Of a stretch of 64,000 bases of DNA, positions 1 through 64,000 are shown one piece after another. The notes beneath the pieces are model-generated. The model was not told where the DNA came from and made no database searches. It was given only the letters and a program-made list of their open reading frames with translations. A program made the position numbers and the translations under genes. The DNA is from Verrucomicrobiaceae bacterium (GTDB taxonomy: Bacteria > Pseudomonadota > Gammaproteobacteria > Pseudomonadales > CAMLJR01), in NCBI GenBank assembly GCA_028293825.1, contig JAQGNY010000053.1:62001-126000 (forward strand), written 5' to 3'. The stretch's first letter is position 1, and each line of letters starts with the position of its first letter.

Positions 1-2647
1 AGATATCGAGCAAAGTGGTGTCGCGATCGTCTACGTCTTCAGCCAGATCATCTCTCGCCAGCTCTTTTAGTGCTAATTCTTCGAATGCCGGCGCTTCAGC
101 AAGTAATTCATTTGTTTCGAACGTATCCGCAATCGGCTCATCTGTACTTAAATCTTCCGCGCTAAATTCGCGGGCTACACTCTGTTCTGCGCCGTCTGCT
201 TCGATTTCATCGGCTTCACTATTGCCTGACGGCTCGACCAGATCGGCCAGCAGTGGCGGCTCGAAAACGGCTGCGGGCGACGGCGCGAATTCGCTGTCGG
301 GCGCCCAATCGATCTGCGGTGCACTTGTCTGCAGTGCATCCGTCTGCGATGTAGTGGTCTGCGCCGCGAACGGCGTTTGTTCGCGGGATAGCACAAACGC
401 GCGGTCGCTAACTTCCTGCGCGGCAACGGTGTCGCAGGGCAGACGCAAACGGAACGCTTCGACCATCGCCGGCACCAACGCGGCGGCATCGATGACAACC
501 GCGATGCGCGCGTTATCCACGCGCAACGTGCCGTCCATGACGCGGTTCAACATATTTTCGACTGACCAAGCCAGCTCGCCGATGTCGATGGCGCCGACCA
601 TGCGGCCACTGCCTTTCAGCGTGTGGAATGCACGGCGAATCACCGACAGTATTTCGATATCGTCCGGCGCGGCGCTCCAAAGCGGGAGCTGCAGTGCGAT
701 GGTGTCGAGCACTTCGCCCGCTTCTTCGATAAAAATTTCGATGATTTCGGCGTCAGCCACATCATCGTCGGCGCTGAGGTCACCGTTACTAACGTGGTCG
801 GCACTGAAGTTGTCAGCACTAGAGTTAGAGAACGATTCGGCCATCGCGGCGAATGCGATTTCGGCCGCTTCTGCCGCCGGCTCCGGCCCTTGATCCTGAA
901 CTTGGCCGTGCAACTCGTCATCGTGCAGCGGCGAGTTGTCGTCGATGAGCTCTTCCGCCGCGCGTTCCGGGCGCTGAAACGGCAGCACTTGCGCGCTACT
1001 GGCGAAGCTGTCGGTGCTCACTATCAACGCGCTTTCCGACGCCAGCGCCAGCACGGCGATACTTTGCTCGGCGACCGACAGAATGCTTTCGCACTCGGCC
1101 TCTGCGTCTTCGCTTAATCGTTCGAGGTAGTAATCGACCGACGCGATCGCATCGGCGAGTGTGTCGAGCAATTGCCATGCGGGAATTTTGCGCTGCTCGA
1201 TCAACTCGTAGCGGACGAAGGTTTCGCACGCTGCCAGTACATCGGCGGCGCGATGCAGGCCGGCGACGGCGAAACTGCCGCGCACCCCCGACAATAATTC
1301 CGGGACTTCTTCCAAACAGGAGTGCCGCCATTGCGTGGCGACAAATTCGATGATGGCCTCTTTCGCTTGTTCGAGACTGTTGCGCGACTCACGCATCACC
1401 GCGTCGAATGCCTTGTCGAGTTGCTCTTGCGCCTCTTCGCTGTCGTTAAACAGCGGACGAGGAGCGCTCGGACGCTGCGCCAGCTCGAGCCCATCGGCCA
1501 GTTGGCGCAACATCGGCACGATGCGATCGATATCGACAGCGCCAAACTGCAGTTGCTGTGCGAGTTCGCGCAGATTGCCCTGTGCGGCACTCATACCCAA
1601 CAGCGCCGTGGTGTCCTGCGCACGTTTGACGGCTGCGAGCAATAAAGTCGGTGCGTTGCCCTGCGCCAGATCATGGGCGAGTGCAATTAACTGCTGCGCT
1701 AGTGCGGCTTTAATCGACTGCGCGACTTCATCGTCGGCAAACTCGGCAGCGGCGGGCAGTGATTGGGTCAGGTTGTAGGCTTCTTTGATTTCGCTGATAT
1801 AGCGCGAATTGGCGCTGCTGGCGGCCACGTAATACAACAGGTTTTTGATCAACCCGCGCGGCGGTTCGAGTTCCAGCGCTGCGGCGCCTTGCTCGGCCAA
1901 CAATTTGAGTTGGCTATCGACTTGGCGCAGCAGCGTTTTGACGGCGGCATTGGGTTGAATCGAGCGATTCAGCAGGCCTTCCAGCAGTGCGATGCAGATT
2001 TTCCACAGCGCTTCCGGCGGCTTCCCGGCGGCAAGTTTGCTCAAGCGCGAGCAGACTTTGGCCAGATAATTCAGGTTCTCGCGCGGATCGTTATTGCGTA
2101 GATAGTTGAGCAGCGCCATTTGGTACATCTGGCGCAGCTTGCGCGCGACATCGAGCAGCTCAGCGCTCGCCATCGCTGGCGCGACTGGACTGGACAGCGC
2201 ATGGGCGGACAATTCGGGCACGAACACGGCCGATTCGGTGATCAGCATTTCGCCGCGCACCGCGCGCAGATCGTTGATCATCGGCAGCAATAACGCCGGC
2301 GCGTCGCGCCGCTGTACCAGTAGCTGCTTCAAATAGCCGGGCAACTGCGCGAGTGCGGCCTGCAGCGCGTGCAGTGCATCGTCCTGCTGCACATCGCTGA
2401 TTTTGTGCGAGAGCAGCGCTTCGACGACTTCTTCCATTTCCTCCGCCAGCAGCGCGGCGCCGGCGAACTCGACCATCTTCAACGTGCCGTAAACCTGATG
2501 CACGTAGGTTAAACAGAAGCGCAAGCGCGTGGTGTCGTCGCGGTTTTGCAGGTAGGCGTCCAATGCCGCGGCGGATTGCGCCAGCGTTTCAGAGATCTCT
2601 CCTGCCACCCACTCCAGGGCCACGTAGTCTCTACGTTCTACGGTCAT
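1..2647 (-). CDS. chpA: ChpA, CheA-like hybrid sensor kinase (N-terminal part only)
   Basis: About 882 N-terminal residues are open on the minus strand from an ATG at 2647 and continue past the left edge; the kinase, CheW and receiver domains expected of ChpA lie outside the window. The visible part is rich in helical Hpt-like segments. One clear phosphotransfer site, AFHTLKGSGRMVG, has its histidine at about residue 675 and is followed by a long acidic linker. The start overlaps the pilK stop (ATGA). As last gene of pilG-H-I-J-K-chpA it should be the central kinase that phosphorylates PilG and PilH to control twitching and surface sensing. Partial only because of the window edge. Confidence 0.9.
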   Translation of the reverse strand, partial: MTVERRDYVALEWVAGEISETLAQSAAALDAYLQNRDDTTRLRFCLTYVHQVYGTLKMVEFAGAALLAEEMEEVVEALLSHKISDVQQDDALHALQAALAQLPGYLKQLLVQRRDAPALLLPMINDLRAVRGEMLITESAVFVPELSAHALSSPVAPAMASAELLDVARKLRQMYQMALLNYLRNNDPRENLNYLAKVCSRLSKLAAGKPPEALWKICIALLEGLLNRSIQPNAAVKTLLRQVDSQLKLLAEQGAAALELEPPRGLIKNLLYYVAASSANSRYISEIKEAYNLTQSLPAAAEFADDEVAQSIKAALAQQLIALAHDLAQGNAPTLLLAAVKRAQDTTALLGMSAAQGNLRELAQQLQFGAVDIDRIVPMLRQLADGLELAQRPSAPRPLFNDSEEAQEQLDKAFDAVMRESRNSLEQAKEAIIEFVATQWRHSCLEEVPELLSGVRGSFAVAGLHRAADVLAACETFVRYELIEQRKIPAWQLLDTLADAIASVDYYLERLSEDAEAECESILSVAEQSIAVLALASESALIVSTDSFASSAQVLPFQRPERAAEELIDDNSPLHDDELHGQVQDQGPEPAAEAAEIAFAAMAESFSNSSADNFSADHVSNGDLSADDDVADAEIIEIFIEEAGEVLDTIALQLPLWSAAPDDIEILSVIRRAFHTLKGSGRMVGAIDIGELAWSVENMLNRVMDGTLRVDNARIAVVIDAAALVPAMVEAFRLRLPCDTVAAQEVSDRAFVLSREQTPFAAQTTTSQTDALQTSAPQIDWAPDSEFAPSPAAVFEPPLLADLVEPSGNSEADEIEADGAEQSVAREFSAEDLSTDEPIADTFETNELLAEAPAFEELALKELARDDLAEDVDDRDTTLLDI

Positions 2648-3528
2648 ACTTTCCTACCTTCCGAGATCGGTTGTGGCACCGGGTTTTCGGCGCGATGCAA
2701 CCAGGCACTGACGCCTTGGTGTGCGGTTCGCGTCACCGCCGGATGCTGCCAATGCGCCGCTTCGCCTGGCCCCAGCACCAGCAATCCGCCGGGCTTGAGG
2801 CGCGCGACCAGCGCATCGAGTACTTGTTTGGTTCGCCCACGCCGAAAATAGACCAGCACGTTCTGACAAAAAATTACGTCCATCGGCAGCGCCGGCAGAC
2901 GGTCGACCTCTAACAAATTAGCCTGCGCGAAACATATGCGCTGGTGCAGTTCGGGCTTGATCCGGTACCACTGTTCGCTGTCGAGCGTGAAGAAGCGCCG
3001 CCGAAAACTGGCGGGCACTTGCTCCAGACGTTTTTCCCGGTAGCATCCGCCGCGCGCCAGTTGCAGCGCCTCGGTGCACATATCGGTCGCCAACACACCG
3101 AGAAACGGCTGCGTTTCGCTATGTTCGATAACATCGCTGGCGATCATCGCCAGGCTGTACGGCTCTTCCCCGGTGGCGCAACCGACGCTCCAGACATCGA
3201 GCGTTTGCGTTTGCGTCACGCGCTTGCGCAGATACTTGCGCACCAGCTCGAACGCCGCCGGCTGTCGAAAAAAACTGGTTTCTTTAACCGCGATATGCGC
3301 CAGCAATCGCTGCCATTCGTGCAGACCTTCGGGCTGCTTCGAGACCTGCTTAAAGTAGGCGTCGACGTCGACGTGTTCCAGCTCGCGCAAACGCCGGAAC
3401 AGCCCGCCCTGAAGGATGGGCAAATGTTGCGAAAAGTCGATGCCGGTGCGGGTTTCGATCAACTGCTGCCAGGCGACGAACTGTTGTTCAGTCAGCGCCG
3501 GCAGAGATGAGTGCAGCCACGCCCCCAT
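2644..3528 (-). CDS. pilK: PilK, CheR-type chemoreceptor methyltransferase
   Basis: A 294-residue CheR-family protein: an N-terminal helical domain (about residues 10-85) followed by an S-adenosylmethionine-binding Rossmann domain with VWSVGCATGEEPYSLAM, and FCQNVLVYF further on. By family it methylates glutamates on the receptor PilJ. It lies between pilJ (28 bp upstream) and chpA (4 bp overlap), the same order as in the Pseudomonas Chp cluster. Start ATG at 3528 with a weak GAG upstream. The assignment as PilK rather than a general CheR rests on operon position. Confidence 0.92.
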   Translation of the reverse strand: MGAWLHSSLPALTEQQFVAWQQLIETRTGIDFSQHLPILQGGLFRRLRELEHVDVDAYFKQVSKQPEGLHEWQRLLAHIAVKETSFFRQPAAFELVRKYLRKRVTQTQTLDVWSVGCATGEEPYSLAMIASDVIEHSETQPFLGVLATDMCTEALQLARGGCYREKRLEQVPASFRRRFFTLDSEQWYRIKPELHQRICFAQANLLEVDRLPALPMDVIFCQNVLVYFRRGRTKQVLDALVARLKPGGLLVLGPGEAAHWQHPAVTRTAHQGVSAWLHRAENPVPQPISEGRKV

Positions 3529-3556
3529 GATGGCAACTCGAGGCGGCGATCAGCGC

Positions 3557-5599
3557 TTAACCCGCTGCTCGCTTGCCTTCTTCCGGCAGCTTGAAACCTG
3601 CTACCGAGTTTTTCAGCTCTTGCGCCATGAACGCGAGATTACCGATCGAACGCGCCGTCGTTGTCGTACCGGCGGACGTTTGCGAGGTGATCTCCTGAAT
3701 CACGTTCATGGTGTTGGAGATGTGGCCGGCGCTTGATGCTTGTTGGCGCGCCGCGTTGGAGATGTTTTGGATCAGTTCTGCGAGTTCCTGCGAAACGCTT
3801 TCGATCTGCTCGAGTGCCTCACCGGCGTCTTGCGCAAGACGGGCCCCGCGCACCACCTCGGCGGTGGTTTGTTCCATCGAGATAACCGCTTCGTTGGTAT
3901 CCGATTGAATCGTTTTAACCAGCGCTTCGATCTGTTTCGTTGCGGCCGATGAACGTTCCGCGAGGCGTTGAACTTCGTCCGCTACCACCGCGAAGCCGCG
4001 ACCTGCGTCGCCGGCCATCGACGCCTGAATGGCGGCGTTGAGCGCGAGGATGTTGGTTTGGTCGGCGATGTCGTTGATGAGCGATACGATATCGCCGATC
4101 TCTTGCGAGGATTCGCCGAGACGTTTGATCCGTTTCGAGGTTTCCTGAATCTGTTCGCGGATGTTATCCATGCCTTTGATGGTGTTCTGTACTACTTCGG
4201 CGCCGGTGTTGGCGATCGCAACCGATCGCTCCGCAACTGAGGCCGATTCGGCGGCGTTGGACGATACCTGGTCGATAGTGACCGCCATTTCGTTCACGGC
4301 TGCCGACGCGCCGGCAATTTCCTGCGCTTGGTGTTCGGACGCTTCGGCGAGGTTCAACGCGGTGGCCTGCGTTTCCTGCGCGGCTTGCGATACACGCAAC
4401 GCCGTGTCGTTGATCGACGACACCAGAATCCGCAACTGGTCGATGGTGAAGTTGATCGAGTCGGCGATTGCTCCCGTGAAGTCCTCGGTTACCGTCGCGG
4501 TCGTGGTCAAGTCACCGTCGGCGAGGTAGGTCAATTCGTCGAGCAGACGCAAAATCGCGTTTTGGTTACGCTCGTTCTGCTCGGCGGTTTCGCTCAAGCG
4601 GCTACGCGTGTTGCCGAACAACTGCACGCCGATGGCGGCCAGCGAGGCCAGTACGATGGCGACGAAGAACAGCGTGGTGCGCGTAGTTAAGAAGCGATCG
4701 TTGTCGAGACGGTTGATGTGTTCGGCCAGTTTACTGGTCGCTTCCATGATTTTCGGCGAATCGACGGTGATCGCAGCGGCCGCTTGGCTCGACTTGAGCA
4801 GTTCCGGCGATGCTTGGAAAATCTCATCGACCGAGCCGCTCACGAATTGGAACAGTTTGTTGATTTCGTCCAAGCTGCTGCGCGCGTTTTTGTCGTTCAC
4901 ACGCACAATGCGCATCGCCGCGTTGCCGTTCAGCATGCCCTGCAACACGGTACCGAAGGTGCTGGCGTCGAGGTTGAACTGGTCGGCCGCCTGCGGCGCA
5001 TCTGTTTGACCTTCAAGCATCTTGTCGACGTTGCGGGCAATCCGCTCCGCCAACCACGATTGCCGCTGCGCCACCATTACCTGGTCGGCCGGCGCGCCGC
5101 CCGAAGCCATAATTTCGACGACGTTGTTGTATTCCTGCTGCAACTCGGGGATCGAGTCGTTCAGCGTTTTGGCAACGTCATGCAGGAACAAAACGCGCTC
5201 GCGGTTGGAAACGATGGTGCCGGCGGCGCCGTTCACCTTGCCCCACAAACCGTTCATTTCGTTTAGTTCGGTGCCGAGCAAATCCTGCGGCGACGGCGCT
5301 TTGTCGTCGCCTTTGGTCAGCTGTTGCAGGAGGTTGTCGAACTCGCTGCGAGTTTTATTCAAGGTATCGAACGATGCCGCTTTACCACCGGTCGCTTCCC
5401 GCGCCGAGGTGGCGAGCTGTTGCGACAGTACGCGCAATTCGCCGGTTAACTCGAGGTAGCGCTGGTCGTAACTGGCGTGCCGCAGCACGTAGTACGCATT
5501 GAACGCCGCCCCCAGAAAGCCGAGGATCATTACTACCAGCAATCCCGAAATAACCGGGTTGCCGGGCAAACTTGCCAGAGGACTCAGTTTTTTAGCCAT
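3557..5599 (-). CDS. pilJ: PilJ, type IV pilus methyl-accepting chemoreceptor
   Basis: A 680-residue receptor. A transmembrane helix lies near residues 15-35, followed by a long periplasmic PilJ sensor region, a second membrane segment ([19 protein letters not shown], near 310-330), HAMP, and a signalling domain with the hallmark hairpin [24 protein letters not shown]. It should report pilus or surface signals to ChpA through PilI. A GTG five codons upstream is possible, but the ATG at 5599 has GGGAG 8 bases before it and starts a natural MAKKLS N-terminus. The hairpin has QASMAGDAG where many receptors have EAARAGEAG. Confidence 0.95.
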
Positions 5600-5642
5600 G
5601 GTTCGGACTCCCACCCGAAGCGTTTACCGCAGAATTAGTTAA

Positions 5643-5670
5643 CAGTGATTGAAAACCAGTGATTGAAAAC
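5643..5670. repeat. Perfect 14-bp tandem duplication between pilI and pilJ
   Basis: The unit CAGTGATTGAAAAC occurs twice, back to back and without mismatch, in the pilI-pilJ gap. It lies just upstream of pilJ and outside both coding sequences. Confidence 0.85.
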
Positions 5671-5695
5671 TTCAGCTCGTTCACACGACGGCCGG

Positions 5696-6241
5696 TTAAG
5701 CCGCCGCATTAAAAAACCGCTCATCCCGAGCCAATCTAAACGGACTGAACACGGCCCAGTCCTGATCATTCTGCCGATAGGCGCCCGCCAGAAAAGCACG
5801 CATCGGCGACAACGCCTCGGGCAATTCCGTATGGAAACTATCGACAGGAAAATGTTGCATACCGTGCACTTCGCTGACGATCAGCCCGCTGTACAGATCG
5901 CCGTATTCGAGCGCCAGTACGCGTTGCTGCTTGCGACTGCCGGCGAGCGCGCTGCCGAAAAAGGCCTCAAGATCGAGCAGCGGCAACAATCGGCCACGCA
6001 CGTTGGCGACACCGCGCACCCAGTGTTTGACGCCGGGCAGACGCGTGCTGTTGGGCACGGAAAAGATTTCGGCCACTTCCGCCATCGGCGCCACCAAACG
6101 GTGACCGGCGAGCGTGAAGCCGACGCCGCTCCAATGCGGCTTGATATCAACCTGTGCCGGCAAGCCGTGCGCGTTCTGTACACTGCTTTGTGCGAGCGCG
6201 ACGAGCGCGGCAAAAGGTTCCATTGGTTCAGCCATGGACAC
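5696..6241 (-). CDS. pilI: PilI, CheW-like coupling protein
   Basis: A 181-residue single CheW domain. It carries VGFTLAGHRLVAPMAEVAEIF near the start and the typical WVRGVANVRGRLLPLLDLEAFFG in the middle. By family it couples the receptor PilJ to the kinase ChpA. The likely start is GTG at 6241, with AGGAG 7 bases upstream; an ATG two codons in is 13 bases from that site. It sits 14 bp after pilH and before pilJ. Confidence 0.92.
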   Translation of the reverse strand: MSMAEPMEPFAALVALAQSSVQNAHGLPAQVDIKPHWSGVGFTLAGHRLVAPMAEVAEIFSVPNSTRLPGVKHWVRGVANVRGRLLPLLDLEAFFGSALAGSRKQQRVLALEYGDLYSGLIVSEVHGMQHFPVDSFHTELPEALSPMRAFLAGAYRQNDQDWAVFSPFRLARDERFFNAAA

Positions 6242-6255
6242 TTAACAGCTCCTGC

Positions 6256-6621
6256 TTAGGCTTTGAGTACGCTTTCAATCGTTTGCACCAGAACCTTGCC
6301 ATCCACCGGCTTGGTCAGATATCCCTTGGCACCCTGACGCTGTCCCCAGAGACGGTCGGTCTCTTGATCCTTGGTCGTGACAATAATGACTGGGATGTGG
6401 CTGGTGGCCGTGTCTTTGCTCAGCTGGCGTGTGGCCTGAAAGCCATTCAACCCCGGCATGACGACATCCATCAGCACAACATCCGGTAATTCTTTGCGCG
6501 CTGCCGCAACGCCCTTTTCACCATTTTCGGCGGTGAGGATTTCATAACCATGCTTGCTCAGAATGGTGCTCATTTTGTACGTTTCAGTCGGTGAGTCATC
6601 GACTATCAAAACACGGGCCAT
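6256..6621 (-). CDS. pilH: PilH, CheY-like response regulator
   Basis: A 121-residue single receiver domain with acidic pocket D8/D9, phospho-acceptor D52 (LMDVVMPG) and conserved K103 (YLTKPVDG). In the Pseudomonas system PilH is the second Chp regulator, linked to PilT-driven retraction and to acting as a phosphate sink; here that role is inferred from order and similarity. GGAG lies 10 bases before the ATG. Second gene of the operon, after pilG. Confidence 0.93.
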   Translation of the reverse strand: MARVLIVDDSPTETYKMSTILSKHGYEILTAENGEKGVAAARKELPDVVLMDVVMPGLNGFQATRQLSKDTATSHIPVIIVTTKDQETDRLWGQRQGAKGYLTKPVDGKVLVQTIESVLKA

Positions 6622-6667
6622 CAGAATTGATCTCCATATGCACCCCTGCGGGCGCTTTATCGTTCTA

Positions 6668-7057
6668 TCAATGCGCGTTGGCTACATGCGTCTGAATGGC
6701 GCCCAACAATTCGTTTTTGCTAAATGGCTTGGTCAGATACTGGTCGGAACCCACAATGCGGCCTTTGGCCTTGTCGAACAAACCGTCCTTGCTCGACAAC
6801 ATGATTACCGGTGTCGACTTAAATTCGCTGTTGTTTTTAATCAGCGCGCAGGTCTGATAACCATCGAGGCGCGGCATCATGATGTCGACAAAAATAATAT
6901 CGGGCTTGGTATCGGCAATCTTCGATAACGCATCGAAACCGTCGGTGGCGGTGATTACCTCGCAGCCGACTTTTTTCAGCAGCGTTTCCGCAGTGCGACG
7001 AATGGTTTTGCTATCGTCGATAACCATGACTTTCAAATCTTGAAAATTCGGTTCCAT
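6668..7057 (-). CDS. pilG: PilG, CheY-like response regulator
   Basis: A 129-residue receiver domain starting MEPNFQDLKVMVIDDSKTIR. Phospho-acceptor D58 lies in FVDIMMPRLDGY and the conserved lysine is K110 in YLTKPFSK. The open frame runs further upstream (to 7258), but the ATG at 7057 has AGAGG 10 bases before it and gives the usual PilG N-terminus. First gene of the Chp operon, divergent from gshB. By family it promotes PilB-dependent pilus extension. Confidence 0.93.
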   Translation of the reverse strand: MEPNFQDLKVMVIDDSKTIRRTAETLLKKVGCEVITATDGFDALSKIADTKPDIIFVDIMMPRLDGYQTCALIKNNSEFKSTPVIMLSSKDGLFDKAKGRIVGSDQYLTKPFSKNELLGAIQTHVANAH

Positions 7058-7342
7058 GTTACAACTGCCTCTCAGCCCGGCTCCGCAAGTGCGGCTCTGG
7101 TCGGGGTTCATCGCCCCAATTTTTGATAGAGTGATACCAATATCCGCATTTCCTACCGCAGCACTTCCCGCCAGCGCTTTTCGTGTCAACAAATATAGAC
7201 GAAGAAAACCGCCCTGCTGGAATACACAGCTCCGCAAGCGTCGAGTGAAGGCGAACATGCTTGAGTAGTGACAATGCTTGATAGTATAGAAGCGGGCGTA
7301 AATAAAGCACGTTTCACCCTATATCAGACGCAGGTGGCAAAA
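7058..7342. promoter_or_regulatory. Divergent intergenic region between pilG and gshB
   Basis: These 285 bp must hold both the Chp operon promoter (minus) and the gshB promoter (plus). A possible plus-strand promoter is TTGAGT at 7261 with TATAGA at 7285, spaced 18 bp. It is weak. I see no clear operator. Confidence 0.4.
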
Positions 7343-8299
7343 ATGACAGTCGCACTCGGTGTGGTGATGGACTCCATCGCAACTATCAACTACAAAAAAG
7401 ACACCACATTGGCGATGCTGTGGGCAGCGCAAGATCGCGGTTGGCAGTTGTTTTATATGGAGCAGAGTGACCTGCGTTTACAGGATGGTGAGCCGCGCGC
7501 AACGGTGCGCACTTTACGCATGCATCGCGATGCGGCGCATTGGTTCGATTTGGGTGAGCCGGCGTCGATGCTGCTCGCCGAGCTCGACGTGATTTTGATG
7601 CGCAAGGACCCGCCGTTCGACAACGAATATATTTACAGCACGTATATTCTCGAAGCCGCCGAGCGCCTTGGTGTACTGGTCGCCAATCAGCCGCAGAGCC
7701 TGCGCGACTGCAACGAAAAAATGTTTGCCACGCAATTTCCGCAATGCTGTCCGCCGCTGCTGGTGAGCCGCGATAACAAAGAGCTGAAAGAATTTCATCG
7801 CGTGCATAGCGATGTGATATTCAAACCGCTCGACGGCATGGGCGGCAGCTCGATTTTTCGCGTGCGCCACGACGATCCGAATCTTAACGTGATTTTGGAA
7901 GTGCTGACCAATCACGGTCGCAACACCATCATGGCGCAGAAATACATTCCGGAAATTGTCGACGGCGATAAACGCATTTTGATGATTGATGGCGAACCGA
8001 TTCCGTATTGCCTGGCGCGCGTGCCGATGGCCGGCGAAAGTCGCGGCAATCTCGCCGCCGGCGGCACCGGGCGTCCGCAACCGCTGTCGGAGCGCGATCG
8101 CTGGATCGCCGCGCAGGTCGGACCGGAATTAAAACGGCGCGGCCTGCTATTTGTCGGACTCGATGTGATCGGCGATTACCTCACCGAAATCAATGTCACC
8201 AGCCCCACCTGCGTGCGCGAAATCGACGCTAAATACGACACCAATATCGCCGGCAAACTGATGGATTGCCTCGAATTGAAATTGCGAGAAAGAGCTTAA
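7343..8299 (+). CDS. gshB: Glutathione synthetase
   Basis: A 318-residue ATP-grasp enzyme that joins gamma-glutamylcysteine and glycine in the cytoplasm. Visible family segments are LGVVMDSIATINYKKDTT at the N-terminus, LMRKDPPFDNEYIY, the ATP-grasp loop FKPLDGMGGSSIFR, RGNLAAGGTGRP and LTEINVTSPTCVREI. The ATG at 7343 has AGGTGG 5 bases upstream and matches the usual GshB start and length; the frame extends 25 codons further up to a GTG, which I reject. The Chp operon next door is the known Pseudomonas arrangement. Confidence 0.96.
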   Translation: MTVALGVVMDSIATINYKKDTTLAMLWAAQDRGWQLFYMEQSDLRLQDGEPRATVRTLRMHRDAAHWFDLGEPASMLLAELDVILMRKDPPFDNEYIYSTYILEAAERLGVLVANQPQSLRDCNEKMFATQFPQCCPPLLVSRDNKELKEFHRVHSDVIFKPLDGMGGSSIFRVRHDDPNLNVILEVLTNHGRNTIMAQKYIPEIVDGDKRILMIDGEPIPYCLARVPMAGESRGNLAAGGTGRPQPLSERDRWIAAQVGPELKRRGLLFVGLDVIGDYLTEINVTSPTCVREIDAKYDTNIAGKLMDCLELKLRERA

Positions 8300-8304
8300 G
8301 CACG

Positions 8305-9177
8305 ATGATTTATGCCGCCGACCCGATTGAACAGAAACACGATCTGCTCGGTTTTATGCTGCTGCTGGCGATCGCGCTGCACGCGATGTTTATTCTCGGC
8401 ATCTCGTTCACGCGCGAACAACACAGCCGCGCCGCCTCCAAACTGGAAATCACGCTGGCGCAATATAAAAGCGATAAAAAACCAAAGCGCGCCGATTTTC
8501 ACGCGCAGCAAAATCAGGAAGGCAGCGGCACGCTCGACGAAAAAGCACTGCTTACCACGCGCAAAACTTCTGATTTTCACGACAATGTGATTCGCGACAT
8601 CAGCCCGCTGCAGCAAATCGCCGCGCAAAAACAAAAGAGCGCGCAAACGGCATTAGTCGCGACACGCAATCACGCTGAGCGCAAAACAGCGCTGCAAAAC
8701 GATGACGATACGCCGACGCAACAAGCCGAAGGCAATCTCACCATTCAGCAGCGCAATACCGAAATTGCCAGCCTCGAAGCGAAGCTCGATATTCAGCGGC
8801 AGGCGTACGCCGCGCGCCCGCGCATTCGCCGGCTCACTTCAGTCGCCGCGAGTTTTTCCGAAGATGCCCAATATTTAAATCAATGGCGCGAGCGCATTGA
8901 AAACGTTGGTAATACCAATTATCCAGACAAAGCGCGCGAGCAAAATATTTACGGCGAATTGCGCTTAATGGTGGCCCTATTACCGAATGGCGAAATTTCG
9001 GATATTAAAGTGCTGCAATCGTCGGGTTATAAAATATTGGATCAGGCCGCGATTCGCATCGTGCATCTCGCTGCACCTTACGATGCATTTCCCGCATCGA
9101 TGCGCCAGCAAGTGGATGTGTTAGAAATCATTCGCACCTGGCGCTTTCGCAAAGATCGTCTTACCTCAACCAATTAA
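8305..9177 (+). CDS. TonB-family energy transducer
   Basis: A 290-residue protein with an N-terminal membrane anchor (LLGFMLLLAIALHAMFILGISF, residues about 13-34), a charged and glutamine-rich periplasmic linker, and a C-terminal TonB-like domain (from about YPDKAREQNIYG to the end, with WRF near the end). It would span the periplasm and pass ExbB/ExbD energy to outer-membrane partners, though no exbBD is nearby. The same position after gshB is held in Pseudomonas aeruginosa by tonB3, which is linked to twitching. Start ATG 8305 follows the gshB stop by 5 bp. Confidence 0.82.
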   Translation: MIYAADPIEQKHDLLGFMLLLAIALHAMFILGISFTREQHSRAASKLEITLAQYKSDKKPKRADFHAQQNQEGSGTLDEKALLTTRKTSDFHDNVIRDISPLQQIAAQKQKSAQTALVATRNHAERKTALQNDDDTPTQQAEGNLTIQQRNTEIASLEAKLDIQRQAYAARPRIRRLTSVAASFSEDAQYLNQWRERIENVGNTNYPDKAREQNIYGELRLMVALLPNGEISDIKVLQSSGYKILDQAAIRIVHLAAPYDAFPASMRQQVDVLEIIRTWRFRKDRLTSTN

Positions 9178-9222
9178 ACGAGCGCCCTTGAGTTCACAGC
9201 GCCGCGCTCCAATAATGGTGCT

Positions 9223-9789
9223 ATGACAAATACTTTCGAAAGTTTAAAAGATCACTTCCTGATTGCGATGCCTTCGCAGACGCAGGGTATTTTCGCGCAT
9301 AGCGTGACTTACCTGTGCGAGCACAACGAACAGGGCGCGATGGGCATCATCATCAATCAACCGCTCGGCGTGAAGCTGCGCGAAATTCTCGATCAATTGC
9401 AGATCGAAGGTTTGCGCAGTCATCTCGATGAACCGGTAATGGCCGGCGGTCCGGTGCAAACCGAGCGCGGCTTTGTGTTGCACCGCACTAGCGAGCGGCA
9501 GTGGGAAGCCACCATTGCGATCAACGAAGAAATTAGTTTGACCACATCGCGCGATATTCTCGATGCATTCGCGCACGATGAAGGTCCGAGCGCCGCCATC
9601 GTCGCGCTGGGTTACGCCGGTTGGGAAGCGGGCCAACTCGAAAGCGAACTGGCTGACAATGCGTGGCTGACCGTGCAGGGCGACAGCGGCGTGTTATTCG
9701 ATACGCCGGTCAAAGAACGCCTCGATGCCGCCGTGGCAAAACTCGGCATCGATTTAAGTAGGCTGGCGCCCGGCGCCGGTCATGCGTAA
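9223..9789 (+). CDS. yqgE: YqgE/AlgH family protein (UPF0301)
   Basis: A 188-residue cytoplasmic protein of the UPF0301 family. It shows the family signatures FLIAMPSQTQGIF, GAMGIIINQPLG, VMAGGPVQTERGFVLH and ALGYAGWEAGQLESEL. The molecular function of this family is not established. It sits directly before ruvX (3 bp gap), an arrangement widely kept in Gammaproteobacteria. Confidence 0.94.
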   Translation: MTNTFESLKDHFLIAMPSQTQGIFAHSVTYLCEHNEQGAMGIIINQPLGVKLREILDQLQIEGLRSHLDEPVMAGGPVQTERGFVLHRTSERQWEATIAINEEISLTTSRDILDAFAHDEGPSAAIVALGYAGWEAGQLESELADNAWLTVQGDSGVLFDTPVKERLDAAVAKLGIDLSRLAPGAGHA

Positions 9790-9792
9790 TTA

Positions 9793-10227
9793 TTGAACGT
9801 GCACGACAATAAAAAACCGGCGTGCATTCTCGCCTTCGATTACGGCACCCAACATATCGGCGTCGCCATCGGTCAAACCATCACCCATACCGCCTCACCG
9901 CTTGCCGCAATTTCCGCAAAAGATGGCGTACCGAATTGGGACAACATCGGCGCGTTAATCAGCGAATGGAAACCGGATCATTTATTGGTGGGCTTGCCGT
10001 TAAATATGGACGGCACTGCATCGGATATGTCGCAACGCGCGGAAAAATTCGCGCGCCGTTTGCATGGGCGTTTTAATTTGCCGGTAATTACCTGGGACGA
10101 AAGATTGAGCAGCTTCGAAGCGCGCGGCGAATTGCTCGCGCGCGGCGAACGCAATTTTAAAAGCGGGGGTGTCGATTCGTTAAGCGCACGCCTGATTCTG
10201 GAAAGCTGGTTTGCGACTCAGATATAA
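9793..10227 (+). CDS. ruvX: RuvX/YqgF, Holliday-junction resolvase-like nuclease
   Basis: A 144-residue RNase H-fold protein. The first catalytic aspartate is in AFDYGTQHIGVAIG (D16 from the TTG start), followed by LLVGLPLNMDG, the acidic WDERLSS and a C-terminal D in VDSLSARLIL. The family is linked to pre-16S rRNA 5'-end processing and to junction resolution. The start is TTG 9793 or GTG 9799; neither has a strong binding site. In Pseudomonas pyrR-pyrB-pyrC follows; here the synteny breaks. Confidence 0.93.
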   Translation: MNVHDNKKPACILAFDYGTQHIGVAIGQTITHTASPLAAISAKDGVPNWDNIGALISEWKPDHLLVGLPLNMDGTASDMSQRAEKFARRLHGRFNLPVITWDERLSSFEARGELLARGERNFKSGGVDSLSARLILESWFATQI

Positions 10228-10390
10228 CCGTATCGCAATTTTGCTTTGTGACTGCGTTCACGTCGATGCTCTTAATCGCTGCGTATCATGCGTGCCGCAA
10301 ACCGTAAGAATGGTTTGAGGAGCTTGTTTGTTCGAGCGATAACTTTTGGCAAGCAATAGAATTAATTTAATCAAGGGATGATTTAGGAAA

Positions 10391-10798
10391 ATGAAATTTA
10401 ATCAAACGCGGTTCACGGCTTTATTCGCAGCTATAGCGCTGCTGTCAGCCTGCACCAGCGCTCCTCCTCGCGAAGCACAGCAAAAAGACATTAAGATTGA
10501 CGATAAGTCGTTCCGTTTTGGCGGCAGCTACAACGATAAAACGAACGATCTTAAATTAAGTATTAATGGCGAGCCCCTCATGCAGGGGAAATTTCCGCCG
10601 TTTACCCCGACTCAAACCTTTAATACGACGTACCAAGACGTTCCGTTTTCCTTGCATTGTTATTTTGGGTCGGTTTTGGGTCATAACAATGGCGTGCTCG
10701 GCATCGTCGCTGGTGCGATCCAAGCTGCAAAATCGTCAGCGTCCGATAAGTGCGAGATTTTGTACAAGGATGCCGTCAAAGACGTTCTGTATTTCTAG
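10391..10798 (+). CDS. Small lipoprotein of unknown function
   Basis: A 135-residue protein with a lipoprotein signal peptide (positively charged N-terminus, hydrophobic stretch, lipobox LLSAC with the cysteine near residue 21). The mature part has two more cysteines (LHCYFG and DKCEI) that could pair, and a central GVLGIVAGAIQAAK. I do not recognise a domain. AGGAAA lies just before the ATG. It occupies the place where pyrRBC sits in Pseudomonas. Confidence 0.75.
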   Translation: MKFNQTRFTALFAAIALLSACTSAPPREAQQKDIKIDDKSFRFGGSYNDKTNDLKLSINGEPLMQGKFPPFTPTQTFNTTYQDVPFSLHCYFGSVLGHNNGVLGIVAGAIQAAKSSASDKCEILYKDAVKDVLYF

Positions 10799-10819
10799 TT
10801 TTTAAAATTTCTCGCATCC

Positions 10820-10856
10820 CTTCACCAATCCGGTCGCGGAATTCGGGTTGGTGAAG
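10820..10856. terminator. Stem-loop after the small lipoprotein gene
   Basis: CTTCACCAA (10820-10828) pairs with TTGGTGAAG (10848-10856). It lies between the lipoprotein gene and convergent pilU. There is no T-run, so the terminator role is only likely by position. Confidence 0.45.
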
Positions 10857-10894
10857 CACAAAGATTATCGCTACACAGAGCGAAGCGGCGTTCA

Positions 10895-12046
10895 TTACCG
10901 GCCCATCATGCGACCGCGATCCTGTTCCTTGTCATTTTCAATCGACAATCCCGACACACCATTAATTAACGAGTTCGGATCGGAGTCGGTGCCGAGCTTA
11001 ATCATCAAACGCAAATCGTTGGCCGAATCGGCGTGCGCGATAGCATCTTCGTAAGTGATTTCGCCCTGACTGTACATTTCATATAAATGTTGATCGAACG
11101 TTTGCATACCCTGCTCGTTCGATTTCGACATTAATTCTTTCAGCGTATGCACTTCGCCTTTACGAATTAAATCGGCGGCAAGCGGCGTATTAATTAATAC
11201 CTCAACGCAGGCGCGCCGACCTTTGCCATCCGGCGTTGGAATTAATTGTTGCGCCACCATCGCGCGCAAATTCAGCGATAAATCCATCCACAGCTGTGCG
11301 TGCCGCTCGACCGGGAAGAAATGCATGATGCGATCGAGCGCCTGGTTGGCATTGTTCGCGTGCAACGTACACAAACATAAGTGACCGGTTTCCGCGAATG
11401 TGATCGCGTGCTCCATCGTTTGCCGCGTGCGCACCTCGCCGATCATGATCACGTCCGGCGCCTGACGCAGCATATTTTTCAGCGCGATTTCAAACGATTC
11501 GGTATCGATGCCGACTTCGCGCTGCGTGATGATGCAGCCTTCGTGTTGATGGATATATTCGATCGGATCTTCGACCGAAATAATGTGGCCTTTCGAGTTG
11601 CGATTGCGATGACCGATCATCGACGCCAGCGAGGTCGATTTACCCGCGCCGGTGGCGCCGACAAAAATAACCAGACCGCGCTTGGTCATCGACAAATCTT
11701 TGATGATATCGGGCAGGCCCAAATCTTCGATTTGCGGAATATGCGTTTCGATGCGGCGCAACACCATGCCGGCGAGATTGCGCTGATAAAACGCGCTGAC
11801 GCGAAAACGGCCGATGCCGCGCGCGCTGATCGCGAAATTTAATTCTTTGTCCTGTACGAATTCGCGACGCTGCGTTTCGTTCATCACACCTAAAACGGTT
11901 TCGCGCGTTTTTTCGGGACTGAGCGGCGTGGTGGTGACCGGAACAACGCGGCCATTTATTTTCACCGACGGCGGTACCCCGGCAGTGATGAATAAATCCG
12001 AGGCGCCTTTTTCCACCATCAGGCTTAATAATTTTTCGATGTCCAC
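10895..12046 (-). CDS. pilU: PilU, type IV pilus retraction ATPase (PilT paralogue)
   Basis: A 383-residue hexameric-ATPase family protein: N-terminal PAS-like part, Walker A GATGAGKS at residues 130-137, Walker B near APDVIMIGEVR, and the histidine box HLCLCTLHANNA. The C-terminal extension beyond PilT length, ending rich in charged residues, fits PilU. PilU works with PilT in retraction under load. It is downstream of pilT with a 141-bp gap that carries a tandem repeat. Confidence 0.95.
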   Translation of the reverse strand: MDIEKLLSLMVEKGASDLFITAGVPPSVKINGRVVPVTTTPLSPEKTRETVLGVMNETQRREFVQDKELNFAISARGIGRFRVSAFYQRNLAGMVLRRIETHIPQIEDLGLPDIIKDLSMTKRGLVIFVGATGAGKSTSLASMIGHRNRNSKGHIISVEDPIEYIHQHEGCIITQREVGIDTESFEIALKNMLRQAPDVIMIGEVRTRQTMEHAITFAETGHLCLCTLHANNANQALDRIMHFFPVERHAQLWMDLSLNLRAMVAQQLIPTPDGKGRRACVEVLINTPLAADLIRKGEVHTLKELMSKSNEQGMQTFDQHLYEMYSQGEITYEDAIAHADSANDLRLMIKLGTDSDPNSLINGVSGLSIENDKEQDRGRMMGR

Positions 12047-12060
12047 CGCTCAACTCCGTT

Positions 12061-12105
12061 ATGTAATTTATGTAGCTTATATAGCCTATGTACTTTGTGT
12101 AGATG
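12061..12105. repeat. Five degenerate 9-bp tandem units between pilT and pilU
   Basis: Reading the plus strand from 12061, the units are ATGTAATTT, ATGTAGCTT, ATATAGCCT, ATGTACTTT and GTGTAGATG. They share the frame NTGTANNTT and lie just upstream of the pilU start, outside coding sequence. Confidence 0.8.
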
Positions 12106-12187
12106 GCCGGCTCGTTTAATTTGAGCCCTATCGTTCCATCGCTTGCATTTCGAACAGCGCAACCATTGGGCAAATGGTCGCGCTGCG

Positions 12188-13222
12188 TTAAAGCTTGTCG
12201 GGGAAACGCGCTTTCGCACGCGCTTCGTCACGTGTCACCAAACGTTTCTGCACCAGATCAGCCAGACACTGATCCATCGTCTGCATGCCAATCGCGCCAC
12301 CAGTTTGAATCGATGAATACATCTGCGCGACTTTATCTTCGCGAATCAAATTTCGAATCGCCGAGGTGCCGATCATAATTTCGTGCGCCGCGGTGCGACC
12401 GCCGCCGACTTTTTTCATCAGCGTTTGCGAGATAACCGCCATCAGCGATTCCGACAGCATCGAACGTACCATGTCTTTTTCAGCAGCGGGAAATACGTCG
12501 ATCACGCGGTCCATCGTTTTTGCAGCGGACGTGGTGTGCAGCGTGCCAAACACAAGGTGGCCCGTTTCCGCAGCGGTCAGGGCCAGACGGATCGTTTCCA
12601 GATCGCGCAATTCGCCGACCAGAATAATGTCCGGGTCTTCGCGCAAGGCCGAGCGCAGCGCTTCGTTAAAGCCGTGCGTGTCGCGGTGTACTTCGCGCTG
12701 GTTAATCAGGCATTTTTTCGATTCGTGCACGAACTCGATCGGATCTTCGATCGTCAAAATATGCTCGTAGCGCGAGTCGTTGACGTAGTCGATCATCGCC
12801 GCCAGCGTCGTCGATTTACCGGAACCGGTCGGCCCCGTCACCAGCACCAGACCCCGTGCGTTATTGCAGATATCGCGAAACACCTGGCCGAGTCCCAAAT
12901 CTTCCATCGATAACACTTTCGACGGAATTGTCCGGAACACACCACCGGCGCCGCGATTCTGGTTGAATGCGTTGACGCGAAAACGCGCCACGCCGGGCAC
13001 TTCGAACGAGAAGTCGGTTTCCAGAAACTCTTCAAAATCTTTGCGCTGCTTGTCGTTCATGATCTCGTAGATCAGCGCGTGCACCGCTTTATGGTCCATC
13101 GGCGGCAAGTTGATGCGCCGCACATCGCCGTCGACGCGAATCATCGGCGGCAGGCCCGCGGACAGGTGCAAATCGGACGCGCCTTGTTTAGCGCTGAAGG
13201 CGAGCAGTTCGGTAATATCCAT
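12188..13222 (-). CDS. pilT: PilT, type IV pilus retraction ATPase
   Basis: A 344-residue retraction motor. Walker A is GPTGSGKS (130-137), the Walker B region is DPDIILVGELRD (196-207), the histidine box is HLVFGTLHTTSA, and the PilT-specific AIRNLIRED lies near residue 290. It powers pilus disassembly at the inner-membrane base. First gene of the pilT-pilU pair, divergent from yggS across a short region with a 19-bp tandem duplication. Together with the Chp operon it puts sensing and retraction of the same machine within 13 kb. Confidence 0.97.
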   Translation of the reverse strand: MDITELLAFSAKQGASDLHLSAGLPPMIRVDGDVRRINLPPMDHKAVHALIYEIMNDKQRKDFEEFLETDFSFEVPGVARFRVNAFNQNRGAGGVFRTIPSKVLSMEDLGLGQVFRDICNNARGLVLVTGPTGSGKSTTLAAMIDYVNDSRYEHILTIEDPIEFVHESKKCLINQREVHRDTHGFNEALRSALREDPDIILVGELRDLETIRLALTAAETGHLVFGTLHTTSAAKTMDRVIDVFPAAEKDMVRSMLSESLMAVISQTLMKKVGGGRTAAHEIMIGTSAIRNLIREDKVAQMYSSIQTGGAIGMQTMDQCLADLVQKRLVTRDEARAKARFPDKL

Positions 13223-13241
13223 TCGGTTTCCTAGGGACTGT

Positions 13242-13279
13242 TAATACCAATGACCACGAGTAATACCACTGACCGCGAG
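13242..13279. repeat. 19-bp tandem duplication between pilT and yggS
   Basis: TAATACCAATGACCACGAG (13242-13260) is followed directly by TAATACCACTGACCGCGAG (13261-13279), with two mismatches. The pair starts 19 bp upstream of the pilT start codon, so it may overlap the pilT 5' untranslated region. Confidence 0.85.
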
Positions 13280-13303
13280 CCGCGACGCGCGCAGCGGCTT
13301 CGT

Positions 13304-13309
13304 TATAAT
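13304..13309 (+). promoter_or_regulatory. Candidate -10 box for yggS
   Basis: A perfect TATAAT lies 71 bp before the yggS start. The matching -35 place (near 13281) is GC-rich and not recognisable, so only the -10 is supported. Confidence 0.4.
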
Positions 13310-13380
13310 AGACGCCCCGCAGCAATCGCGACGCCACGGAACAGGCAACTGCGATAACCAGCACAGGCGGCAAATAAGGG

Positions 13381-14091
13381 ATGGATGAACCAGCCGCCGC
13401 AGAGTTACACAGCCGCATGTCATCAGACGTAGCAATCAATATAGCAAAGGTCCGCGAACGCATAGGCCGTGCTTGTATAAAAAGCCGGCGCCGCGAGCAC
13501 GACGTCACATTGCTGGCCGTGAGCAAGACGCGCGGTGCACAGGACATTCGCGCAGCAGCCGCTGCCGGTGTTACCGATATCGGCGAAAACTACTGTCAGG
13601 AGGCGCTGGAAAAAATCGCGGTGCTCGATGATCTCGCCCTCACGTGGCACTTTATCGGGCCGCTGCAATCGAACAAAACCCGCGCCATCGCCGAGCATTT
13701 CGCCTGGGTGCACAGCGTCGATCGCCTCAAGATTGCGCAGCGTTTATCCGAGCAACGACCCGCGCATTTGCCGCCGCTCAATATTTGTCTGCAAATTAAT
13801 ATCGATGACGAGGCCAGCAAATCCGGCATCGCTCCGGTGGAGTTGCCGAATTTGATCGCCGCTGTCATCGATCTGCCGAATTTGCGCGTGCGCGGCCTGA
13901 TGGCTATTCCCGATGCGGACAATAACGGCGATAGTTTTTTCCGGCTGCGGGAATTGTTTGAAACGCAGCGCCTGCGCTGGCCGCAGGTGGATACATTGTC
14001 GATGGGTATGTCGGCGGATTTCGAGGCGGCGATTGCCGCCGGCGCCACCATCGTTCGCATTGGTACCGACCTCTTTGGCGTACGCCAATAA
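13381..14091 (+). CDS. yggS: YggS/PROSC, pyridoxal phosphate homeostasis protein
   Basis: A 236-residue alanine-racemase-like TIM barrel without the racemase domain. The PLP lysine is in LLAVSKTRG (K49), followed by GENYCQEALEK, WHFIGPLQSNK and the C-terminal MGMSADFEAAIAAGATIVRIGTDLFG. It binds PLP and balances B6 vitamers. The ATG at 13381 has AGGG immediately adjacent, too close to be ideal; the ATG at 13417 would give 224 residues, also a normal length. First gene of a plus-strand housekeeping run. Confidence 0.94.
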   Translation: MDEPAAAELHSRMSSDVAINIAKVRERIGRACIKSRRREHDVTLLAVSKTRGAQDIRAAAAAGVTDIGENYCQEALEKIAVLDDLALTWHFIGPLQSNKTRAIAEHFAWVHSVDRLKIAQRLSEQRPAHLPPLNICLQINIDDEASKSGIAPVELPNLIAAVIDLPNLRVRGLMAIPDADNNGDSFFRLRELFETQRLRWPQVDTLSMGMSADFEAAIAAGATIVRIGTDLFGVRQ

Positions 14092-14150
14092 AGAGTCGGC
14101 GCACGTTACTAACGAAACGGCGCGCGTTAATTAATGAGGTTGATTGCACT

Positions 14151-15152
14151 GTGACGACAAACTGGCCGCGACGTATCGCAAAAGAATGGTTTCTGCTCGG
14201 CATGGTGACGGCCGTAATCGTCGCCAGCCTCTTTCCAGATTTTGGCGCCAGCGGCGGCGGCATGCACGCCGATATCGTTATCAATGTCGGCGTCGCGCTG
14301 GTGTTTTTTCTGCACGGCATCGGCCTGCCGCTGGAAAGTCTACGCCGCGGCCTGTTCGCCTGGCGCGTGCATCTGCTGGTGCAGACACTGACCTACATTG
14401 CATTTCCGCTGCTGTGGATTGTGTTTAACGCCGCGCTGAAAAACTATCTGTCGCGCGATTTGCTGCTCGGTTTTTGTTATCTGGCGGCGCTGCCGTCGAC
14501 CATTTCATCGTCGGTGGCGATGACCGCTTTGGCACGCGGCGATGTGCCGCTGGCGATTTTCAACGCAACGCTGTCAAGTCTGCTCGGTATCGTGCTGACG
14601 CCGCTGATTATCAATGTGCTCGGCAATGCCGATGCGCACGGCCTGTCGCTCGGCAGCACCATGCTGAAAATCGCCGAGCTGCTGTTGTTGCCGATTATCG
14701 CCGGCCAATTGTTGCGACCGCTGATCGGGCATTGGTTCGCGAAAATCAAACGCTACGTCACTAATATCGACCGCTGCGTGATTCTGTTGCTGGTGTACGC
14801 GGCGTTCTGCAATTCGGTGAAGTCAGGATTGTGGCAAAAACACGGCATCGGTCTAATCGTGGTCACGCTGGCGGGCGCGGCATTTTTCCTCGCCGTCATT
14901 CTGCTATTGAGCACGTTGCTGGCGCGTAAACTGAAGTTAAAGCGAGAAGATGAAATTGCCGCCGTGTTTTGCGGCTCGAAGAAAACATTGGCCTCGGGCA
15001 TTCCGATGGCGGCGCTGATTTTCGGCGCAAATCCCGCCTTGGGCGTGATTGTGTTGCCGATCATGCTTTACCATCAGCTGCAGTTGTTCGTGTGTTCGAT
15101 TCTTGCGCATCGGTATGCGCGCACGGAAAAAATCGAAACACCGATGGCTTAA
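14151..15152 (+). CDS. SBF-like (bile acid:sodium symporter superfamily) membrane transporter
   Basis: A 333-residue protein with about ten hydrophobic helices. It resembles the YfeH/SBF-like family: MHADIVINVGVALVFFLHGIGLPLE near the start, AALPSTISSSVAMTALARGD in the middle and FCGSKKTLASGIPMAALIF near the end. The substrate cannot be told from sequence. Starts at GTG 14151. The yggS-proC pair is adjacent in Pseudomonas, so this gene and the next look inserted. Confidence 0.85.
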   Translation: MTTNWPRRIAKEWFLLGMVTAVIVASLFPDFGASGGGMHADIVINVGVALVFFLHGIGLPLESLRRGLFAWRVHLLVQTLTYIAFPLLWIVFNAALKNYLSRDLLLGFCYLAALPSTISSSVAMTALARGDVPLAIFNATLSSLLGIVLTPLIINVLGNADAHGLSLGSTMLKIAELLLLPIIAGQLLRPLIGHWFAKIKRYVTNIDRCVILLLVYAAFCNSVKSGLWQKHGIGLIVVTLAGAAFFLAVILLLSTLLARKLKLKREDEIAAVFCGSKKTLASGIPMAALIFGANPALGVIVLPIMLYHQLQLFVCSILAHRYARTEKIETPMA

Positions 15153-15183
15153 CGTGCAAAGGCGCGCGGTTGTAATGAGGGAC

Positions 15184-15251
15184 GGGACGCGGCAAGCAGC
15201 GCCCCTACCCATTCGGCCGCTTTATCGTAAGGGCGCCACTTGCTGCGCCCC
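15184..15251. repeat. REP-like inverted pair upstream of the SnoaL-like gene
   Basis: Two related 25-bp elements in opposite orientation: 15184-15208 (minus; reads GTAGGGGCGCTGCTTGCCGC) and 15227-15251 (plus; reads GTAAGGGCGCCACTTGCTGC). A spacer of 18 bp separates them, so the pair can fold into one large hairpin. The form matches REP doublets found between genes in Pseudomonas relatives. Confidence 0.75.
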
Positions 15252-15295
15252 GATCTTCGACCCAAACCATAATCAATAAATACCAGGAGCTCACC

Positions 15296-15790
15296 ATGAC
15301 CAAAACCCTCGAACAACGCGTGCAGGTGCTGGAAGACCGCGAAGCGATCGTGCAATTGAAAGCGCGCTATGTGAACTACAACGACGGCGGCTGGAGCGGC
15401 CCGACGCACACCAATCCGCAGGCGGTCGCCGATATGTTCGTCGAAGACGGCGTCTGGGATGGCTCGCCCAACGCGGGCTACGCGAAAGGTAAACAGGCGA
15501 TCAAAGAGTTGTTCGAAGCGTTCGGCGCGGTACCGTTTATCGTGCATTACGTGACCAATCCGCTGATTCAAGTCGACGGCGATACCGCCACCGGCCACTG
15601 GCATGCACTGGTGACATCGACCATGCCCGGTCCGCAGGCGATTTGGGTGCTCGGCTTATATAAAGAGGAATACGTGCGCACGGCGGAAGGCTGGAAATTC
15701 AAAACACTGCGCTTTGAAACCGCCGCGACGGCGCCGTATGAACTCGGCTGGGCCAAAGAACAGCACGCGTATAAAGAAAGCCCATTCTGA
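15296..15790 (+). CDS. SnoaL-like (NTF2-fold) protein
   Basis: A 164-residue protein with the alpha+beta NTF2 cone fold seen in SnoaL-like families: an N-terminal helix (EDREAIVQLKARYVNYNDGG), MFVEDGVWDGSP, HYVTNPLIQVDGDTATGHW and a C-terminal WKFKTLRFETAATAPYELGW. Relatives include dehydratases, isomerases and ring-active enzymes; no specific substrate can be claimed. A good AGGAG lies 7 bases before the ATG. REP-like pairs flank it on both sides. Whether it works with the transporter upstream is a guess. Confidence 0.82.
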   Translation: MTKTLEQRVQVLEDREAIVQLKARYVNYNDGGWSGPTHTNPQAVADMFVEDGVWDGSPNAGYAKGKQAIKELFEAFGAVPFIVHYVTNPLIQVDGDTATGHWHALVTSTMPGPQAIWVLGLYKEEYVRTAEGWKFKTLRFETAATAPYELGWAKEQHAYKESPF

Positions 15791-15798
15791 GGCGACCC

Positions 15799-15886
15799 GC
15801 AGGGGCGCTGCTTGCCGCGCCCATTTGCAAAACACCAAGGTAACCGTGGGCCGGCAAAAATAGGGCGCAGCAAGCAGCGCTCCTAC
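15799..15886. repeat. REP-like inverted pair downstream of the SnoaL-like gene
   Basis: 15799-15822 (plus; GCAGGGGCGCTGCTTGCCGC...) and 15863-15886 (minus; reads GTAGGAGCGCTGCTTGCTGC...) are the same family as the pair at 15184-15251, again in opposite orientation, separated by 40 bp. It probably lies in the transcript end of the SnoaL-like gene. Confidence 0.75.
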
Positions 15887-15942
15887 AGAAACGCCGCCAA
15901 TTCGAACCGCGCTCGCCTCTATTTCCATTCACACACCGCCGC

Positions 15943-15948
15943 TATACT
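15943..15948 (+). promoter_or_regulatory. Candidate -10 box for proC
   Basis: TATACT lies 36 bp before the proC GTG start, followed by a C-rich start region. No good -35 is visible. Confidence 0.35.
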
Positions 15949-15978
15949 GGCCCCCGTTTTTTGTTTCGAGAATTCATC

Positions 15979-16806
15979 GTGAGCTCACCGCAAGTAGCGT
16001 TTATCGGCGCCGGCAACATGGCGTCCGCCCTGATCGGCGGGCTGGTGAAACAGGGTTTCTCCGCCGCACAGATTAGCGCCAGCGATCCCTATGCGCCGTC
16101 GTTGGAAAAGCTGCAGCAGTTGGCTGCGGTCACGGTTACCAGCGATAACATCGCTGCCATCGCCAATGCTGACGTGGTGATATTGGCCGTGAAACCGCAG
16201 GCGATGAAGCAAGTATTGCTGCCCCTGGCGACAACGCTCCAACAGAAACGACCGCTGATTATTTCGATTGCCGCCGGTATCGAGATCGCCAGCATTGAGC
16301 GTTGGCTCGGCGGCGCTTTGCCGATTGTGCGCTGCATGCCGAACACGCCGGCGCTGGTGCAACTCGGCGCCACCGGTTTGTTTGCGAATGCTGCAGTAAA
16401 CGCCGCGCAGCGCGAACTGGCCGATTCGATTCTGCGCGCGGTCGGCATCGCGCTATGGGTCGACAGCGAGCAGCAGCTCGACGCGGTCACCGCCGTTTCC
16501 GGCAGCGGCCCGGCGTATTTCTTTTTAGTGATGGAAGCGATGCAGGCGGCTGGCGAACAATTGGGGCTGAGCCGCGACACCGCGCAAAAGCTGACGCTGC
16601 AAACGGCGCTCGGTGCGGCGCGGATGGCACACGACAGCGATGTCGATACCGCCGAATTGCGCCGCCGCGTAACGTCGCCGCACGGCACTACCGAGCGCGC
16701 CATCGCCAGTTTCGAGCAGGACAATCTGCGCGAAATTTTTGCGCGCGCGCTCACCGCGTGCAGCGACCGCTCCCAGTCGTTGGCGCAGGAGCTGGGGCGC
16801 GACTGA
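15979..16806 (+). CDS. proC: Pyrroline-5-carboxylate reductase
   Basis: A 275-residue enzyme for the last step of proline synthesis (P5C plus NAD(P)H to proline). The Rossmann motif VAFIGAGNMASALIGGL is at residues 6-22; later come VILAVKPQ, RCMPNTPALV, AVSGSGPAYFFLVMEA and RRRVTSPHGTTERAI. The frame opens at TTG 15961, but GTG 15979 gives the normal N-terminus. Next genes are yggT and yggU, as in many Gammaproteobacteria. Confidence 0.96.
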   Translation: MSSPQVAFIGAGNMASALIGGLVKQGFSAAQISASDPYAPSLEKLQQLAAVTVTSDNIAAIANADVVILAVKPQAMKQVLLPLATTLQQKRPLIISIAAGIEIASIERWLGGALPIVRCMPNTPALVQLGATGLFANAAVNAAQRELADSILRAVGIALWVDSEQQLDAVTAVSGSGPAYFFLVMEAMQAAGEQLGLSRDTAQKLTLQTALGAARMAHDSDVDTAELRRRVTSPHGTTERAIASFEQDNLREIFARALTACSDRSQSLAQELGRD

Positions 16807-16849
16807 GTCGTCGCGTTGCTCTCTTTAGTAGAAGTCATTAGGGAAAGCC

Positions 16850-16939
16850 GTTTTAAAGTAAGTGGCTTCAAAAGAAATCGTTTCGAACAAATTGTTTTGA
16901 GCAGATTCGCTTCGAACAATGTGTCTTTAAACAAAATGT
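16850..16939. repeat. Six degenerate 15-bp tandem units between proC and yggT
   Basis: Period-15 units start at 16850, 16865, 16880, 16895, 16910 and 16925 and share a core like TTTCGAACAAANTG; a further partial copy runs to about 16952. They occupy most of the proC-yggT gap and end close to the yggT start. Confidence 0.75.
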
Positions 16940-16963
16940 CTCTTTGAGCAAACAGGTGTGGCA

Positions 16964-17569
16964 ATGGGAATAATTGGCGAAATCGCCTCGTTTTTGATCC
17001 AAAGTGTGGGCGGTCTTTATTTGTGGGCGATATTGCTGCGCTTCCTGCTGCAAATCGCGCGGGCGGATTTTTACAATCCGGTCTCGCAGGCTTTGGTGCG
17101 CGTTACCAATCCGTTAGTGAAACCGCTGCGCCGCTTGATTCCGGGGTTTTTCGGGGTTGATATCGCCTCGTTGATATTGGCGTGGCTGGTCAAGCTGTTG
17201 ATGGTGGTCACCATTTACATCATCCAAACCGGATCGCTCAATTTCAGCTTTCCGCTGGTGCTGGCGGTGTCGCTGCTCAGCATTTTGGTCGCGGTCCTCA
17301 ATATTTATTTTCTGGCGATGATTGCCTCCATCATTATCAGTTGGGTGGCCGCCGGCAGTTATCACCCGGCGGTGGTGCTACTCAATCAATTAGCCGAACC
17401 GATCATGGCGCCGTTTCGCAAACTACTGCCACCGATGGGCGGTATCGATTTTTCGCCGATGCTGGCGTTTCTCGCCATCAACGTCGTGAAGATTTTGTTG
17501 AGCGGTCTGGCGATGAAAATCGGTCTGGTGCCGCATTCGTTTTTGGGCATGCTGATCCTCAATATCTAA
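16964..17569 (+). CDS. yggT: YggT family membrane protein
   Basis: A 201-residue inner-membrane protein with two YggT repeats. Each has a hydrophobic pair followed by a conserved loop: DFYNPVSQALVRVTNPLVKPLRRLIPG in the first half and SYHPAVVLLNQLAEPIMAPFRKLLPP in the second. The family's function is uncertain (links to osmotic stress and division have been proposed). The start is ATG 16964 with AGG 7 bases upstream. It is followed by yggU with a 4-bp gap. Confidence 0.93.
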   Translation: MGIIGEIASFLIQSVGGLYLWAILLRFLLQIARADFYNPVSQALVRVTNPLVKPLRRLIPGFFGVDIASLILAWLVKLLMVVTIYIIQTGSLNFSFPLVLAVSLLSILVAVLNIYFLAMIASIIISWVAAGSYHPAVVLLNQLAEPIMAPFRKLLPPMGGIDFSPMLAFLAINVVKILLSGLAMKIGLVPHSFLGMLILNI

Positions 17570-17573
17570 GCGG

Positions 17574-17912
17574 TTGAACGCGCCCACTTCGACGTTTTAT
17601 CAATGGCAAAATGGCGCCCTGATGCTGTTCTGCCAGCTGCAACCCAACGCCAGCCGCGATGAGTTTTCCTGCCCGGTTTGTTCCGATAAGTACGGCGAAC
17701 GCTTAAAAATTCGTGTTACCGCGCCGCCGATCGACGGCAAAGCCAATGCCCATTTAATTAAATTTCTCGCCGCGCAATTTGGCGTCGCCAAACAGGCGGT
17801 GCGTATTGTCAGCGGCGATGGCGCTCGCCAGAAAACGGTTCGCATTGAAAACCCGCAACAATTGCCTGTCGCGCTAGCGATTGCCGCAGCGCCAGCGCAA
17901 CTTTGCAAATAG
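17574..17912 (+). CDS. yggU: YggU/DUF167 family protein
   Basis: A 112-residue protein of the small DUF167 family. The signature is LKIRVTAPPIDGKANAHLIKFLA followed by VRIVSGDGARQKTVRI. Function unknown. Translation seems to start at TTG 17574, right after the yggT stop; there is no ATG in frame before the conserved part, and the next start-like codons lie inside it. Confidence 0.88.
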   Translation: MNAPTSTFYQWQNGALMLFCQLQPNASRDEFSCPVCSDKYGERLKIRVTAPPIDGKANAHLIKFLAAQFGVAKQAVRIVSGDGARQKTVRIENPQQLPVALAIAAAPAQLCK

Positions 17913-17960
17913 AGTTAACAGACCATAGACTGCTCCACTGCTCAAATTCGATAGCCAATA

Positions 17961-19130
17961 ATGTCGCAGCAACTTCCCGAAAATCCGCTCGGCCGCACTC
18001 ATTCGGTCGGTATTGTCACGCCGCAGACGCAGCATTTCAGCGCGCCCGTCGTTCTTGCCAGCGGCCGCGAATTGCGCGATTTCGATATCGTTTACGAAAC
18101 CTACGGCGAGCTGAATCGCGAGCGCTCCAACGCCGTGCTTATTTGTCACGCGCTGAGCGGCCATCATCATGCCGCCGGTTATCACAGCGCCGACGATAAA
18201 AAACCCGGCTGGTGGGACGACTACATCGGCCCGGGCAAACCGATCGATACGCGGCATTTTTTCGTGGTGAGTTTGAACAATATCGGCGGTTGCCACGGCT
18301 CGACCGGCCCGACCTCGATCGACCCGGAAACCGGCAAACCGTGGGGCCCGGATTTTCCCGGCCTGCGCTGCCGCGACTGGGTACGCACGCAGCACGGGTT
18401 AATGCTGGCGCTCGGCATTCCGCATTGGGCGGCGATTATCGGCGGCAGTCTCGGCGCGATGCAGGCAATGCGCTGGACACTCGAATATCCCGATCTGGTT
18501 CGCCACTGCGTGGTAATCGCATCGGCGATGAAATTGTCGGCGCAAAATATTGCTTTCAATGAAATTGCACGCCAGGCGATTACGGCCGATCCAAATTTTC
18601 ACGCCGGTCGCTACATCGAACTCGGCGTGATTCCCGCACAGGGACTCGCACTCGCGCGCATGGTCGGTCACATCACGTATTTATCCGCCGCCGGCATGAT
18701 GGAAAAATTCGGCCGCGATTTACGCGTGGGCGATTTCGATCTCGGCAACGACAATCTGGTCGAATTCCAAGTGCAGAGTTATTTACGTTATCAGGGCGAT
18801 GCGTTTTCGAAAGCCTTCGATGCCAACACCTACATTTTGATGACGCATGCATTGGATTATTTCGATCTTGCGCGGCAATACGACGATGATCCGGTGCGCG
18901 CGTTCGAACAGGCGCAAAGCAAATTTTTGGTGATTTCGTTTTCCAGCGACTGGCGCTTTTCCCCAGCGCGTTCGCGCGAAATTGCCAATGCGTTGATCGC
19001 CGCAAAGCGCACCGTCAGTTATGTCGAAATCGATTCGCCGCACGGCCACGATGCGTTTCTAGTTCCCGACGCACGCTATGAAGCGGTGTTCACCGCCTAC
19101 ATGCAGAAAATTCGCGCGGAGTTGAATTGA
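17961..19130 (+). CDS. metX: MetX, homoserine O-acyltransferase
   Basis: A 389-residue alpha/beta-hydrolase of the MetX family that acylates homoserine for methionine synthesis. The nucleophile elbow is GGSLGAMQ (S163), with D330 (SSDWRFSP) and H363 (DSPHGHDAF) completing the triad. The coupled metW and the Pseudomonas-like context suggest succinyl-CoA rather than acetyl-CoA as donor, but the sequence alone does not settle that. The stop overlaps the metW start by one base. Confidence 0.95.
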
Positions 19131-19720
19131 TGCGGTTCGATCTCACGTTAATTCAAAATTGGATCGGCAACGGCGCACGCGTACTCGATCTCGGCTGCGG
19201 TGACGGCACCTTGTTGGCGGCGCTGCGCGATAACAAACAGGTCGATGGTCTCGGCGTTGAAATCGATGCAAACGACATCACCCATTGCATCGCGCGCGGC
19301 ATCAATGTGATCGAGCAAGATCTCAACGCGAGTCTGGAAAATTTTCGCAGCGCAAGTTTCGATGCCGTGGTGATGACGCTCGCATTGCAGGCGTTGCGTT
19401 ATCCGCACCGTGTGCTCGATGAAATGCTGCGCATCGGGCGCGAAGGCATCGTCACCTTTCCGAATTTCGGTCATTGGCGCGCGCGCGGTTATTTGGTCGG
19501 GCGCGGGCGCATGCCGGTGTCGAAATTCTTGCCGTACACCTGGTACGACACACCGAATATTCACTTCTGTACCGTTCGCGATTTCGAAGCGCTGTGCGCG
19601 GAAAAAAATATTCGCATCATTAACCGCGCCATGATCGGCGGCAACGACAGCCAGAATGCACTCGCGCAAGCGTGGCCCAATTTATTTGCGGTGACTGCGG
19701 TGTACCATATCGGACGCTGA
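19130..19720 (+). CDS. metW: MetW, methionine biosynthesis methyltransferase-like protein
   Basis: A 196-residue SAM-methyltransferase-fold protein with VLDLGCGDGTLL at residues 18-29, VVMTLALQALRYPH and ITFPNFGHW-like text (IVTFPNFGHWRARG). MetW is needed with MetX for homoserine acylation in Proteobacteria. It overlaps metX by one base (TGATG), so the two are probably translationally coupled. Confidence 0.94.
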   Translation: MRFDLTLIQNWIGNGARVLDLGCGDGTLLAALRDNKQVDGLGVEIDANDITHCIARGINVIEQDLNASLENFRSASFDAVVMTLALQALRYPHRVLDEMLRIGREGIVTFPNFGHWRARGYLVGRGRMPVSKFLPYTWYDTPNIHFCTVRDFEALCAEKNIRIINRAMIGGNDSQNALAQAWPNLFAVTAVYHIGR

Positions 19721-19804
19721 TTCCTTCGCCACAAAACATTTCATCGCAGCACCTGGTGTCATGTTCAGTAATGCGGCGGCAAACTTATCTCAAAGGATTC
19801 GCTT

Positions 19805-20284
19805 ATGACGCGCATAGTATTTTTATTGATGATGAGTTTGTTGTGCTGCTCGCTGCCAACGCGCGCGGACACTAATCCGCCGGAAATTGAAACCAGCAAA
19901 AAATTCGGAAACTACACCGTATTTTATAATGTGTTTCCCTCTACCGATCTGCAGGCCGACATTGCCGCGCGTTACAACATCACGCGCGCTAACGATCGCG
20001 TGGTGCTGAATGTGTCGTTGCGCGATTCCAGCAATGGCGATATTCGCCCGCAACGTGCCGCCACCACCGGCACGTACTCGGATTTAATGTCGAATAAGCC
20101 ACTTGAATTTCGCGAAATCAGCGAACTCAATGCGATTTATTACATCGCCGAATTGCGCGTCAGCAATCGTGAATTATTGCGCTTCGATATCAACGTGCAG
20201 CCGATCGCCGATACAGAAAAGGGCGAGCAGACATCGCCACCATTAATTGTGACCTTCACGCGCAAATTCGCCGTCGATAATTAA
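19805..20284 (+). CDS. DUF4426 periplasmic protein
   Basis: A 159-residue protein with a signal peptide (IVFLLMMSLLCCSLPTRA, cleavage near residue 22). The rest matches the DUF4426 pattern: KFGNYTVFYNVFPSTDLQ, ITRANDRVVLNVSLRD, YYIAELRVSNRELLRFDI and a C-terminal VTFTRKF. Function unknown. The position between metW and rdgB is the same as in Pseudomonas. AGGA lies 7 bases before the ATG. Confidence 0.87.
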   Translation: MTRIVFLLMMSLLCCSLPTRADTNPPEIETSKKFGNYTVFYNVFPSTDLQADIAARYNITRANDRVVLNVSLRDSSNGDIRPQRAATTGTYSDLMSNKPLEFREISELNAIYYIAELRVSNRELLRFDINVQPIADTEKGEQTSPPLIVTFTRKFAVDN

Positions 20285-20348
20285 TAAAAATCGATAGCCA
20301 ACAATTAACCATTAACAAATTTCGAATTAAAAAATAACGGAGCGGCTT

Positions 20349-20948
20349 ATGAAACGCATCGTGCTCGCCAGCGGCAATCGCGGCAATCGCGGCAAGTTAG
20401 CCGAGTTTCAACAATTACTGGCTCAAACTGGTTGGAATGTCGCCGCACAATCGGATTTCGCTGTGCCTGAAGCTGCCGAGACCGGTTTAAGCTTTGTTGA
20501 AAATGCCATTATCAAAGCCCGTAATGCCGCGCAGCACAGCGGCCTCCCCGCGCTCGCCGATGACTCCGGTTTAGAAGTCGATGCGCTACACGGCGCACCC
20601 GGCATTTATTCGGCGCGCTTCGCTGGCGAAAATGCGGACGACGACGCCAACAATCGAAAGCTACTCGAACAACTTGCCGCCGTACCGGAAGCCGAACGCA
20701 GCGCGCGTTTTCAATGCGTGTTGGTTTTTATGCGTCACGCCGCCGATCCATCGCCGCTCATTTGTCAGGGTACGTGGGAGGGCCGCGTTCTCAACGCAGC
20801 ACGCGGTGCGAATGGCTTTGGCTACGATCCACTTTTTTTCGTTCCCGATTTGCAGCAAACATCGGCCGAACTCAGCGCTGAAATAAAAAATCGACACAGC
20901 CATCGCGGCCAGGCATTAGCAAAACTGCTTGTCGCATTAAACGCGTAA
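20349..20948 (+). CDS. rdgB: RdgB, XTP/dITP pyrophosphatase
   Basis: A 199-residue nucleoside triphosphate pyrophosphatase that removes non-canonical purine nucleotides. Family motifs are present: [47 protein letters not shown] and SHRGQAL. The N-terminal substrate loop, usually SGNxGK, reads [10 protein letters not shown]: three extra residues made by a 9-bp tandem duplication at 20373-20390. GGAG lies 6 bases before the ATG. In Pseudomonas hemW follows; here a different gene does. Confidence 0.95.
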
Positions 20949-20957
20949 GCGCGAACG

Positions 20958-21911
20958 ATGGATGAGGTATTCACGATCAGCCTGCCGAGTGGAATTTCGT
21001 TCACCGCGCAGCGCGCTGAAAATCTTTTAAGCGCAGCACAGCGCGCTAATTGGCTGGTGCGTTACGGCTGCCGTAATGGCAATTGCGAAGCGTGCGAGGC
21101 GCAATTATTAAGCGGTTGCGTATTACAGCGCGCTCAAACAATTGATGCCTCGACTACACAACAAAAAATTTTATTATGCCAATGCGTAGCGCAGAGCAAT
21201 TTGGGCATTGCATTGAATGGCAATCCGCTTCACGGTAGTGCAGAACTGGCACGGCGCAGCTACGCGCAACTGAAAAAAATCGATAGGATTGAAAATTACT
21301 GCGCTCTGGAATTTCATTTGCCAGCCGGACGCTTGCCAGCGCTACATCTTGGTCAGTACGCAGCTATAGAAACCAATACCGGCAATATACGCGGCTACTT
21401 CGACATACTCGACGGGCGTACGCTGCGGCTAATCGTCAGCAACAATACAGTTTCATATTTAACGCCCGGCAATTTTTTAATGCTGCGTTATCCACTCGGT
21501 TATTGTTACTGCGTAGATAAAACACGACCGATACTAATCGTTGCATCGACCGATCAATGGACACGGGCAAGCCGGCTGACACTCAGGTATAGCAACGCAA
21601 CTCTTATTCAATATTCGGCGTTGGCAACCTTCGCGAAACAACGTTTCAGCTCAGTATTCGCGTGCACTGACAATCCGCTCGATGCCGAGATTTGGTATCG
21701 ACAACTGCTGGTGCATAAGATCGCATTTACGGAGTTTTGCAGTGACGAGATCATTCGCTACCGCTGGCGCGTTGTGCAAACGAATGGGGCATTAAACCGA
21801 AATGTTATTCAGGACAATCTGGACGAAGCAGACGCCAGCAAATTGGCAGCCGTCTTACAACGCGACACCGGCTATCAATCGTGGATTGAGCCCATGATTG
21901 ATATCCGGTAA
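20958..21911 (+). CDS. 2Fe-2S ferredoxin domain fused to a degenerate flavin reductase-like domain
   Basis: A 317-residue protein. Residues 1-90 form a plant-type ferredoxin domain with cysteines in YGCRNGNCEACEAQLLSG and LLCQC. The remainder has the layout of an FAD/NAD reductase (as in CDP-glucoseen or phenol hydroxylase reductases), but the flavin motif RxYS is replaced by RGYF (IRGYFDI), and neither the GGTGxAP nucleotide motif nor the C-terminal CGP motif can be seen. It probably cannot act as a normal NAD(P)H reductase. 9 bp downstream of rdgB, possibly co-transcribed. Confidence 0.68.
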   Translation: MDEVFTISLPSGISFTAQRAENLLSAAQRANWLVRYGCRNGNCEACEAQLLSGCVLQRAQTIDASTTQQKILLCQCVAQSNLGIALNGNPLHGSAELARRSYAQLKKIDRIENYCALEFHLPAGRLPALHLGQYAAIETNTGNIRGYFDILDGRTLRLIVSNNTVSYLTPGNFLMLRYPLGYCYCVDKTRPILIVASTDQWTRASRLTLRYSNATLIQYSALATFAKQRFSSVFACTDNPLDAEIWYRQLLVHKIAFTEFCSDEIIRYRWRVVQTNGALNRNVIQDNLDEADASKLAAVLQRDTGYQSWIEPMIDIR

Positions 21912-21934
21912 GTTTTTAGCCAAGTCCTGACATC

Positions 21935-22855
21935 TTATTGCGGTTTCACGGAAAGATTTGGTGCGGCCGGTGGCGAAGATGTTGTTGTGGCGGTCGGATT
22001 GTAACAACCGATTTTTGCCGTGCTGACGACAAAGTTATCAAAATATCGCTCTTGATTTTGTTTAGCGCCGCCGTTGAACCAGCCCTCAAGCATGATGGTG
22101 TTAATCCCGTAGTCGGTATATCCGCCGCGGAAATTAAGCGTACTTTTCGTGCCCTGAACTTGATCGTTAATCCACAGCTCGTATACCCCATCGGACTTGT
22201 TGGGCGTATTCAATTTCATGTGGGCCTCAACGCAAAACCATTTATCGCGATTCTCGGGGGCATAAATTTGCACAGAGTTGGTCGCCTCCCCCAGCCATTT
22301 CATATGCGCGAAATCATTCCAACCGGTTGTTATAACGGTTGATCCAGAAACGCCACTGACAGGATCGAGGCCCAGGCCCAATTTGCCGTCTTCCCACACA
22401 TGACCAATTGCGGCCTGCGCCCATTTCGATGAACTAAAGACAGTCGCGCGCGTCAATTTCATCGCTGGACCGGACCAATTGGCACTTGTCTTCACATAAA
22501 ATCGCCAGTACACATCGTCGAACTTTTTATCTAAATAGCGCTTCGGTGAGACGGGCGTTTTACCAAAACTGAATTTGAGCCAACCGGCACTTTCCACACC
22601 CTTTTGATAACCATTTTTTAGAGCATGCGAGCCCGCATAAGCCGCATCTGCCGAAACACCAAAGTGTCCGCCCATACGGTTAACATCATAGTAGTTTTGT
22701 TCCAAGCTGCTATCTGCTTCAAAATCATCGCACCATAACCACTGTGCATGATTTTGCTGCCAGTTGGTGCACTCTTGCGGCAGTGCCGCCCATGCGCCGC
22801 TAGAAATACAGGCACCGCCAAGCAGCAGTGCGGAAATTTTTACGATTGAGTTCAT
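21935..22855 (-). CDS. Secreted protein, probable concanavalin/polysaccharide-lyase-like fold
   Basis: A 306-residue protein with a signal peptide (ALLLGGACISSGAWA, cleavage near residue 23). The aromatic-rich mature part (WCDDFEADSSLEQNYYD, DDVYWRFYVKTSANW, DKWFCVEAHMKLN, GVYELWINDQVQGTK, YFDNFVVST) has the alternating pattern of a jelly-roll lectin or lyase domain; three or four cysteines may form disulfides. The C-terminus is a Thr/Ser/Pro tail. A role on a polysaccharide is plausible but not shown. It is convergent with the ferredoxin-like gene (24 bp apart). Confidence 0.62.
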   Translation of the reverse strand: MNSIVKISALLLGGACISSGAWAALPQECTNWQQNHAQWLWCDDFEADSSLEQNYYDVNRMGGHFGVSADAAYAGSHALKNGYQKGVESAGWLKFSFGKTPVSPKRYLDKKFDDVYWRFYVKTSANWSGPAMKLTRATVFSSSKWAQAAIGHVWEDGKLGLGLDPVSGVSGSTVITTGWNDFAHMKWLGEATNSVQIYAPENRDKWFCVEAHMKLNTPNKSDGVYELWINDQVQGTKSTLNFRGGYTDYGINTIMLEGWFNGGAKQNQERYFDNFVVSTAKIGCYNPTATTTSSPPAAPNLSVKPQ

Positions 22856-23001
22856 TGCCGAGCTACCTATTTAAATTTTACCCAGTGAATATAGAATGCG
22901 TGCGGCTACCGTGTTGTCGTATCACTCACATTATTGAAAAATAAGCACTGCGACAAATACCTATCGGACAATTGGCCACAGCACAACTTAGGATTGTCGA
23001 T

Positions 23002-24546
23002 ATGTCACCTGTTAAAAAAATCATTGTCTTCATCATATGCCTCATCGTTGCTTATTTTTTTCTTATCGATATCGCGATCAAAGCGCTGCTAGAACAGCAA
23101 GGCTCAAAAGCATTGCGCGCTAAACTCGATATCGCCAGTGCGACATTTCATTTATTACCGGCGTCATTGACGCTACGCGGCGTGCAGGCGACCAATCCGC
23201 AGCAGCCCGACAGTAATTTATTTGAAGCCGATAGCATCGCACTCCCTTTGCAGCTGAGCGAATTGCTCGACCGAAAATTGTTAGTCGCTGCGGTGGAAGT
23301 ACATGGCTTACGTTTTGCCCGGCCGCGTGCGCGCAGTGGCGCGATTAATGGGCTGACGCCGCCGGCCGCAAATGTGGCCGCGAACGCTGCATTACCGGAC
23401 GCCAAACAATTACAGCTGCAACAAACCGAACAACGCCACAGCTATTTACAACGTGCGCAGCAGGATTTAATTGCGTTGCGAAATGACTGGCAACAACGGT
23501 TGCGTTCATTACCAACCGCAACGCAACTACAAGATTTTCGATTTCGTGCCCAAAGCAAAGATGCAAATAATCGCAATCGTCTGCGCGCCGATCTCAACGA
23601 TGAGCTGGCCAATGCGCGCAAGCTGCAAGAGCAATTTGCGTTGGACTTCGCCCGCGCGCAACCGGAATTAAATTATTCGGTAGCGCCGCAATCGACCGGA
23701 ACAGTGCAGCTTGCCACGGGTGCGCAAGCGTCGCTCACGGCCGGCTTATTAGGCCATGAATTGCAGCCGTTGCTGCAACATATTCTCGGCTTTATAACCA
23801 GCGCACCCGCCATTGAAAACAGCGATGGCGAAGCCGCGAAATGGCAATTGCTCGCGCGTAAAATTAACGTCGATGGCGAAATTAATCTCGGCACTGCACC
23901 ATTGCATTTCACCGGCGTAGTGGAAAACGTAACGCCGCAGCCGCATTTTTTCGATGTCTCTACACATTTTATTTTTCAAAATAGCACTTCTACAAGTAGC
24001 AACGGCCAGCCGGAAAAATTCAGCGCCGAAGGCAATCTCGATTATCGAAAATTGCCGCTGCAAAATATACGTTTTAATCTGAGTGACTTTTCATTAGAGC
24101 AAATGCCGTTAAGCCGCGAGCCGGCGCTGCAGATTACCGTGACGAAAGCACTGACCGATATTCAAGGTTTGCTTTCTGTAACTGGCAATCAAATCGATAT
24201 CAATGTACTAGTGCGTTTTCAAAATGCCGAATTGCAAATTGCATCCGATGACAGTGCCCTCGGTCGCGCTGCGGCAGCGACGTTAAAATCGGTGCGCGAT
24301 TTCGATTTGAATTTTCAAGCCAGCGGCGACGTTAATAACCCCATCGTGAAATTAAATTCGAGTCTCGATACATTACTGGCCAATGCACTGCGCAACGAAA
24401 TGAGTGCGCAGTCAAATAACAATGGCGACAGCGCAACGTCAGCGCCGGAATTGATCGCGCTGCGGCAAGTCGCTGCAGACATCCAGCAATTACAACAAAC
24501 ACTGCTCGCCGCTCAAAGCGAACTGCAACAGTTGCTCAATTTTTAA
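23002..24546 (+). CDS. AsmA-like / TIGR03545-like inner-membrane-anchored protein
   Basis: A 514-residue protein with one N-terminal membrane anchor (KIIVFIICLIVAYFFLIDIAI) followed by an AsmA-type opening (ASATFHLLPASLTLRGVQATNP). The middle has glutamine-rich coiled coil, and beta-rich text follows to a C-terminal coiled coil (QQLQQTLLAAQSELQQL). It probably lies in the periplasm. AGGA lies about 8 bases before the ATG at 23002; a TTG ten codons upstream is rejected. The stop overlaps the next gene's ATG by one base. Confidence 0.6.
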   Translation: MSPVKKIIVFIICLIVAYFFLIDIAIKALLEQQGSKALRAKLDIASATFHLLPASLTLRGVQATNPQQPDSNLFEADSIALPLQLSELLDRKLLVAAVEVHGLRFARPRARSGAINGLTPPAANVAANAALPDAKQLQLQQTEQRHSYLQRAQQDLIALRNDWQQRLRSLPTATQLQDFRFRAQSKDANNRNRLRADLNDELANARKLQEQFALDFARAQPELNYSVAPQSTGTVQLATGAQASLTAGLLGHELQPLLQHILGFITSAPAIENSDGEAAKWQLLARKINVDGEINLGTAPLHFTGVVENVTPQPHFFDVSTHFIFQNSTSTSSNGQPEKFSAEGNLDYRKLPLQNIRFNLSDFSLEQMPLSREPALQITVTKALTDIQGLLSVTGNQIDINVLVRFQNAELQIASDDSALGRAAAATLKSVRDFDLNFQASGDVNNPIVKLNSSLDTLLANALRNEMSAQSNNNGDSATSAPELIALRQVAADIQQLQQTLLAAQSELQQLLNF

Positions 24547-25310
24547 TGGCAATCACAGTGCCGGAAATTATTTGCTGCCCGCTCGGCGCCATTGATGGCG
24601 AGCTACTAACTGACTATCGCAGCCTATTAAGTGGCGATGAACTGCAGCGATTGACGACTTATAAAAAGCCGGAAGCCGCTAAGGAGTTTTTGGTTGCGCG
24701 CGCGTTATTGCGCGAAACGTTTTCGACGCGACTGCGCTGCGCGCCGGTGGATTTAGTCTTCGAGCGCGATGTTGACGGCAAACCACAACTTGCCAATCAA
24801 GCGCAGGCGAATTGGCATTTCAATCTTTCTCACGGTCGCAACTGGGTAGCATTAATCATTAGCGCTGTCGGGCCGGTCGGTATTGATGTCGAAGGACATG
24901 CGCGGCGCAATAATCTGAGCGGTATCGCGCAGCGATTTTTTTCTGCCGCAGAAAACAATGCCCTAGCGAATTGCACCGCCGATCAATGGTTCGATTATTT
25001 TTTTGCGATCTGGACATTAAAAGAGGCGCACGCAAAAGCGCGCGGCTGTGGTCTTGCGAAAATTTTATCTTGCAGCAGCATCACGCTGGATTGGGGCGAT
25101 CGACGTATTGATTTTGAGCTTCAAGAAATCGCGCGCAGTGCGTTGCCATTAACGGGCTGGTTGTATCGTTTGGATGCGGCGGTATCGTTAGCGGCGATTG
25201 CGACTGCACCAACGATGTTAATGCAACCAGCGGTCGCGCAAGTTATTCCACTGCGCTCGACCCAACCGATGCAGGTGGAGCTTTTAGCCAGCGGTAATTG
25301 GCAATCTTAA
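24546..25310 (+). CDS. 4'-phosphopantetheinyl transferase (Sfp type)
   Basis: A 254-residue Sfp/Gsp-family enzyme that moves phosphopantetheine from CoA to carrier proteins. Key text: NFNLSHGRN-like segment (WHFNLSHGRNW), metal-binding GIDVE (D114, E116) and FAIWTLKEAHAKARG (K159, E160, K164). No carrier-protein or polyketide/peptide synthetase gene is in the window, so its partner lies elsewhere. It overlaps the AsmA-like gene by one base (TAATG), which implies coupled translation. Confidence 0.9.
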   Translation: MAITVPEIICCPLGAIDGELLTDYRSLLSGDELQRLTTYKKPEAAKEFLVARALLRETFSTRLRCAPVDLVFERDVDGKPQLANQAQANWHFNLSHGRNWVALIISAVGPVGIDVEGHARRNNLSGIAQRFFSAAENNALANCTADQWFDYFFAIWTLKEAHAKARGCGLAKILSCSSITLDWGDRRIDFELQEIARSALPLTGWLYRLDAAVSLAAIATAPTMLMQPAVAQVIPLRSTQPMQVELLASGNWQS

Positions 25311-25340
25311 TTTATTAAATCGCTTAACTGAAAGTTGCGA

Positions 25341-26561
25341 TCAGGCGGTGCGCACCGCTGTTGAAGGTGTGATGTCGGTGCGAACCACCGCTAGCAGGCC
25401 GCGCGCGTAATATTCGCTGCTGCGTTCGAATTGACCCAGTCGCGCCAGCAAGCTGCCGAACTCCGCAAAGGTTTCTGGCTTTTCTTCAAGCTTTAAACTC
25501 TGTTCAAAATATTCGCGCGCTTTGCCCCACAACTCGTTGCGCACTGCTATGCGCCCGGCGCTGAGATACAGCGTAGCGCTGCCGCCGCGCTCGCGCAGCC
25601 ATTGTTCGATTTGCGTCAGTTGTCGTGCCGGCTCCGCGCCATTGGCTGCGCCGTACAACTCGATTAATTCGTTGCTCCAATCGCGTTTTATTTGCGTGCG
25701 CAACAATGGCTCCGCTTCGGCACCGGCGCTCAATGCAATTAATCCGCGCGTATAGCTCGCCACCGCTCTGGCGTCCTGCGCGACGAAGCGCGATACGTCG
25801 CGCCAAGTTTGATGTAGCGCTTCGCTTTGTTTTTTTGCGGCCTGCTCGTCTAACAGATGGATCGTGGTGCGTACTTCCAGTTCCGCAACAGCCTCTTTCG
25901 TCATTATTTTGTGTTTGCGCAATTGCGGCAGCAACAACAACAAATTCGGCCAGTCGCGCAGCGCGGTATAGGTATCGCGCAACAATTGCAGAATATAGGG
26001 ATGCTTGGCAGCGTGATTGCGAATGCGCGAAAGCACCACCAATGCCTCCTGCAATTTTCCCTGGCGCAAATTCACTTCGGCGCGCGTGAGTGCAATAGCG
26101 AATTCGGTGTGGTCTTCGCTGTGCTGCGCGCGCAATAAATATTGCTCGGCAATTTTATGTTCGCCTTGTGCGGCAGCGGCACGCGCCGCCAACACGTAAT
26201 TAAGTGCTGGCGTTTCGGCGCGCGCCGCGGCGCGATCGAGCACGATACGCGCGCGTTCGAAATTGCCTTCGAGATAAGCCAGTATGCCGCGCTGCGTTAA
26301 TTGCCGACCGCGCCGATCGCGCCAATTGGAGCGCCAGCGACTGAAGAAACTGCCCTGACGCACGCTGCGGTGAATCAACAAAATTAATAAATACATCGCC
26401 AGCAATAACACTAATACCAGCGCCACGCCGACCCACACTGTCGTTTCCAGCGTGTATTTGCCGAATGCGATTAATACATAACCGGGATCGTAAGCAATCG
26501 CGGCGGCCAATGCCGCTGCAATTAGTAGCGTCGCGAGAATCGCAATAAATAAACGCTTCAC
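25341..26561 (-). CDS. hemY: HemY-like TPR membrane protein
   Basis: A 406-residue protein with two N-terminal membrane helices (residues about 3-22 and 42-64, with the HemY_N sequence AYDPGYVLIAFGKYTLETTVW between them) and a TPR-rich remainder. It is linked to haem synthesis by operon position and is not the protoporphyrinogen oxidase called HemY in Gram-positives. The start overlaps the hemX stop by 4 bp. Last gene of the hemC-hemD-hemX-hemY run. Confidence 0.92.
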   Translation of the reverse strand: MKRLFIAILATLLIAAALAAAIAYDPGYVLIAFGKYTLETTVWVGVALVLVLLLAMYLLILLIHRSVRQGSFFSRWRSNWRDRRGRQLTQRGILAYLEGNFERARIVLDRAAARAETPALNYVLAARAAAAQGEHKIAEQYLLRAQHSEDHTEFAIALTRAEVNLRQGKLQEALVVLSRIRNHAAKHPYILQLLRDTYTALRDWPNLLLLLPQLRKHKIMTKEAVAELEVRTTIHLLDEQAAKKQSEALHQTWRDVSRFVAQDARAVASYTRGLIALSAGAEAEPLLRTQIKRDWSNELIELYGAANGAEPARQLTQIEQWLRERGGSATLYLSAGRIAVRNELWGKAREYFEQSLKLEEKPETFAEFGSLLARLGQFERSSEYYARGLLAVVRTDITPSTAVRTA

Positions 26562-27664
26562 CGCGCGACTCCTGGCGCTGTTGCCGGTACTGTTTCCGGC
26601 ACTTTTGGATTTTGCTGCGCCGCAGCGCGCCGCGTATTTAAGTACGCTTTTAATTCACGGCGCGATTCGGAAATATCCGGGATTGCATACGTAATATGTT
26701 TGCTGCGCAATTCATCGACCGACTGCACCACGATTTGCGTGGCGTGTTCATCGACCGTGTAATACGTCAGCAGCCAATCGCGTGCCTTGCCGAGGCTGTG
26801 CTCATACAATTTTTGATTGCTGGTCAGCAGCGCTGCTTGCGCCTGCTCGAAAGCCAATTTCACATTTTGCTGCAACGCCGCTTCGTATTGCGGTGCCAGC
26901 AGCGGTTTGTACGGCTCGTCACGACGGCGAATCAGAATCAACTGGTTGAGTTTATGCAGCGCCGCGTGCAAACCGGTTTGAAATTTTTCCACCAGCGATG
27001 CATTGGGATTTTCGGCTGCGCGCGCTTCTTCCTGCATTTCCACCGGTGCAATTAAATGCAACTGCTGCGCTTGGCCGGACAACGCATCGATAGTCAGATA
27101 AATGCCCTCGGTATCGACCACATCGACCGCTTTCAATGCGGCGATATCTTTCGCAAGCGCGGCGCGCGTCGGCAGCAAACTGCTGTCGTCGACACTGCGA
27201 ATAATATTGTCGGCGGCGGCAAATTGTTCGAGCGCGGTTTTCACATCGCCGCCCAACAACAAACGCTGATTGGCGAGCTGCAATAAATATTCGGCTTCGG
27301 CCAGTTGCCAATCGGTGCGATCGCTGCTCGCTAATTCGGTCAAGCGTTGTTGTTGCGATTCCAACGAGGTCTGCAATTGATTGAAGCGCGCATTGAATTG
27401 ATCGCGCACGCTGCGATTATCGCTGCGCTGCTCCGCCAGTTGTTGGCGCAATTGTGCGAGCGAGCCAGCTTGATCTTGCAACAACGATTGCATGCGGTAG
27501 TCGGTGAGTTCGCGTTTTACATCGTCGCGATACATCAGCGCGCCGGCAGCAGCGATCGCCAATAGCGAAATAATTAAAGCGATAATCGCCAGCACATTAC
27601 GCGATTTATTAACCGCGATCGGCGCTGCGCTGGCAGCTGGCAAAGGTTGCGTCGTATCGTTCAC
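26558..27664 (-). CDS. hemX: HemX, uroporphyrinogen-III C-methyltransferase-like membrane protein
   Basis: A 368-residue HemX-family protein with a short N-terminal cytoplasmic stretch, one membrane helix (VLAIIALIISLLAIAAAGALMY) and a long coiled-coil region (LAQLRQQLAEQRSDNRSVRDQ), then DWQLAEAEYLLQLANQRLLLGGD, which is typical of the family. Despite its historic name it has no methyltransferase domain. The GTG at 27664, 10 bp after hemD, is preferred over a TTG at 27697 inside hemD. Confidence 0.9.
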   Translation of the reverse strand: MNDTTQPLPAASAAPIAVNKSRNVLAIIALIISLLAIAAAGALMYRDDVKRELTDYRMQSLLQDQAGSLAQLRQQLAEQRSDNRSVRDQFNARFNQLQTSLESQQQRLTELASSDRTDWQLAEAEYLLQLANQRLLLGGDVKTALEQFAAADNIIRSVDDSSLLPTRAALAKDIAALKAVDVVDTEGIYLTIDALSGQAQQLHLIAPVEMQEEARAAENPNASLVEKFQTGLHAALHKLNQLILIRRRDEPYKPLLAPQYEAALQQNVKLAFEQAQAALLTSNQKLYEHSLGKARDWLLTYYTVDEHATQIVVQSVDELRSKHITYAIPDISESRRELKAYLNTRRAAAQQNPKVPETVPATAPGVAR

Positions 27665-27674
27665 TGTTGCTGTC

Positions 27675-28460
27675 TCAATCCGGTTCGAGTTCGCCAAGTG
27701 CTTGCAACGTCGCTGCGGTGCTGGCGTTGGCGGCGGTTTTTACGCGCAGAAATCCCAATGTACCGGCCTCTTCCGCCACGCGCGCACTGGGTACGATCAA
27801 CGCACTGCGCTGCAATTGCGCCAACGCATGCGCGGTTGCGATTTGCGTTAAATTGCGCAGCGTTTCCGCGCTATTCACACATACCGCCGCAAACGACGTC
27901 GACTGTAATTGCTGTTGTTGCGCGGCGTCGAGCTGCGGGGCGATACGCCGATAACATTCGGCATATTCCACATTCGCGCCACGCTCGCGCAGTACGGCGG
28001 CCAGTGTTTCGCGGCCGCCGATGCCGCGCAGAATCAAAATATTTTCACCGGCGACGGCGTTTAATTCCGGCAGCGCGAGCAGTGCTTCGCTGCTCATCGC
28101 AGCGCTGCCGCCGCGCGCGGAAATTTTAAAATTCGCGAATTCCGCAATCGTTGCCGCGCCGATGCCGTACCAATTTATCGTACGCGGCAATGACGCTGGC
28201 ACGTGCTGCGCGGAGATCCATTGCATGCCGTAGTGTACCGCATTGACGCTGATGGCAATGACGCGCTGGTATTGCGCGAGCGCTGCAATTTGCGCTGCCG
28301 TTTTAGTGCGAATCGCAACGTCTTCATAGCTGTCGAGCGGCGCGACATCGAGCAGTGGAATATGCACAGGTATGCCGTGTAGTGCGGAAACCGCCGCGCA
28401 TAAATCATCGGCGCGGCCAGCTGGTCGAGTAATTAAAATGCGCTTGCCCGCTAGTTGCAT
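27675..28460 (-). CDS. hemD: Uroporphyrinogen-III synthase
   Basis: A 261-residue HemD-family protein. Low sequence conservation is normal here; visible are RILITRPAGRADDL at the start, VIAISVNAVHYGMQW, WYGIGAATIAEF, ILILRGIGGRETLAAVLRERGANVEYAECYRR and CVNSAETLRNL. It closes hydroxymethylbilane to uroporphyrinogen III. One base separates it from hemC, so the two are surely in one operon. Confidence 0.93.
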   Translation of the reverse strand: MQLAGKRILITRPAGRADDLCAAVSALHGIPVHIPLLDVAPLDSYEDVAIRTKTAAQIAALAQYQRVIAISVNAVHYGMQWISAQHVPASLPRTINWYGIGAATIAEFANFKISARGGSAAMSSEALLALPELNAVAGENILILRGIGGRETLAAVLRERGANVEYAECYRRIAPQLDAAQQQQLQSTSFAAVCVNSAETLRNLTQIATAHALAQLQRSALIVPSARVAEEAGTLGFLRVKTAANASTAATLQALGELEPD

Positions 28461-28461
28461 A

Positions 28462-29394
28462 TCAATGCTCGCGATAGACCTGTTCGAGAATGGCAGCCGC
28501 GCCCTGCTGCAATAATTGTTCGGCGACGGCGATGCCGAGTGCTTCCGGCTCGGCGCTCAAACCACGTGCTTCTGCTCGCAGTAATACGCTGCCGTCCGGC
28601 GCGCCGACCAGTCCGCGCAAAAATAATTGCGTTTCGTGCAATTCGGCGAAGCACGCAATCGGCACTTGGCAGCCGCCCTGCAAATGTTTATTCAATGCGC
28701 GTTCCGCTCGCACGCACAATGAAGTGGCTTCGTGATGCAGCGGCGCGAGCAACGCGCGCACGCGCTCATCGTCTTCGCGAATTTCAATACCAACCGCGCC
28801 CTGCCCGCCCGCCGGCAAACTGGTTTGCACGGCGATGCGTTCGCGAATGCGCGCGCCGAAATCGAGCCGCAACAATCCGGCCGTGGCGAGAATAATCGCG
28901 TCGTATTCGTCGGCATCGAGCTTCGCCAAGCGCGTGTTGACGTTGCCGCGCAAACTGAGAATTTCCACATCGGGGCGCAGCGCCTGCAACTGACACTGGC
29001 GGCGCAAACTCGAGGTGCCGATACGCGCGCCGTGCGGCAATTGCGCCAAGCTCGCGAAACGCGTGCTGACGAATGCATCGCGCGGATCTTCGCGCTCGCA
29101 AATAACGCCGAGGCCGAGGCCTGCGGGGAAATCCATCGGTACATCTTTCATCGAATGCACGGCGATGTCGGCGCTATGTTCCAGCAGCGCGGTTTCAAGC
29201 TCTTTGACGAATAAACCCTTGCCGCCGATTTTCGCCAGCGGTGTATCGAGAATTTTGTCGCCGCGCGTGGTGAACGTCACCAGCTCGACGTGCAAGCCGG
29301 GGTGATGACGCTGCAATTGCGCGCGCACGAATTCGGCCTGCCATAACGCCAACGGACTTTTGCGGGTGGCGATGCGAAGGGTTTCGGTGGACAT
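28462..29394 (-). CDS. hemC: Porphobilinogen deaminase
   Basis: A 310-residue hydroxymethylbilane synthase. It shows [18 protein letters not shown] at the start, [25 protein letters not shown] (split here only for description), [40 protein letters not shown] and the dipyrromethane cofactor cysteine in [17 protein letters not shown] 29394 has an AGG 8 bases before it. The 209-bp gap to algR probably holds its own promoter. Confidence 0.96.
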
Positions 29395-29603
29395 GGAGGC
29401 CTGCCTTTTATGTGCAAATGACGGCACAAGTAAATAACAGCGGCAAAAATGCGCTGCGATAACGAGCGGCCATGATAAGGGAGGCTTTGCGCGCGCGCCA
29501 AATACTGCGACGCATTTTCGTAACGAATCAGCTGTGATTTATGCGCAGCGGCTGCGGCTGATCGAAGTTGTTAGAGCAAACCGTCTAGCTAAATAGTAGG
29601 GCG

Positions 29604-30338
29604 TTAAAGGCTCGCTAAAATATGCCGCACATCGGGCAACAAGCGACGGCTTACCAACGGCCCGTGTTGAAGATCGGCCAAGCGCACGCGAAATTGTCCC
29701 AGCGCGGCCCGATCGAGACCGACGACGTGATCGACAACAACCAACGCGTTGCGATGCACGCGCAGTAATTTGCCGCCGAATTCCTCTTCCAATTCTTTCA
29801 GCGTGTCGTCGATCAGCACTTCGCCGTAGCGGTGATACACGGTCACGTATTTGTGATCGGCGATGAAATAGCGCACGTCGCTGAGCGGGATCAACTCCAT
29901 GCCGCGCCGCGATTTGGCGCTGATATGACTGCGCGTGTCCGGCAGTTGCGCCACCGGTTGCAAAGCACTTTGTTGCGACAGCGATAAGCGTTCGGCCTTG
30001 GCCAGCGCCAATGCCAGCTTGGCTTGATTGACCGGTTTGAGCAGATAGCCGACGGCATTGGTGTCGAACGCCTCGACCGCATAATCGTCGTAGGCGGTGC
30101 AAAAGATGACTGCCGGCGCCGCCGGCTTTTGCGCCAATTCGAGCGCCACACTGAGACCGTCGCGGCCCGGCATGCGGATATCCATCAGCACTACTTGCGG
30201 CTGCAGATCGTTGCAGGCAGTCAGCGCCTCGATGCCATTTTCAGCCTCGCCGATTACTTCGATGGCGGGCAGCTGCGTCAGTTGTCGCCGCAAGCGCGCA
30301 CGTGCCAGCGGCTCATCGTCCACTATCAATACTTTCAT
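29604..30338 (-). CDS. algR: AlgR-like LytTR response regulator
   Basis: A 244-residue regulator with a receiver domain (acidic pocket D7/D8, phospho-acceptor D53 in LMDIRMPG, lysine in GYLLKPVNQ) and a C-terminal LytTR DNA-binding domain (VRYFIADHKYVTVYH, LLRVHRNALVVVDHV). In Pseudomonas AlgR controls alginate and minor pilin genes (fimU-pilVWXY1Y2E). It overlaps algZ by 4 bp and precedes hemC, the same order as in Pseudomonas. Confidence 0.93.
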   Translation of the reverse strand: MKVLIVDDEPLARARLRRQLTQLPAIEVIGEAENGIEALTACNDLQPQVVLMDIRMPGRDGLSVALELAQKPAAPAVIFCTAYDDYAVEAFDTNAVGYLLKPVNQAKLALALAKAERLSLSQQSALQPVAQLPDTRSHISAKSRRGMELIPLSDVRYFIADHKYVTVYHRYGEVLIDDTLKELEEEFGGKLLRVHRNALVVVDHVVGLDRAALGQFRVRLADLQHGPLVSRRLLPDVRHILASL

Positions 30339-31459
30339 AGGGGGATTTTCACGTCGGTTGCAGTGTGCCGATTGCCGGCAGCGCTGTGTTCGTCAATGCT
30401 CGCTTGCGCGAGCGACGCGCGGTAAAACAGCCGAGCCACATAATTCTGTTGTTCGTGTTCGCTGCTGACGCCGGCATCTTCGCCGTACAGCGCCTGCAGT
30501 CGGCGCGCGATATTGTCGAGCGCCATGTGATTGCCTTTATGGCCAAGCGCGGTCACATCCGGCAGCGGATTGGTGACGGCAAGGCGCACCCAGCCGTCCG
30601 CGTACTCGCCATCGACCCGAATGCAACCGCCTTGCGGACGCGTTTGGATGCCGTGATAAATCGCGTTTTCGAGCAGCGGTTGCAGGCACAACCCGGGTAT
30701 CGGCAATGCGTCCGGCAAACCGTCGATATGCCAATCGACCTGTAGGCGTTCGCCGAGCCGCAGTTGTTCGATATTCAGATAGCGCCGACACAGCTCGACT
30801 TCCTCAGCCATGCTGACTTCGGTCGACACCTGCGATAGCGTGGCGCGAAACAGCGTGGCCAAATCCTCGACCGCCGCTTCCGCCGCCGCCGGATCGCTGC
30901 CGATCAAGCTGGCGATACTGTTCATGCTGTTGAATAGAAAATGCGGCCGAATGCGCGATTGCAAAGCTTGAACGCGCGCCTCCAACTCGGCGCGCTGGCG
31001 CTGCCGCAGCTCCTGCGCCAGATAGAAGTAGCGCAGCGCGATGCCGGCCAGCACCGCGCTGATCAGCAGATTGTCGAGCAACTGCCAGTAATCGATATGC
31101 CAGTCGGCGCCCTGCGCCAGACCGCCGATCAGCCATTGCGCCAACGCACTGACCGCCGCCGTCACCAGCAAAACCCAGAGATAACTGACGGCGGCGGCCG
31201 ATGCGCGCGGCCAATACGCCAGCCGCAACCGCAACTGGCACAGCCCGGCGGCGCTGAGCAGCACCGTCCATTGCACAAAGAGGGATAGCGTCGCGAAATT
31301 TTGCCAGGTGAATTGCTGCAGGCCATGCCGATTGACGGTCAACACGATAGCCAGCAGTTCGGCCACCAACACCAGCAGAAACACCGACTGTACGCTGCAC
31401 AGGTCTGGAATAAAGAAGCTGCTCTTATCCGCCGCGCGTTGATCCTGCTGAACTGGCAT
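30335..31459 (-). CDS. algZ: AlgZ/FimS-like sensor histidine kinase (LytS-type)
   Basis: A 374-residue kinase: four or so hydrophobic helices in residues 25-145, a short coiled coil, then the His_kinase domain with phospho-acceptor H173 in RIRPHFLFNSMNSIASLI and an ATP-binding part (PIPGLCLQPLLENAIYHGI). It lacks the G1 box typical of classical kinases, as usual for this family. It pairs with AlgR (4-bp overlap) to control pilus and surface genes. argH, which precedes algZ in Pseudomonas, is absent. Confidence 0.92.
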   Translation of the reverse strand: MPVQQDQRAADKSSFFIPDLCSVQSVFLLVLVAELLAIVLTVNRHGLQQFTWQNFATLSLFVQWTVLLSAAGLCQLRLRLAYWPRASAAAVSYLWVLLVTAAVSALAQWLIGGLAQGADWHIDYWQLLDNLLISAVLAGIALRYFYLAQELRQRQRAELEARVQALQSRIRPHFLFNSMNSIASLIGSDPAAAEAAVEDLATLFRATLSQVSTEVSMAEEVELCRRYLNIEQLRLGERLQVDWHIDGLPDALPIPGLCLQPLLENAIYHGIQTRPQGGCIRVDGEYADGWVRLAVTNPLPDVTALGHKGNHMALDNIARRLQALYGEDAGVSSEHEQQNYVARLFYRASLAQASIDEHSAAGNRHTATDVKIPL

Positions 31460-31593
31460 TGCCTAGATCCGCCACCAATATCCAGCAAGCGTAGACCACC
31501 GCCAACGGCGCTGCCGCCGGTTATGGCCGGAACGCGCTAGCGCGTGAGGGCGTTCAAGTTTTAGGAGCGAGGATTGGTAAAAAGAAGCGGCGG

Positions 31594-31971
31594 CTAGTGC
31601 GAGCCCGACCACGCCGCGAGTGCGACCAACGCGAGGATATTGACCAGACCGCCGATCAGTAGCAAGCGGGTGCGCACGCGCAGCACGCCGACCGCATCGA
31701 CCAGCCGCTGATTTTGCGCGGCCAGCTCCTTGATCACATTGGTCAGGTCGACTTGCTCGGCCTGCAGCGTTTGAACTTCGCGCTGCAACAACTGCAGTTC
31801 GGTCAGCGGATCGACCGGCACCAGCGAATTGGGGTCGATGGGCGCGCTGCCATCGCGGTTGTTTTTCACGCGCTGCCAGACTTTTTGCGCGCCGCTGACA
31901 ACTTTCGGCGCGTATTCGATCATGTCACCCCACGGCAGAATTTTTAGCGCGGTGAGCCAGCTAATCGCCAT
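31594..31971 (-). CDS. Small coiled-coil membrane protein, unknown
   Basis: A 125-residue protein with a coiled coil in the middle (LQLLQREVQTLQAEQVDLTNVIKEL in part) and one C-terminal membrane helix (LLLIGGLVNILALVALAAW). The strong AGGAGG site 6 bases before the ATG and the full frame argue that it is real. I do not recognise a family. It lies alone between algZ and a large exported protein, on the same strand as both. Confidence 0.65.
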   Translation of the reverse strand: MAISWLTALKILPWGDMIEYAPKVVSGAQKVWQRVKNNRDGSAPIDPNSLVPVDPLTELQLLQREVQTLQAEQVDLTNVIKELAAQNQRLVDAVGVLRVRTRLLLIGGLVNILALVALAAWSGSH

Positions 31972-32043
31972 TGTGGTTTCCTCCTGTTGACGCTCTGTGG
32001 CAGCGGCACATGCAGTGCGGCGCTGCGTTATTGTGCCGCCATC

Positions 32044-33795
32044 TTATAGCGGCGCAGTCATCGCGCGCTCGGCTTGCTGTAGCGCCGGGATGATTTGCGT
32101 TTTACAGGTCGATTGCGTCTGCCATTCCTGATCGAGAATTTCGCCGCGATAAGCATTGCTATTCAAATCCTGCAGCGTGATATCGGTAATTTTGCCGCCA
32201 CCGAATTTCACCAGCGCGCGCAACGGGTCGGCGCGCTCGTTCAGCGTATAAATCATAAAACCTTCGCTCTGCCCGATTTGATACGGCGCCTGATAGAAAC
32301 AACCCACCTGCTTCACCTTGAATTGGCTGAGCACCGGACTGACTTCGGCGATACCGCGCCGCTCGGCAAGATTCTCCGCCAGCAGATTGGTCATTGGGCG
32401 CAGCACGATATTGTCATCGAGTAAATCTTTCAGTTCGACGTCCGCTTGCTGCGGCGAATTCTGCGTTTGAATCAGCGCATGCGCTAACTGGGGAAATAAT
32501 TTTTGCGTCGATTGCGTAAACGGACGCGGCGTGCGACGCGCATATTCGACATCTTGCAGTCGAATAATATTGACGGTGCCCGGGAACCACGCATCGAGTA
32601 CCGCCGCGTAATCGCGCGGGCCAGCAGTGATGCAATTGGATTTCATAAATTTAGAATCGGTGCCCCAGTTTTCATTTACCTGCGACAGCGCGGCGTTGTA
32701 CCAAATCGCTTTGTCGAGCAATGTCAGCGGCGCGGGATCGATAATTTTGCGAATATCATCGCAGCCGGTTTGCAAGGTCGCCGAGCAGCTCGCCTCGCGC
32801 GCCAGCTTTACAATCGCCGATGGCGAATCCGCGTTTAAGCGCATTTGCAGGCTGGGCTGCGCCACCGGCGTATTGCCCTGCACCGCGATAATATTTTTAT
32901 TGAACGGATCGATCTTCGGATAGTACTGGCCATCGATATGCCATTCGGTTTCGCGAGTGAACACCGATGGCGCATACACGACTTTAAATTCGACACGTAA
33001 TACCGGGCGAATTTTTTTCTGATATTTTTCCGGATTATTAATGATGTCAATAAACGAGCTGCCCATGCTGCGCTCGGCCAGTTGCACCTGAATGCTCCAG
33101 CTGTCGATCCCTTCACGCAGCGCTTTAAAATCGATCGGCAGCGTGACCCAATCGGTGGCGCTGACGCCGGTTATTTTTCCGTACGATGAACTCATCGTTT
33201 GCATGGCACTATTAGTCAACGGCGGCAACACAGCCGCTGCGGCAGTGGCCGGATTAAATGCCTGCATGATCGAAATCGTTTGTGTCGCCAGATTCGATAA
33301 ATTTTCGTTTTTGTTATCGGAATATTTAAACGAAATATAAATCGTCCCCTGATCGTCGGCGTCTTTCATCAACGTAAACGGCATCACATCGGCAACACTT
33401 AATTCGGCGCCGGTGCAAATCGGACCGTCGCTGGTGGTATCCCGTGTATAAATCGGCACTTCCAACGGACTGGGAATCGCGTCGATGCCGCGCGCAGTCG
33501 CGGTTAACAAAATCGACGACTGTTCTTTCACCCATGAATTGCCGGTGAAGCCGCAGTACATATCGCCTTCGGCGCCGCGAATGACATACGTGTGCGCGAC
33601 GATTTTGAAATAGCCCGGATCGTAGGCGAGCTTGCCGAGCCACTGCGGTTTTAATGCAGCGCTGAGTGGCGTGAAGGGAATATCGGCGCGTTTGGTTTGC
33701 TGATCGAGCATTAACATTTTTGCACCGGCATGTGCCGGCGCGATATTGCAAACACACCAGCACAGCACAGCAAAACTGCTTTTTAACCAACTCAT
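32044..33795 (-). CDS. Large exported protein, no recognised domain
   Basis: A 583-residue protein with a signal peptide (SWLKSSFAVLCWCVCNIAPAHA, cleavage near residue 23). The mature part is beta-rich with pairs of cysteines (MYCGF, PICTGAE, CSATLQTGCDD, SNCITAG, GCFY, STCKTQ). I cannot assign a family. ATG 33795 starts the signal peptide; the frame extends 20 codons upstream to a TTG that adds no sensible leader. The next gene upstream on the same strand is sodC, 68 bp away. Confidence 0.7.
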   Translation of the reverse strand: MSWLKSSFAVLCWCVCNIAPAHAGAKMLMLDQQTKRADIPFTPLSAALKPQWLGKLAYDPGYFKIVAHTYVIRGAEGDMYCGFTGNSWVKEQSSILLTATARGIDAIPSPLEVPIYTRDTTSDGPICTGAELSVADVMPFTLMKDADDQGTIYISFKYSDNKNENLSNLATQTISIMQAFNPATAAAAVLPPLTNSAMQTMSSSYGKITGVSATDWVTLPIDFKALREGIDSWSIQVQLAERSMGSSFIDIINNPEKYQKKIRPVLRVEFKVVYAPSVFTRETEWHIDGQYYPKIDPFNKNIIAVQGNTPVAQPSLQMRLNADSPSAIVKLAREASCSATLQTGCDDIRKIIDPAPLTLLDKAIWYNAALSQVNENWGTDSKFMKSNCITAGPRDYAAVLDAWFPGTVNIIRLQDVEYARRTPRPFTQSTQKLFPQLAHALIQTQNSPQQADVELKDLLDDNIVLRPMTNLLAENLAERRGIAEVSPVLSQFKVKQVGCFYQAPYQIGQSEGFMIYTLNERADPLRALVKFGGGKITDITLQDLNSNAYRGEILDQEWQTQSTCKTQIIPALQQAERAMTAPL

Positions 33796-33863
33796 AAAAC
33801 GCAATAAACTCAGAAAGAAAAAATCAACGACGCCGCCGTTTATCGCGCGACGCAATCAGTAAA

Positions 33864-34379
33864 TTATTTTGCAACGATGACGCCGCAAGCCACGCGTCCA
33901 CCGGAATTGCCGGTGGGTTGCGTTTGAAAATCGTCGGCATTTGCATGAATGATTACCGCTTTTCCGATAATGCTGGTATCGCCCTGCAGTGCCAACGATT
34001 CCAACTCGACGTGCAATTTTGCGCGACCGTTGGCATCGGCGATCAACATTGGCATGTCGCCAACATGGTGCGCACCGCTGGTGGGGCTGCCGTGTTGCGC
34101 GCCGGTTGGATTGAAATGACCGCCGGCGCTAGTGCCATCGGCGGCGCTGCAATCGCCTTTTTCATGAATATGAAAGCCGTGCAAACCCGGCGTTAAATCT
34201 TTGATATCGCCTTCGACCAATACCTTGCCATCATGTTCGCTAAATACAACAGTACCGTTCGCCGCATTGCCCTGCGTCGGCGCTAAAGTCGCCTGCGCAG
34301 CTAACCGCGCCGGGGACGATGCCATCGTGCACCCTGCCAAAGTAGCTACTGCACAAACTGCCAATAATGTTGCTCTCAT
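33864..34379 (-). CDS. sodC: Cu/Zn superoxide dismutase, lipoprotein form
   Basis: A 171-residue periplasmic superoxide dismutase. Copper and zinc ligands are visible in GFHIHEKGDC, GGHFNP, QHGSP, GAHHVGDMP and VIIHANADDF, with the active-site arginine in SGGRVACGVI. The N-terminus has a lipobox (LAGC near residue 16), so it is probably membrane-tethered. GGAGG lies 8 bases before the ATG at 34379. It protects the envelope from superoxide. Confidence 0.95.
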   Translation of the reverse strand: MRATLLAVCAVATLAGCTMASSPARLAAQATLAPTQGNAANGTVVFSEHDGKVLVEGDIKDLTPGLHGFHIHEKGDCSAADGTSAGGHFNPTGAQHGSPTSGAHHVGDMPMLIADANGRAKLHVELESLALQGDTSIIGKAVIIHANADDFQTQPTGNSGGRVACGVIVAK

Positions 34380-34637
34380 GGTGTTGCCTCCTGTTGTTAT
34401 GGTGGCGCTCACTGTAAATCATTTCCTGAGTCAGCAACCAATTGAAATTATCGCGGACGTAGCACGTAAAACCAATTTTCCCGGCATTAGCAGAGACTTA
34501 AAATTGCTATTTAATGTGTCGGTGAGCGAATGGAGCTACATAAATAAGCCTGCGTGGCTGCGGTACTAATTCGCGACGCAAGCGTTCGACATAAATTATT
34601 CGGGATAATTTAATCGGCGTTAACAATTAAATTATTT

Positions 34638-35249
34638 TTAGTTAAATAATTTCGCAGCGAGAGTGCTAAATGCGGAAGGCTCAATGGCGAGTATCCACAA
34701 CACGCCGAATAGAGCGCCGGCGAAATGCGCATCGTGATTGATACGCCCACCGCTGCGTCGACCGGCATAGAAGCTATAAGCGAGATAACCGATCGCGTAC
34801 AGCCACGCCGGAATCGGTATTGGCAACGGCATCATATAAATCGTATGGGTCGGATAAAATATTACGTGCGCGAAAATAACGGCCGATACGCCACCGCTGG
34901 CACCGAGGGTCGCGTAGTTCATATCGTTGCGGTGCAGATATAAAGACGGCAATGAACTAAAAATAATTGCTATTAAATAACCGATAACAAAGGCGCTGGT
35001 GCCAATATGTTTTTCCAGCGCAAACGCAAAAAAATAAAAGCTGAACATATTGACCAGCAAATGGCCCATGCTGCCGTGCACAAAACCGCTGAGATATAAG
35101 GTATCGAAATGTCGGCCACGCCATACCTCGTAAGGACGCAGAACACATTTATTCAGAATGGCAGGATTCGCAAACAGCGTGAGCAAACTAACTGCCACAG
35201 TGATGAGAAGAACAATCCATGCGCCGATATTATTTTGAAAATCGATCAT
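34638..35249 (-). CDS. Rhomboid-family intramembrane serine protease
   Basis: A 203-residue protein with about six membrane helices. The rhomboid marks are HGSMGHLLVNMFSFY (N67), the catalytic serine in GASGGVSAV (S118) and the histidine in NHDAHFAGALFG (H175). It is short but complete for a bacterial rhomboid. By family it cleaves membrane substrates. It is 6 bp downstream of the DUF2167 gene, so probably co-transcribed with it. Confidence 0.87.
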   Translation of the reverse strand: MIDFQNNIGAWIVLLITVAVSLLTLFANPAILNKCVLRPYEVWRGRHFDTLYLSGFVHGSMGHLLVNMFSFYFFAFALEKHIGTSAFVIGYLIAIIFSSLPSLYLHRNDMNYATLGASGGVSAVIFAHVIFYPTHTIYMMPLPIPIPAWLYAIGYLAYSFYAGRRSGGRINHDAHFAGALFGVLWILAIEPSAFSTLAAKLFN

Positions 35250-35255
35250 TGAATT

Positions 35256-36143
35256 TTATTCGGCTTTAGAGCGAAATAATTTGCGGAACAGCGCACCGAT
35301 GGCAACAACAGCAATTACACCGAATTTTTTCAGCAACAATAATCCAGCCGCAAAGAGCCCGGTTTTTGTTAGCACGGTACCGGCAATTAAACCACCGATT
35401 CCATAAGCGGCGACTTTATCCAAGCTCGGATTAAACTCTTCGTAGCGATGTCCCTGCTCGAAATTCGCCAAAGCCAGTACTTGGTCGAGCTTCGATTCGA
35501 TCATCGGCTTTTGCTCCATACCCGCGATAAAATTCAACACCAACACACCTTTTCTGCCGAGCATACGAATGCTGTAATTCAACGTGTGTACTTTATCGTC
35601 GCCGAATTGAAGCTCGCGCGCCCAATATAATTTATGCGTGGCTTTATCGTAATGCGGCGGCGCGGCCCAACCGACTAATGTGATCGGCTCGAAGCCGTCT
35701 TTTTTTCGCTCAGTATTATTTGCTTCCGTATCCTTCTGCATGTCCTTCAGCAAATCGGAATAATTAATATCGGCGGCATCTTTATCCGACACGTAACCGT
35801 CTTCCTCATACGCAATCGTCACGCCCCATGCGTCGGCATCGAACGGGTTCATCCCTGTCGGGAACAACATTCCCAACATCTTCGCACCAGACGGATTGCC
35901 CCACGCTTCGGTCAACACCCGCGCGGAATCGGCAGGATTCAAATAATAAAATTGGTCGGGGATTTTTAAACTGGCGACACCATTCGGGAGTTGTATATCG
36001 CCCTGCTTACGCTCGATCGAATTCCAGAATTTTTCCGCCCACGCTTTGTATTGCGCGGGATCTTTCGGTGCGGTTGATTCAGCCAATGCCTGAAGCGATA
36101 GAAATCTAGATAGGCAAAAAAATAGGCTCTGAAAATTTTGCAT
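35256..36143 (-). CDS. DUF2167 membrane protein
   Basis: A 295-residue protein of the DUF2167 family with a signal peptide ending near ALAEST, a periplasmic domain (QGDIQLPNGVASLKIPDQFYYLNPADSARVLTEAWGNP in part), and a C-terminal hydrophobic region (AAGLLLLKKFGVIAVVAIGALF). Function unknown. ATG 36143 has AGAG 8 bases upstream; the TTG 13 codons earlier is rejected. It precedes the rhomboid gene by 6 bp. Confidence 0.83.
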   Translation of the reverse strand: MQNFQSLFFCLSRFLSLQALAESTAPKDPAQYKAWAEKFWNSIERKQGDIQLPNGVASLKIPDQFYYLNPADSARVLTEAWGNPSGAKMLGMLFPTGMNPFDADAWGVTIAYEEDGYVSDKDAADINYSDLLKDMQKDTEANNTERKKDGFEPITLVGWAAPPHYDKATHKLYWARELQFGDDKVHTLNYSIRMLGRKGVLVLNFIAGMEQKPMIESKLDQVLALANFEQGHRYEEFNPSLDKVAAYGIGGLIAGTVLTKTGLFAAGLLLLKKFGVIAVVAIGALFRKLFRSKAE

Positions 36144-36227
36144 TTTTGAAACTCTATTTAATGATTGAATTTTGCAGCTCAACCGCGCTTATGGTTTAGC
36201 GATTGAGCTGCAAGAGAAGAACAACGG

Positions 36228-38759
36228 CTAGCGGGTAATGTACATTGCGTTGCTGGTGCTCAGCATCAAGCGTTCCGGAACTGAAGATTCGGCCGCTGCG
36301 CGATGCAGATTGCCGCTAGCAACGGGGCCAATTAATGGCGGAGACTGCCAATCCTGCGATCCCGTTATCGCGTCAAACTGGGAAAGTAGATACTTGCTAA
36401 CGCCGGTATTTGGATTTGTTACAGTCGTAGCAATCAGCAGTTTTCCCGATCCGTCACCGATCTCACCAATTGCCGTCACAGTACCGGTTATCGAAAAACT
36501 GCGAAGCTGTGTCAAATTTTTATCAAATACGATTAATGTGTAATTGCCGGTGTAGGAGTCTGGTTTTGCTAAAATAATTTCTGGAATATGATCTCCGTCT
36601 AAATCACTCACTAATACCTGAGTTGTTGAATAGCTATTAAAGGTATAGCGTCCACGTTCAATATATGAATTCCCCAAAGCGCCATAAATAATCAGGTCTT
36701 GCCACGTTATCGCGACGATCTCATTTTTACCGTCTCCATCGAGATCTGCCTGAATGACCTTCAGCGCCGTGCTATTTAAGGTAAAGCCGCCCCAAATTTG
36801 TTGGTCGTTAAAAATATCGTAAGCAATGACACGATTATCATTGGCCCGCACAACATCGGGGTGGCCGTCACCATTCAAATCACCGCAGCTTATGCTGGCG
36901 GAGGAGTTCGAGTAGTTATTTAATGTTTTCGACCATTTGGTAGACTTCGTTACAGGATCAATTGCAGCAAAAAAAGGCGAATACGAATTAAATGTGCTGA
37001 AGAGAATTTCATTTTGACCATCTAGATCGTAATCCGTTAAACAGATATCGAATGTCGAATTATAACTTTGAGTAATCGTAGGAGAAATTTCCAATTCGCC
37101 GCTGACCGCATTCATAAAAACAACCCTGGCATCATTGCCGTAGTTGTAATCCACGTTTGCTGCAAATATCGCCGCAATTGACCCACCGATATTTTGCGAA
37201 TATCCGCCGACATAGGGAGGACGCAATTGCAGAGTATTCTGATCGGGAAATAAAACTGTCTGCGTAGACAAATCGTAAACTGTTACTGCCTTGGTGGAGG
37301 ATGCGGGCAAATTCGCGATCAATGCCATATCAAGATGACCATCGTCATTCGTGTCGCCGACAACGATATTTTTAACATCCCCATATCCAATGCCAACACT
37401 ATCGGTCCGTTTTAAAACCGGACCATTGCTGGTAACGTCATAGGCGGTGACGGTCTGATTCTGACAACTGCCAACAACTATTTCTTTAGCGGCATCGCCA
37501 TCCAGCTGGGTGAGCGCAATTGAACATATACCGGCGGACAGCGGGGTTTCCCATACCGGCGATTGTAGAACCGCGCTGTATGTACGCAGAGAAGAAACCC
37601 CTGCGCCGGCACCAATAATGTCATCTATACCATCGCCGTCTACGTCGCCAATAGCGATACGCTCACCGAACCCCGGCGAATACGTCCATTGAATGGCGTG
37701 TGTGATTCCATCAAAGACGTACCCCGCCGAATATCCGCCCGATACCACGATTTCAAGCGCGGCATCGTTATCGACATTGCCAACGGCTAACGCACTAACA
37801 TATGCCATCGGTTCCGATCGCCATTTTTCGACGAGCGTAGCTGCGTCCAAAACTATCAGCTCTGCCGAACCGGAATTATTTATAAGGATCGCCAATTCTT
37901 CCTTTCCGTCGCCATCCAGATCAGCGGCAACGATTCCTCCGCCGCTGCTGCTTCCATAAATATTCGTTTCTCGAATCTTTGTCCGTCTAAGCACTTGGTC
38001 AGTGCCATATTTAATTATTGCGACAACGTCAGAACATTGAACGGCTATGTCGCGCGATCCATCCAGATTTCTTTTTAGCGGCGCGGTGGCCGTAATATCT
38101 TGGCCGCAAATATCGTATGGAAAAACCCAATTTTGTTTATATGTTCCATTGGAGTTTTGCAGTGAATATAAAAGCCTAGCGTTATCGGTAACTAATATTT
38201 CCGTTTTGTTGTCGCCGTCGAAGTCGCCGATTTTCATACCGCCGTCATTGGTCGGCGTCATTAATCCGATGCGTACCAGCGGAAACGATTTGATCGTCGA
38301 CCTTACGTGTATCGAAACTGGTATGTCGATAACGTGATCAGCGTTGCTGACTGTGACCGTCGCTGTTGCTTCGCTGGCGTTAAAGAATGGGTTTTCTGTC
38401 GGCGTCCAGGTTAAATGCCCACTCTCGTCAATCGCCATGTCGGTTGGCGCGCCAGTTAATGTATAGGTAGCAGGTAGCGCATTGCCATTCGTGGGCGCGA
38501 AATCGAGTGTTAATGGCGCGCCTGGCGTAGCCGCGATAATCGCATTGGGTTGTACCGATACAACAGGCGCATCAAATGGGACGTGCAACGTGACATTTGA
38601 ATCCGTTACGCCACCGCGCCCATCGCTCACGCTGAATTTCACCACGTAATCGCCTGGGCCAGACGTATGCACGTTAATGGTGGAATCGGCGGTTATGCTC
38701 AATTGCATGTCGACATTATTCGGCGAACTGACGGCGCTTGCCCAGTAACTAATAAAATC
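36228..38759 (-). pseudogene. FG-GAP/VCBS repeat protein, 3' part of a split gene
   Basis: About 843 codons in the same frame as the next entry, separated from it only by an in-frame TAG at 38760-38762. The text after the stop (DFISYWASAVSSPNNVDM) continues a PKD/cadherin-like domain that begins before it, ending GDYVVKFSVSDGRGGVTDSN. A second Ig-like stretch follows, and then about nine calcium-type DxDxDG FG-GAP repeats (GDFDGDNKTEILV, ADLDGDGKEELAI, GDVDGDGIDDIIG and so on), probably a beta-propeller. A local start at ATG 38708 has no good ribosome binding site. If translated at all, this half lacks a signal peptide. Confidence 0.7.
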
Positions 38760-39830
38760 CTAGTCCAAATCCCCCGCCGAGATAGCGATGTGATAATCGG
38801 CATTCGCTGCCGAGGTCAGCTGCGGCTGAATGTACGAAAAAGGCGGCGTATTGCTATCGTCGCTCGGGAATGGCCACACGCTGGCAGAACCTAGGTACGC
38901 ATCGAAACTCTGATCGCCGCCGACATCGAGCGCGTAGTGCGAAGAACCACCGTTGCTGTCGAAATCGATTTGGATTTTCGTTGTATCGCTACCAGAGAGA
39001 TAGCTGCGAGTTGCTAGCGACGCGTCAGTGCTTACCGTGACGTAGCCAATATTGGAATCGGCAACATGACCGACTCGATTATCGGCTGCGACATTGAAGG
39101 CTGGTACCTCTGGAGAATACGTGGATACAAAATCGGTTGCTTTAATTAAATAATTTTCAGCGGACGAAGAGACCACCATATTTGTAACGGCTGTTATTTT
39201 GCCGCCGTCTTCTGTCACTACCGTGGTGCCGTTGTAGGCCATCGTAAAAGCATAGAGAAATTGCGGATTGGTGTTCACAACCGCGTAGTTTTCGAACGCG
39301 AAATCAAAAGCGGTTGGAATTTTTTGGCCGTCCGTCTCACGAATGGTCGTACGTACGACGCCGGTATATTTGCTGCCGTAGCCATCTTCGCAATCATTGT
39401 AAGAAATTTTCAATTCACCGACGCTGGTGGCCTCGTTAAATGTTCCTTGCGAAGTCACGGAACCTTTCACGCACACCGAGGTTAGATCGACAACGATATT
39501 GCCGTTGCTATGCGTATTGGTCGAATTATTCAAAATGGAGTTAGGACCACTGAATGATGCTGGCGTTGAGAGAACTACATCATCCGAAATACCAGAAAAC
39601 ATAGAATACGCGTGCGCGAAATGGCGAGCGTTGGTTCGCGTGATCGCGGCGGCTTGATCGATGGTCGGAACGGGTGGTGGGGGCGGTACAACGACAGGTG
39701 GTGTTGTATCAACAGGCGGTGTTTGAACGACAGCAGGCGCATCACTACCGCCTCCACCGCCGCCTCCACAAGCAGTTAAACCCGTGGCAACCAAACAAAT
39801 CACAGCAAAAAAAGAAGTACGGCGAGATAT
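38760..39830 (-). CDS. FG-GAP/VCBS repeat lipoprotein, 5' part of a split gene
   Basis: About 356 codons ending at TAG 38760-38762. The translated leader SRRTSFFAVICLVATGLTACGGGG is a textbook lipoprotein signal with a poly-Gly then proline-rich spacer (PPVVVPPPPPVPTID). However, the codon where its start should be (39828-39830) is ATA, with GGGAGAG five bases upstream and an in-frame stop shortly before. The only normal start is GTG 39803, which removes the charged N-region and leaves a 12-residue leader. The rest has several small repeats and cysteine pairs and no clear domain. Confidence 0.72.
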   Translation of the reverse strand: MSRRTSFFAVICLVATGLTACGGGGGGGSDAPAVVQTPPVDTTPPVVVPPPPPVPTIDQAAAITRTNARHFAHAYSMFSGISDDVVLSTPASFSGPNSILNNSTNTHSNGNIVVDLTSVCVKGSVTSQGTFNEATSVGELKISYNDCEDGYGSKYTGVVRTTIRETDGQKIPTAFDFAFENYAVVNTNPQFLYAFTMAYNGTTVVTEDGGKITAVTNMVVSSSAENYLIKATDFVSTYSPEVPAFNVAADNRVGHVADSNIGYVTVSTDASLATRSYLSGSDTTKIQIDFDSNGGSSHYALDVGGDQSFDAYLGSASVWPFPSDDSNTPPFSYIQPQLTSAANADYHIAISAGDLD

Positions 39831-40128
39831 AAGCTCTCCCTAGCTATCGGACAAAGTGAATGACGAAAACTATCAGCCCATCCTCTGTCTCGTCGGCGCC
39901 AAAAACTGCGCGTTCGAATGGGATGAGTCTGTTTTAGTTTGAAACGGTTTATACCGTTTGCGCGCTTATTCGACAACAGTGACGCGACGAGCGGCCCATT
40001 GATTTATTTTTTCCGCGCTTTATCAATGAGCCCACGAGAGCGTTCGATGTGAAAGTCTCGCAGGCACATTTCGTTGTCGGTTAGTTTTACTTTTTTATCA
40101 GTAGTCTTTTTTATCAGTAGTCTTTTTA
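39831..40128. other. Intergenic region with palindrome and tandem repeat
   Basis: No gene is supported in these 298 bp. They hold a perfect inverted repeat AAACGGT-TTAT-ACCGTTT at 39942-39959, possibly an operator or short hairpin, and near the right end a 16-bp tandem repeat (listed separately). The small minus-strand frames here have no ribosome binding site. Confidence 0.6.
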
Positions 40129-40135
40129 TCAATAA
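40090..40135. repeat. 16-bp tandem repeat after the aldo-keto reductase gene
   Basis: CTTTTTTATCAGTAGT occurs at 40090-40105 and 40106-40121, followed by a shortened, altered copy that runs into the end of the aldo-keto reductase gene, covering its stop codon. Confidence 0.85.
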
Positions 40136-41211
40136 CCTTTGCCTTCTTCCGGCGACATCGGACTGCGTGGCGCCTCGACGCCATTGATCGTCGTTCCCGA
40201 ATGCTGAAAGCTTTGCAACCGCGGCAGTATCGAGGCAGGGAATGTTTTTACCGGTTCGGTCAACGCATTGAGCCGTTGCAATTGATCCGCGCTTAATTTC
40301 AGATCGAGCGCCGCGATATTGTCGTCGAGTTGCTGCAACGTGCGCGCACCGATGATTGTCGAGGTGATTGCCGGTTGCGCGATGACCCACTGCAACGCGA
40401 TGCGCGCTGGCATGGTATCGAGCTCGTCGGCAATTTCGCGCAGAACATCCACAACCGTGTGCGCTTTTTCATCGAGCATTGCCGAGGTAAACACCGTGCG
40501 CAGTGCATCGGCCGGCGCCGCTTGATCGCGGCGGTATTTGCCGGTCAATACACCTGATCGCAATGGACTCCACGGTGTGATGCCGAGACCAAACTCCTGC
40601 GCCAGCGGTGTCATATCGCCTTCGATGGTGCGTTCGAGCAGCGAATATTCCATTTGCAGCGCGATCAGCGGCGCCCAGTTTTTGAAGTGCGCGAGCGTTT
40701 GAGCGTGCGCGACTTTCCAGGCCGGCGTGTCGGAAAAGCCGATGTACCGAATTTTGCCGGCGCTGACTAAATCGTCGAGTGCACGCAACGTTTCGTCGAT
40801 CGGCGTGTGTTGATCCCACGCATGCATCCAGTACAGGTCGATGTAATCGGTTTGCAGGCGGCGCAGCGATTCCTCGCACGCCCAATAGATATTCTTGCGG
40901 CCGGCGCCGCCGGCATTGGGATCGCCGACGCGCATATTGGCGAAAAACTTGGTCGCGATAACAGCGCTATGGCGCTTCGCGCGATTTTTGCCGAGATGAT
41001 CGCCGATGATTTTTTCGGAGTGGCCGTGCGTGTAAAAATTCGCGGTATCGATGAAATTGCCGCCCTGATCCATATAGCGGTCAAGAATGCGCTCGCTATC
41101 GGCAACGGTTGAACCCCAGCCAAGCTCTTCGCCGAAGGTCATTGTGCCCAAACATATCGGGCTGACGCGCAATCCGGACCGACCCAATGTAACGTAGTGA
41201 TTCAATGGCAT
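40129..41211 (-). CDS. Aldo-keto reductase
   Basis: A 360-residue NAD(P)H-dependent oxidoreductase. The AKR tetrad is visible: aspartate in NFIDTANFYTHG, the tyrosine in that same segment, lysine in IATKFFANM and histidine in YWMHAWD. The C-terminal cofactor part reads TSTIIGARTLQQLDDNI. The substrate is not predictable. GGAG lies 6 bases before the ATG at 41211, which settles the start over a TTG four codons up. The last codons are part of a tandem repeat that has grown past the stop. Confidence 0.92.
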   Translation of the reverse strand: MPLNHYVTLGRSGLRVSPICLGTMTFGEELGWGSTVADSERILDRYMDQGGNFIDTANFYTHGHSEKIIGDHLGKNRAKRHSAVIATKFFANMRVGDPNAGGAGRKNIYWACEESLRRLQTDYIDLYWMHAWDQHTPIDETLRALDDLVSAGKIRYIGFSDTPAWKVAHAQTLAHFKNWAPLIALQMEYSLLERTIEGDMTPLAQEFGLGITPWSPLRSGVLTGKYRRDQAAPADALRTVFTSAMLDEKAHTVVDVLREIADELDTMPARIALQWVIAQPAITSTIIGARTLQQLDDNIAALDLKLSADQLQRLNALTEPVKTFPASILPRLQSFQHSGTTINGVEAPRSPMSPEEGKGY

Positions 41212-41383
41212 GCTGATCTCCAATTATCGATGTCGAGAGTCCAATGCCGCGCTGCTCACTGCGCCGCGACAAACCGGCGACCATCATAACGCGGTGTTTT
41301 GTCCCGCCGACGTTAACGAAATGTTAAAAACGCGGTCAGATAGTTCGCCGCTTGTGTATTCAGCTGATTCCGGCACTTATCGA

Positions 41384-41440
41384 ATAAGTTTGTGCGTTAT
41401 CTAACAACTTGTGCTTCATCCACTAAGTTGCGCTTCATTA
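41384..41440. repeat. Three degenerate 19-bp tandem units upstream of a secreted protein gene
   Basis: Units ATAAGTTTGTGCGTTATCT, AACAACTTGTGCTTCATCC and ACTAAGTTGCGCTTCATTA follow each other from 41384. Each differs from the next at several places, but the phase is exact. They lie 55 bp before the DUF6491-like gene. Confidence 0.7.
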
Positions 41441-41494
41441 ATAAAGAGAAGAGCCGGCGTGATGGCCGGTTACCCATCAATAAAGGAGAACATC

Positions 41495-41929
41495 ATGCGT
41501 ATCGCAAATTTATCGTTTTATTCACGCCGAACCGCCGCTGTCGCCCTGCTCGGCGCGCTGGCCTTTAATTCCGTAGCCGGTTATGCCGACGACGCGGCTC
41601 CCGCCCCGGTTGCCAAAACCGAAAAATGTCTGATGTTGAATCGGATTCGGCAGACCCGGGTTGTCGATGACAACACCGTGCTGTTTTATCTAACCCAGAA
41701 CCAAATCTATAAAAACGTAATGCCGCATAAATGCAGTGGGCTGGGTATGGATCAGACGTTTTTATATAAATCCTCGATCAACCAACTGTGCTCGGTCGAT
41801 ACGATCACGCCGTTGATCAGCACGGGCGGCGCATATATGCCGACCACGAATTGCGGCTTGGGCAATTTTGAGTTGATCGATAAAGCCACTGCGGAAACTT
41901 TATTGAAAGATGCCAAAGCCGCGCGCTGA
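41495..41929 (+). CDS. DUF6491-like secreted protein
   Basis: A 144-residue protein with a signal peptide (residues 1-31, ending VAGYADD). The mature part carries four or more cysteines in a recurring pattern: KCLMLNRIRQTRVVDDNTVLFYL, HKCSGLG, NQLCSVD and NCGLGNFELID. This resembles the DUF6491 family of small periplasmic proteins of unknown function. GGAG lies 7 bases before the ATG at 41495; earlier in-frame codons are rejected. Confidence 0.78.
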   Translation: MRIANLSFYSRRTAAVALLGALAFNSVAGYADDAAPAPVAKTEKCLMLNRIRQTRVVDDNTVLFYLTQNQIYKNVMPHKCSGLGMDQTFLYKSSINQLCSVDTITPLISTGGAYMPTTNCGLGNFELIDKATAETLLKDAKAAR

Positions 41930-42268
41930 AAACCGTAATCTGCTATTCGGTATTCGGTCTGATTATTGAACCGACAATAGGCATAAGGGCATCATCTTGC
42001 GCAGGTCGCAGAGATGCCCTATCCACGTTACCCATTATTTCCAATTTTTCTTCACGCTATCGGACGCACAGCTCCATTCAATGCGAATGGTGCTGCGCTC
42101 GTATTGCCCGCTAGTCTTCACTAAAAATTTAAACCCGCGGATCGCCAGTTCGTTCGCTATGCCGGTGCGCCCGTATTACTATTCCTGCCGTCCAAAACCG
42201 CATTGTCCTAAATAATCGCCGCGAAAATTTTTCTCAATAACGCTGGTGACCTAATCGAGAATTTAACT
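41930..42268. other. Intergenic region with a stem-loop
   Basis: 339 bp without a supported gene. An inverted repeat AGGGCATC (41986-41993) / GATGCCCT (42013-42020), with an inner TGCG/CGCA pair, can form a hairpin after the DUF6491-like gene. There is no T-run. A 72-codon plus frame at 41997-42215 has no good start and no protein-like pattern. Confidence 0.5.
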
Positions 42269-42751
42269 ATGTGGGATCTCTCCGTACCCTGGTGGGAATT
42301 GGTCGTTAGAGGAATTATTGTTTACATTTTTTTATTGGCGTTACTGCGAATTACTGGCAAGCGCCAAGTCGGGCAATTGGCGCCGTTCGATTTTGTGTTG
42401 TTGTTGGTGTTATCCAACGCGGTACAAAATTCGATGAACGCCGGGGATAATTCATTGGGCGGCGGCTTAATTTCGGCGGCAACGTTGGTCGCGTTAAATT
42501 ACATCGTGGGATTTGCTACGTTTCGCAGCCGCCGCATTGAAGATTTCGTCGACGGTCGTCCGCAGATTTTGATTCATCGCGGCAAATTATTCGAAGATGT
42601 TTTATCGAAATCACAAATTTCTCATCACGAATTGAGTGCGGCATTGCGCGGCGCCGGCTGCGCCAGCGTCGCCGAAGTACACACCGCCGTGTTGGAAAAT
42701 AACGGCTCGATCAGCGTGCAAGCGCAACGTGACGTTGATAATCCGAGCTAA
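42269..42751 (+). CDS. DUF421/YetF-like membrane protein
   Basis: A 160-residue protein with about three N-terminal helices and a small cytoplasmic domain. The family marks are LLRITGKRQVGQLAPFDFVLLLVLSNAVQN and, further on, RRIEDFVDGRPQILIHRGKLFEDVL and ISHHELSAALRGAGCASVAEVHTAVLENNGSI. Function not established; some relatives are linked to spore or membrane maintenance in Bacillus. It converges on the S41 protease gene. Confidence 0.88.
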   Translation: MWDLSVPWWELVVRGIIVYIFLLALLRITGKRQVGQLAPFDFVLLLVLSNAVQNSMNAGDNSLGGGLISAATLVALNYIVGFATFRSRRIEDFVDGRPQILIHRGKLFEDVLSKSQISHHELSAALRGAGCASVAEVHTAVLENNGSISVQAQRDVDNPS

Positions 42752-42798
42752 TTGCGCAAGTAAAAGACGTTAAATTTAGAAAAGGAATCGGTATTAAA

Positions 42799-42835
42799 TT
42801 CACAGCAAACACGCTGCAGCTGTGTTTGCTGTGAA
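42799..42835. terminator. Long perfect hairpin between convergent genes
   Basis: TTCACAGCAAACAC (42799-42812) is followed by a 9-base loop and its exact complement GTGTTTGCTGTGAA (42822-42835): a 14-bp stem without mismatch. It lies between the DUF421 gene (plus) and the S41 protease gene (minus), where a two-way terminator is expected, although neither side has a long T-run. Confidence 0.6.
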
Positions 42836-42846
42836 TCCCGAAGTGG

Positions 42847-44490
42847 TTAACGCAAAATTCGATTGCCGTGCCACGGCGATTTTGGCGTCAGCAAAAGCTC
42901 GGCACCCGTGTCATTTTGTTGTTTCAATCCGCGTGCGGAAAATCCACTCGCCGCCGGACACGCTTGCGTGTTGCGATAATTCAACGCGGCGGCTAAACGA
43001 CCCTCTGCCGCATCACCGAGTGCATGCGAAAAATCATCCGCCACTGAACATCCAGGAAGCGTCGTAGTTTGTGTGCTTGCCGTGTTGATCGGCGCAAAAC
43101 CGTCGGTGTAATCGCCGAAGCCAAGATTATTTACGCCTTTAAACTGAATCGAAAAATAGGTCGTGCCGCAATTATCCTGTGGGTAAAAGCCGTAGGGTTT
43201 TCCGCAGGTGGTCGCGCCGATTTGAATAACGCTGACGTTGATACCGCGCAGACTATTGATAACGGACTCACTGGCGGAGCAGGTTTCAGCGCTGGTCAAT
43301 ACAAACACGCGCGACAGATTTAACGTCGGCAGCGCTTGACCGGCTGCCAAGCCTGTTGTGAAGCCTTGCGTGGTGCTGTGGAACGGCACCGGCGCCAATG
43401 TTTCTCCCGTTACCGGATCGGTGGTGGGATGTTGATCGTTAAATTGCAACGTCTCGAACGCTTTGCCAGCAGTCGCCGTCGGGCCGGCAATCATATAAGC
43501 GAGCTCGCTGGCGATATCGAGATAACCGCCACCGTTGTAACGAATATCCAGTACCAGATCGGTGATGCCCGCGCCGCCCTTCAACGCGGTCACGGCATTA
43601 ATTAATTGCTGCTCCGACGTCGCGATGTGATCGTTAAACAATAAATAGCCAACGGCGCCGCTTCCAGTAGCAATAGTGTGTACGTTTTGAACGGGCGTAC
43701 TGGTCACATTGGCGGACGTTAATGTCACCGCGCGCGGCGTGCTCGAACCTTGATCGAGGACGGTAAATGTATGCGACTCGCCCGGTGTATCCGGGGTAAT
43801 CGCCGCATTGATCGCATCGATTTGCGAGCTGACGTTGGTGTTGACCAGATCGATACCATCGATCGCTATGACCGATGCGCCGCGCGCAAGACTTGCAGCC
43901 GCAGCGGGCGAATTGGGATCGGTGTATTTGATCAAAAGCTCGCGCGGCGGGAGCGGTTGCGTAATGATCCATTGCGCGCCGTAACTGGCTTCAACACCGC
44001 TTTGCGACAATGCGCGCCATTGCGCTGTCGTATAGGTGAAATGGAATTTATCTTTCGAATTACCCGACGTGGTCTTCGCAGAAGTTTTCAACAGTGGGAA
44101 ATAGTTGGCCGTTGTGTAAGCGGCTGGATCGAGATCAGGCACCTCGCCATACCAAAGATAAAGCTCGTGCGTCCACGACCGTAGCCAGTTATTTTCGCTG
44201 GTTGCCGAACCCGGTTGATCTGGGTAGGCCTCTCCGGTAAATGCATCGATGCCGGTGCGCGGTGTCGCGCAGCGCGCGGCGAAATTCTTCGATGGTTGAA
44301 ACACGCCGGCCGTCCAATTGCTGCCACCGGTTCCGCCGACAGTGACGCTACCGCGATCGCTGCCACCTCCGCCGCCGCCGCCACAGGCCGATAGCGCCAG
44401 TGCGGCGGTGATGAAAGAAACGTGTGAGAGTGAGCGAAATGTTGAAAAAGCAGATAGGTGGGGCAGCGAAAATTTGTTCTCGGCGATCAT
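42847..44490 (-). CDS. S41 family (C-terminal processing-like) serine protease, lipoprotein
   Basis: A 547-residue protein with a lipoprotein signal (HVSFITAALALSACGGGGGGG, cysteine near residue 36), a degenerate PDZ-like region in the middle, and an S41 peptidase domain: LVLDIRYNGGGYLDIASELA, the nucleophile in TSAETCSASESVINSL and the likely lysine in TTCGKPYGFYP. Extra cysteines at the C-terminus may be disulfide-linked. It probably sits in the periplasm and degrades or trims proteins. The start is ATG 44490; a run of 11 codons upstream is possible but unlikely. Confidence 0.87.
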   Translation of the reverse strand: MIAENKFSLPHLSAFSTFRSLSHVSFITAALALSACGGGGGGGSDRGSVTVGGTGGSNWTAGVFQPSKNFAARCATPRTGIDAFTGEAYPDQPGSATSENNWLRSWTHELYLWYGEVPDLDPAAYTTANYFPLLKTSAKTTSGNSKDKFHFTYTTAQWRALSQSGVEASYGAQWIITQPLPPRELLIKYTDPNSPAAAASLARGASVIAIDGIDLVNTNVSSQIDAINAAITPDTPGESHTFTVLDQGSSTPRAVTLTSANVTSTPVQNVHTIATGSGAVGYLLFNDHIATSEQQLINAVTALKGGAGITDLVLDIRYNGGGYLDIASELAYMIAGPTATAGKAFETLQFNDQHPTTDPVTGETLAPVPFHSTTQGFTTGLAAGQALPTLNLSRVFVLTSAETCSASESVINSLRGINVSVIQIGATTCGKPYGFYPQDNCGTTYFSIQFKGVNNLGFGDYTDGFAPINTASTQTTTLPGCSVADDFSHALGDAAEGRLAAALNYRNTQACPAASGFSARGLKQQNDTGAELLLTPKSPWHGNRILR

Positions 44491-44580
44491 TCCTTTAATC
44501 CTTTTAACGGCAATGGGCAGCAAAATGCCGAATTAGTGTAGTGCGAAAGTTTAAAGATTTCGCCACCGCTGCAAAAAATT

Positions 44581-45657
44581 TTAGTGAAACAATTCGAGCT
44601 GCTGATCGATCGATTCGCCTTGCAAGCGCACGCCGATACCGAGCAATCGCACCGGCTGCTGGCGGCGCTGGAAACCGGTTTCCAACAGCTTTTCGAAAAT
44701 TGCCTGCTGCGGATCATCGCCAATGCATTCGACGGTGGTTTTTTGAAAATCGGCAAAACGGATTTTGAGGAACAATTTCTTTGCACGCGCCCGGCTTTCA
44801 CTGCGCTGTAGCCGTTGCGTTAATTTTTCGAGCAGTCCGGGCAGACGCTGACGACAAGCCTGCAGATTCGGCACATCGAGCGCGTAGGTTTCTTCGACGC
44901 TGATGGATTTGGCTTCGCGGGTCGAACAGACCTCGCGGTTATCGATACCGCGACTCAGCTCGAATAATTTCTCGCCGAATTTGCCGAATTGATGCTGTAA
45001 ATCCATCAACGGCCACAACCGCAAATCAGCACAGGTTTGTATATTCAGTTGATGCAACTTTTCGGCGGTGACTTTGCCCACACCAAATAATTTCGCAACC
45101 GGCAGTGGCGCCACGAAGGCATCCACGCCATCCGGTGTTATTACGAACTGACCGTTTGGTTTGCGCCAGTCGCTGGCAATTTTGGCGAGGAATTTATTCG
45201 GTGCAATGCCGGCCGATGCGGTGATACCAACGCTGCTGGCAATACGCGCGCGAATCTCCTGCGCTATCAGCGTCGCGGAACCTTTGCACTGCGGTGTTTG
45301 TGTTACATCGAGAAAAGCTTCGTCGAGCGATAACGGTTCGACCAGATCGGTGTAATCGCGATAGATCGCTAAAATTTGCGCAGATGCCAAACGGTATTTT
45401 TCAAACGACGGCGGCAATACAATTAAATCGGGACAGCGCTTCATGGCATGGCCAGTGGCCATCGCCGAATGCACACCGAATTTGCGTGCCTCGTAATTAC
45501 AGGTAGCGATTACACCGCGTCGATTGGCAGGACCACCGACTGCCACCGGCAGTCCGACCAGCGATGGATCGTCGCGCATTTCGATCGCCGCGTAAAAACA
45601 GTCGCAATCGCAATGAATGATTTTACGAGTGGGTTGCGGTTGCTGCGGATTATTCAT
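44581..45657 (-). CDS. dinB: DNA polymerase IV
   Basis: A 358-residue Y-family polymerase. Metal-binding residues lie in IHCDCDCFYAAIE (first catalytic D17) and LSLDEAFLDVT (D112, E113); SAGIAPNKFLAKIASDWRKPNGQ and the little-finger domain follow. The C-terminus ends QQLELF, a standard sliding-clamp binding motif. It is 49 bp downstream of a small membrane protein gene that has LexA-like boxes in front of it, so both are likely SOS-induced. It bypasses lesions at the cost of mutations. Confidence 0.95.
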   Translation of the reverse strand: MNNPQQPQPTRKIIHCDCDCFYAAIEMRDDPSLVGLPVAVGGPANRRGVIATCNYEARKFGVHSAMATGHAMKRCPDLIVLPPSFEKYRLASAQILAIYRDYTDLVEPLSLDEAFLDVTQTPQCKGSATLIAQEIRARIASSVGITASAGIAPNKFLAKIASDWRKPNGQFVITPDGVDAFVAPLPVAKLFGVGKVTAEKLHQLNIQTCADLRLWPLMDLQHQFGKFGEKLFELSRGIDNREVCSTREAKSISVEETYALDVPNLQACRQRLPGLLEKLTQRLQRSESRARAKKLFLKIRFADFQKTTVECIGDDPQQAIFEKLLETGFQRRQQPVRLLGIGVRLQGESIDQQLELFH

Positions 45658-45706
45658 GATCGCCGTCGATTAGCGACTTGGTCACTGTGACGGCGGCAAC
45701 GCAGCG

Positions 45707-45961
45707 TTAAACGCCGGCCGCCAGCACATAAACACCGGATAAGCCGCCGGCAATTGGCAGTAGCAGAGCGAACAATCCATCGCCCTCGCCGCGTCGCAGT
45801 AATTTACCTTCGTAAATAACACCGGCAGCGGCGGCGGTTAAAACAATACCGACCAACGTCGCCAACAGCGGAATATGAACACCGCTGCCGATGGCAATCA
45901 GCACCAACCCACATAACACCAGACCGGCCTGGGACCAGCGCAACAACAGGACTTCACGCAT
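45707..45961 (-). CDS. Small membrane protein upstream of dinB, likely SOS-regulated
   Basis: An 84-residue protein with three hydrophobic helices (AGLVLCGLVLIAIGSGV, IPLLATLVGIVLTAAAAGVIY, FALLLPIAGGLSGVYVLAAGV) separated by short charged loops (YEGKLLRRGEGDG). I do not recognise a family. GGAG lies 8 bases before the ATG. LexA-like boxes lie upstream at 45979-45994 and 46038-46053, and dinB follows 49 bp downstream on the same strand. Confidence 0.7.
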   Translation of the reverse strand: MREVLLLRWSQAGLVLCGLVLIAIGSGVHIPLLATLVGIVLTAAAAGVIYEGKLLRRGEGDGLFALLLPIAGGLSGVYVLAAGV

Positions 45962-45978
45962 GTCGATAACTCCAATGA

Positions 45979-45994
45979 CTGTATGCGTATACAG
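45979..45994. promoter_or_regulatory. LexA-like SOS box 1
   Basis: CTGTATGCGTATACAG has the CTG-N10-CAG core, and with its flanks matches the E. coli LexA consensus at 16 of 20 positions. It lies 18 bp before the start of the 84-residue gene. Confidence 0.75.
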
Positions 45995-46037
45995 TAGTTG
46001 GCTGCGTCGATAGTGTCAAATCCAAAATGCGTTCGGA

Positions 46038-46053
46038 CTGCTTATACGTACAG
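46038..46053. promoter_or_regulatory. LexA-like SOS box 2
   Basis: CTGCTTATACGTACAG is a second CTG-N10-CAG core; with flanks it matches the E. coli LexA consensus at 15 of 20 positions. It lies 59 bp upstream of box 1. Confidence 0.65.
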
Positions 46054-46136
46054 TACATTGAAGAATATGTGTCTTGGCTAGAACGCCAGGTCGGCTTTAT
46101 GTTTAGCGTCCTACGCCTTATTTTTTTGCGAATTTT

Positions 46137-46850
46137 TTACGGCGAAGGTTTTTTATAAAGAAAGTACCGATCCATCATACGGTCGCGATAGGCGCGTAAA
46201 TTGGCGTGTGCTTCAACGGCGGCGCGTACGGGCGATTCAAATGTCGGCGACAACAAAGCCGCGATGCTGCCAAAAACACTCGCATCCGCCGCGCACGGAT
46301 GATCGCCAAATAAATACGGCTTGCCACCGATACATACGGACAATGCGTCGATATCGCGTGTCGTCAATTCAACAATTTGTGCAGCGGAATGCAAACCCAA
46401 GCCATGCGCGCACAACCGTTTGCGAATGCGTCGCTGCACCAATTTATGCAACAGCGGCTGCAAAGGTTTTGGCGCGGCTTTAAAAAATTGCGCAGGGCCG
46501 CGCTTGAAATTGTCAGGATCGAGCCAGCGTAGATCGATCATTGCCCAATACAAATGGTCTTCGCACATTTTTTCGAAGGCCCAACTTGTTGCTTTCTGTT
46601 CGGGCGAAAGATGTGCATCGAAATCGAAGCCGTATTTTTTCTCGATATGAAAACGAATAAATGTCGAATCCGAAATGAGTTCACCGTCGTCATCGATAAA
46701 CGGCAGTTTGCCTTTGGGCGCATGCTTGTAGCCACCGTGATTTTCCTGATAATCGAGCCCAGCCATTTTCAGCAACAGCATCGCCTTCATCACGAATGGG
46801 CTCGCATCGGGTAAACCAAAATGGGGACCGAATCCGTAAAGTGTAATCAT
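46137..46850 (-). CDS. Glutathione S-transferase-like protein
   Basis: A 237-residue two-domain GST-fold protein. The thioredoxin-like half has ITLYGFGPHFGLPDASPFVMK, KLPFIDDDGELISDSTFI and a glutathione-site-like SDS; the helical half ends KPYLFGDHPCAADASVFG. The pattern is closest to the metaxin-like or FAX-like branch, judged by eye. ATG 46850 has GGA 8 bases upstream and is preferred over TTG 46856. Substrate unknown. Confidence 0.85.
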   Translation of the reverse strand: MITLYGFGPHFGLPDASPFVMKAMLLLKMAGLDYQENHGGYKHAPKGKLPFIDDDGELISDSTFIRFHIEKKYGFDFDAHLSPEQKATSWAFEKMCEDHLYWAMIDLRWLDPDNFKRGPAQFFKAAPKPLQPLLHKLVQRRIRKRLCAHGLGLHSAAQIVELTTRDIDALSVCIGGKPYLFGDHPCAADASVFGSIAALLSPTFESPVRAAVEAHANLRAYRDRMMDRYFLYKKPSP

Positions 46851-46904
46851 CGCCAAGTTCCTTTTTCTGCGTTAGAAAATTTTATCCCGAAGTTTTCATT
46901 AATT

Positions 46905-48149
46905 TTATTTTTTAAAATAATTAATCACACCGTGGCCGGCGCGCCTGCCGCTGGCAAGACATGCGGTGAGCAAATAGCCGCCGGTCGGCGCTTCCCAGTC
47001 GAGCATTTCACCAGCGCAGAAATAACCGGGTAATGCGCGCAACATCAACTGTGAATCGACCCCATCGAAACTGACGCCGCCGGCCGTGCTGATCGCTTCA
47101 TCGATGGGTCGCGGCGATAACAACTGCAGCGGCAGTGCTTTGATTGTCGCTGCCAATAAACCGGTGTCGTTAAATTCCGCCGGCTGCAAAATTTCGTGCA
47201 GCAAACTGGTCTTCACACCATCGATGCCAGCGGCGCTGTGCAAATGTTTGGAAATCGAACGCGAGCCACGCGGCCGCGCCAATGCTTCGGTTAATTTTTC
47301 CAGCGAGCGATCTGGCGCCAGATCGATATAAATCGTTGCACTACCTTCCGCTGCGATACGATCGCGCAACTGCGCGGACAGCGCATAAATCAAACTGCCT
47401 TCGATGCCATGTAGCGTGACAACACATTCGCCGCGTTGCCTAATTATTTTTTCATTATTATCGCTGCAACTAATTGCAATCGATTTTAACGGTTGGCCGG
47501 CAAAACGCTGTTTAAAAAATTCGCTCCACTCGATATTGAATCCGCAATTTGCAGCGCGCAAAGCTGTTACGGGAATTTCGCGTTGTTGCAACAAGGGAAT
47601 CCATGCGGCGTCAGAACCCAGGCGCGCCCAACTGCCGCCGCCGAGCGCGAATACCACGGCGCTTGCCTGCACAAAGTGATCGCCATCGGCTGTTTGAAAA
47701 TGCAATGCGCCGTCATCGCGCCAACCGCACCAGCGCTGCCGCGCATGCAGTTGCACACGATTCGCGCGCAGGCGTCGCAACCAACTGCGCAACAGCGGCG
47801 CGGCTTTCATACCGCGCGGAAATACGCGCCCCGAACTGCCGATAAATGTTTCCACCCCAAGCTCATACGCCCATGCGCGCACCGCGTCAGCACCGAACTC
47901 ATCCAATAACGGCACGATGGCATTGGCGCCATCGCCATAACGCGCATTGAATTGCTCGCGAGGTTCGCTATGGGTGAGATTGAGACCGCCAATACCGGCC
48001 AATAAAAATTTGCGTCCGACCGAAGGCATCGCGTCGTATAGAGCGACGTTAATTCCCGCCGCGCTAATCACATCCGCCGCCATCAAGCCCGCAGGGCCAC
48101 CGCCGATGACAATCACAGCGTCGCGTTTATTTTCGCTGTTCGATGGCAT
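46905..48149 (-). CDS. FAD-dependent oxidoreductase, HI0933/YhiN-like family
   Basis: A 414-residue flavoprotein. The dinucleotide fold is VIVIGGGPAGLMAADVISAAG near residues 12-32, followed by the family signature GRKFLLAGIGGLNLTHSE, VFALGGGSWARLGSDA and a C-terminal AGEMLDWEAPTGGYLLTACLASGRRAG. The family's reaction is unproven; related proteins in gut bacteria reduce bile acids or other compounds. Starts at ATG 48149. Neighbours give no metabolic clue. Confidence 0.9.
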   Translation of the reverse strand: MPSNSENKRDAVIVIGGGPAGLMAADVISAAGINVALYDAMPSVGRKFLLAGIGGLNLTHSEPREQFNARYGDGANAIVPLLDEFGADAVRAWAYELGVETFIGSSGRVFPRGMKAAPLLRSWLRRLRANRVQLHARQRWCGWRDDGALHFQTADGDHFVQASAVVFALGGGSWARLGSDAAWIPLLQQREIPVTALRAANCGFNIEWSEFFKQRFAGQPLKSIAISCSDNNEKIIRQRGECVVTLHGIEGSLIYALSAQLRDRIAAEGSATIYIDLAPDRSLEKLTEALARPRGSRSISKHLHSAAGIDGVKTSLLHEILQPAEFNDTGLLAATIKALPLQLLSPRPIDEAISTAGGVSFDGVDSQLMLRALPGYFCAGEMLDWEAPTGGYLLTACLASGRRAGHGVINYFKK

Positions 48150-48202
48150 TGTTTTTCTCGAAAAAAATTACATGAAAGGAAGTGATAATTAGCGCAACTG
48201 GA

Positions 48203-48682
48203 TTAACGACACAGCATCGGCAAATACTTGCTATCGATATTGGTTTTGTTTTCGCCCTTGACCGTCATTTTGTCGGGTGCGCCAGCATATCCGCAAACCC
48301 AGGTGATGGGCACTATTTGCGCGTCTTCTATTACTGCCGGGCGCAGCGAAATTATTTTTCCGTTGATCAACGGCGTAGCGCGATTGCCAAAGGTAATTTG
48401 AATGGCGCCATTTTCTATCGCCACGCTGCGCACAAAATTGCTGACTACTTTATCCGCGCTGGGCAAGCCGGCGCTGGCATTGTCGGGCAGTAATTTTTTG
48501 GTTGCAGCCCAGGTCGCGGCCACTGGCGCTTTTGCAATATCCGCTAACGGCAATGCTTCGCTAATTTGATTGCGAATAAATTTATCCTGCGTATTCGGCA
48601 ATGCCGTCAGCGCGAGAATGGCGATAATCGCGAGCACGACCAACATTTCGATCAGCGTAAAGCCGCGCTCGCTTACCGTCAT
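48203..48682 (-). CDS. Type IV pilin-like protein
   Basis: A 159-residue prepilin with a short leader cut after glycine (SERG/FTLIEMLVVLAIIAILALTALP): phenylalanine at +1 and glutamate at +5, then a typical helix. The globular part begins QISEALPLADIAKAPV, as in PilA-type major pilins. Two cysteines near the end (WVCGYAG and PMLCR) could form the usual D-loop. ATG 48682 has GGAG 9 bases upstream. It could be a major pilin, a minor pilin or a competence pilin. The ParA gene is 36 bp upstream on the same strand. Confidence 0.85.
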   Translation of the reverse strand: MTVSERGFTLIEMLVVLAIIAILALTALPNTQDKFIRNQISEALPLADIAKAPVAATWAATKKLLPDNASAGLPSADKVVSNFVRSVAIENGAIQITFGNRATPLINGKIISLRPAVIEDAQIVPITWVCGYAGAPDKMTVKGENKTNIDSKYLPMLCR

Positions 48683-48718
48683 GAACTTATCGCTCCGCGC
48701 CAAAATACATACATTACT

Positions 48719-49471
48719 TTAAATATTTTTTAGCAGGCGTTTAACTTCCGACCACATTACCGAATAGGCCAGCGCCGGTGCGCTGCTAGCCGCAAAGGTG
48801 CCGACCGGCGCACGATGCACGCCCATTTGCTCCAGTGCGCTCGCATACGGGATATAGGTTTTTAACATTTCCGGAAAGCGTTTTTTGCGCGTTTCCAATA
48901 TTTCATTTTGAATTTTTCGACGGCGATCGACCTGCGTGAAAAACCGTACGATTTTCACATCGCTCCATTTTTTCTGCGCGGTGAATTCGCGTAATTGTTC
49001 GTACGCTCGCAGCGACAGCGGCGATGGAATCAACGGCACCAGCAAAATATCGGCCGTGTTAAATACTTGCTCCGCGCTGCGCGATAACGCCGGCGCGCAG
49101 TCGATGATGGCTAAGTCCTGCGCCTCATCCAATGGCTTCAACAGTGCTTTGAAAAAGTTTTTTCCGGCTTCTTGTTTTTCGAGCATCAAATCCAATTTGC
49201 GCAAACTTAAATCCGCCGGCACCACCGAAAGATTTTCATAACTGCTGGCAATACGCAGTTCGTCCGAGCCGAGTTTGCCTTCGATAAGGCGCGAGGCGCG
49301 CTGTTGTAATTCGCTGTCGTCGATGCCCAAATAAAATCCGGCACAACCCTGCGGGTCGAGATCCCACACCGTGGTTCGCAAGCCCGATTGCGCGGCTAAA
49401 TAGGCGAGATTGACTGCCGATGTGGTTTTGCCGACCCCACCTTTGATATTGAACAATGCAATCGTTTTCAA
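48719..49471 (-). CDS. ParA/MinD-family ATPase, orphan
   Basis: A 250-residue deviant-Walker ATPase: KGGVGKTTSAVN at residues 10-21, VWDLDPQGCAGFYLG and AIIDCAPALSRSAEQVF (Walker B), LVPLIPSPLSLRAYEQL. No ParB or parS-like gene is beside it, so chromosome or plasmid partition is unlikely. It is followed by the pilin-like gene 36 bp downstream, perhaps in one operon. Possible jobs are placing a protein complex in the cell or serving a polar machine. Confidence 0.88.
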   Translation of the reverse strand: MKTIALFNIKGGVGKTTSAVNLAYLAAQSGLRTTVWDLDPQGCAGFYLGIDDSELQQRASRLIEGKLGSDELRIASSYENLSVVPADLSLRKLDLMLEKQEAGKNFFKALLKPLDEAQDLAIIDCAPALSRSAEQVFNTADILLVPLIPSPLSLRAYEQLREFTAQKKWSDVKIVRFFTQVDRRRKIQNEILETRKKRFPEMLKTYIPYASALEQMGVHRAPVGTFAASSAPALAYSVMWSEVKRLLKNI

Positions 49472-49517
49472 CGCGAATTCTCCTTGATTGATTCAGCAAC
49501 TCGGTTTGTTTTATTTG

Positions 49518-49718
49518 TTATTCGTCAGGTACCGTCACTTTTGTTCGCTTCTGCAAAATGCCGTCGCTGCGAACGCTCTGCAGTGACGTTTCGATGCCAT
49601 CAACCATAGCCAATAAATCGCGGGGCGGTTTGTTTTGCGAAGGCGCTGCCCTTATGATTGCCCGAGCTGCGCCGCGCTCTGCGGTGCCAACAATAGCGCT
49701 TTCGCTGTCATCATTCAC
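49518..49718 (-). CDS. Possible small protein between ParA and Dps (weak)
   Basis: A 66-codon minus frame from GTG 49718 (or TTG 49733), ending [21 protein letters not shown]. It lies upstream of the ParA gene with a 46-bp gap and opposite to the dps promoter region. The charged C-terminal text looks protein-like, but the start has no ribosome binding site and I recognise nothing. It may be a chance frame. Confidence 0.3.
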
Positions 49719-49738
49719 GTCGGTTCGGAGCAATTATC

Positions 49739-50236
49739 ATGGCTAAAGGGCGTACCCAAGCACCATCGATCAATATCGGCATCAGTGAAAAAGATCGCGC
49801 GGCAATTGTGGCCGGGCTGAGCAAACTGCTGGCCGACACGTACACGCTGTATTTAACCACGCACAATTTTCATTGGAATGTCACCGGCCCGATGTTCAAT
49901 ACGCTGCATCTAATGTTTATGACGCAGTACACCGAACTGTGGGGCTCGGTCGATCTGATCGCCGAACGCATTCGCTCGCTCGGCCACACCGCGCCGGGTT
50001 CGTACGCGCAATTCAGCAAACTTAGCTCGATTAAAGACGCGCCGATAAAACCGCCGAAAGCGCTGGATATGGTGCAGATATTGGTCGAAGGTCACGAGGC
50101 TGTCGCCAGAACCGCGCGTGCGATTTTCCCGACCGCCGATAAGGCTGGCGATGAACCCACAGCGGATCTGCTGACGCAGCGCCTCACCGTGCACGAACAA
50201 ACCGCGTGGATGTTGCGTTCGCTACTCGAAGAGTAA
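49739..50236 (+). CDS. dps: Dps-family ferritin-like DNA protection protein
   Basis: A 165-residue Dps. Ferroxidase residues are in [17 protein letters not shown] and [22 protein letters not shown]; the lysine-bearing N-terminus (MAKGRTQ) may contact DNA. Dps dodecamers oxidise and store iron with peroxide and shield DNA in stationary phase. GGAG precedes the ATG by 8 bases. A strong intrinsic terminator follows. Confidence 0.94.
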
Positions 50237-50262
50237 TTATTTTTTTATCGATGGATGTGAGC

Positions 50263-50290
50263 AAAGCCGCGCCAATGCGCGGCTTTTTTT
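50263..50290 (+). terminator. Intrinsic terminator of dps
   Basis: AAAGCCGCGC-CAAT-GCGCGGCTTT: a perfect 10-bp GC-rich stem with a 4-base loop and a run of seven T. It lies 27 bp after the dps stop. Confidence 0.92.
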
Positions 50291-50336
50291 ATCGCGCTAA
50301 ACCGACGAGGTTTTGATTACCGCGACAACCCTGCCA

Positions 50337-50921
50337 TTACTCATCAGCGCCGACGATTACACGTTCAATGCGTTGATCCGGTATCAACCACAGCAGCGCA
50401 ACCGACACATACAACGCCAGCGAAATCCACTGCGAATAAAACGCCAGTGCGATGGCGCTGGCGTATGCCACTGGCGATATCTTGCCCTTCCAGTCGTTGC
50501 CGATGGCGTGTTTTAAAATCGAATCCGCACCCTGCGACTTAATAATCAGCTGCTGCAAAATAAAATAGGCGATCGCCGCCATCAGCAGCACCACGCCGTA
50601 AATTGCCGCTGGCAGCGCAGCGAAATGATTTTCGCCCATCCACCCGGTCGTGAATGGCACCAGCGACAACCAAAACAATAAATGCAGATTGGCCCAGAGC
50701 ATTCCGCCGGTAACGTAGCGGCACGCATGCAACATGTGGTGATGATTGTTCCAATAAATGCCGATGTAGACGAAGCTCAGCACATAACTCAGAAATACCG
50801 GAATCAATGAAGTCAGCGCATGCAGACTGGCATCGTGCGGCGCCTTCATTTCCAACACCATGATGGTGATGATGATCGCGATCACGCCGTCACTGAACGC
50901 TTCCAGGCGGGTCTTGCCCAT
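50337..50921 (-). CDS. TMEM175-family (DUF1211) membrane protein
   Basis: A 194-residue protein with about six helices. The family signature MGKTRLEAFSDGVIAIIITIMVLE opens the protein (the R-F-S-D motif of TMEM175 relatives, which are potassium channels), followed by IYWNNHHHMLH. Bacterial versions form tetrameric K+ channels; here that is inferred from family. ATG 50921 has GGAG 9 bases upstream. It follows ridA by 15 bp. Confidence 0.88.
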   Translation of the reverse strand: MGKTRLEAFSDGVIAIIITIMVLEMKAPHDASLHALTSLIPVFLSYVLSFVYIGIYWNNHHHMLHACRYVTGGMLWANLHLLFWLSLVPFTTGWMGENHFAALPAAIYGVVLLMAAIAYFILQQLIIKSQGADSILKHAIGNDWKGKISPVAYASAIALAFYSQWISLALYVSVALLWLIPDQRIERVIVGADE

Positions 50922-50936
50922 ACTTAAATGCTCCAC

Positions 50937-51326
50937 TTAATTCGTCGATTGTTTACGCGCGGTGACTTCGATTTCGATGCGCATGCGCGGATCGGCCAGA
51001 CCTGCCGACAACATCATCGCCGCCGGTCGAATCTCGCCTAAATATTTTTGCAGCACCGGCCAGCACGCGGAAAACTCTGCCGCGTTTGGCACCACGTAAG
51101 TGATGCGCACAATATCGCTGAGGCTGGCATTCGCCTGCGTCAGCGCAGCGGCAATATTTTTAAAACATTGTTCAGTCTGCTCGACAATACCGTCCGCAAT
51201 CGTCATCGCTGCGTAATCGAAGCCGGTGGTACCGGACACAAATACCCAATCACCATCCACCACGGCGCGCGAATACGCCATTTGTTGTTCGAAGATCGAG
51301 CCCGAACTGATTAATTGTCTTGCCAT
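50937..51326 (-). CDS. RidA family protein (reactive enamine/imine deaminase-like)
   Basis: A 129-residue RidA-superfamily protein: YSRAVVDGDWVFVSGTTGFD, IVEQTEQCFKNIAAAL and the C-terminal arginine motif DPRMRIEIEVTA. Canonical RidA uses this arginine to hydrolyse 2-aminoacrylate; here the surrounding text differs, so it may belong to another Rid subfamily. ATG 51326 is chosen over 51344 because of spacing to GAG. Confidence 0.87.
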   Translation of the reverse strand: MARQLISSGSIFEQQMAYSRAVVDGDWVFVSGTTGFDYAAMTIADGIVEQTEQCFKNIAAALTQANASLSDIVRITYVVPNAAEFSACWPVLQKYLGEIRPAAMMLSAGLADPRMRIEIEVTARKQSTN

Positions 51327-51504
51327 AAATTGTCTCGTCCTCATTTAGCTCATCGAAAAAAGCAGGCAGCTTGCTGCGCGCAAAGAGAACGGCCAACGCG
51401 ATCTCGCTTGCGCAGTAAATGCGAAATTGGATGCGGAACTTAAACGAGTTTTCGCCGGCACGTCGAGCGACACTTTCCCCGGGCAGGCGTAGTAACGCGC
51501 GCGA

Positions 51505-52737
51505 TTAACGCGATGACGATAACCGGGTGCAGGGCGGCACGTCGTAACGATCCGCATCGACGCCGGTTTTGGTCGCAACAATCGGCCGCTCACTGGCAGT
51601 GCGCCACGGCATAGCCGGCCACCAACGCGCAATTTCGGGATGCGTGGTTGGCTCAACTGGCTGGCCCGGTCGCGGGATCAGAATCGCAACGCTCGAACAA
51701 CGCGCCGCCGCCAACACGCGCTCGGCCGGCTCGGTCCAGCTGTGATGCGCCAGCTTCAACAAACCCCAATGCACCGGCAGCAATGCCCGCGCGCGCACCA
51801 ATTCCGCCGCGATAACCGCCTGCTCCGGGCCCATGTGCCAATCGGGCCAGTCGGCGTCGTACTGGCCGGATTCGATCAACGCCAGATCGAACGGACCGTA
51901 ACGCGTGCCGACATCGGGCAATGCCGGGTGAAAACCGGTATCGCCGGAATAGAACACGCGATGCGCCGTGCCGACCAGCGCGTAGCCGGCCCACAGCGTT
52001 TTATCGGCCTGCAGCACCAAGCGGCCGGAAGCATGCCGCGCCGGGGTGGCCGCGATCAGTACATCGCGAATTTGCGTTGCCTGCCACCAGTCCAGCTCAA
52101 TGATGCGGCGACTCGGAATGCCCCAATGTTCGAGATCGGCACCGACGCCGAGCGGCACGATAAAGACGGTGTTCCAGTCTTTCATCGCCGCGATAGTGAA
52201 TTGATCGAGGTGATCGTAATGGTCGTGCGAAATCAGCACCGCGTCGATGGGCGGCAAATCGCGCAATGCGATCGGCGGCGCATACCAACGTTCCGGCCCA
52301 GCCCATTCGACCGGCGACGCGCGCTCGCCCCAGAGCGGATCGAGCAGCAATTTCACGCCGTCGATTTCAACCAGCGTCGAGGAATGACCGAACCAGGTAA
52401 CGCGTAAACCCGTTGTCGGCGGCGTAGCGAATGTCGCTGCCGAATCTTGCACGACCGCGATGCGTTCGCTCGGCACATCGCCGGGCACCGCATCGAACAT
52501 TTGCCGCAGCGCTCTGCCCATCTCGCTCCACATGGGCGCCGGATTTTGGAATTTGCCGTCGCGCCATTGCGGCGATTGTTGGATCTGCGCGAGCCGCGCG
52601 CCGGCCGGATCGCGACCGAACGTCGTGTAACCTTTAACGCCCAATGCGGCGAGCGCACCGACGATAAAAAGCAGCGCCAATAACAGCGTCCATTTAAATA
52701 CGCGGGCGAACAGTCGCATTAACGATTTCCTTGCCAT
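51505..52737 (-). CDS. Metallo-beta-lactamase-fold hydrolase, NAPE-PLD-like
   Basis: A 410-residue protein with an N-terminal membrane anchor (WTLLLALLFIVGALAALGVKGYTTF) and a metal-binding domain: TWFGHSSTLVEIDGVKLLLDP, the zinc motif ISHDHYDHLD, YSGDTGFHPALPDVG and LPVHWGLLKLAHHSW. This layout matches N-acyl-phosphatidylethanolamine phospholipase D-like and RomA-like lipid-associated enzymes. The first gene upstream, 11 bp away on the same strand, encodes the efflux outer-membrane channel, so it may belong to that operon. Confidence 0.87.
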   Translation of the reverse strand: MARKSLMRLFARVFKWTLLLALLFIVGALAALGVKGYTTFGRDPAGARLAQIQQSPQWRDGKFQNPAPMWSEMGRALRQMFDAVPGDVPSERIAVVQDSAATFATPPTTGLRVTWFGHSSTLVEIDGVKLLLDPLWGERASPVEWAGPERWYAPPIALRDLPPIDAVLISHDHYDHLDQFTIAAMKDWNTVFIVPLGVGADLEHWGIPSRRIIELDWWQATQIRDVLIAATPARHASGRLVLQADKTLWAGYALVGTAHRVFYSGDTGFHPALPDVGTRYGPFDLALIESGQYDADWPDWHMGPEQAVIAAELVRARALLPVHWGLLKLAHHSWTEPAERVLAAARCSSVAILIPRPGQPVEPTTHPEIARWWPAMPWRTASERPIVATKTGVDADRYDVPPCTRLSSSR

Positions 52738-52748
52738 TCATTTTCTTC

Positions 52749-54128
52749 TTATTCGCTGGCGACCGCGTCGTCACCCATCACGCTGGTGGCGAGCGCTTTC
52801 TGCAGGCGAATATATGCAATCGCCGTCGCGCTGTTGCGTTCGATCAACAGAATCGCGGCGCGATTAAGCTCGGTCTGCGCCGTGGTCAAATCTGTCATAT
52901 CGGTTAAACCCAAGCGAAACCGCTCATCGGCCAACGCCACCGTTTCCTGCCGGTAGTGCAACGCCGCCGTTTGCTGAGTCAGCGAATTTAATCCATTTAA
53001 ATAATCGGCGAGCGCCGTGTGCGTTTCCTGCAACGCGGCGAGCACAGTATTTTCATAAGTCGAAACCGCGCGCTGCGAACGACTGTCCGCTGCATCGACC
53101 GCTGCATGCAATCTGCCGAAATTAAATAATGGTGCGGAAATACCGGCGCCAATCGACCACAGCGGATTGTCGGCAACCAGCAAGCCGCCCGCGACATCTT
53201 GCACGCCGAAAAATCCGCTTAAATTTAATTTCGGCCACAGGTTCGCGCGCGCACTGGCGAGATCCGCGCGAGCGCCATTAAGATCCGCTTCCGCCGCGCG
53301 AATATCCGGGCGCGCGCGCATCGCATCGATCGAAGTGTCGAGAACCGTTTTAGATTCCGGAATAGACACTTGCTGCTCACGCACATTGCGCAATTCGTCA
53401 GCCAAAGCGTTGCTGGGTTTTCCCAATAACCGTTCGATTTGATATTGCGCGGCAAATGCCGCCGCCGTCGCCAACGGTATTTGCGTGGCGGTTTGTTCGC
53501 GCTCGGCGCGCGCGCGCGTTACAAAACTGGTGTCGATCAAACCGGCTTCGGCCCGCACCGAAAATAAATGAATTTGGTGATCCTGCGCGGCGAGCAATGC
53601 GTTGGTCGTTTGCAGCGTTTGCGTGGCCTGCCGCCATTCGATAATCGCGCGCATCAAATCGGCAACCACGCTGTTGCGAATATCGTTTACATTTTCGCCG
53701 GCGGCAATTGCACGCGCCGTCGCCGCATCGGTATCCGCACGCAGCCCGCCGAATAAATCCACTTCCCACGCCGCATCGAAACCACCGCGCGAAATTGTCG
53801 CCGGCCCGGTCGTGCCCGGATTGGTATTGCTGCGCGTGGTGGAACCGCTCAGCGCCAACTCGGGAAATAATCGCGCGCGCGTTTGCTGCGCAATAGCGCG
53901 CGCTTCGGTAACGCGCGTCGTCGCAATTTTAATATCGATATTTTGCGCAACTAATTCATCCGCCAATGAATCCATCAGCGGATCATTAAATGCGAGCCAC
54001 CAGCGCTGTGTATTAGTAGCAGGCGCCGTCGAAAATTTAATATCCGCAGCGGCAGTTTTTTCATGCGTCGCCGCGCAGCCGCTCAACGCGACGATTAACG
54101 CACTCGAAATTAACAGTCGTTTATTCAT
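52749..54128 (-). CDS. Outer-membrane efflux lipoprotein (TolC/OprM, NodT family)
   Basis: A 459-residue outer-membrane factor with lipobox LSGCAATHEK and two OEP repeats of coiled helices (TRVTEARAIAQQTRARLFPELALSGSTT and DIRAAEADLNGARADLASARANLWPKLN in part). It forms the exit duct for the MFP and ABC proteins encoded just upstream. Translation is coupled to the MFP gene (TGATG, 1-bp overlap). Confidence 0.93.
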   Translation of the reverse strand: MNKRLLISSALIVALSGCAATHEKTAAADIKFSTAPATNTQRWWLAFNDPLMDSLADELVAQNIDIKIATTRVTEARAIAQQTRARLFPELALSGSTTRSNTNPGTTGPATISRGGFDAAWEVDLFGGLRADTDAATARAIAAGENVNDIRNSVVADLMRAIIEWRQATQTLQTTNALLAAQDHQIHLFSVRAEAGLIDTSFVTRARAEREQTATQIPLATAAAFAAQYQIERLLGKPSNALADELRNVREQQVSIPESKTVLDTSIDAMRARPDIRAAEADLNGARADLASARANLWPKLNLSGFFGVQDVAGGLLVADNPLWSIGAGISAPLFNFGRLHAAVDAADSRSQRAVSTYENTVLAALQETHTALADYLNGLNSLTQQTAALHYRQETVALADERFRLGLTDMTDLTTAQTELNRAAILLIERNSATAIAYIRLQKALATSVMGDDAVASE

Positions 54129-55111
54129 CAGCCATTTCCTTTCGCTGTCGCCGCGTTGTTTGTCTCAGCGTTGGAATTCGTGGTGGGATTCGCATTTGCG
54201 CGATCGATAAATACATCGAGTTGCTGACCGATAAATAACGGCGGTGTTTTTTCCGGCAGCGCATAGATAACTTGAATCACGCGTGTATCGACGCGTTGAC
54301 CGGCGACCGCGAGATTTTGTTTCAGCTTCGCATAAGGTTCAAAGCGCACAAACTGCAGCGGCAACGCTTGTTGCGTATCGCCGCGCAAAAAACCTTTCGC
54401 CACCGAATCGGCGCGCACCAATGCCGCATTTTCTTCATCGACTTCCACGCGCACATGCCGTACCGCGGTGTCGCCCATACGCATCAGCGGTTGGCCGAGA
54501 TTGGCGTTGGCAGCGAATTCACCCGGCCGTACATTCACTTCCAAAATTTGCCCGGCAATGGGCGCGCGAATATTCATACGTTCTTTGGTGACGCGCGCTT
54601 GTTCCAGTTGCGCGGAAATTTCATCGATGCGTGCTTTAGCGTATTCGCTCGCGTAACGGCGTTTATTGAAATCGTCTTTGGCAATCGCGTGCGAATCGCG
54701 CACGGTGCTGATGCTTTCAAATTGCGCGGCGGCATCCTGCGCTTGCACACGTGTCGCTGCTAGATTTGCCTGCAATGTTTTTATTTGCGCATCGATATCG
54801 CGTTGATCGAGTGAAAACAATAAATCGCCCGGCTTAACCTTTGCGCCGACCTTTACATCAATCGTGCGCACAATGCCGGGCAGCTCGGTGCCGAGCGCGA
54901 GCATTTCGCTGCGCGGTTCTACTACGCCGATACCAGCGACTGTAGTTTGATAAGGCGATGTCGGTGGATTGATCGCCGGCGTTTTTGCCTGCGCCTGTTC
55001 GCGACCGAATACGGTAATTAATGCGAGTGCGAGACCGGCCGCACCGAGCAACGGTAATTTCCAACCGCGCAAAACGCTGAATAATTTTCCCAATGGATTT
55101 GTCATCATCAC
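54128..55111 (-). CDS. HlyD-family membrane fusion protein of an ABC exporter
   Basis: A 327-residue periplasmic adaptor: N-terminal membrane helix (LPLLGAAGLALALITVFG), biotinyl-lipoyl-like halves (VVEPRSEMLALGTELPGIVRTIDVKVGAKVKPGDLLFSLD in part; NIRAPIAGQILEVNVRPGEF), and a central coiled coil. The C-terminal tail is Asn/Thr/Ala-rich. Three ATG codons in a row open the gene; the second or third has better spacing to AAGGAG. Overlaps the ABC ATPase by 4 bp. Confidence 0.92.
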   Translation of the reverse strand: MMMTNPLGKLFSVLRGWKLPLLGAAGLALALITVFGREQAQAKTPAINPPTSPYQTTVAGIGVVEPRSEMLALGTELPGIVRTIDVKVGAKVKPGDLLFSLDQRDIDAQIKTLQANLAATRVQAQDAAAQFESISTVRDSHAIAKDDFNKRRYASEYAKARIDEISAQLEQARVTKERMNIRAPIAGQILEVNVRPGEFAANANLGQPLMRMGDTAVRHVRVEVDEENAALVRADSVAKGFLRGDTQQALPLQFVRFEPYAKLKQNLAVAGQRVDTRVIQVIYALPEKTPPLFIGQQLDVFIDRANANPTTNSNAETNNAATAKGNG

Positions 55112-55815
55112 TCCTTGTGCACAAAGTTATCGGGCAAATGGTCGCCGACAATACGGCCATCGCTCATTTCGAGAATGCGATCGGCAAAACGATAAATACG
55201 ACTGTCGTGGGTGACGACTAACACCGCACGGGTTTGATCGTTGGCGACGTCGCGCAAAATTTCCATTACGCCCTGACCGGTTTTCGCATCAAGCGCGGCG
55301 GTTGGTTCGTCGCACACAATTAGACGTGGGTTGTGTACCAGCGCGCGGGCGATAGCGATGCGCTGTTGTTGTCCGCCCGATAATTGTCGCGGCAATTTTT
55401 CGGTGTGCGCCTGCATGCCGATTTCACTCAGTACGTCGACGGCTTTTTGCAATGCTTGTTTTTTTGCAACGCCGGCTGCCAATAACGGCAGCGCGGCATT
55501 TTCTGCAGCGGTAAGCGCGGGCAATAAATTATATTGCTGAAAAATAAAGCCAATATTTTCGCGGCGGAATAATACTTTTTCGCGATCGCTGAATTTCAAT
55601 ATTGATTTTCCAATCACGCTGACATCGCCGCTCGACGCCGACAAAATGCCGGACAGAATCGAAATCAATGTGGTTTTTCCGCAACCCGACGGACCGACCA
55701 GCATCGTCAATTCGCCAAGTCGCACCTGCGCGGAAATATCGTGCAACACCGGCACGACATCGTCGCCGACCGGAAAGCTTTTATTGAGATGCGAAATATC
55801 GATGGCAATAGTCAT
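55108..55815 (-). CDS. ABC transporter ATPase (MacB/LolD-like)
   Basis: A 235-residue nucleotide-binding subunit. Walker A is GPSGCGKT (41-48), the signature is LSGGQQQR (145-152) and Walker B is LIVCDEPTAALD (from 165); VTHDSR follows. It works with the FtsX-type permease encoded 14 bp upstream. Type VII ABC proteins of this kind move substrates from periplasm to outside without translocating through the inner membrane; that is a family-based inference. Confidence 0.94.
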   Translation of the reverse strand: MTIAIDISHLNKSFPVGDDVVPVLHDISAQVRLGELTMLVGPSGCGKTTLISILSGILSASSGDVSVIGKSILKFSDREKVLFRRENIGFIFQQYNLLPALTAAENAALPLLAAGVAKKQALQKAVDVLSEIGMQAHTEKLPRQLSGGQQQRIAIARALVHNPRLIVCDEPTAALDAKTGQGVMEILRDVANDQTRAVLVVTHDSRIYRFADRILEMSDGRIVGDHLPDNFVHKE

Positions 55816-55829
55816 AGTCCGTCCTTGAA

Positions 55830-56969
55830 TCAGCCTCTGAATACAATCGCGGGATCGAGTTTAAAAACTTTGCGCAGGCTAAATAAAATCGAAAACAAAC
55901 TGATCGCGGAAATTGCAATCAGCACACCACCCATCACCTGCCAGTGCAAAATAAATCCAGCGGTTGCCGGTAAATCTTTTGTCGCCTGAAAAAATAGCGC
56001 GGTCATGCCGATGCCGAGACCGTAACCGGTCGCGGCGACAATGACGGTTTGCAGTAACACCATGCGCAGCAGTTGCGCATTGGTTACTCCGATGGCTTTC
56101 ATCGCGGCAAACTGTTTTAGATTTTCGATAACGAAAATGTAAAAGGTTTGCGCGGTAATTGCCGCGCCGATAATGACGCCGAGAAAAATGGTGATACCGA
56201 AATTTATCGGAATGCCGGTGCGCTGCAAAATGTAACGGATCGAACGCCACGCGAAATCGTTGTTAGTTAAGGCTTGTAAACCGGTGGTGTCGTGAATGCG
56301 TGTAGCGAGATCGGCAGCGCTAATTCCCGGCTGTGCTTTCACCAAGACGAACGACATTTTATTGCGCTGCGGCGGCGTGATTTCCATTGCCGTTTCATAC
56401 GACACATATAAAAGAGGGAATGTTAAAAACGTCTGACTGGCTTTGCAGATGGCACTGACAACTAAGCGATGATCGTTCAATTCTATTTCTTTGCCGAGCG
56501 CCAACGGTTGATCGGGCCAGGTAAAAATAAATCCATTTTTATCCATCATCGCCGCCTGCGGTCGCCGCAATACATTGGCGTCGCCCATCACCATCTTCGG
56601 ACAAATGCCGACCATGCTGACGTCGTCGACCCCAACCAATTGCACTTGCTGCGTTAAACCGTCGGTCATGCGAATGCTGATTAAGCCTTTATAAAAAGGC
56701 ACCGCCCACGCCACCCCCGGCACGCTGCGCACATTGGTCAGCTCAACATCGCGCAGCGGTTCAACTTCTTCGATGTAGCGCACACGCGGGTCCATCACCC
56801 ACACGTCGGATTCGGACACGTCGTAAATTGCACTCGCCGTGCGCGCCATCAAACCGATAAAAATTGAAACCTGCTGCGCCATTAGCAACGTTGCGAAGGT
56901 GACCCCAAATATTAAACCCAAATATTTGGCGCCATCGCCGTGCAGCATTTTGATCGCAATGAATTTCAT
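55830..56969 (-). CDS. FtsX-like ABC transporter permease (DevC/MacB-like)
   Basis: A 379-residue permease with one N-terminal helix (YLGLIFGVTFATLLMAQQVSIFIGL), a large periplasmic domain (about residues 45-260), and three C-terminal helices (GITIFLGVIIGAAITAQTFYIF, MVLLQTVIVAATGYGLGIGMTALF, VMGGVLIAISAISLFSILFSL). The domain order resembles DevC of DevBCA exporters. First gene of the operon permease-ATPase-MFP-OMF, divergent from a TetR gene. Confidence 0.92.
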   Translation of the reverse strand: MKFIAIKMLHGDGAKYLGLIFGVTFATLLMAQQVSIFIGLMARTASAIYDVSESDVWVMDPRVRYIEEVEPLRDVELTNVRSVPGVAWAVPFYKGLISIRMTDGLTQQVQLVGVDDVSMVGICPKMVMGDANVLRRPQAAMMDKNGFIFTWPDQPLALGKEIELNDHRLVVSAICKASQTFLTFPLLYVSYETAMEITPPQRNKMSFVLVKAQPGISAADLATRIHDTTGLQALTNNDFAWRSIRYILQRTGIPINFGITIFLGVIIGAAITAQTFYIFVIENLKQFAAMKAIGVTNAQLLRMVLLQTVIVAATGYGLGIGMTALFFQATKDLPATAGFILHWQVMGGVLIAISAISLFSILFSLRKVFKLDPAIVFRG

Positions 56970-57058
56970 CGCCTGTCCTTCCTTGCATTACGTTTTAAAT
57001 CGACGGCAGATTTAGTTGATGAACAATTTCACTTCGTCACCGTTTTTACGCGATGTTT

Positions 57059-57084
57059 GTTACTATGCAGTCCGGTAAAGTAAC
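57059..57084. promoter_or_regulatory. Candidate TetR operator in the divergent promoter region
   Basis: GTTACT (57059-57064) and AGTAAC (57079-57084) form an exact inverted repeat with a 14-base spacer, between the exporter operon and tetR. A near-palindrome TGTCTAGTACA also lies at about 57100-57110, close to the tetR start. Either could be the operator. Confidence 0.45.
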
Positions 57085-57115
57085 TTGAAGATAATAAACT
57101 GTCTAGTACATTTTC

Positions 57116-57772
57116 ATGACATCAAAAAAACTGGTTAAGCCAAAAAGTCCTTCGCGCAATCCCGAAGGCAGACCGAAGAGCGCGGAAAAACGTGTCGCCA
57201 TCATGGACGCGGCGGAATTGCATTTTCTCGAATCGGGCTATGAGCGCACCTCGCTGGATACGGTGGCGAAAACCGCGCTGGTATCGAAGCTCACTATTTA
57301 CAGTCACTTCGCCGATAAAGATGCGCTGTTCAAAGCGATCATCGAACGCAAGTGCGAGCAGCACAGTATTTTTCAAAGTTATCTGGAATTGGCCGCGTTA
57401 CCACCGCGCGAAGCACTGGAACAGATCGGATTTAATTTTATGAGTCTGATTCTCAGCGATGCGGCGATTAAGTTGCATCGCACCATCGAAGCCGAATCGC
57501 CGCGCGATCCGAAAAGTGCATTGTTGTTTTACGAAGCGGGACCGATGCGGGTAAAGCGTGCGTTTCGCGAATTGCTGGAAGTGTGGGTAAAACAGAAAAA
57601 ATTAAAAGTGAGCGATTATGAAATCGCGTGCGAACAATTTTTTTCGGTGATGAAAGGCGAGCCGCATATGAAGGTGTTGTTGAACGTCGCGCAAAAGCCG
57701 ACGCTGGCTGCACTGAAAAAACACGTGAAGGCCGGCGTGCTGTTATTTCTTAATTCGTATGGTTGCGCTTGA
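57116..57772 (+). CDS. TetR/AcrR-family transcriptional regulator
   Basis: A 218-residue regulator. The helix-turn-helix is in EKRVAIMDAAELHFLESGYERTSLDTVAKTALVSKLTIYSHFADKDALF (residues about 24-72); the ligand domain has TetR_C-like text (LHRTIEAESPRDPKSALLFYEAGP). Divergent from the ABC efflux operon, so it most likely represses it and itself. A long hairpin follows. Confidence 0.92.
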   Translation: MTSKKLVKPKSPSRNPEGRPKSAEKRVAIMDAAELHFLESGYERTSLDTVAKTALVSKLTIYSHFADKDALFKAIIERKCEQHSIFQSYLELAALPPREALEQIGFNFMSLILSDAAIKLHRTIEAESPRDPKSALLFYEAGPMRVKRAFRELLEVWVKQKKLKVSDYEIACEQFFSVMKGEPHMKVLLNVAQKPTLAALKKHVKAGVLLFLNSYGCA

Positions 57773-57774
57773 TC

Positions 57775-57803
57775 CGTCGCGCCGAAAAAACTTCGGCGCG
57801 ACG
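57775..57803. terminator. Bidirectional terminator between tetR and the Anbu gene
   Basis: CGTCGCGCCGAA (57775-57786), loop AAAAC, then TTCGGCGCGACG (57792-57803): a perfect 12-bp GC-rich stem lying between two convergent genes. A short T tract follows on the plus side. Confidence 0.8.
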
Positions 57804-57811
57804 TTTAACGA

Positions 57812-58522
57812 TTACGGCAATTGTTCGAATAATTTTCTGAGGCCGCTGCCCCAGCCCTGACGCAGGCTTTGGAAATATTCGTCATTTTCAGCAATGCGTT
57901 CGATGTGTAATTCAAAACTGTCTTCGCGATAGGTGGCGAAATCGATTGGCATACCGACCGACAGATTGGAGCGAATGGTCGAGTCAAACGAAATCAGTGT
58001 GCACTTGCTCGCCTGATTGATAGTTGTTTCGTAATTGATGATGCGGTCGAGGATCGGCTTGCCGTATTTGACTTCGCCGATTTGAAAATACGACGTGTCT
58101 TCGGTGGCCTCGATGAAATTGCCCTGCGGGTAAATGTGAAACAGACGCGGCCGCTCGCCGGCAATTTGCCCACCGAGCAGAACATTCAAACCGAAATCGA
58201 CGCCACCGGTTTGCTGTCCCAGCTCTGAGCGTGCAATCACTTCGTTGATGGTGTCGCCGATCAATTGCGCGGCGCCGAACATCGAACCGACCGTGTACAA
58301 ATTCATCTGGTCTTCGTGCTGAATGCGCTCGCACAAATGGCTGATCACACATTGCGAAGTCGCCAGATTGCCGGACGTCAGCAGCACAATGGATCTTTCG
58401 CCGCGGCGTTCGAACACATGCATTTTGCGAAACGTCGCGAGGTGATCCACGCCGGCATTGGTGCGGGTATCCGCTGAAAACACCAGTCCTTCGCGCAAAC
58501 GCATCGCTACACAGTACGTCAT
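57812..58522 (-). CDS. Anbu / bacterial proteasome homologue (20S-type peptidase)
   Basis: A 236-residue protein beginning MTYCVAMRLREGLVFSADTR: after removal of the methionine, threonine would be the N-terminal nucleophile. Then come TNAGVDHLATFRKMHVF, GERSIVLLTSGNLATSQCV and KCTLISFDSTIRSNLSVGMPIDF, all typical of Anbu. The Anbu gene usually travels with an ATP-grasp, an alpha-E (DUF403) and a transglutaminase-like gene; none is here. ATG 58522 is fixed by the nucleophile; the frame upstream is not used. Confidence 0.9.
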   Translation of the reverse strand: MTYCVAMRLREGLVFSADTRTNAGVDHLATFRKMHVFERRGERSIVLLTSGNLATSQCVISHLCERIQHEDQMNLYTVGSMFGAAQLIGDTINEVIARSELGQQTGGVDFGLNVLLGGQIAGERPRLFHIYPQGNFIEATEDTSYFQIGEVKYGKPILDRIINYETTINQASKCTLISFDSTIRSNLSVGMPIDFATYREDSFELHIERIAENDEYFQSLRQGWGSGLRKLFEQLP

Positions 58523-58673
58523 CGTTTCGTGTCTCTTGTTGCTGTTCGTAAATACCAACCGCGAAAAATGGCTGGCCGAAAAAATCGGTTGGGCACTTTG
58601 CCGTGCAAATACAGTGTAGTCAATCGCGGGTTTCCCCCATGCCGCTCGGCATTGGCTTTATGCCAGACCCGAT

Positions 58674-59288
58674 TCAGGAAGGCACAGGCTGTGCCATTTT
58701 GTGCCAGACCAGCGTGCGATTATTCGCCGGCATTGCATGATCAGCCTGCAGGACCAGACCTGCGGAGCGTGCCAGTGCGTCGACGGCTTCAAAATCGCGG
58801 ATACCGGACAGCGCATCGCGCTGCTGCAACCAACTGTTGAAGTGGGCATTGCTGGCACTGGTATAAGCGCCGCCGTAATTGAACGGGCCGTACAGGCAGA
58901 ACACGCCGTTATCGCGCAGCGTGCGCCCGACGCCGGCAACAAATAGCTCGACCTGCGCCCAGCTCATGATGTGCGCGGTATTGGCGGAAAAAACGCCCGC
59001 GACCTCTGCCACCGGCCACTGCGGCCAGCTCGCATCGAGCTCCAACGGTACATCGAGATTTGGCAATGCCGCGTCGGCGCACCAGGCGCGAATGCCGCGC
59101 AGGTTCTCGGCGCGGTCGCTTGGCTGCCAGCGCAGCCACGGCATGTGCGCGGCGAAAAACACCGCGTGCTGACCGGTACCGCTGCCGATTTCAAGCACGC
59201 TGTCGACCTCGCGAAAAGCGGGTGCCAGCACGCCCAGCAGCGGTCGTTTGTTGTTTTCACAGGCTTGGGAAAAGGGTTTTTCGGTCAC
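58674..59288 (-). CDS. DUF938 SAM-dependent methyltransferase-like protein
   Basis: A 204-residue protein: SQACENNKRPLLGVLAPAF at the start, the SAM motif VLEIGSGTGQHAVFFA, then FSANTAHIMSWAQVELFVAGVG and LYGPFNYGGAYTSASN, the DUF938 signature. The substrate is unknown. It starts at GTG 59288 and is 21 bp downstream of the response regulator gene on the same strand. Confidence 0.9.
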   Translation of the reverse strand: MTEKPFSQACENNKRPLLGVLAPAFREVDSVLEIGSGTGQHAVFFAAHMPWLRWQPSDRAENLRGIRAWCADAALPNLDVPLELDASWPQWPVAEVAGVFSANTAHIMSWAQVELFVAGVGRTLRDNGVFCLYGPFNYGGAYTSASNAHFNSWLQQRDALSGIRDFEAVDALARSAGLVLQADHAMPANNRTLVWHKMAQPVPS

Positions 59289-59309
59289 TGGAATGGGGAT
59301 CTCGCGCGG

Positions 59310-60179
59310 TCAGAGTTTTTCAATGTAGCGCGATAATAAGTCCAATTTGGCTGGATCGTCGTCGACGAAGCGGATTACCAACTTCAGCACGCCAGCATCG
59401 ATGCGGTTTTCCGCCGCCTGAATACTGTGCACATAGCCGTTTAAGCGCGCCACGCTGTCACCATCGAGCTCGAAAATCGAAATCACCACCGGCTCCAGAA
59501 TCGCCGGCAGATGTTCCTCGCGCTTGATGATGCCGCTCAGCAATTGCAGCGACACATCTTTCACCACGCATTGCGTATTGAAATTGGCGAAGTGCAATTG
59601 CGCCTGACCGCGCGCGACGGTCTTTGCTTTGGCGGGAGCCGGTGCAGCTGCGGCTTTCGCACCGAAGGCAGCGGGTAGCACTGCGGCCGGGCCGGGTGCG
59701 GCGGGCGTGATTGGCTTATGGCCGGTGAGCGCGGCGATGCTGGCGCCGGCGATGCCCTGAGTCGACGCCGACGCGCGATTCGACGGTTGGGTTTCGATGC
59801 CGGCTTTATGCAACACCTTGTTGACCTTGGCGAACAGCATTTCCGGCTTGAACGGCTTGCCGAGGTAATCGCTGACGCCAGCCTGCACGGCCTTGACGAT
59901 GAAATCGCGCTCGCCGCGACTGCTGACCATGATGAACGGCACTGCATTGTGCTCGGGATGCGCGCGCAGCCAACGCAGGAATTCCTCGCCGCTCATCTCG
60001 GGCATTTCCCAATCGCACAGGATCAGATCGAAGCGTTGGGTTTTCAGCAGAACTTGCGCGCGCACGGCACTCGGCGCATCGGTGATTTGGCAGCCCGGAT
60101 AAAAATCGCGCAGCTGCTTCTTGACCATATCGCGGATAAAAGTGGCATCGTCGACGACGAGAAATTTGAGCACTTGCAT
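59310..60179 (-). CDS. Stand-alone CheY-type response regulator with Ala/Pro linker and C-terminal domain
   Basis: A 289-residue protein. The receiver domain has acidic pocket D10/D11, phospho-acceptor D56 (LCDWEMPEMSG) and K108 (YLGKPFKPE). Residues about 145-200 are an Ala/Pro-rich flexible linker. The C-terminal 90 residues (LHFANFNTQCVVKDVSLQLLSG, EPVVISIFELDGDSVARLNGYV) have no clear DNA-binding motif and may be a PilZ-like or other output domain. No kinase gene is adjacent. ATG 60179 lacks a good ribosome binding site. Confidence 0.85.
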   Translation of the reverse strand: MQVLKFLVVDDATFIRDMVKKQLRDFYPGCQITDAPSAVRAQVLLKTQRFDLILCDWEMPEMSGEEFLRWLRAHPEHNAVPFIMVSSRGERDFIVKAVQAGVSDYLGKPFKPEMLFAKVNKVLHKAGIETQPSNRASASTQGIAGASIAALTGHKPITPAAPGPAAVLPAAFGAKAAAAPAPAKAKTVARGQAQLHFANFNTQCVVKDVSLQLLSGIIKREEHLPAILEPVVISIFELDGDSVARLNGYVHSIQAAENRIDAGVLKLVIRFVDDDPAKLDLLSRYIEKL

Positions 60180-60260
60180 TAGATATCGGCGGCCGCAACG
60201 TTGCTTTAGGGGGAACCATCAGCTTAGTTGACGGCTGCGTTGGACGCGAACGCGCTGCCG

Positions 60261-60929
60261 TTACGCGGAAATACGCGAGCCGTCCGGTTCCGCGCGTTGC
60301 GCCATCAGAAATACCGGCTGGCCATCGGCGCGCCACGGCGCCGCGCGCCGCAGCGTTTGCTGCCAGTTCGGGTTGTCGTTGTAGCGCGCCAGCCACGCCC
60401 GCACCTGCCGATACGGCGAAATATCGAACCAGGTTCGATCGATTTCGGCGAAGCAATAAATGAACGGCAGCATCGCCAGATCGGCGACGGTTTCCTGATC
60501 GCCGACCAGATGCTGGCTGCGCGCCAGGCGCGCTTCGAGTTGCGCCAGCACGATTTCGGCATCGCCACGCGCGCGCAATACTTCGGCACTAAAGCCGCGA
60601 TGGGCATCGGCGTAACGCTCGGTAGCTTCGGCGAACGGGCCGTCGATAATGCGCACCAGATTTTCAATCGATTGCTGACGCACATGAATCGTCGGCCATA
60701 ACGCCAGCTCCGAGCGCCGCGCAATCGACCATTGCATGATGGCGAAACTGTCGTCGATCAATTTGCCATTCGGCAATTGCAGCAGCGGCACGTTGTCGAC
60801 CGCGGTCGGCAGATGCGCGGGATCGACGTTGCGCAGCTCGCAATGAATGCGGGCGGTGAGCAGTGCCAGCCGCGCGCGCATCGAATGAGGGGAGAAATAA
60901 CTACTGTATAAAACACAGACCGCTGTCAC
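60261..60929 (-). CDS. Glutathione S-transferase
   Basis: A 222-residue GST. The N-terminal thioredoxin-like half has VLYSSYFSPHSMRARLALL and the substrate-site-like VPLLQLPNGKLIDDSFAIMQW; the C-terminal half has LVGDQETVADLAMLPFIYCFAEID. GTG 60929 has GAGAG 8 bases upstream. The catalytic residue may be the serine/tyrosine near the start. Substrate unknown. Confidence 0.9.
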   Translation of the reverse strand: MTAVCVLYSSYFSPHSMRARLALLTARIHCELRNVDPAHLPTAVDNVPLLQLPNGKLIDDSFAIMQWSIARRSELALWPTIHVRQQSIENLVRIIDGPFAEATERYADAHRGFSAEVLRARGDAEIVLAQLEARLARSQHLVGDQETVADLAMLPFIYCFAEIDRTWFDISPYRQVRAWLARYNDNPNWQQTLRRAAPWRADGQPVFLMAQRAEPDGSRISA

Positions 60930-60993
60930 GTCACCGTCTCTCTGGCATCACTGCCGTTGCGGTGACTTAAACGTCACCGGTTGATCGCGGGTT

Positions 60994-61773
60994 TCATTCG
61001 CTGGATGAATCGCGAGTGAAAACCCATTCCGTGGCACGAGACTGTTGCGGATTGAAACGATAGCCATCGCTGTCGAATTCCTTGATGGCCTCGGCCTCCT
61101 GCAGACGCTGTTTGATGATGTAAGCGCTCATCAGCCCGCGTGCCTTCTTGGCAAAGAAGCTGACGATTTTGTAAGTGTCGCCCTTGCGCTCCTTAAATAT
61201 GGGCGTTATCACCGGCGCGGCCAGTTGTTTCGGATGAACGGCTTTGAAATATTCCTGGGAGGCGAGATTAATCAGCAACGGTTTTTTCTGCCGACTCAGC
61301 ACGCTATTTAATTCGTCGGTGATGCGCTCGCCCCAGAACGAATACAAATTCGCGCCGCGTACATTGTCGAGCGCCGTACCCATTTCCAACCGATACGCTT
61401 GCATCAGATCGAGCGGCTTCAGCAGGCCATACAGCCCGGACAAAATGCGCAGGTGTTTTTGCGCGAAGGTGAAATCCGCCGCGCTGAAACTATCGGCATC
61501 GAGACCGGTATAAACATCGCCGCGAAAAGCGAGCAGCGCCTGTTTCGAGTTTTTCAGATCGAACGGCGGCGCCCAATTCATGAAGCGGCGATGGTTCAAT
61601 TCGCCCAAATTGTCGCTGACCGACATCAACGCGCTGATCCGCGCCGGATCGAATTCGCGCAGACGGTCGATCAGCATTTGCGACTCATCGAGAAAGTCGG
61701 GCTGGGTAAATTTGCGCGTCACCGGCTTGGTGTCGAAATCCAACGTCTTCGCCGGCGAAATAACGATCAACAT
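60994..61773 (-). CDS. yaaA: YaaA family peroxide stress protein (UPF0246)
   Basis: A 259-residue protein starting MLIVISPAKTLDFDTKP, with LMSVSDNLGELNHRRFMNW, ALLAFRGDVYTGLDADSF, LRILSGLYGLLKPLDLMQAYRLEMGT and KARGLMSAYIIKQRL, all YaaA signatures. In E. coli YaaA limits intracellular iron and DNA damage during peroxide stress. ATG 61773 is preferred to an upstream frame. It follows the HAD gene by 4 bp, probably in one operon. Confidence 0.94.
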   Translation of the reverse strand: MLIVISPAKTLDFDTKPVTRKFTQPDFLDESQMLIDRLREFDPARISALMSVSDNLGELNHRRFMNWAPPFDLKNSKQALLAFRGDVYTGLDADSFSAADFTFAQKHLRILSGLYGLLKPLDLMQAYRLEMGTALDNVRGANLYSFWGERITDELNSVLSRQKKPLLINLASQEYFKAVHPKQLAAPVITPIFKERKGDTYKIVSFFAKKARGLMSAYIIKQRLQEAEAIKEFDSDGYRFNPQQSRATEWVFTRDSSSE

Positions 61774-61777
61774 AATT

Positions 61778-62434
61778 TCAATTCCGCAGCGAAATAACCG
61801 GCCAGCCATTTTCGATGGCGGCCGCGCGCAACATATCGTCGGGATCGACCGCAACCGGCTTGCCGACTTTATTCAACAGCGGCAAATCGTTCTGCGAATC
61901 GCTGTAAAAGCTGGCGTCGCGCAGATCATACGGATGCGCCTGCAACCACTCGTCCAGACAGGTGACCTTGCCTTCGCGAAAACACGCGCTGCCAACGATA
62001 TTGCCGGTGTGGCGGCCGCCGATCACTTCCGGCTCGGTGGCCAGAATTGCATCGACGCCAAGGCTGTCGGCAATCGGCCGCGTGATGAAGGCGTTGGTGG
62101 CGGTGATGATCAGCAGGAAATCGCCGCGCGCGCGGTGCTCGGCGAGCAGCGCGTCGGCTTTCGGCAAGCGCATCGGCGCGATCATCGTGCGCATGAATTC
62201 GGCGTGCAGTTCGCGCAGCTCGTCGGCGCTGTGACGCGTCAATGGCTGCAACGCGAAACTGAGATAGGAGTGAATATCGAGCGTGCCGTTTTGGTATTCG
62301 CGATAAAAGCGATCGTTGGCGGCGCGGTATTCGGCACCATCGACGATACCTTTGCGCACCAGAAACTCGCCCCAGGCGTGATCGCTATCGCCGTCGAGCA
62401 AGGTATTGTCGAGATCGAAAATTGCCAGAGCCAC
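61778..62434 (-). CDS. HAD-superfamily hydrolase (SerB-like, subclass IB)
   Basis: A 218-residue phosphatase-like protein: nucleophile motif FDLDNTLLDGDS (D7, D9 from the start), the long helical cap, motif II in LLIITATNAF and motif IV in FYSDSQNDLPLL. It would act on a phosphorylated metabolite. GTG 62434 has GAGG 9 bases upstream. Divergent from rppH, as the homologue is in Pseudomonas. Confidence 0.9.
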   Translation of the reverse strand: MALAIFDLDNTLLDGDSDHAWGEFLVRKGIVDGAEYRAANDRFYREYQNGTLDIHSYLSFALQPLTRHSADELRELHAEFMRTMIAPMRLPKADALLAEHRARGDFLLIITATNAFITRPIADSLGVDAILATEPEVIGGRHTGNIVGSACFREGKVTCLDEWLQAHPYDLRDASFYSDSQNDLPLLNKVGKPVAVDPDDMLRAAAIENGWPVISLRN

Positions 62435-62614
62435 TGCGTTTAACCTCGGGATTTACGAAGCCGCACAGAATACCTCTCCGCGCGCGATTGTTCACTGCGC
62501 GATATTTGCCAAATCGCGCGTGTTGGCGCGTGTCTCGGCATTTGTGGAGCTCTCTGTATTTATGGAACAATGCCGTCGACTTACTTTACGAATTCATTAA
62601 TAAAAGAGATTGCC

Positions 62615-63106
62615 GTGATCGACACCGACGGTTTCCGTCCCAATGTAGGCATCGTGGTAGCGAATACGCTCGGCGAAGTGCTATGGGCGCGGCGAGTCGG
62701 CCAGGACGCGTGGCAATTTCCGCAGGGCGGCATCAACGCCAACGAAGCGCCGGAAGAAGCGCTGTATCGCGAGTTGCACGAAGAAATCGGGCTGCTGCCG
62801 GATCACGTCGAATTGCTCGCCTGCACGCGCGGTTGGTTGCGTTACCGTTTGCCGGAGCGCTTGGTGCGCCGCGGCGGCGATGGGCCGATTTGCATCGGTC
62901 AAAAACAAAAATGGTTTTTACTGCGCATGTTGGCGGAAGATGGCGAAGTGCGCATGGATTGCGGCGACAAGGCCGAATTCGACCATTGGCGCTGGGTCAG
63001 TTATTGGTATCCGCTGGGACAGGTAGTGTCGTTCAAGCGCGAGGTCTATCGACGCGCAATGAAAGAGCTGTCCGTGCGCCACAGTAAACTTGTTAGTTCG
63101 GGTTAA
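62615..63106 (+). CDS. rppH: RppH, RNA pyrophosphohydrolase
   Basis: A 163-residue Nudix enzyme that removes pyrophosphate from RNA 5' ends and so starts mRNA decay. The start region reads [17 protein letters not shown]; the Nudix box runs [35 protein letters not shown] and a C-terminal [12 protein letters not shown] follow. The GTG at 62615 (after AGAG) gives the normal RppH N-terminus; the ATG at 62570 is too early. Followed by ptsP 65 bp on. Confidence 0.95.
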
Positions 63107-63171
63107 GCATCGCGCCCAAGCTTTTCCGCCAGCCTTTTTCGCCAGGACAGAACGTGGAAAGAAGAACCAGC

Positions 63172-64000
63172 ATGCTCGACGCCCTGCGCAACATTGTGCA
63201 GGAGGTCAACGGCGCCAAAGATCTGCAAACCGCGCTTGATGTCATCGTCAGTCGCGTGCGCGAGGTCATGGGCACGGAAGTATGCACGGTATATCTGCGA
63301 GACCCCGACACCGAACGCTTCGTGTTCATGGCCAACGAAGGTCTCAATCCCGATTTCATCGGCAAGGTCAGCCTCGGCGCCGCCGAAGGTTTGGTCGGCC
63401 AGGTGGCGACGCGCGAAGAGCCGCTGAATACCGACGACGCCGAAGCGCAGCCCAATTTCCGTTTTCTGCCCGGCATCGGCGAGGAGCGTTACAGCTCATT
63501 CCTCGGCGTACCGATTATTCACCAGCGCCGCGTGCTCGGTGTGCTTGTCGTGCAACAGGTCGAGCGGCGCCGTTTCGACGAGCGCGAAGAGGCATTCCTC
63601 GTCACCTGCTCCGCGCAATTAGCGGGCGTCATCGCCCACGCGCAGGCGACCGGCTCGATCAGCCATATCGATCAGAGCGGCGTGAAAACCTCCGGCAGCG
63701 CGCGCTTCCAGGGCGTGCCCGGCGCGTCCGGCATCGCCATCGGCCACGCCGTGGTGGTATCGCCGCCGGCCGATTTGTACGCGGTGCCGCATCGCGTCAG
63801 CACCAATGTCGAAGAGGAGCTGCACTTCTTCAACGACTGCCTGATCGCGGTGCGCAAGGATGTGCAGGATCTCAGCAGCAAGCTCTCCGATCGCCTCGCC
63901 CCGCAAGAACAAGCGCTGTTCGATGTGTATCTGGCGATGCTCGACGACAACGCGCTGCCTGCCGAAGTCGTCGAAAAAATCCGCGGCGGCGAATGGGCGC
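63172..64000 (+). CDS. ptsP: PtsP, nitrogen PTS enzyme I (N-terminal part only)
   Basis: 276 residues are visible before the right edge. An N-terminal GAF domain (RNIVQEVNGAKDLQTALDVIVSRVREVMGTEVC in part; FLGVPIIHQRRVLGVLVVQQ) is followed by the start of the PEP-utilising enzyme I domain (FQGVPGASGIAIGHAVVV). EI-Ntr passes phosphate from PEP to NPr and EIIA-Ntr. Starts at ATG 63172, with a purine-rich stretch upstream. The order rppH-ptsP is standard for Gammaproteobacteria. Confidence 0.95.
   Translation, partial: MLDALRNIVQEVNGAKDLQTALDVIVSRVREVMGTEVCTVYLRDPDTERFVFMANEGLNPDFIGKVSLGAAEGLVGQVATREEPLNTDDAEAQPNFRFLPGIGEERYSSFLGVPIIHQRRVLGVLVVQQVERRRFDEREEAFLVTCSAQLAGVIAHAQATGSISHIDQSGVKTSGSARFQGVPGASGIAIGHAVVVSPPADLYAVPHRVSTNVEEELHFFNDCLIAVRKDVQDLSSKLSDRLAPQEQALFDVYLAMLDDNALPAEVVEKIRGGEWA

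Follow-up and report, generated by a model that had tools for sequence, protein, structure and literature searches.

FG-GAP repeat surface lipoproteins (PF13517, PF01839) are built from a lipoprotein signal, a Gly-rich linker and Ig-like domains, followed by many FG-GAP repeats. Pseudogenes of bacteria have been surveyed in Salmonella, where 346 of 378 carried a single lesion. Among these, the lesion was a premature stop in 131 and a changed start codon in two, in one case from ATG to ATA (PMC2916853). AUA can itself serve as a start codon. In Staphylococcus aureus, AUA starts behind a good Shine-Dalgarno site are reported to initiate at ~10% of AUG, and initiation of infC, ccpN and citZ at AUA was shown by ribosome profiling and reporters (PMC13009471). 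Anomalous codon usage is overrepresented among prokaryotic pseudogenes, and horizontal acquisition followed by failure has been described for them (PMC522871).

The locus considered here lies in a stretch of 64,000 nucleotides, referred to as the window. It holds a gene that has the same order of parts as the intact FG-GAP homologues and a length similar to their ~1,200 aa, but is interrupted by one TAG and has ATA instead of ATG (Table 1). The gene is very probably a recently inactivated accessory gene that formerly encoded a large surface lipoprotein; we infer the loss of function, its timing and a horizontal origin.

Table 1. Features of the disrupted FG-GAP lipoprotein gene, in window coordinates.
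Feature	Coordinates	Strand	Description and basis
Entire disrupted FG-GAP lipoprotein gene	36228..39830	-	One register of 1,200 codons and final TAG; homologues have one gene of comparable length and layout
Shine-Dalgarno-like AGGGAGAG	39834..39841	-	Read in the sequence; GGGAG ahead of ATA
ATA in start-codon position	39828..39830	-	20 codons ahead of the lipobox cysteine; 12/14 homologues have ATG 17-24 codons ahead
5' part	38763..39830	-	Lipoprotein signal, Gly/Pro-rich linker, N-terminal beta region; ends within Ig-like domain; weak G007 match, right order
Internal TAG	38760..38762	-	Predicted loop between strands of Ig-like domain; low-confidence model
3' part	36228..38759	-	Rest of Ig-like domains and FG-GAP repeats as beta-propellers; complete C-terminus, native TAG stop; Pfam, G007

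Translation of the minus strand of the window gives a single register (39830-36231) of 1,200 codons, which runs without any frameshift along its whole length and contains exactly one internal stop. The terminator of the gene, at 36228-36230, is also TAG. The initial annotation had placed the 5' and 3' frames in the same register with only a TAG between them, and the minus-strand translation bears this out. Random DNA with the same composition would contain approximately 59 stops per 1,199 codons, so the shared register is not due to chance. FG-GAP repeat surface lipoproteins have a continuous reading frame; the internal TAG breaks that of the window copy, which is thus classed as a disrupted member of the family.

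Homologues were searched for in related genomes and in a species-level genome collection. The resulting alignment consists of the window copy and 14 loci from 14 other genomes, in which a Geomonas pair and the pair G208/G287 are each near relatives. All 14 homologues, and a homologue in one further genome, are uninterrupted single frames of 965-1258 aa, and some of them sit in single-contig genomes. They share one layout: lipobox and N-terminal region come first, then Ig-like domains and FG-GAP repeats, and the C-terminus is common to all. Over 824 alignment columns, the 3' part of the window copy is 28% identical to the intact gene of genome G007; the match of the 5' part to that protein is weak (E = 7e-4) but in the right order. 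The TAG falls in the column of the residue that follows DPD in a DPD-G/N-D motif, inside a domain; none of the 14 homologues has a stop in this column or is split there. The relatives had been expected to carry one continuous gene with ATG, which agrees with what was found: the gene is uninterrupted in 14/14 and has ATG in the usual position in 12/14, among homologues that are only 20-35% identical to the window copy. A recent pseudogene should have intact homologues elsewhere, as is the case here. No close orthologue was found in the genomes searched, no intact paralogue in the same genome and no homologue in plasmid records.

These comparisons bear on the possibility of two separate genes, or of a functional short lipoprotein of 356 residues. 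In its favour, the lipoprotein signal of the 5' part is complete and the 3' frame offers an internal ATG at 38708; against it, no Shine-Dalgarno site is evident ahead of this ATG, and a signal sequence is lacking in the 3' part. Since the homologues are single genes and the TAG lies inside an Ig-like domain, the locus is best read as one gene cut within a domain; the two-gene reading was rejected, and either of its forms is highly improbable.

Two observations concern individual homologues. The most similar homologue (L052, 35% identity; JAFGCU010000001.1) is on a contig labelled Anaerolineales, which may be mis-binned because most other homologues come from proteobacterial records. In genome G022, the record that holds L003 and L064 also carries L056 (5989-7656), in which the C-terminal 556 codons are preceded by no recognisable N-terminal part; this relative is an independent 5' truncation within the FG-GAP lipoprotein family, which also speaks for decay of the window copy.

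The domain content of the two parts differs in how readily it is recognized. The 3' part matches Pfam FG-GAP_3 (PF13517) with E=1.8e-30 in 7 stretches; the FG-GAP repeats score well above the cut-offs, with 105.7 bits versus 26.9 for FG-GAP_3 and 72.7 versus 22.1 for FG-GAP (PF01839). No match to the 5' part was present in Pfam or NCBIfam. The initial annotation described a PKD-like domain running across the TAG. A domain does span the TAG, but the PKD label fits only approximately: Pfam gives no PKD match around the TAG, whereas the alignment, a sub-threshold Pfam match directly after the TAG and a low-confidence structural model all indicate an Ig-like domain. In this model of the read-through protein, an Ig-like sandwich has strands at 324-332 and 340-346, and the TAG corresponds to residue 336 in the loop that connects them (confidence in this region only ~55-60). 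A sequence search of solved structures found no relative, and a fold search returned only generic tandem beta-propellers, mostly eukaryotic proteins of WD-repeat type, that give no functional clue. Judging from its fold class, the intact protein was probably an adhesin or a ligand-binding surface lipoprotein.

At the 5' end, ATA is the first codon of the lipoprotein signal ISRRTSFFAVICLVATGLTAC and follows a Shine-Dalgarno-like site, as first annotated. Its lipobox SRRTSFFAVICLVATGLTAC is read directly in the sequence and aligns with the signals of the homologues, which places the gene among those with a lipoprotein signal. No upstream start is usable because an in-frame TAG stands four codons upstream of the ATA. 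The nearest in-frame ATG, GTG or TTG is the GTG at 39803, within the hydrophobic core of the signal, and initiation there would remove the charged end of the signal. Use of a different frame for the start, with the T7 tract at 39813 as the link, was also rejected: by eye, neither of the other two frames shows an ATG, GTG or TTG in the interval from the Shine-Dalgarno site to the tract. In the two homologues without ATG at the usual distance, L054 has it at 29 codons and L070 is ambiguous.

The ATA may be a further lesion, but it may also be a native start of low strength, with expression lowered rather than abolished. Like the AUA-initiated genes of S. aureus, the gene has AUA behind a good Shine-Dalgarno site; in contrast to those genes, the ATA is here known from the DNA, and the homologues mostly have ATG. 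Given the initiation reported in S. aureus, the ATA may be less than a full lesion. A native weak start is a real possibility because the start codon is so small a mutational target (3 of 3,600 sites). The proposal of two lesions in one gene thus stands in full for the TAG, which is the firmer lesion, and in weakened form for the ATA.

Amber read-through or recoding could yield a regulated full-length protein from the ATA start, and it would accord with weak AUA initiation and with the good conservation that persists on both sides of the TAG. However, the amber-suppressor tRNA that the initial annotation had proposed to look for was not found: none of the 34 tRNA genes found in the draft genome has a CTA anticodon. 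This survey is incomplete, in the draft or in the tRNA search, since several expected tRNAs (e.g. Trp, Tyr, Asp) were missed as well. Matches to PylS were only sub-threshold, as in most control genomes, and RF1 is present above its cut-off. TAG ends seven of the 69 gene calls in the window, two of which are the internal and final TAG of the lipoprotein gene, so TAG does serve as a stop in this DNA. With no suppressor tRNA or PylS over the cut-off, with RF1 present, with TAG at the gene's own end and with no homologue carrying a stop at that place, programmed read-through is very unlikely, and amber suppression and pyrrolysine were rejected. A deliberately low-level lipoprotein, with an AUA start and low-level amber read-through giving a short form and a rare long form, has only a very slim chance of being correct.

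Large surface proteins are frequent targets of phase variation, and reversible on/off switching had been raised as a further alternative. Each of the two lesions is a codon substitution, and no simple repeat was found in the sequence at the TAG or the ATA; phase variation was rejected as extremely improbable.

The extent of decay argues for a young break. Of the columns that are at least 75% conserved among the other members, 83% show the consensus residue in the window copy, compared with 65-84% in intact members. The break appears young because conserved residues have survived as well as in intact members and the frame is unshifted, in keeping with the little additional decay expected of a recent pseudogene. 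A neutral model with frameshifts at 5-10% of the substitution rate allows at most ~35-60 substitutions since inactivation, and up to ~190 if frameshifts are ignored; these values are rough bounds and not a dating. Under pure neutral decay, one stop and one start loss without other visible damage are somewhat unlikely, and the ATA may for this reason be native. The locus resembles the young pseudogenes of Salmonella in having a premature stop as the main lesion, few lesions and the rare change of ATG to ATA. In contrast to that survey, recency is judged here from the quality of the sequence only.

The lack of other damage in the gene is also what would be expected if the lesions were errors of assembly or consensus, or a mixture of strains, in a draft of 56 contigs, with the gene intact in the living cell. 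Such an error is the main alternative to a pseudogene, and an unlikely one: it needs two independent errors of substitution type in one gene, or one error and a native ATA, and both lesions are outside homopolymers, in which such errors cluster.

The codon usage of the gene is atypical and its occurrence patchy, which points to horizontal acquisition and later failure in this lineage. Both parts score below all 39 other window genes scored for synonymous codon usage, which can also come from low expression alone. The family is patchy, being present at E of 1e-30 or better in nine of 390 genomes of the order, the window's own included. The lipoprotein gene was not found in one genus-mate genome (89% complete), whose matching contig ends nearby, so that a comparison of gene order gave no information. 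In synonymous codon usage, the DUF2167, rhomboid and SodC-like genes next to the lipoprotein gene likewise rank near the bottom; the first two labels were checked against Pfam and the third comes from reading the sequence. With these neighbours (33864-36182) sharing the atypical usage, the whole stretch of 33864-39830 may be one acquired segment. Its GC content is ~0.43-0.52, versus 0.54 for the window, and the DUF2167 neighbour has no match in the same genus-mate genome.

Recent decay of one large surface protein gene, as initially suggested, is the best-supported reading, with relatives that are single genes mostly starting with ATG and with conserved positions intact. The product of the original gene would have been a large lipoprotein on the cell surface, in which an N-terminal beta region was combined with Ig-like domains and FG-GAP beta-propellers. 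After horizontal acquisition the gene would have failed in this lineage, when a substitution made the TAG within an Ig-like domain. Any product would stop at ~30% of the length, and the remaining 3' part would have neither a signal sequence nor an evident ribosome site. The ATA would be a further lesion or, as a native start of low strength, would reduce expression. Most likely, the locus is an ordinary young pseudogene and not a new kind of decoding. A gene caller would list two shorter proteins instead of one broken gene. The locus is one more case of an atypical surface gene with a patchy distribution that was apparently lost soon after its acquisition.
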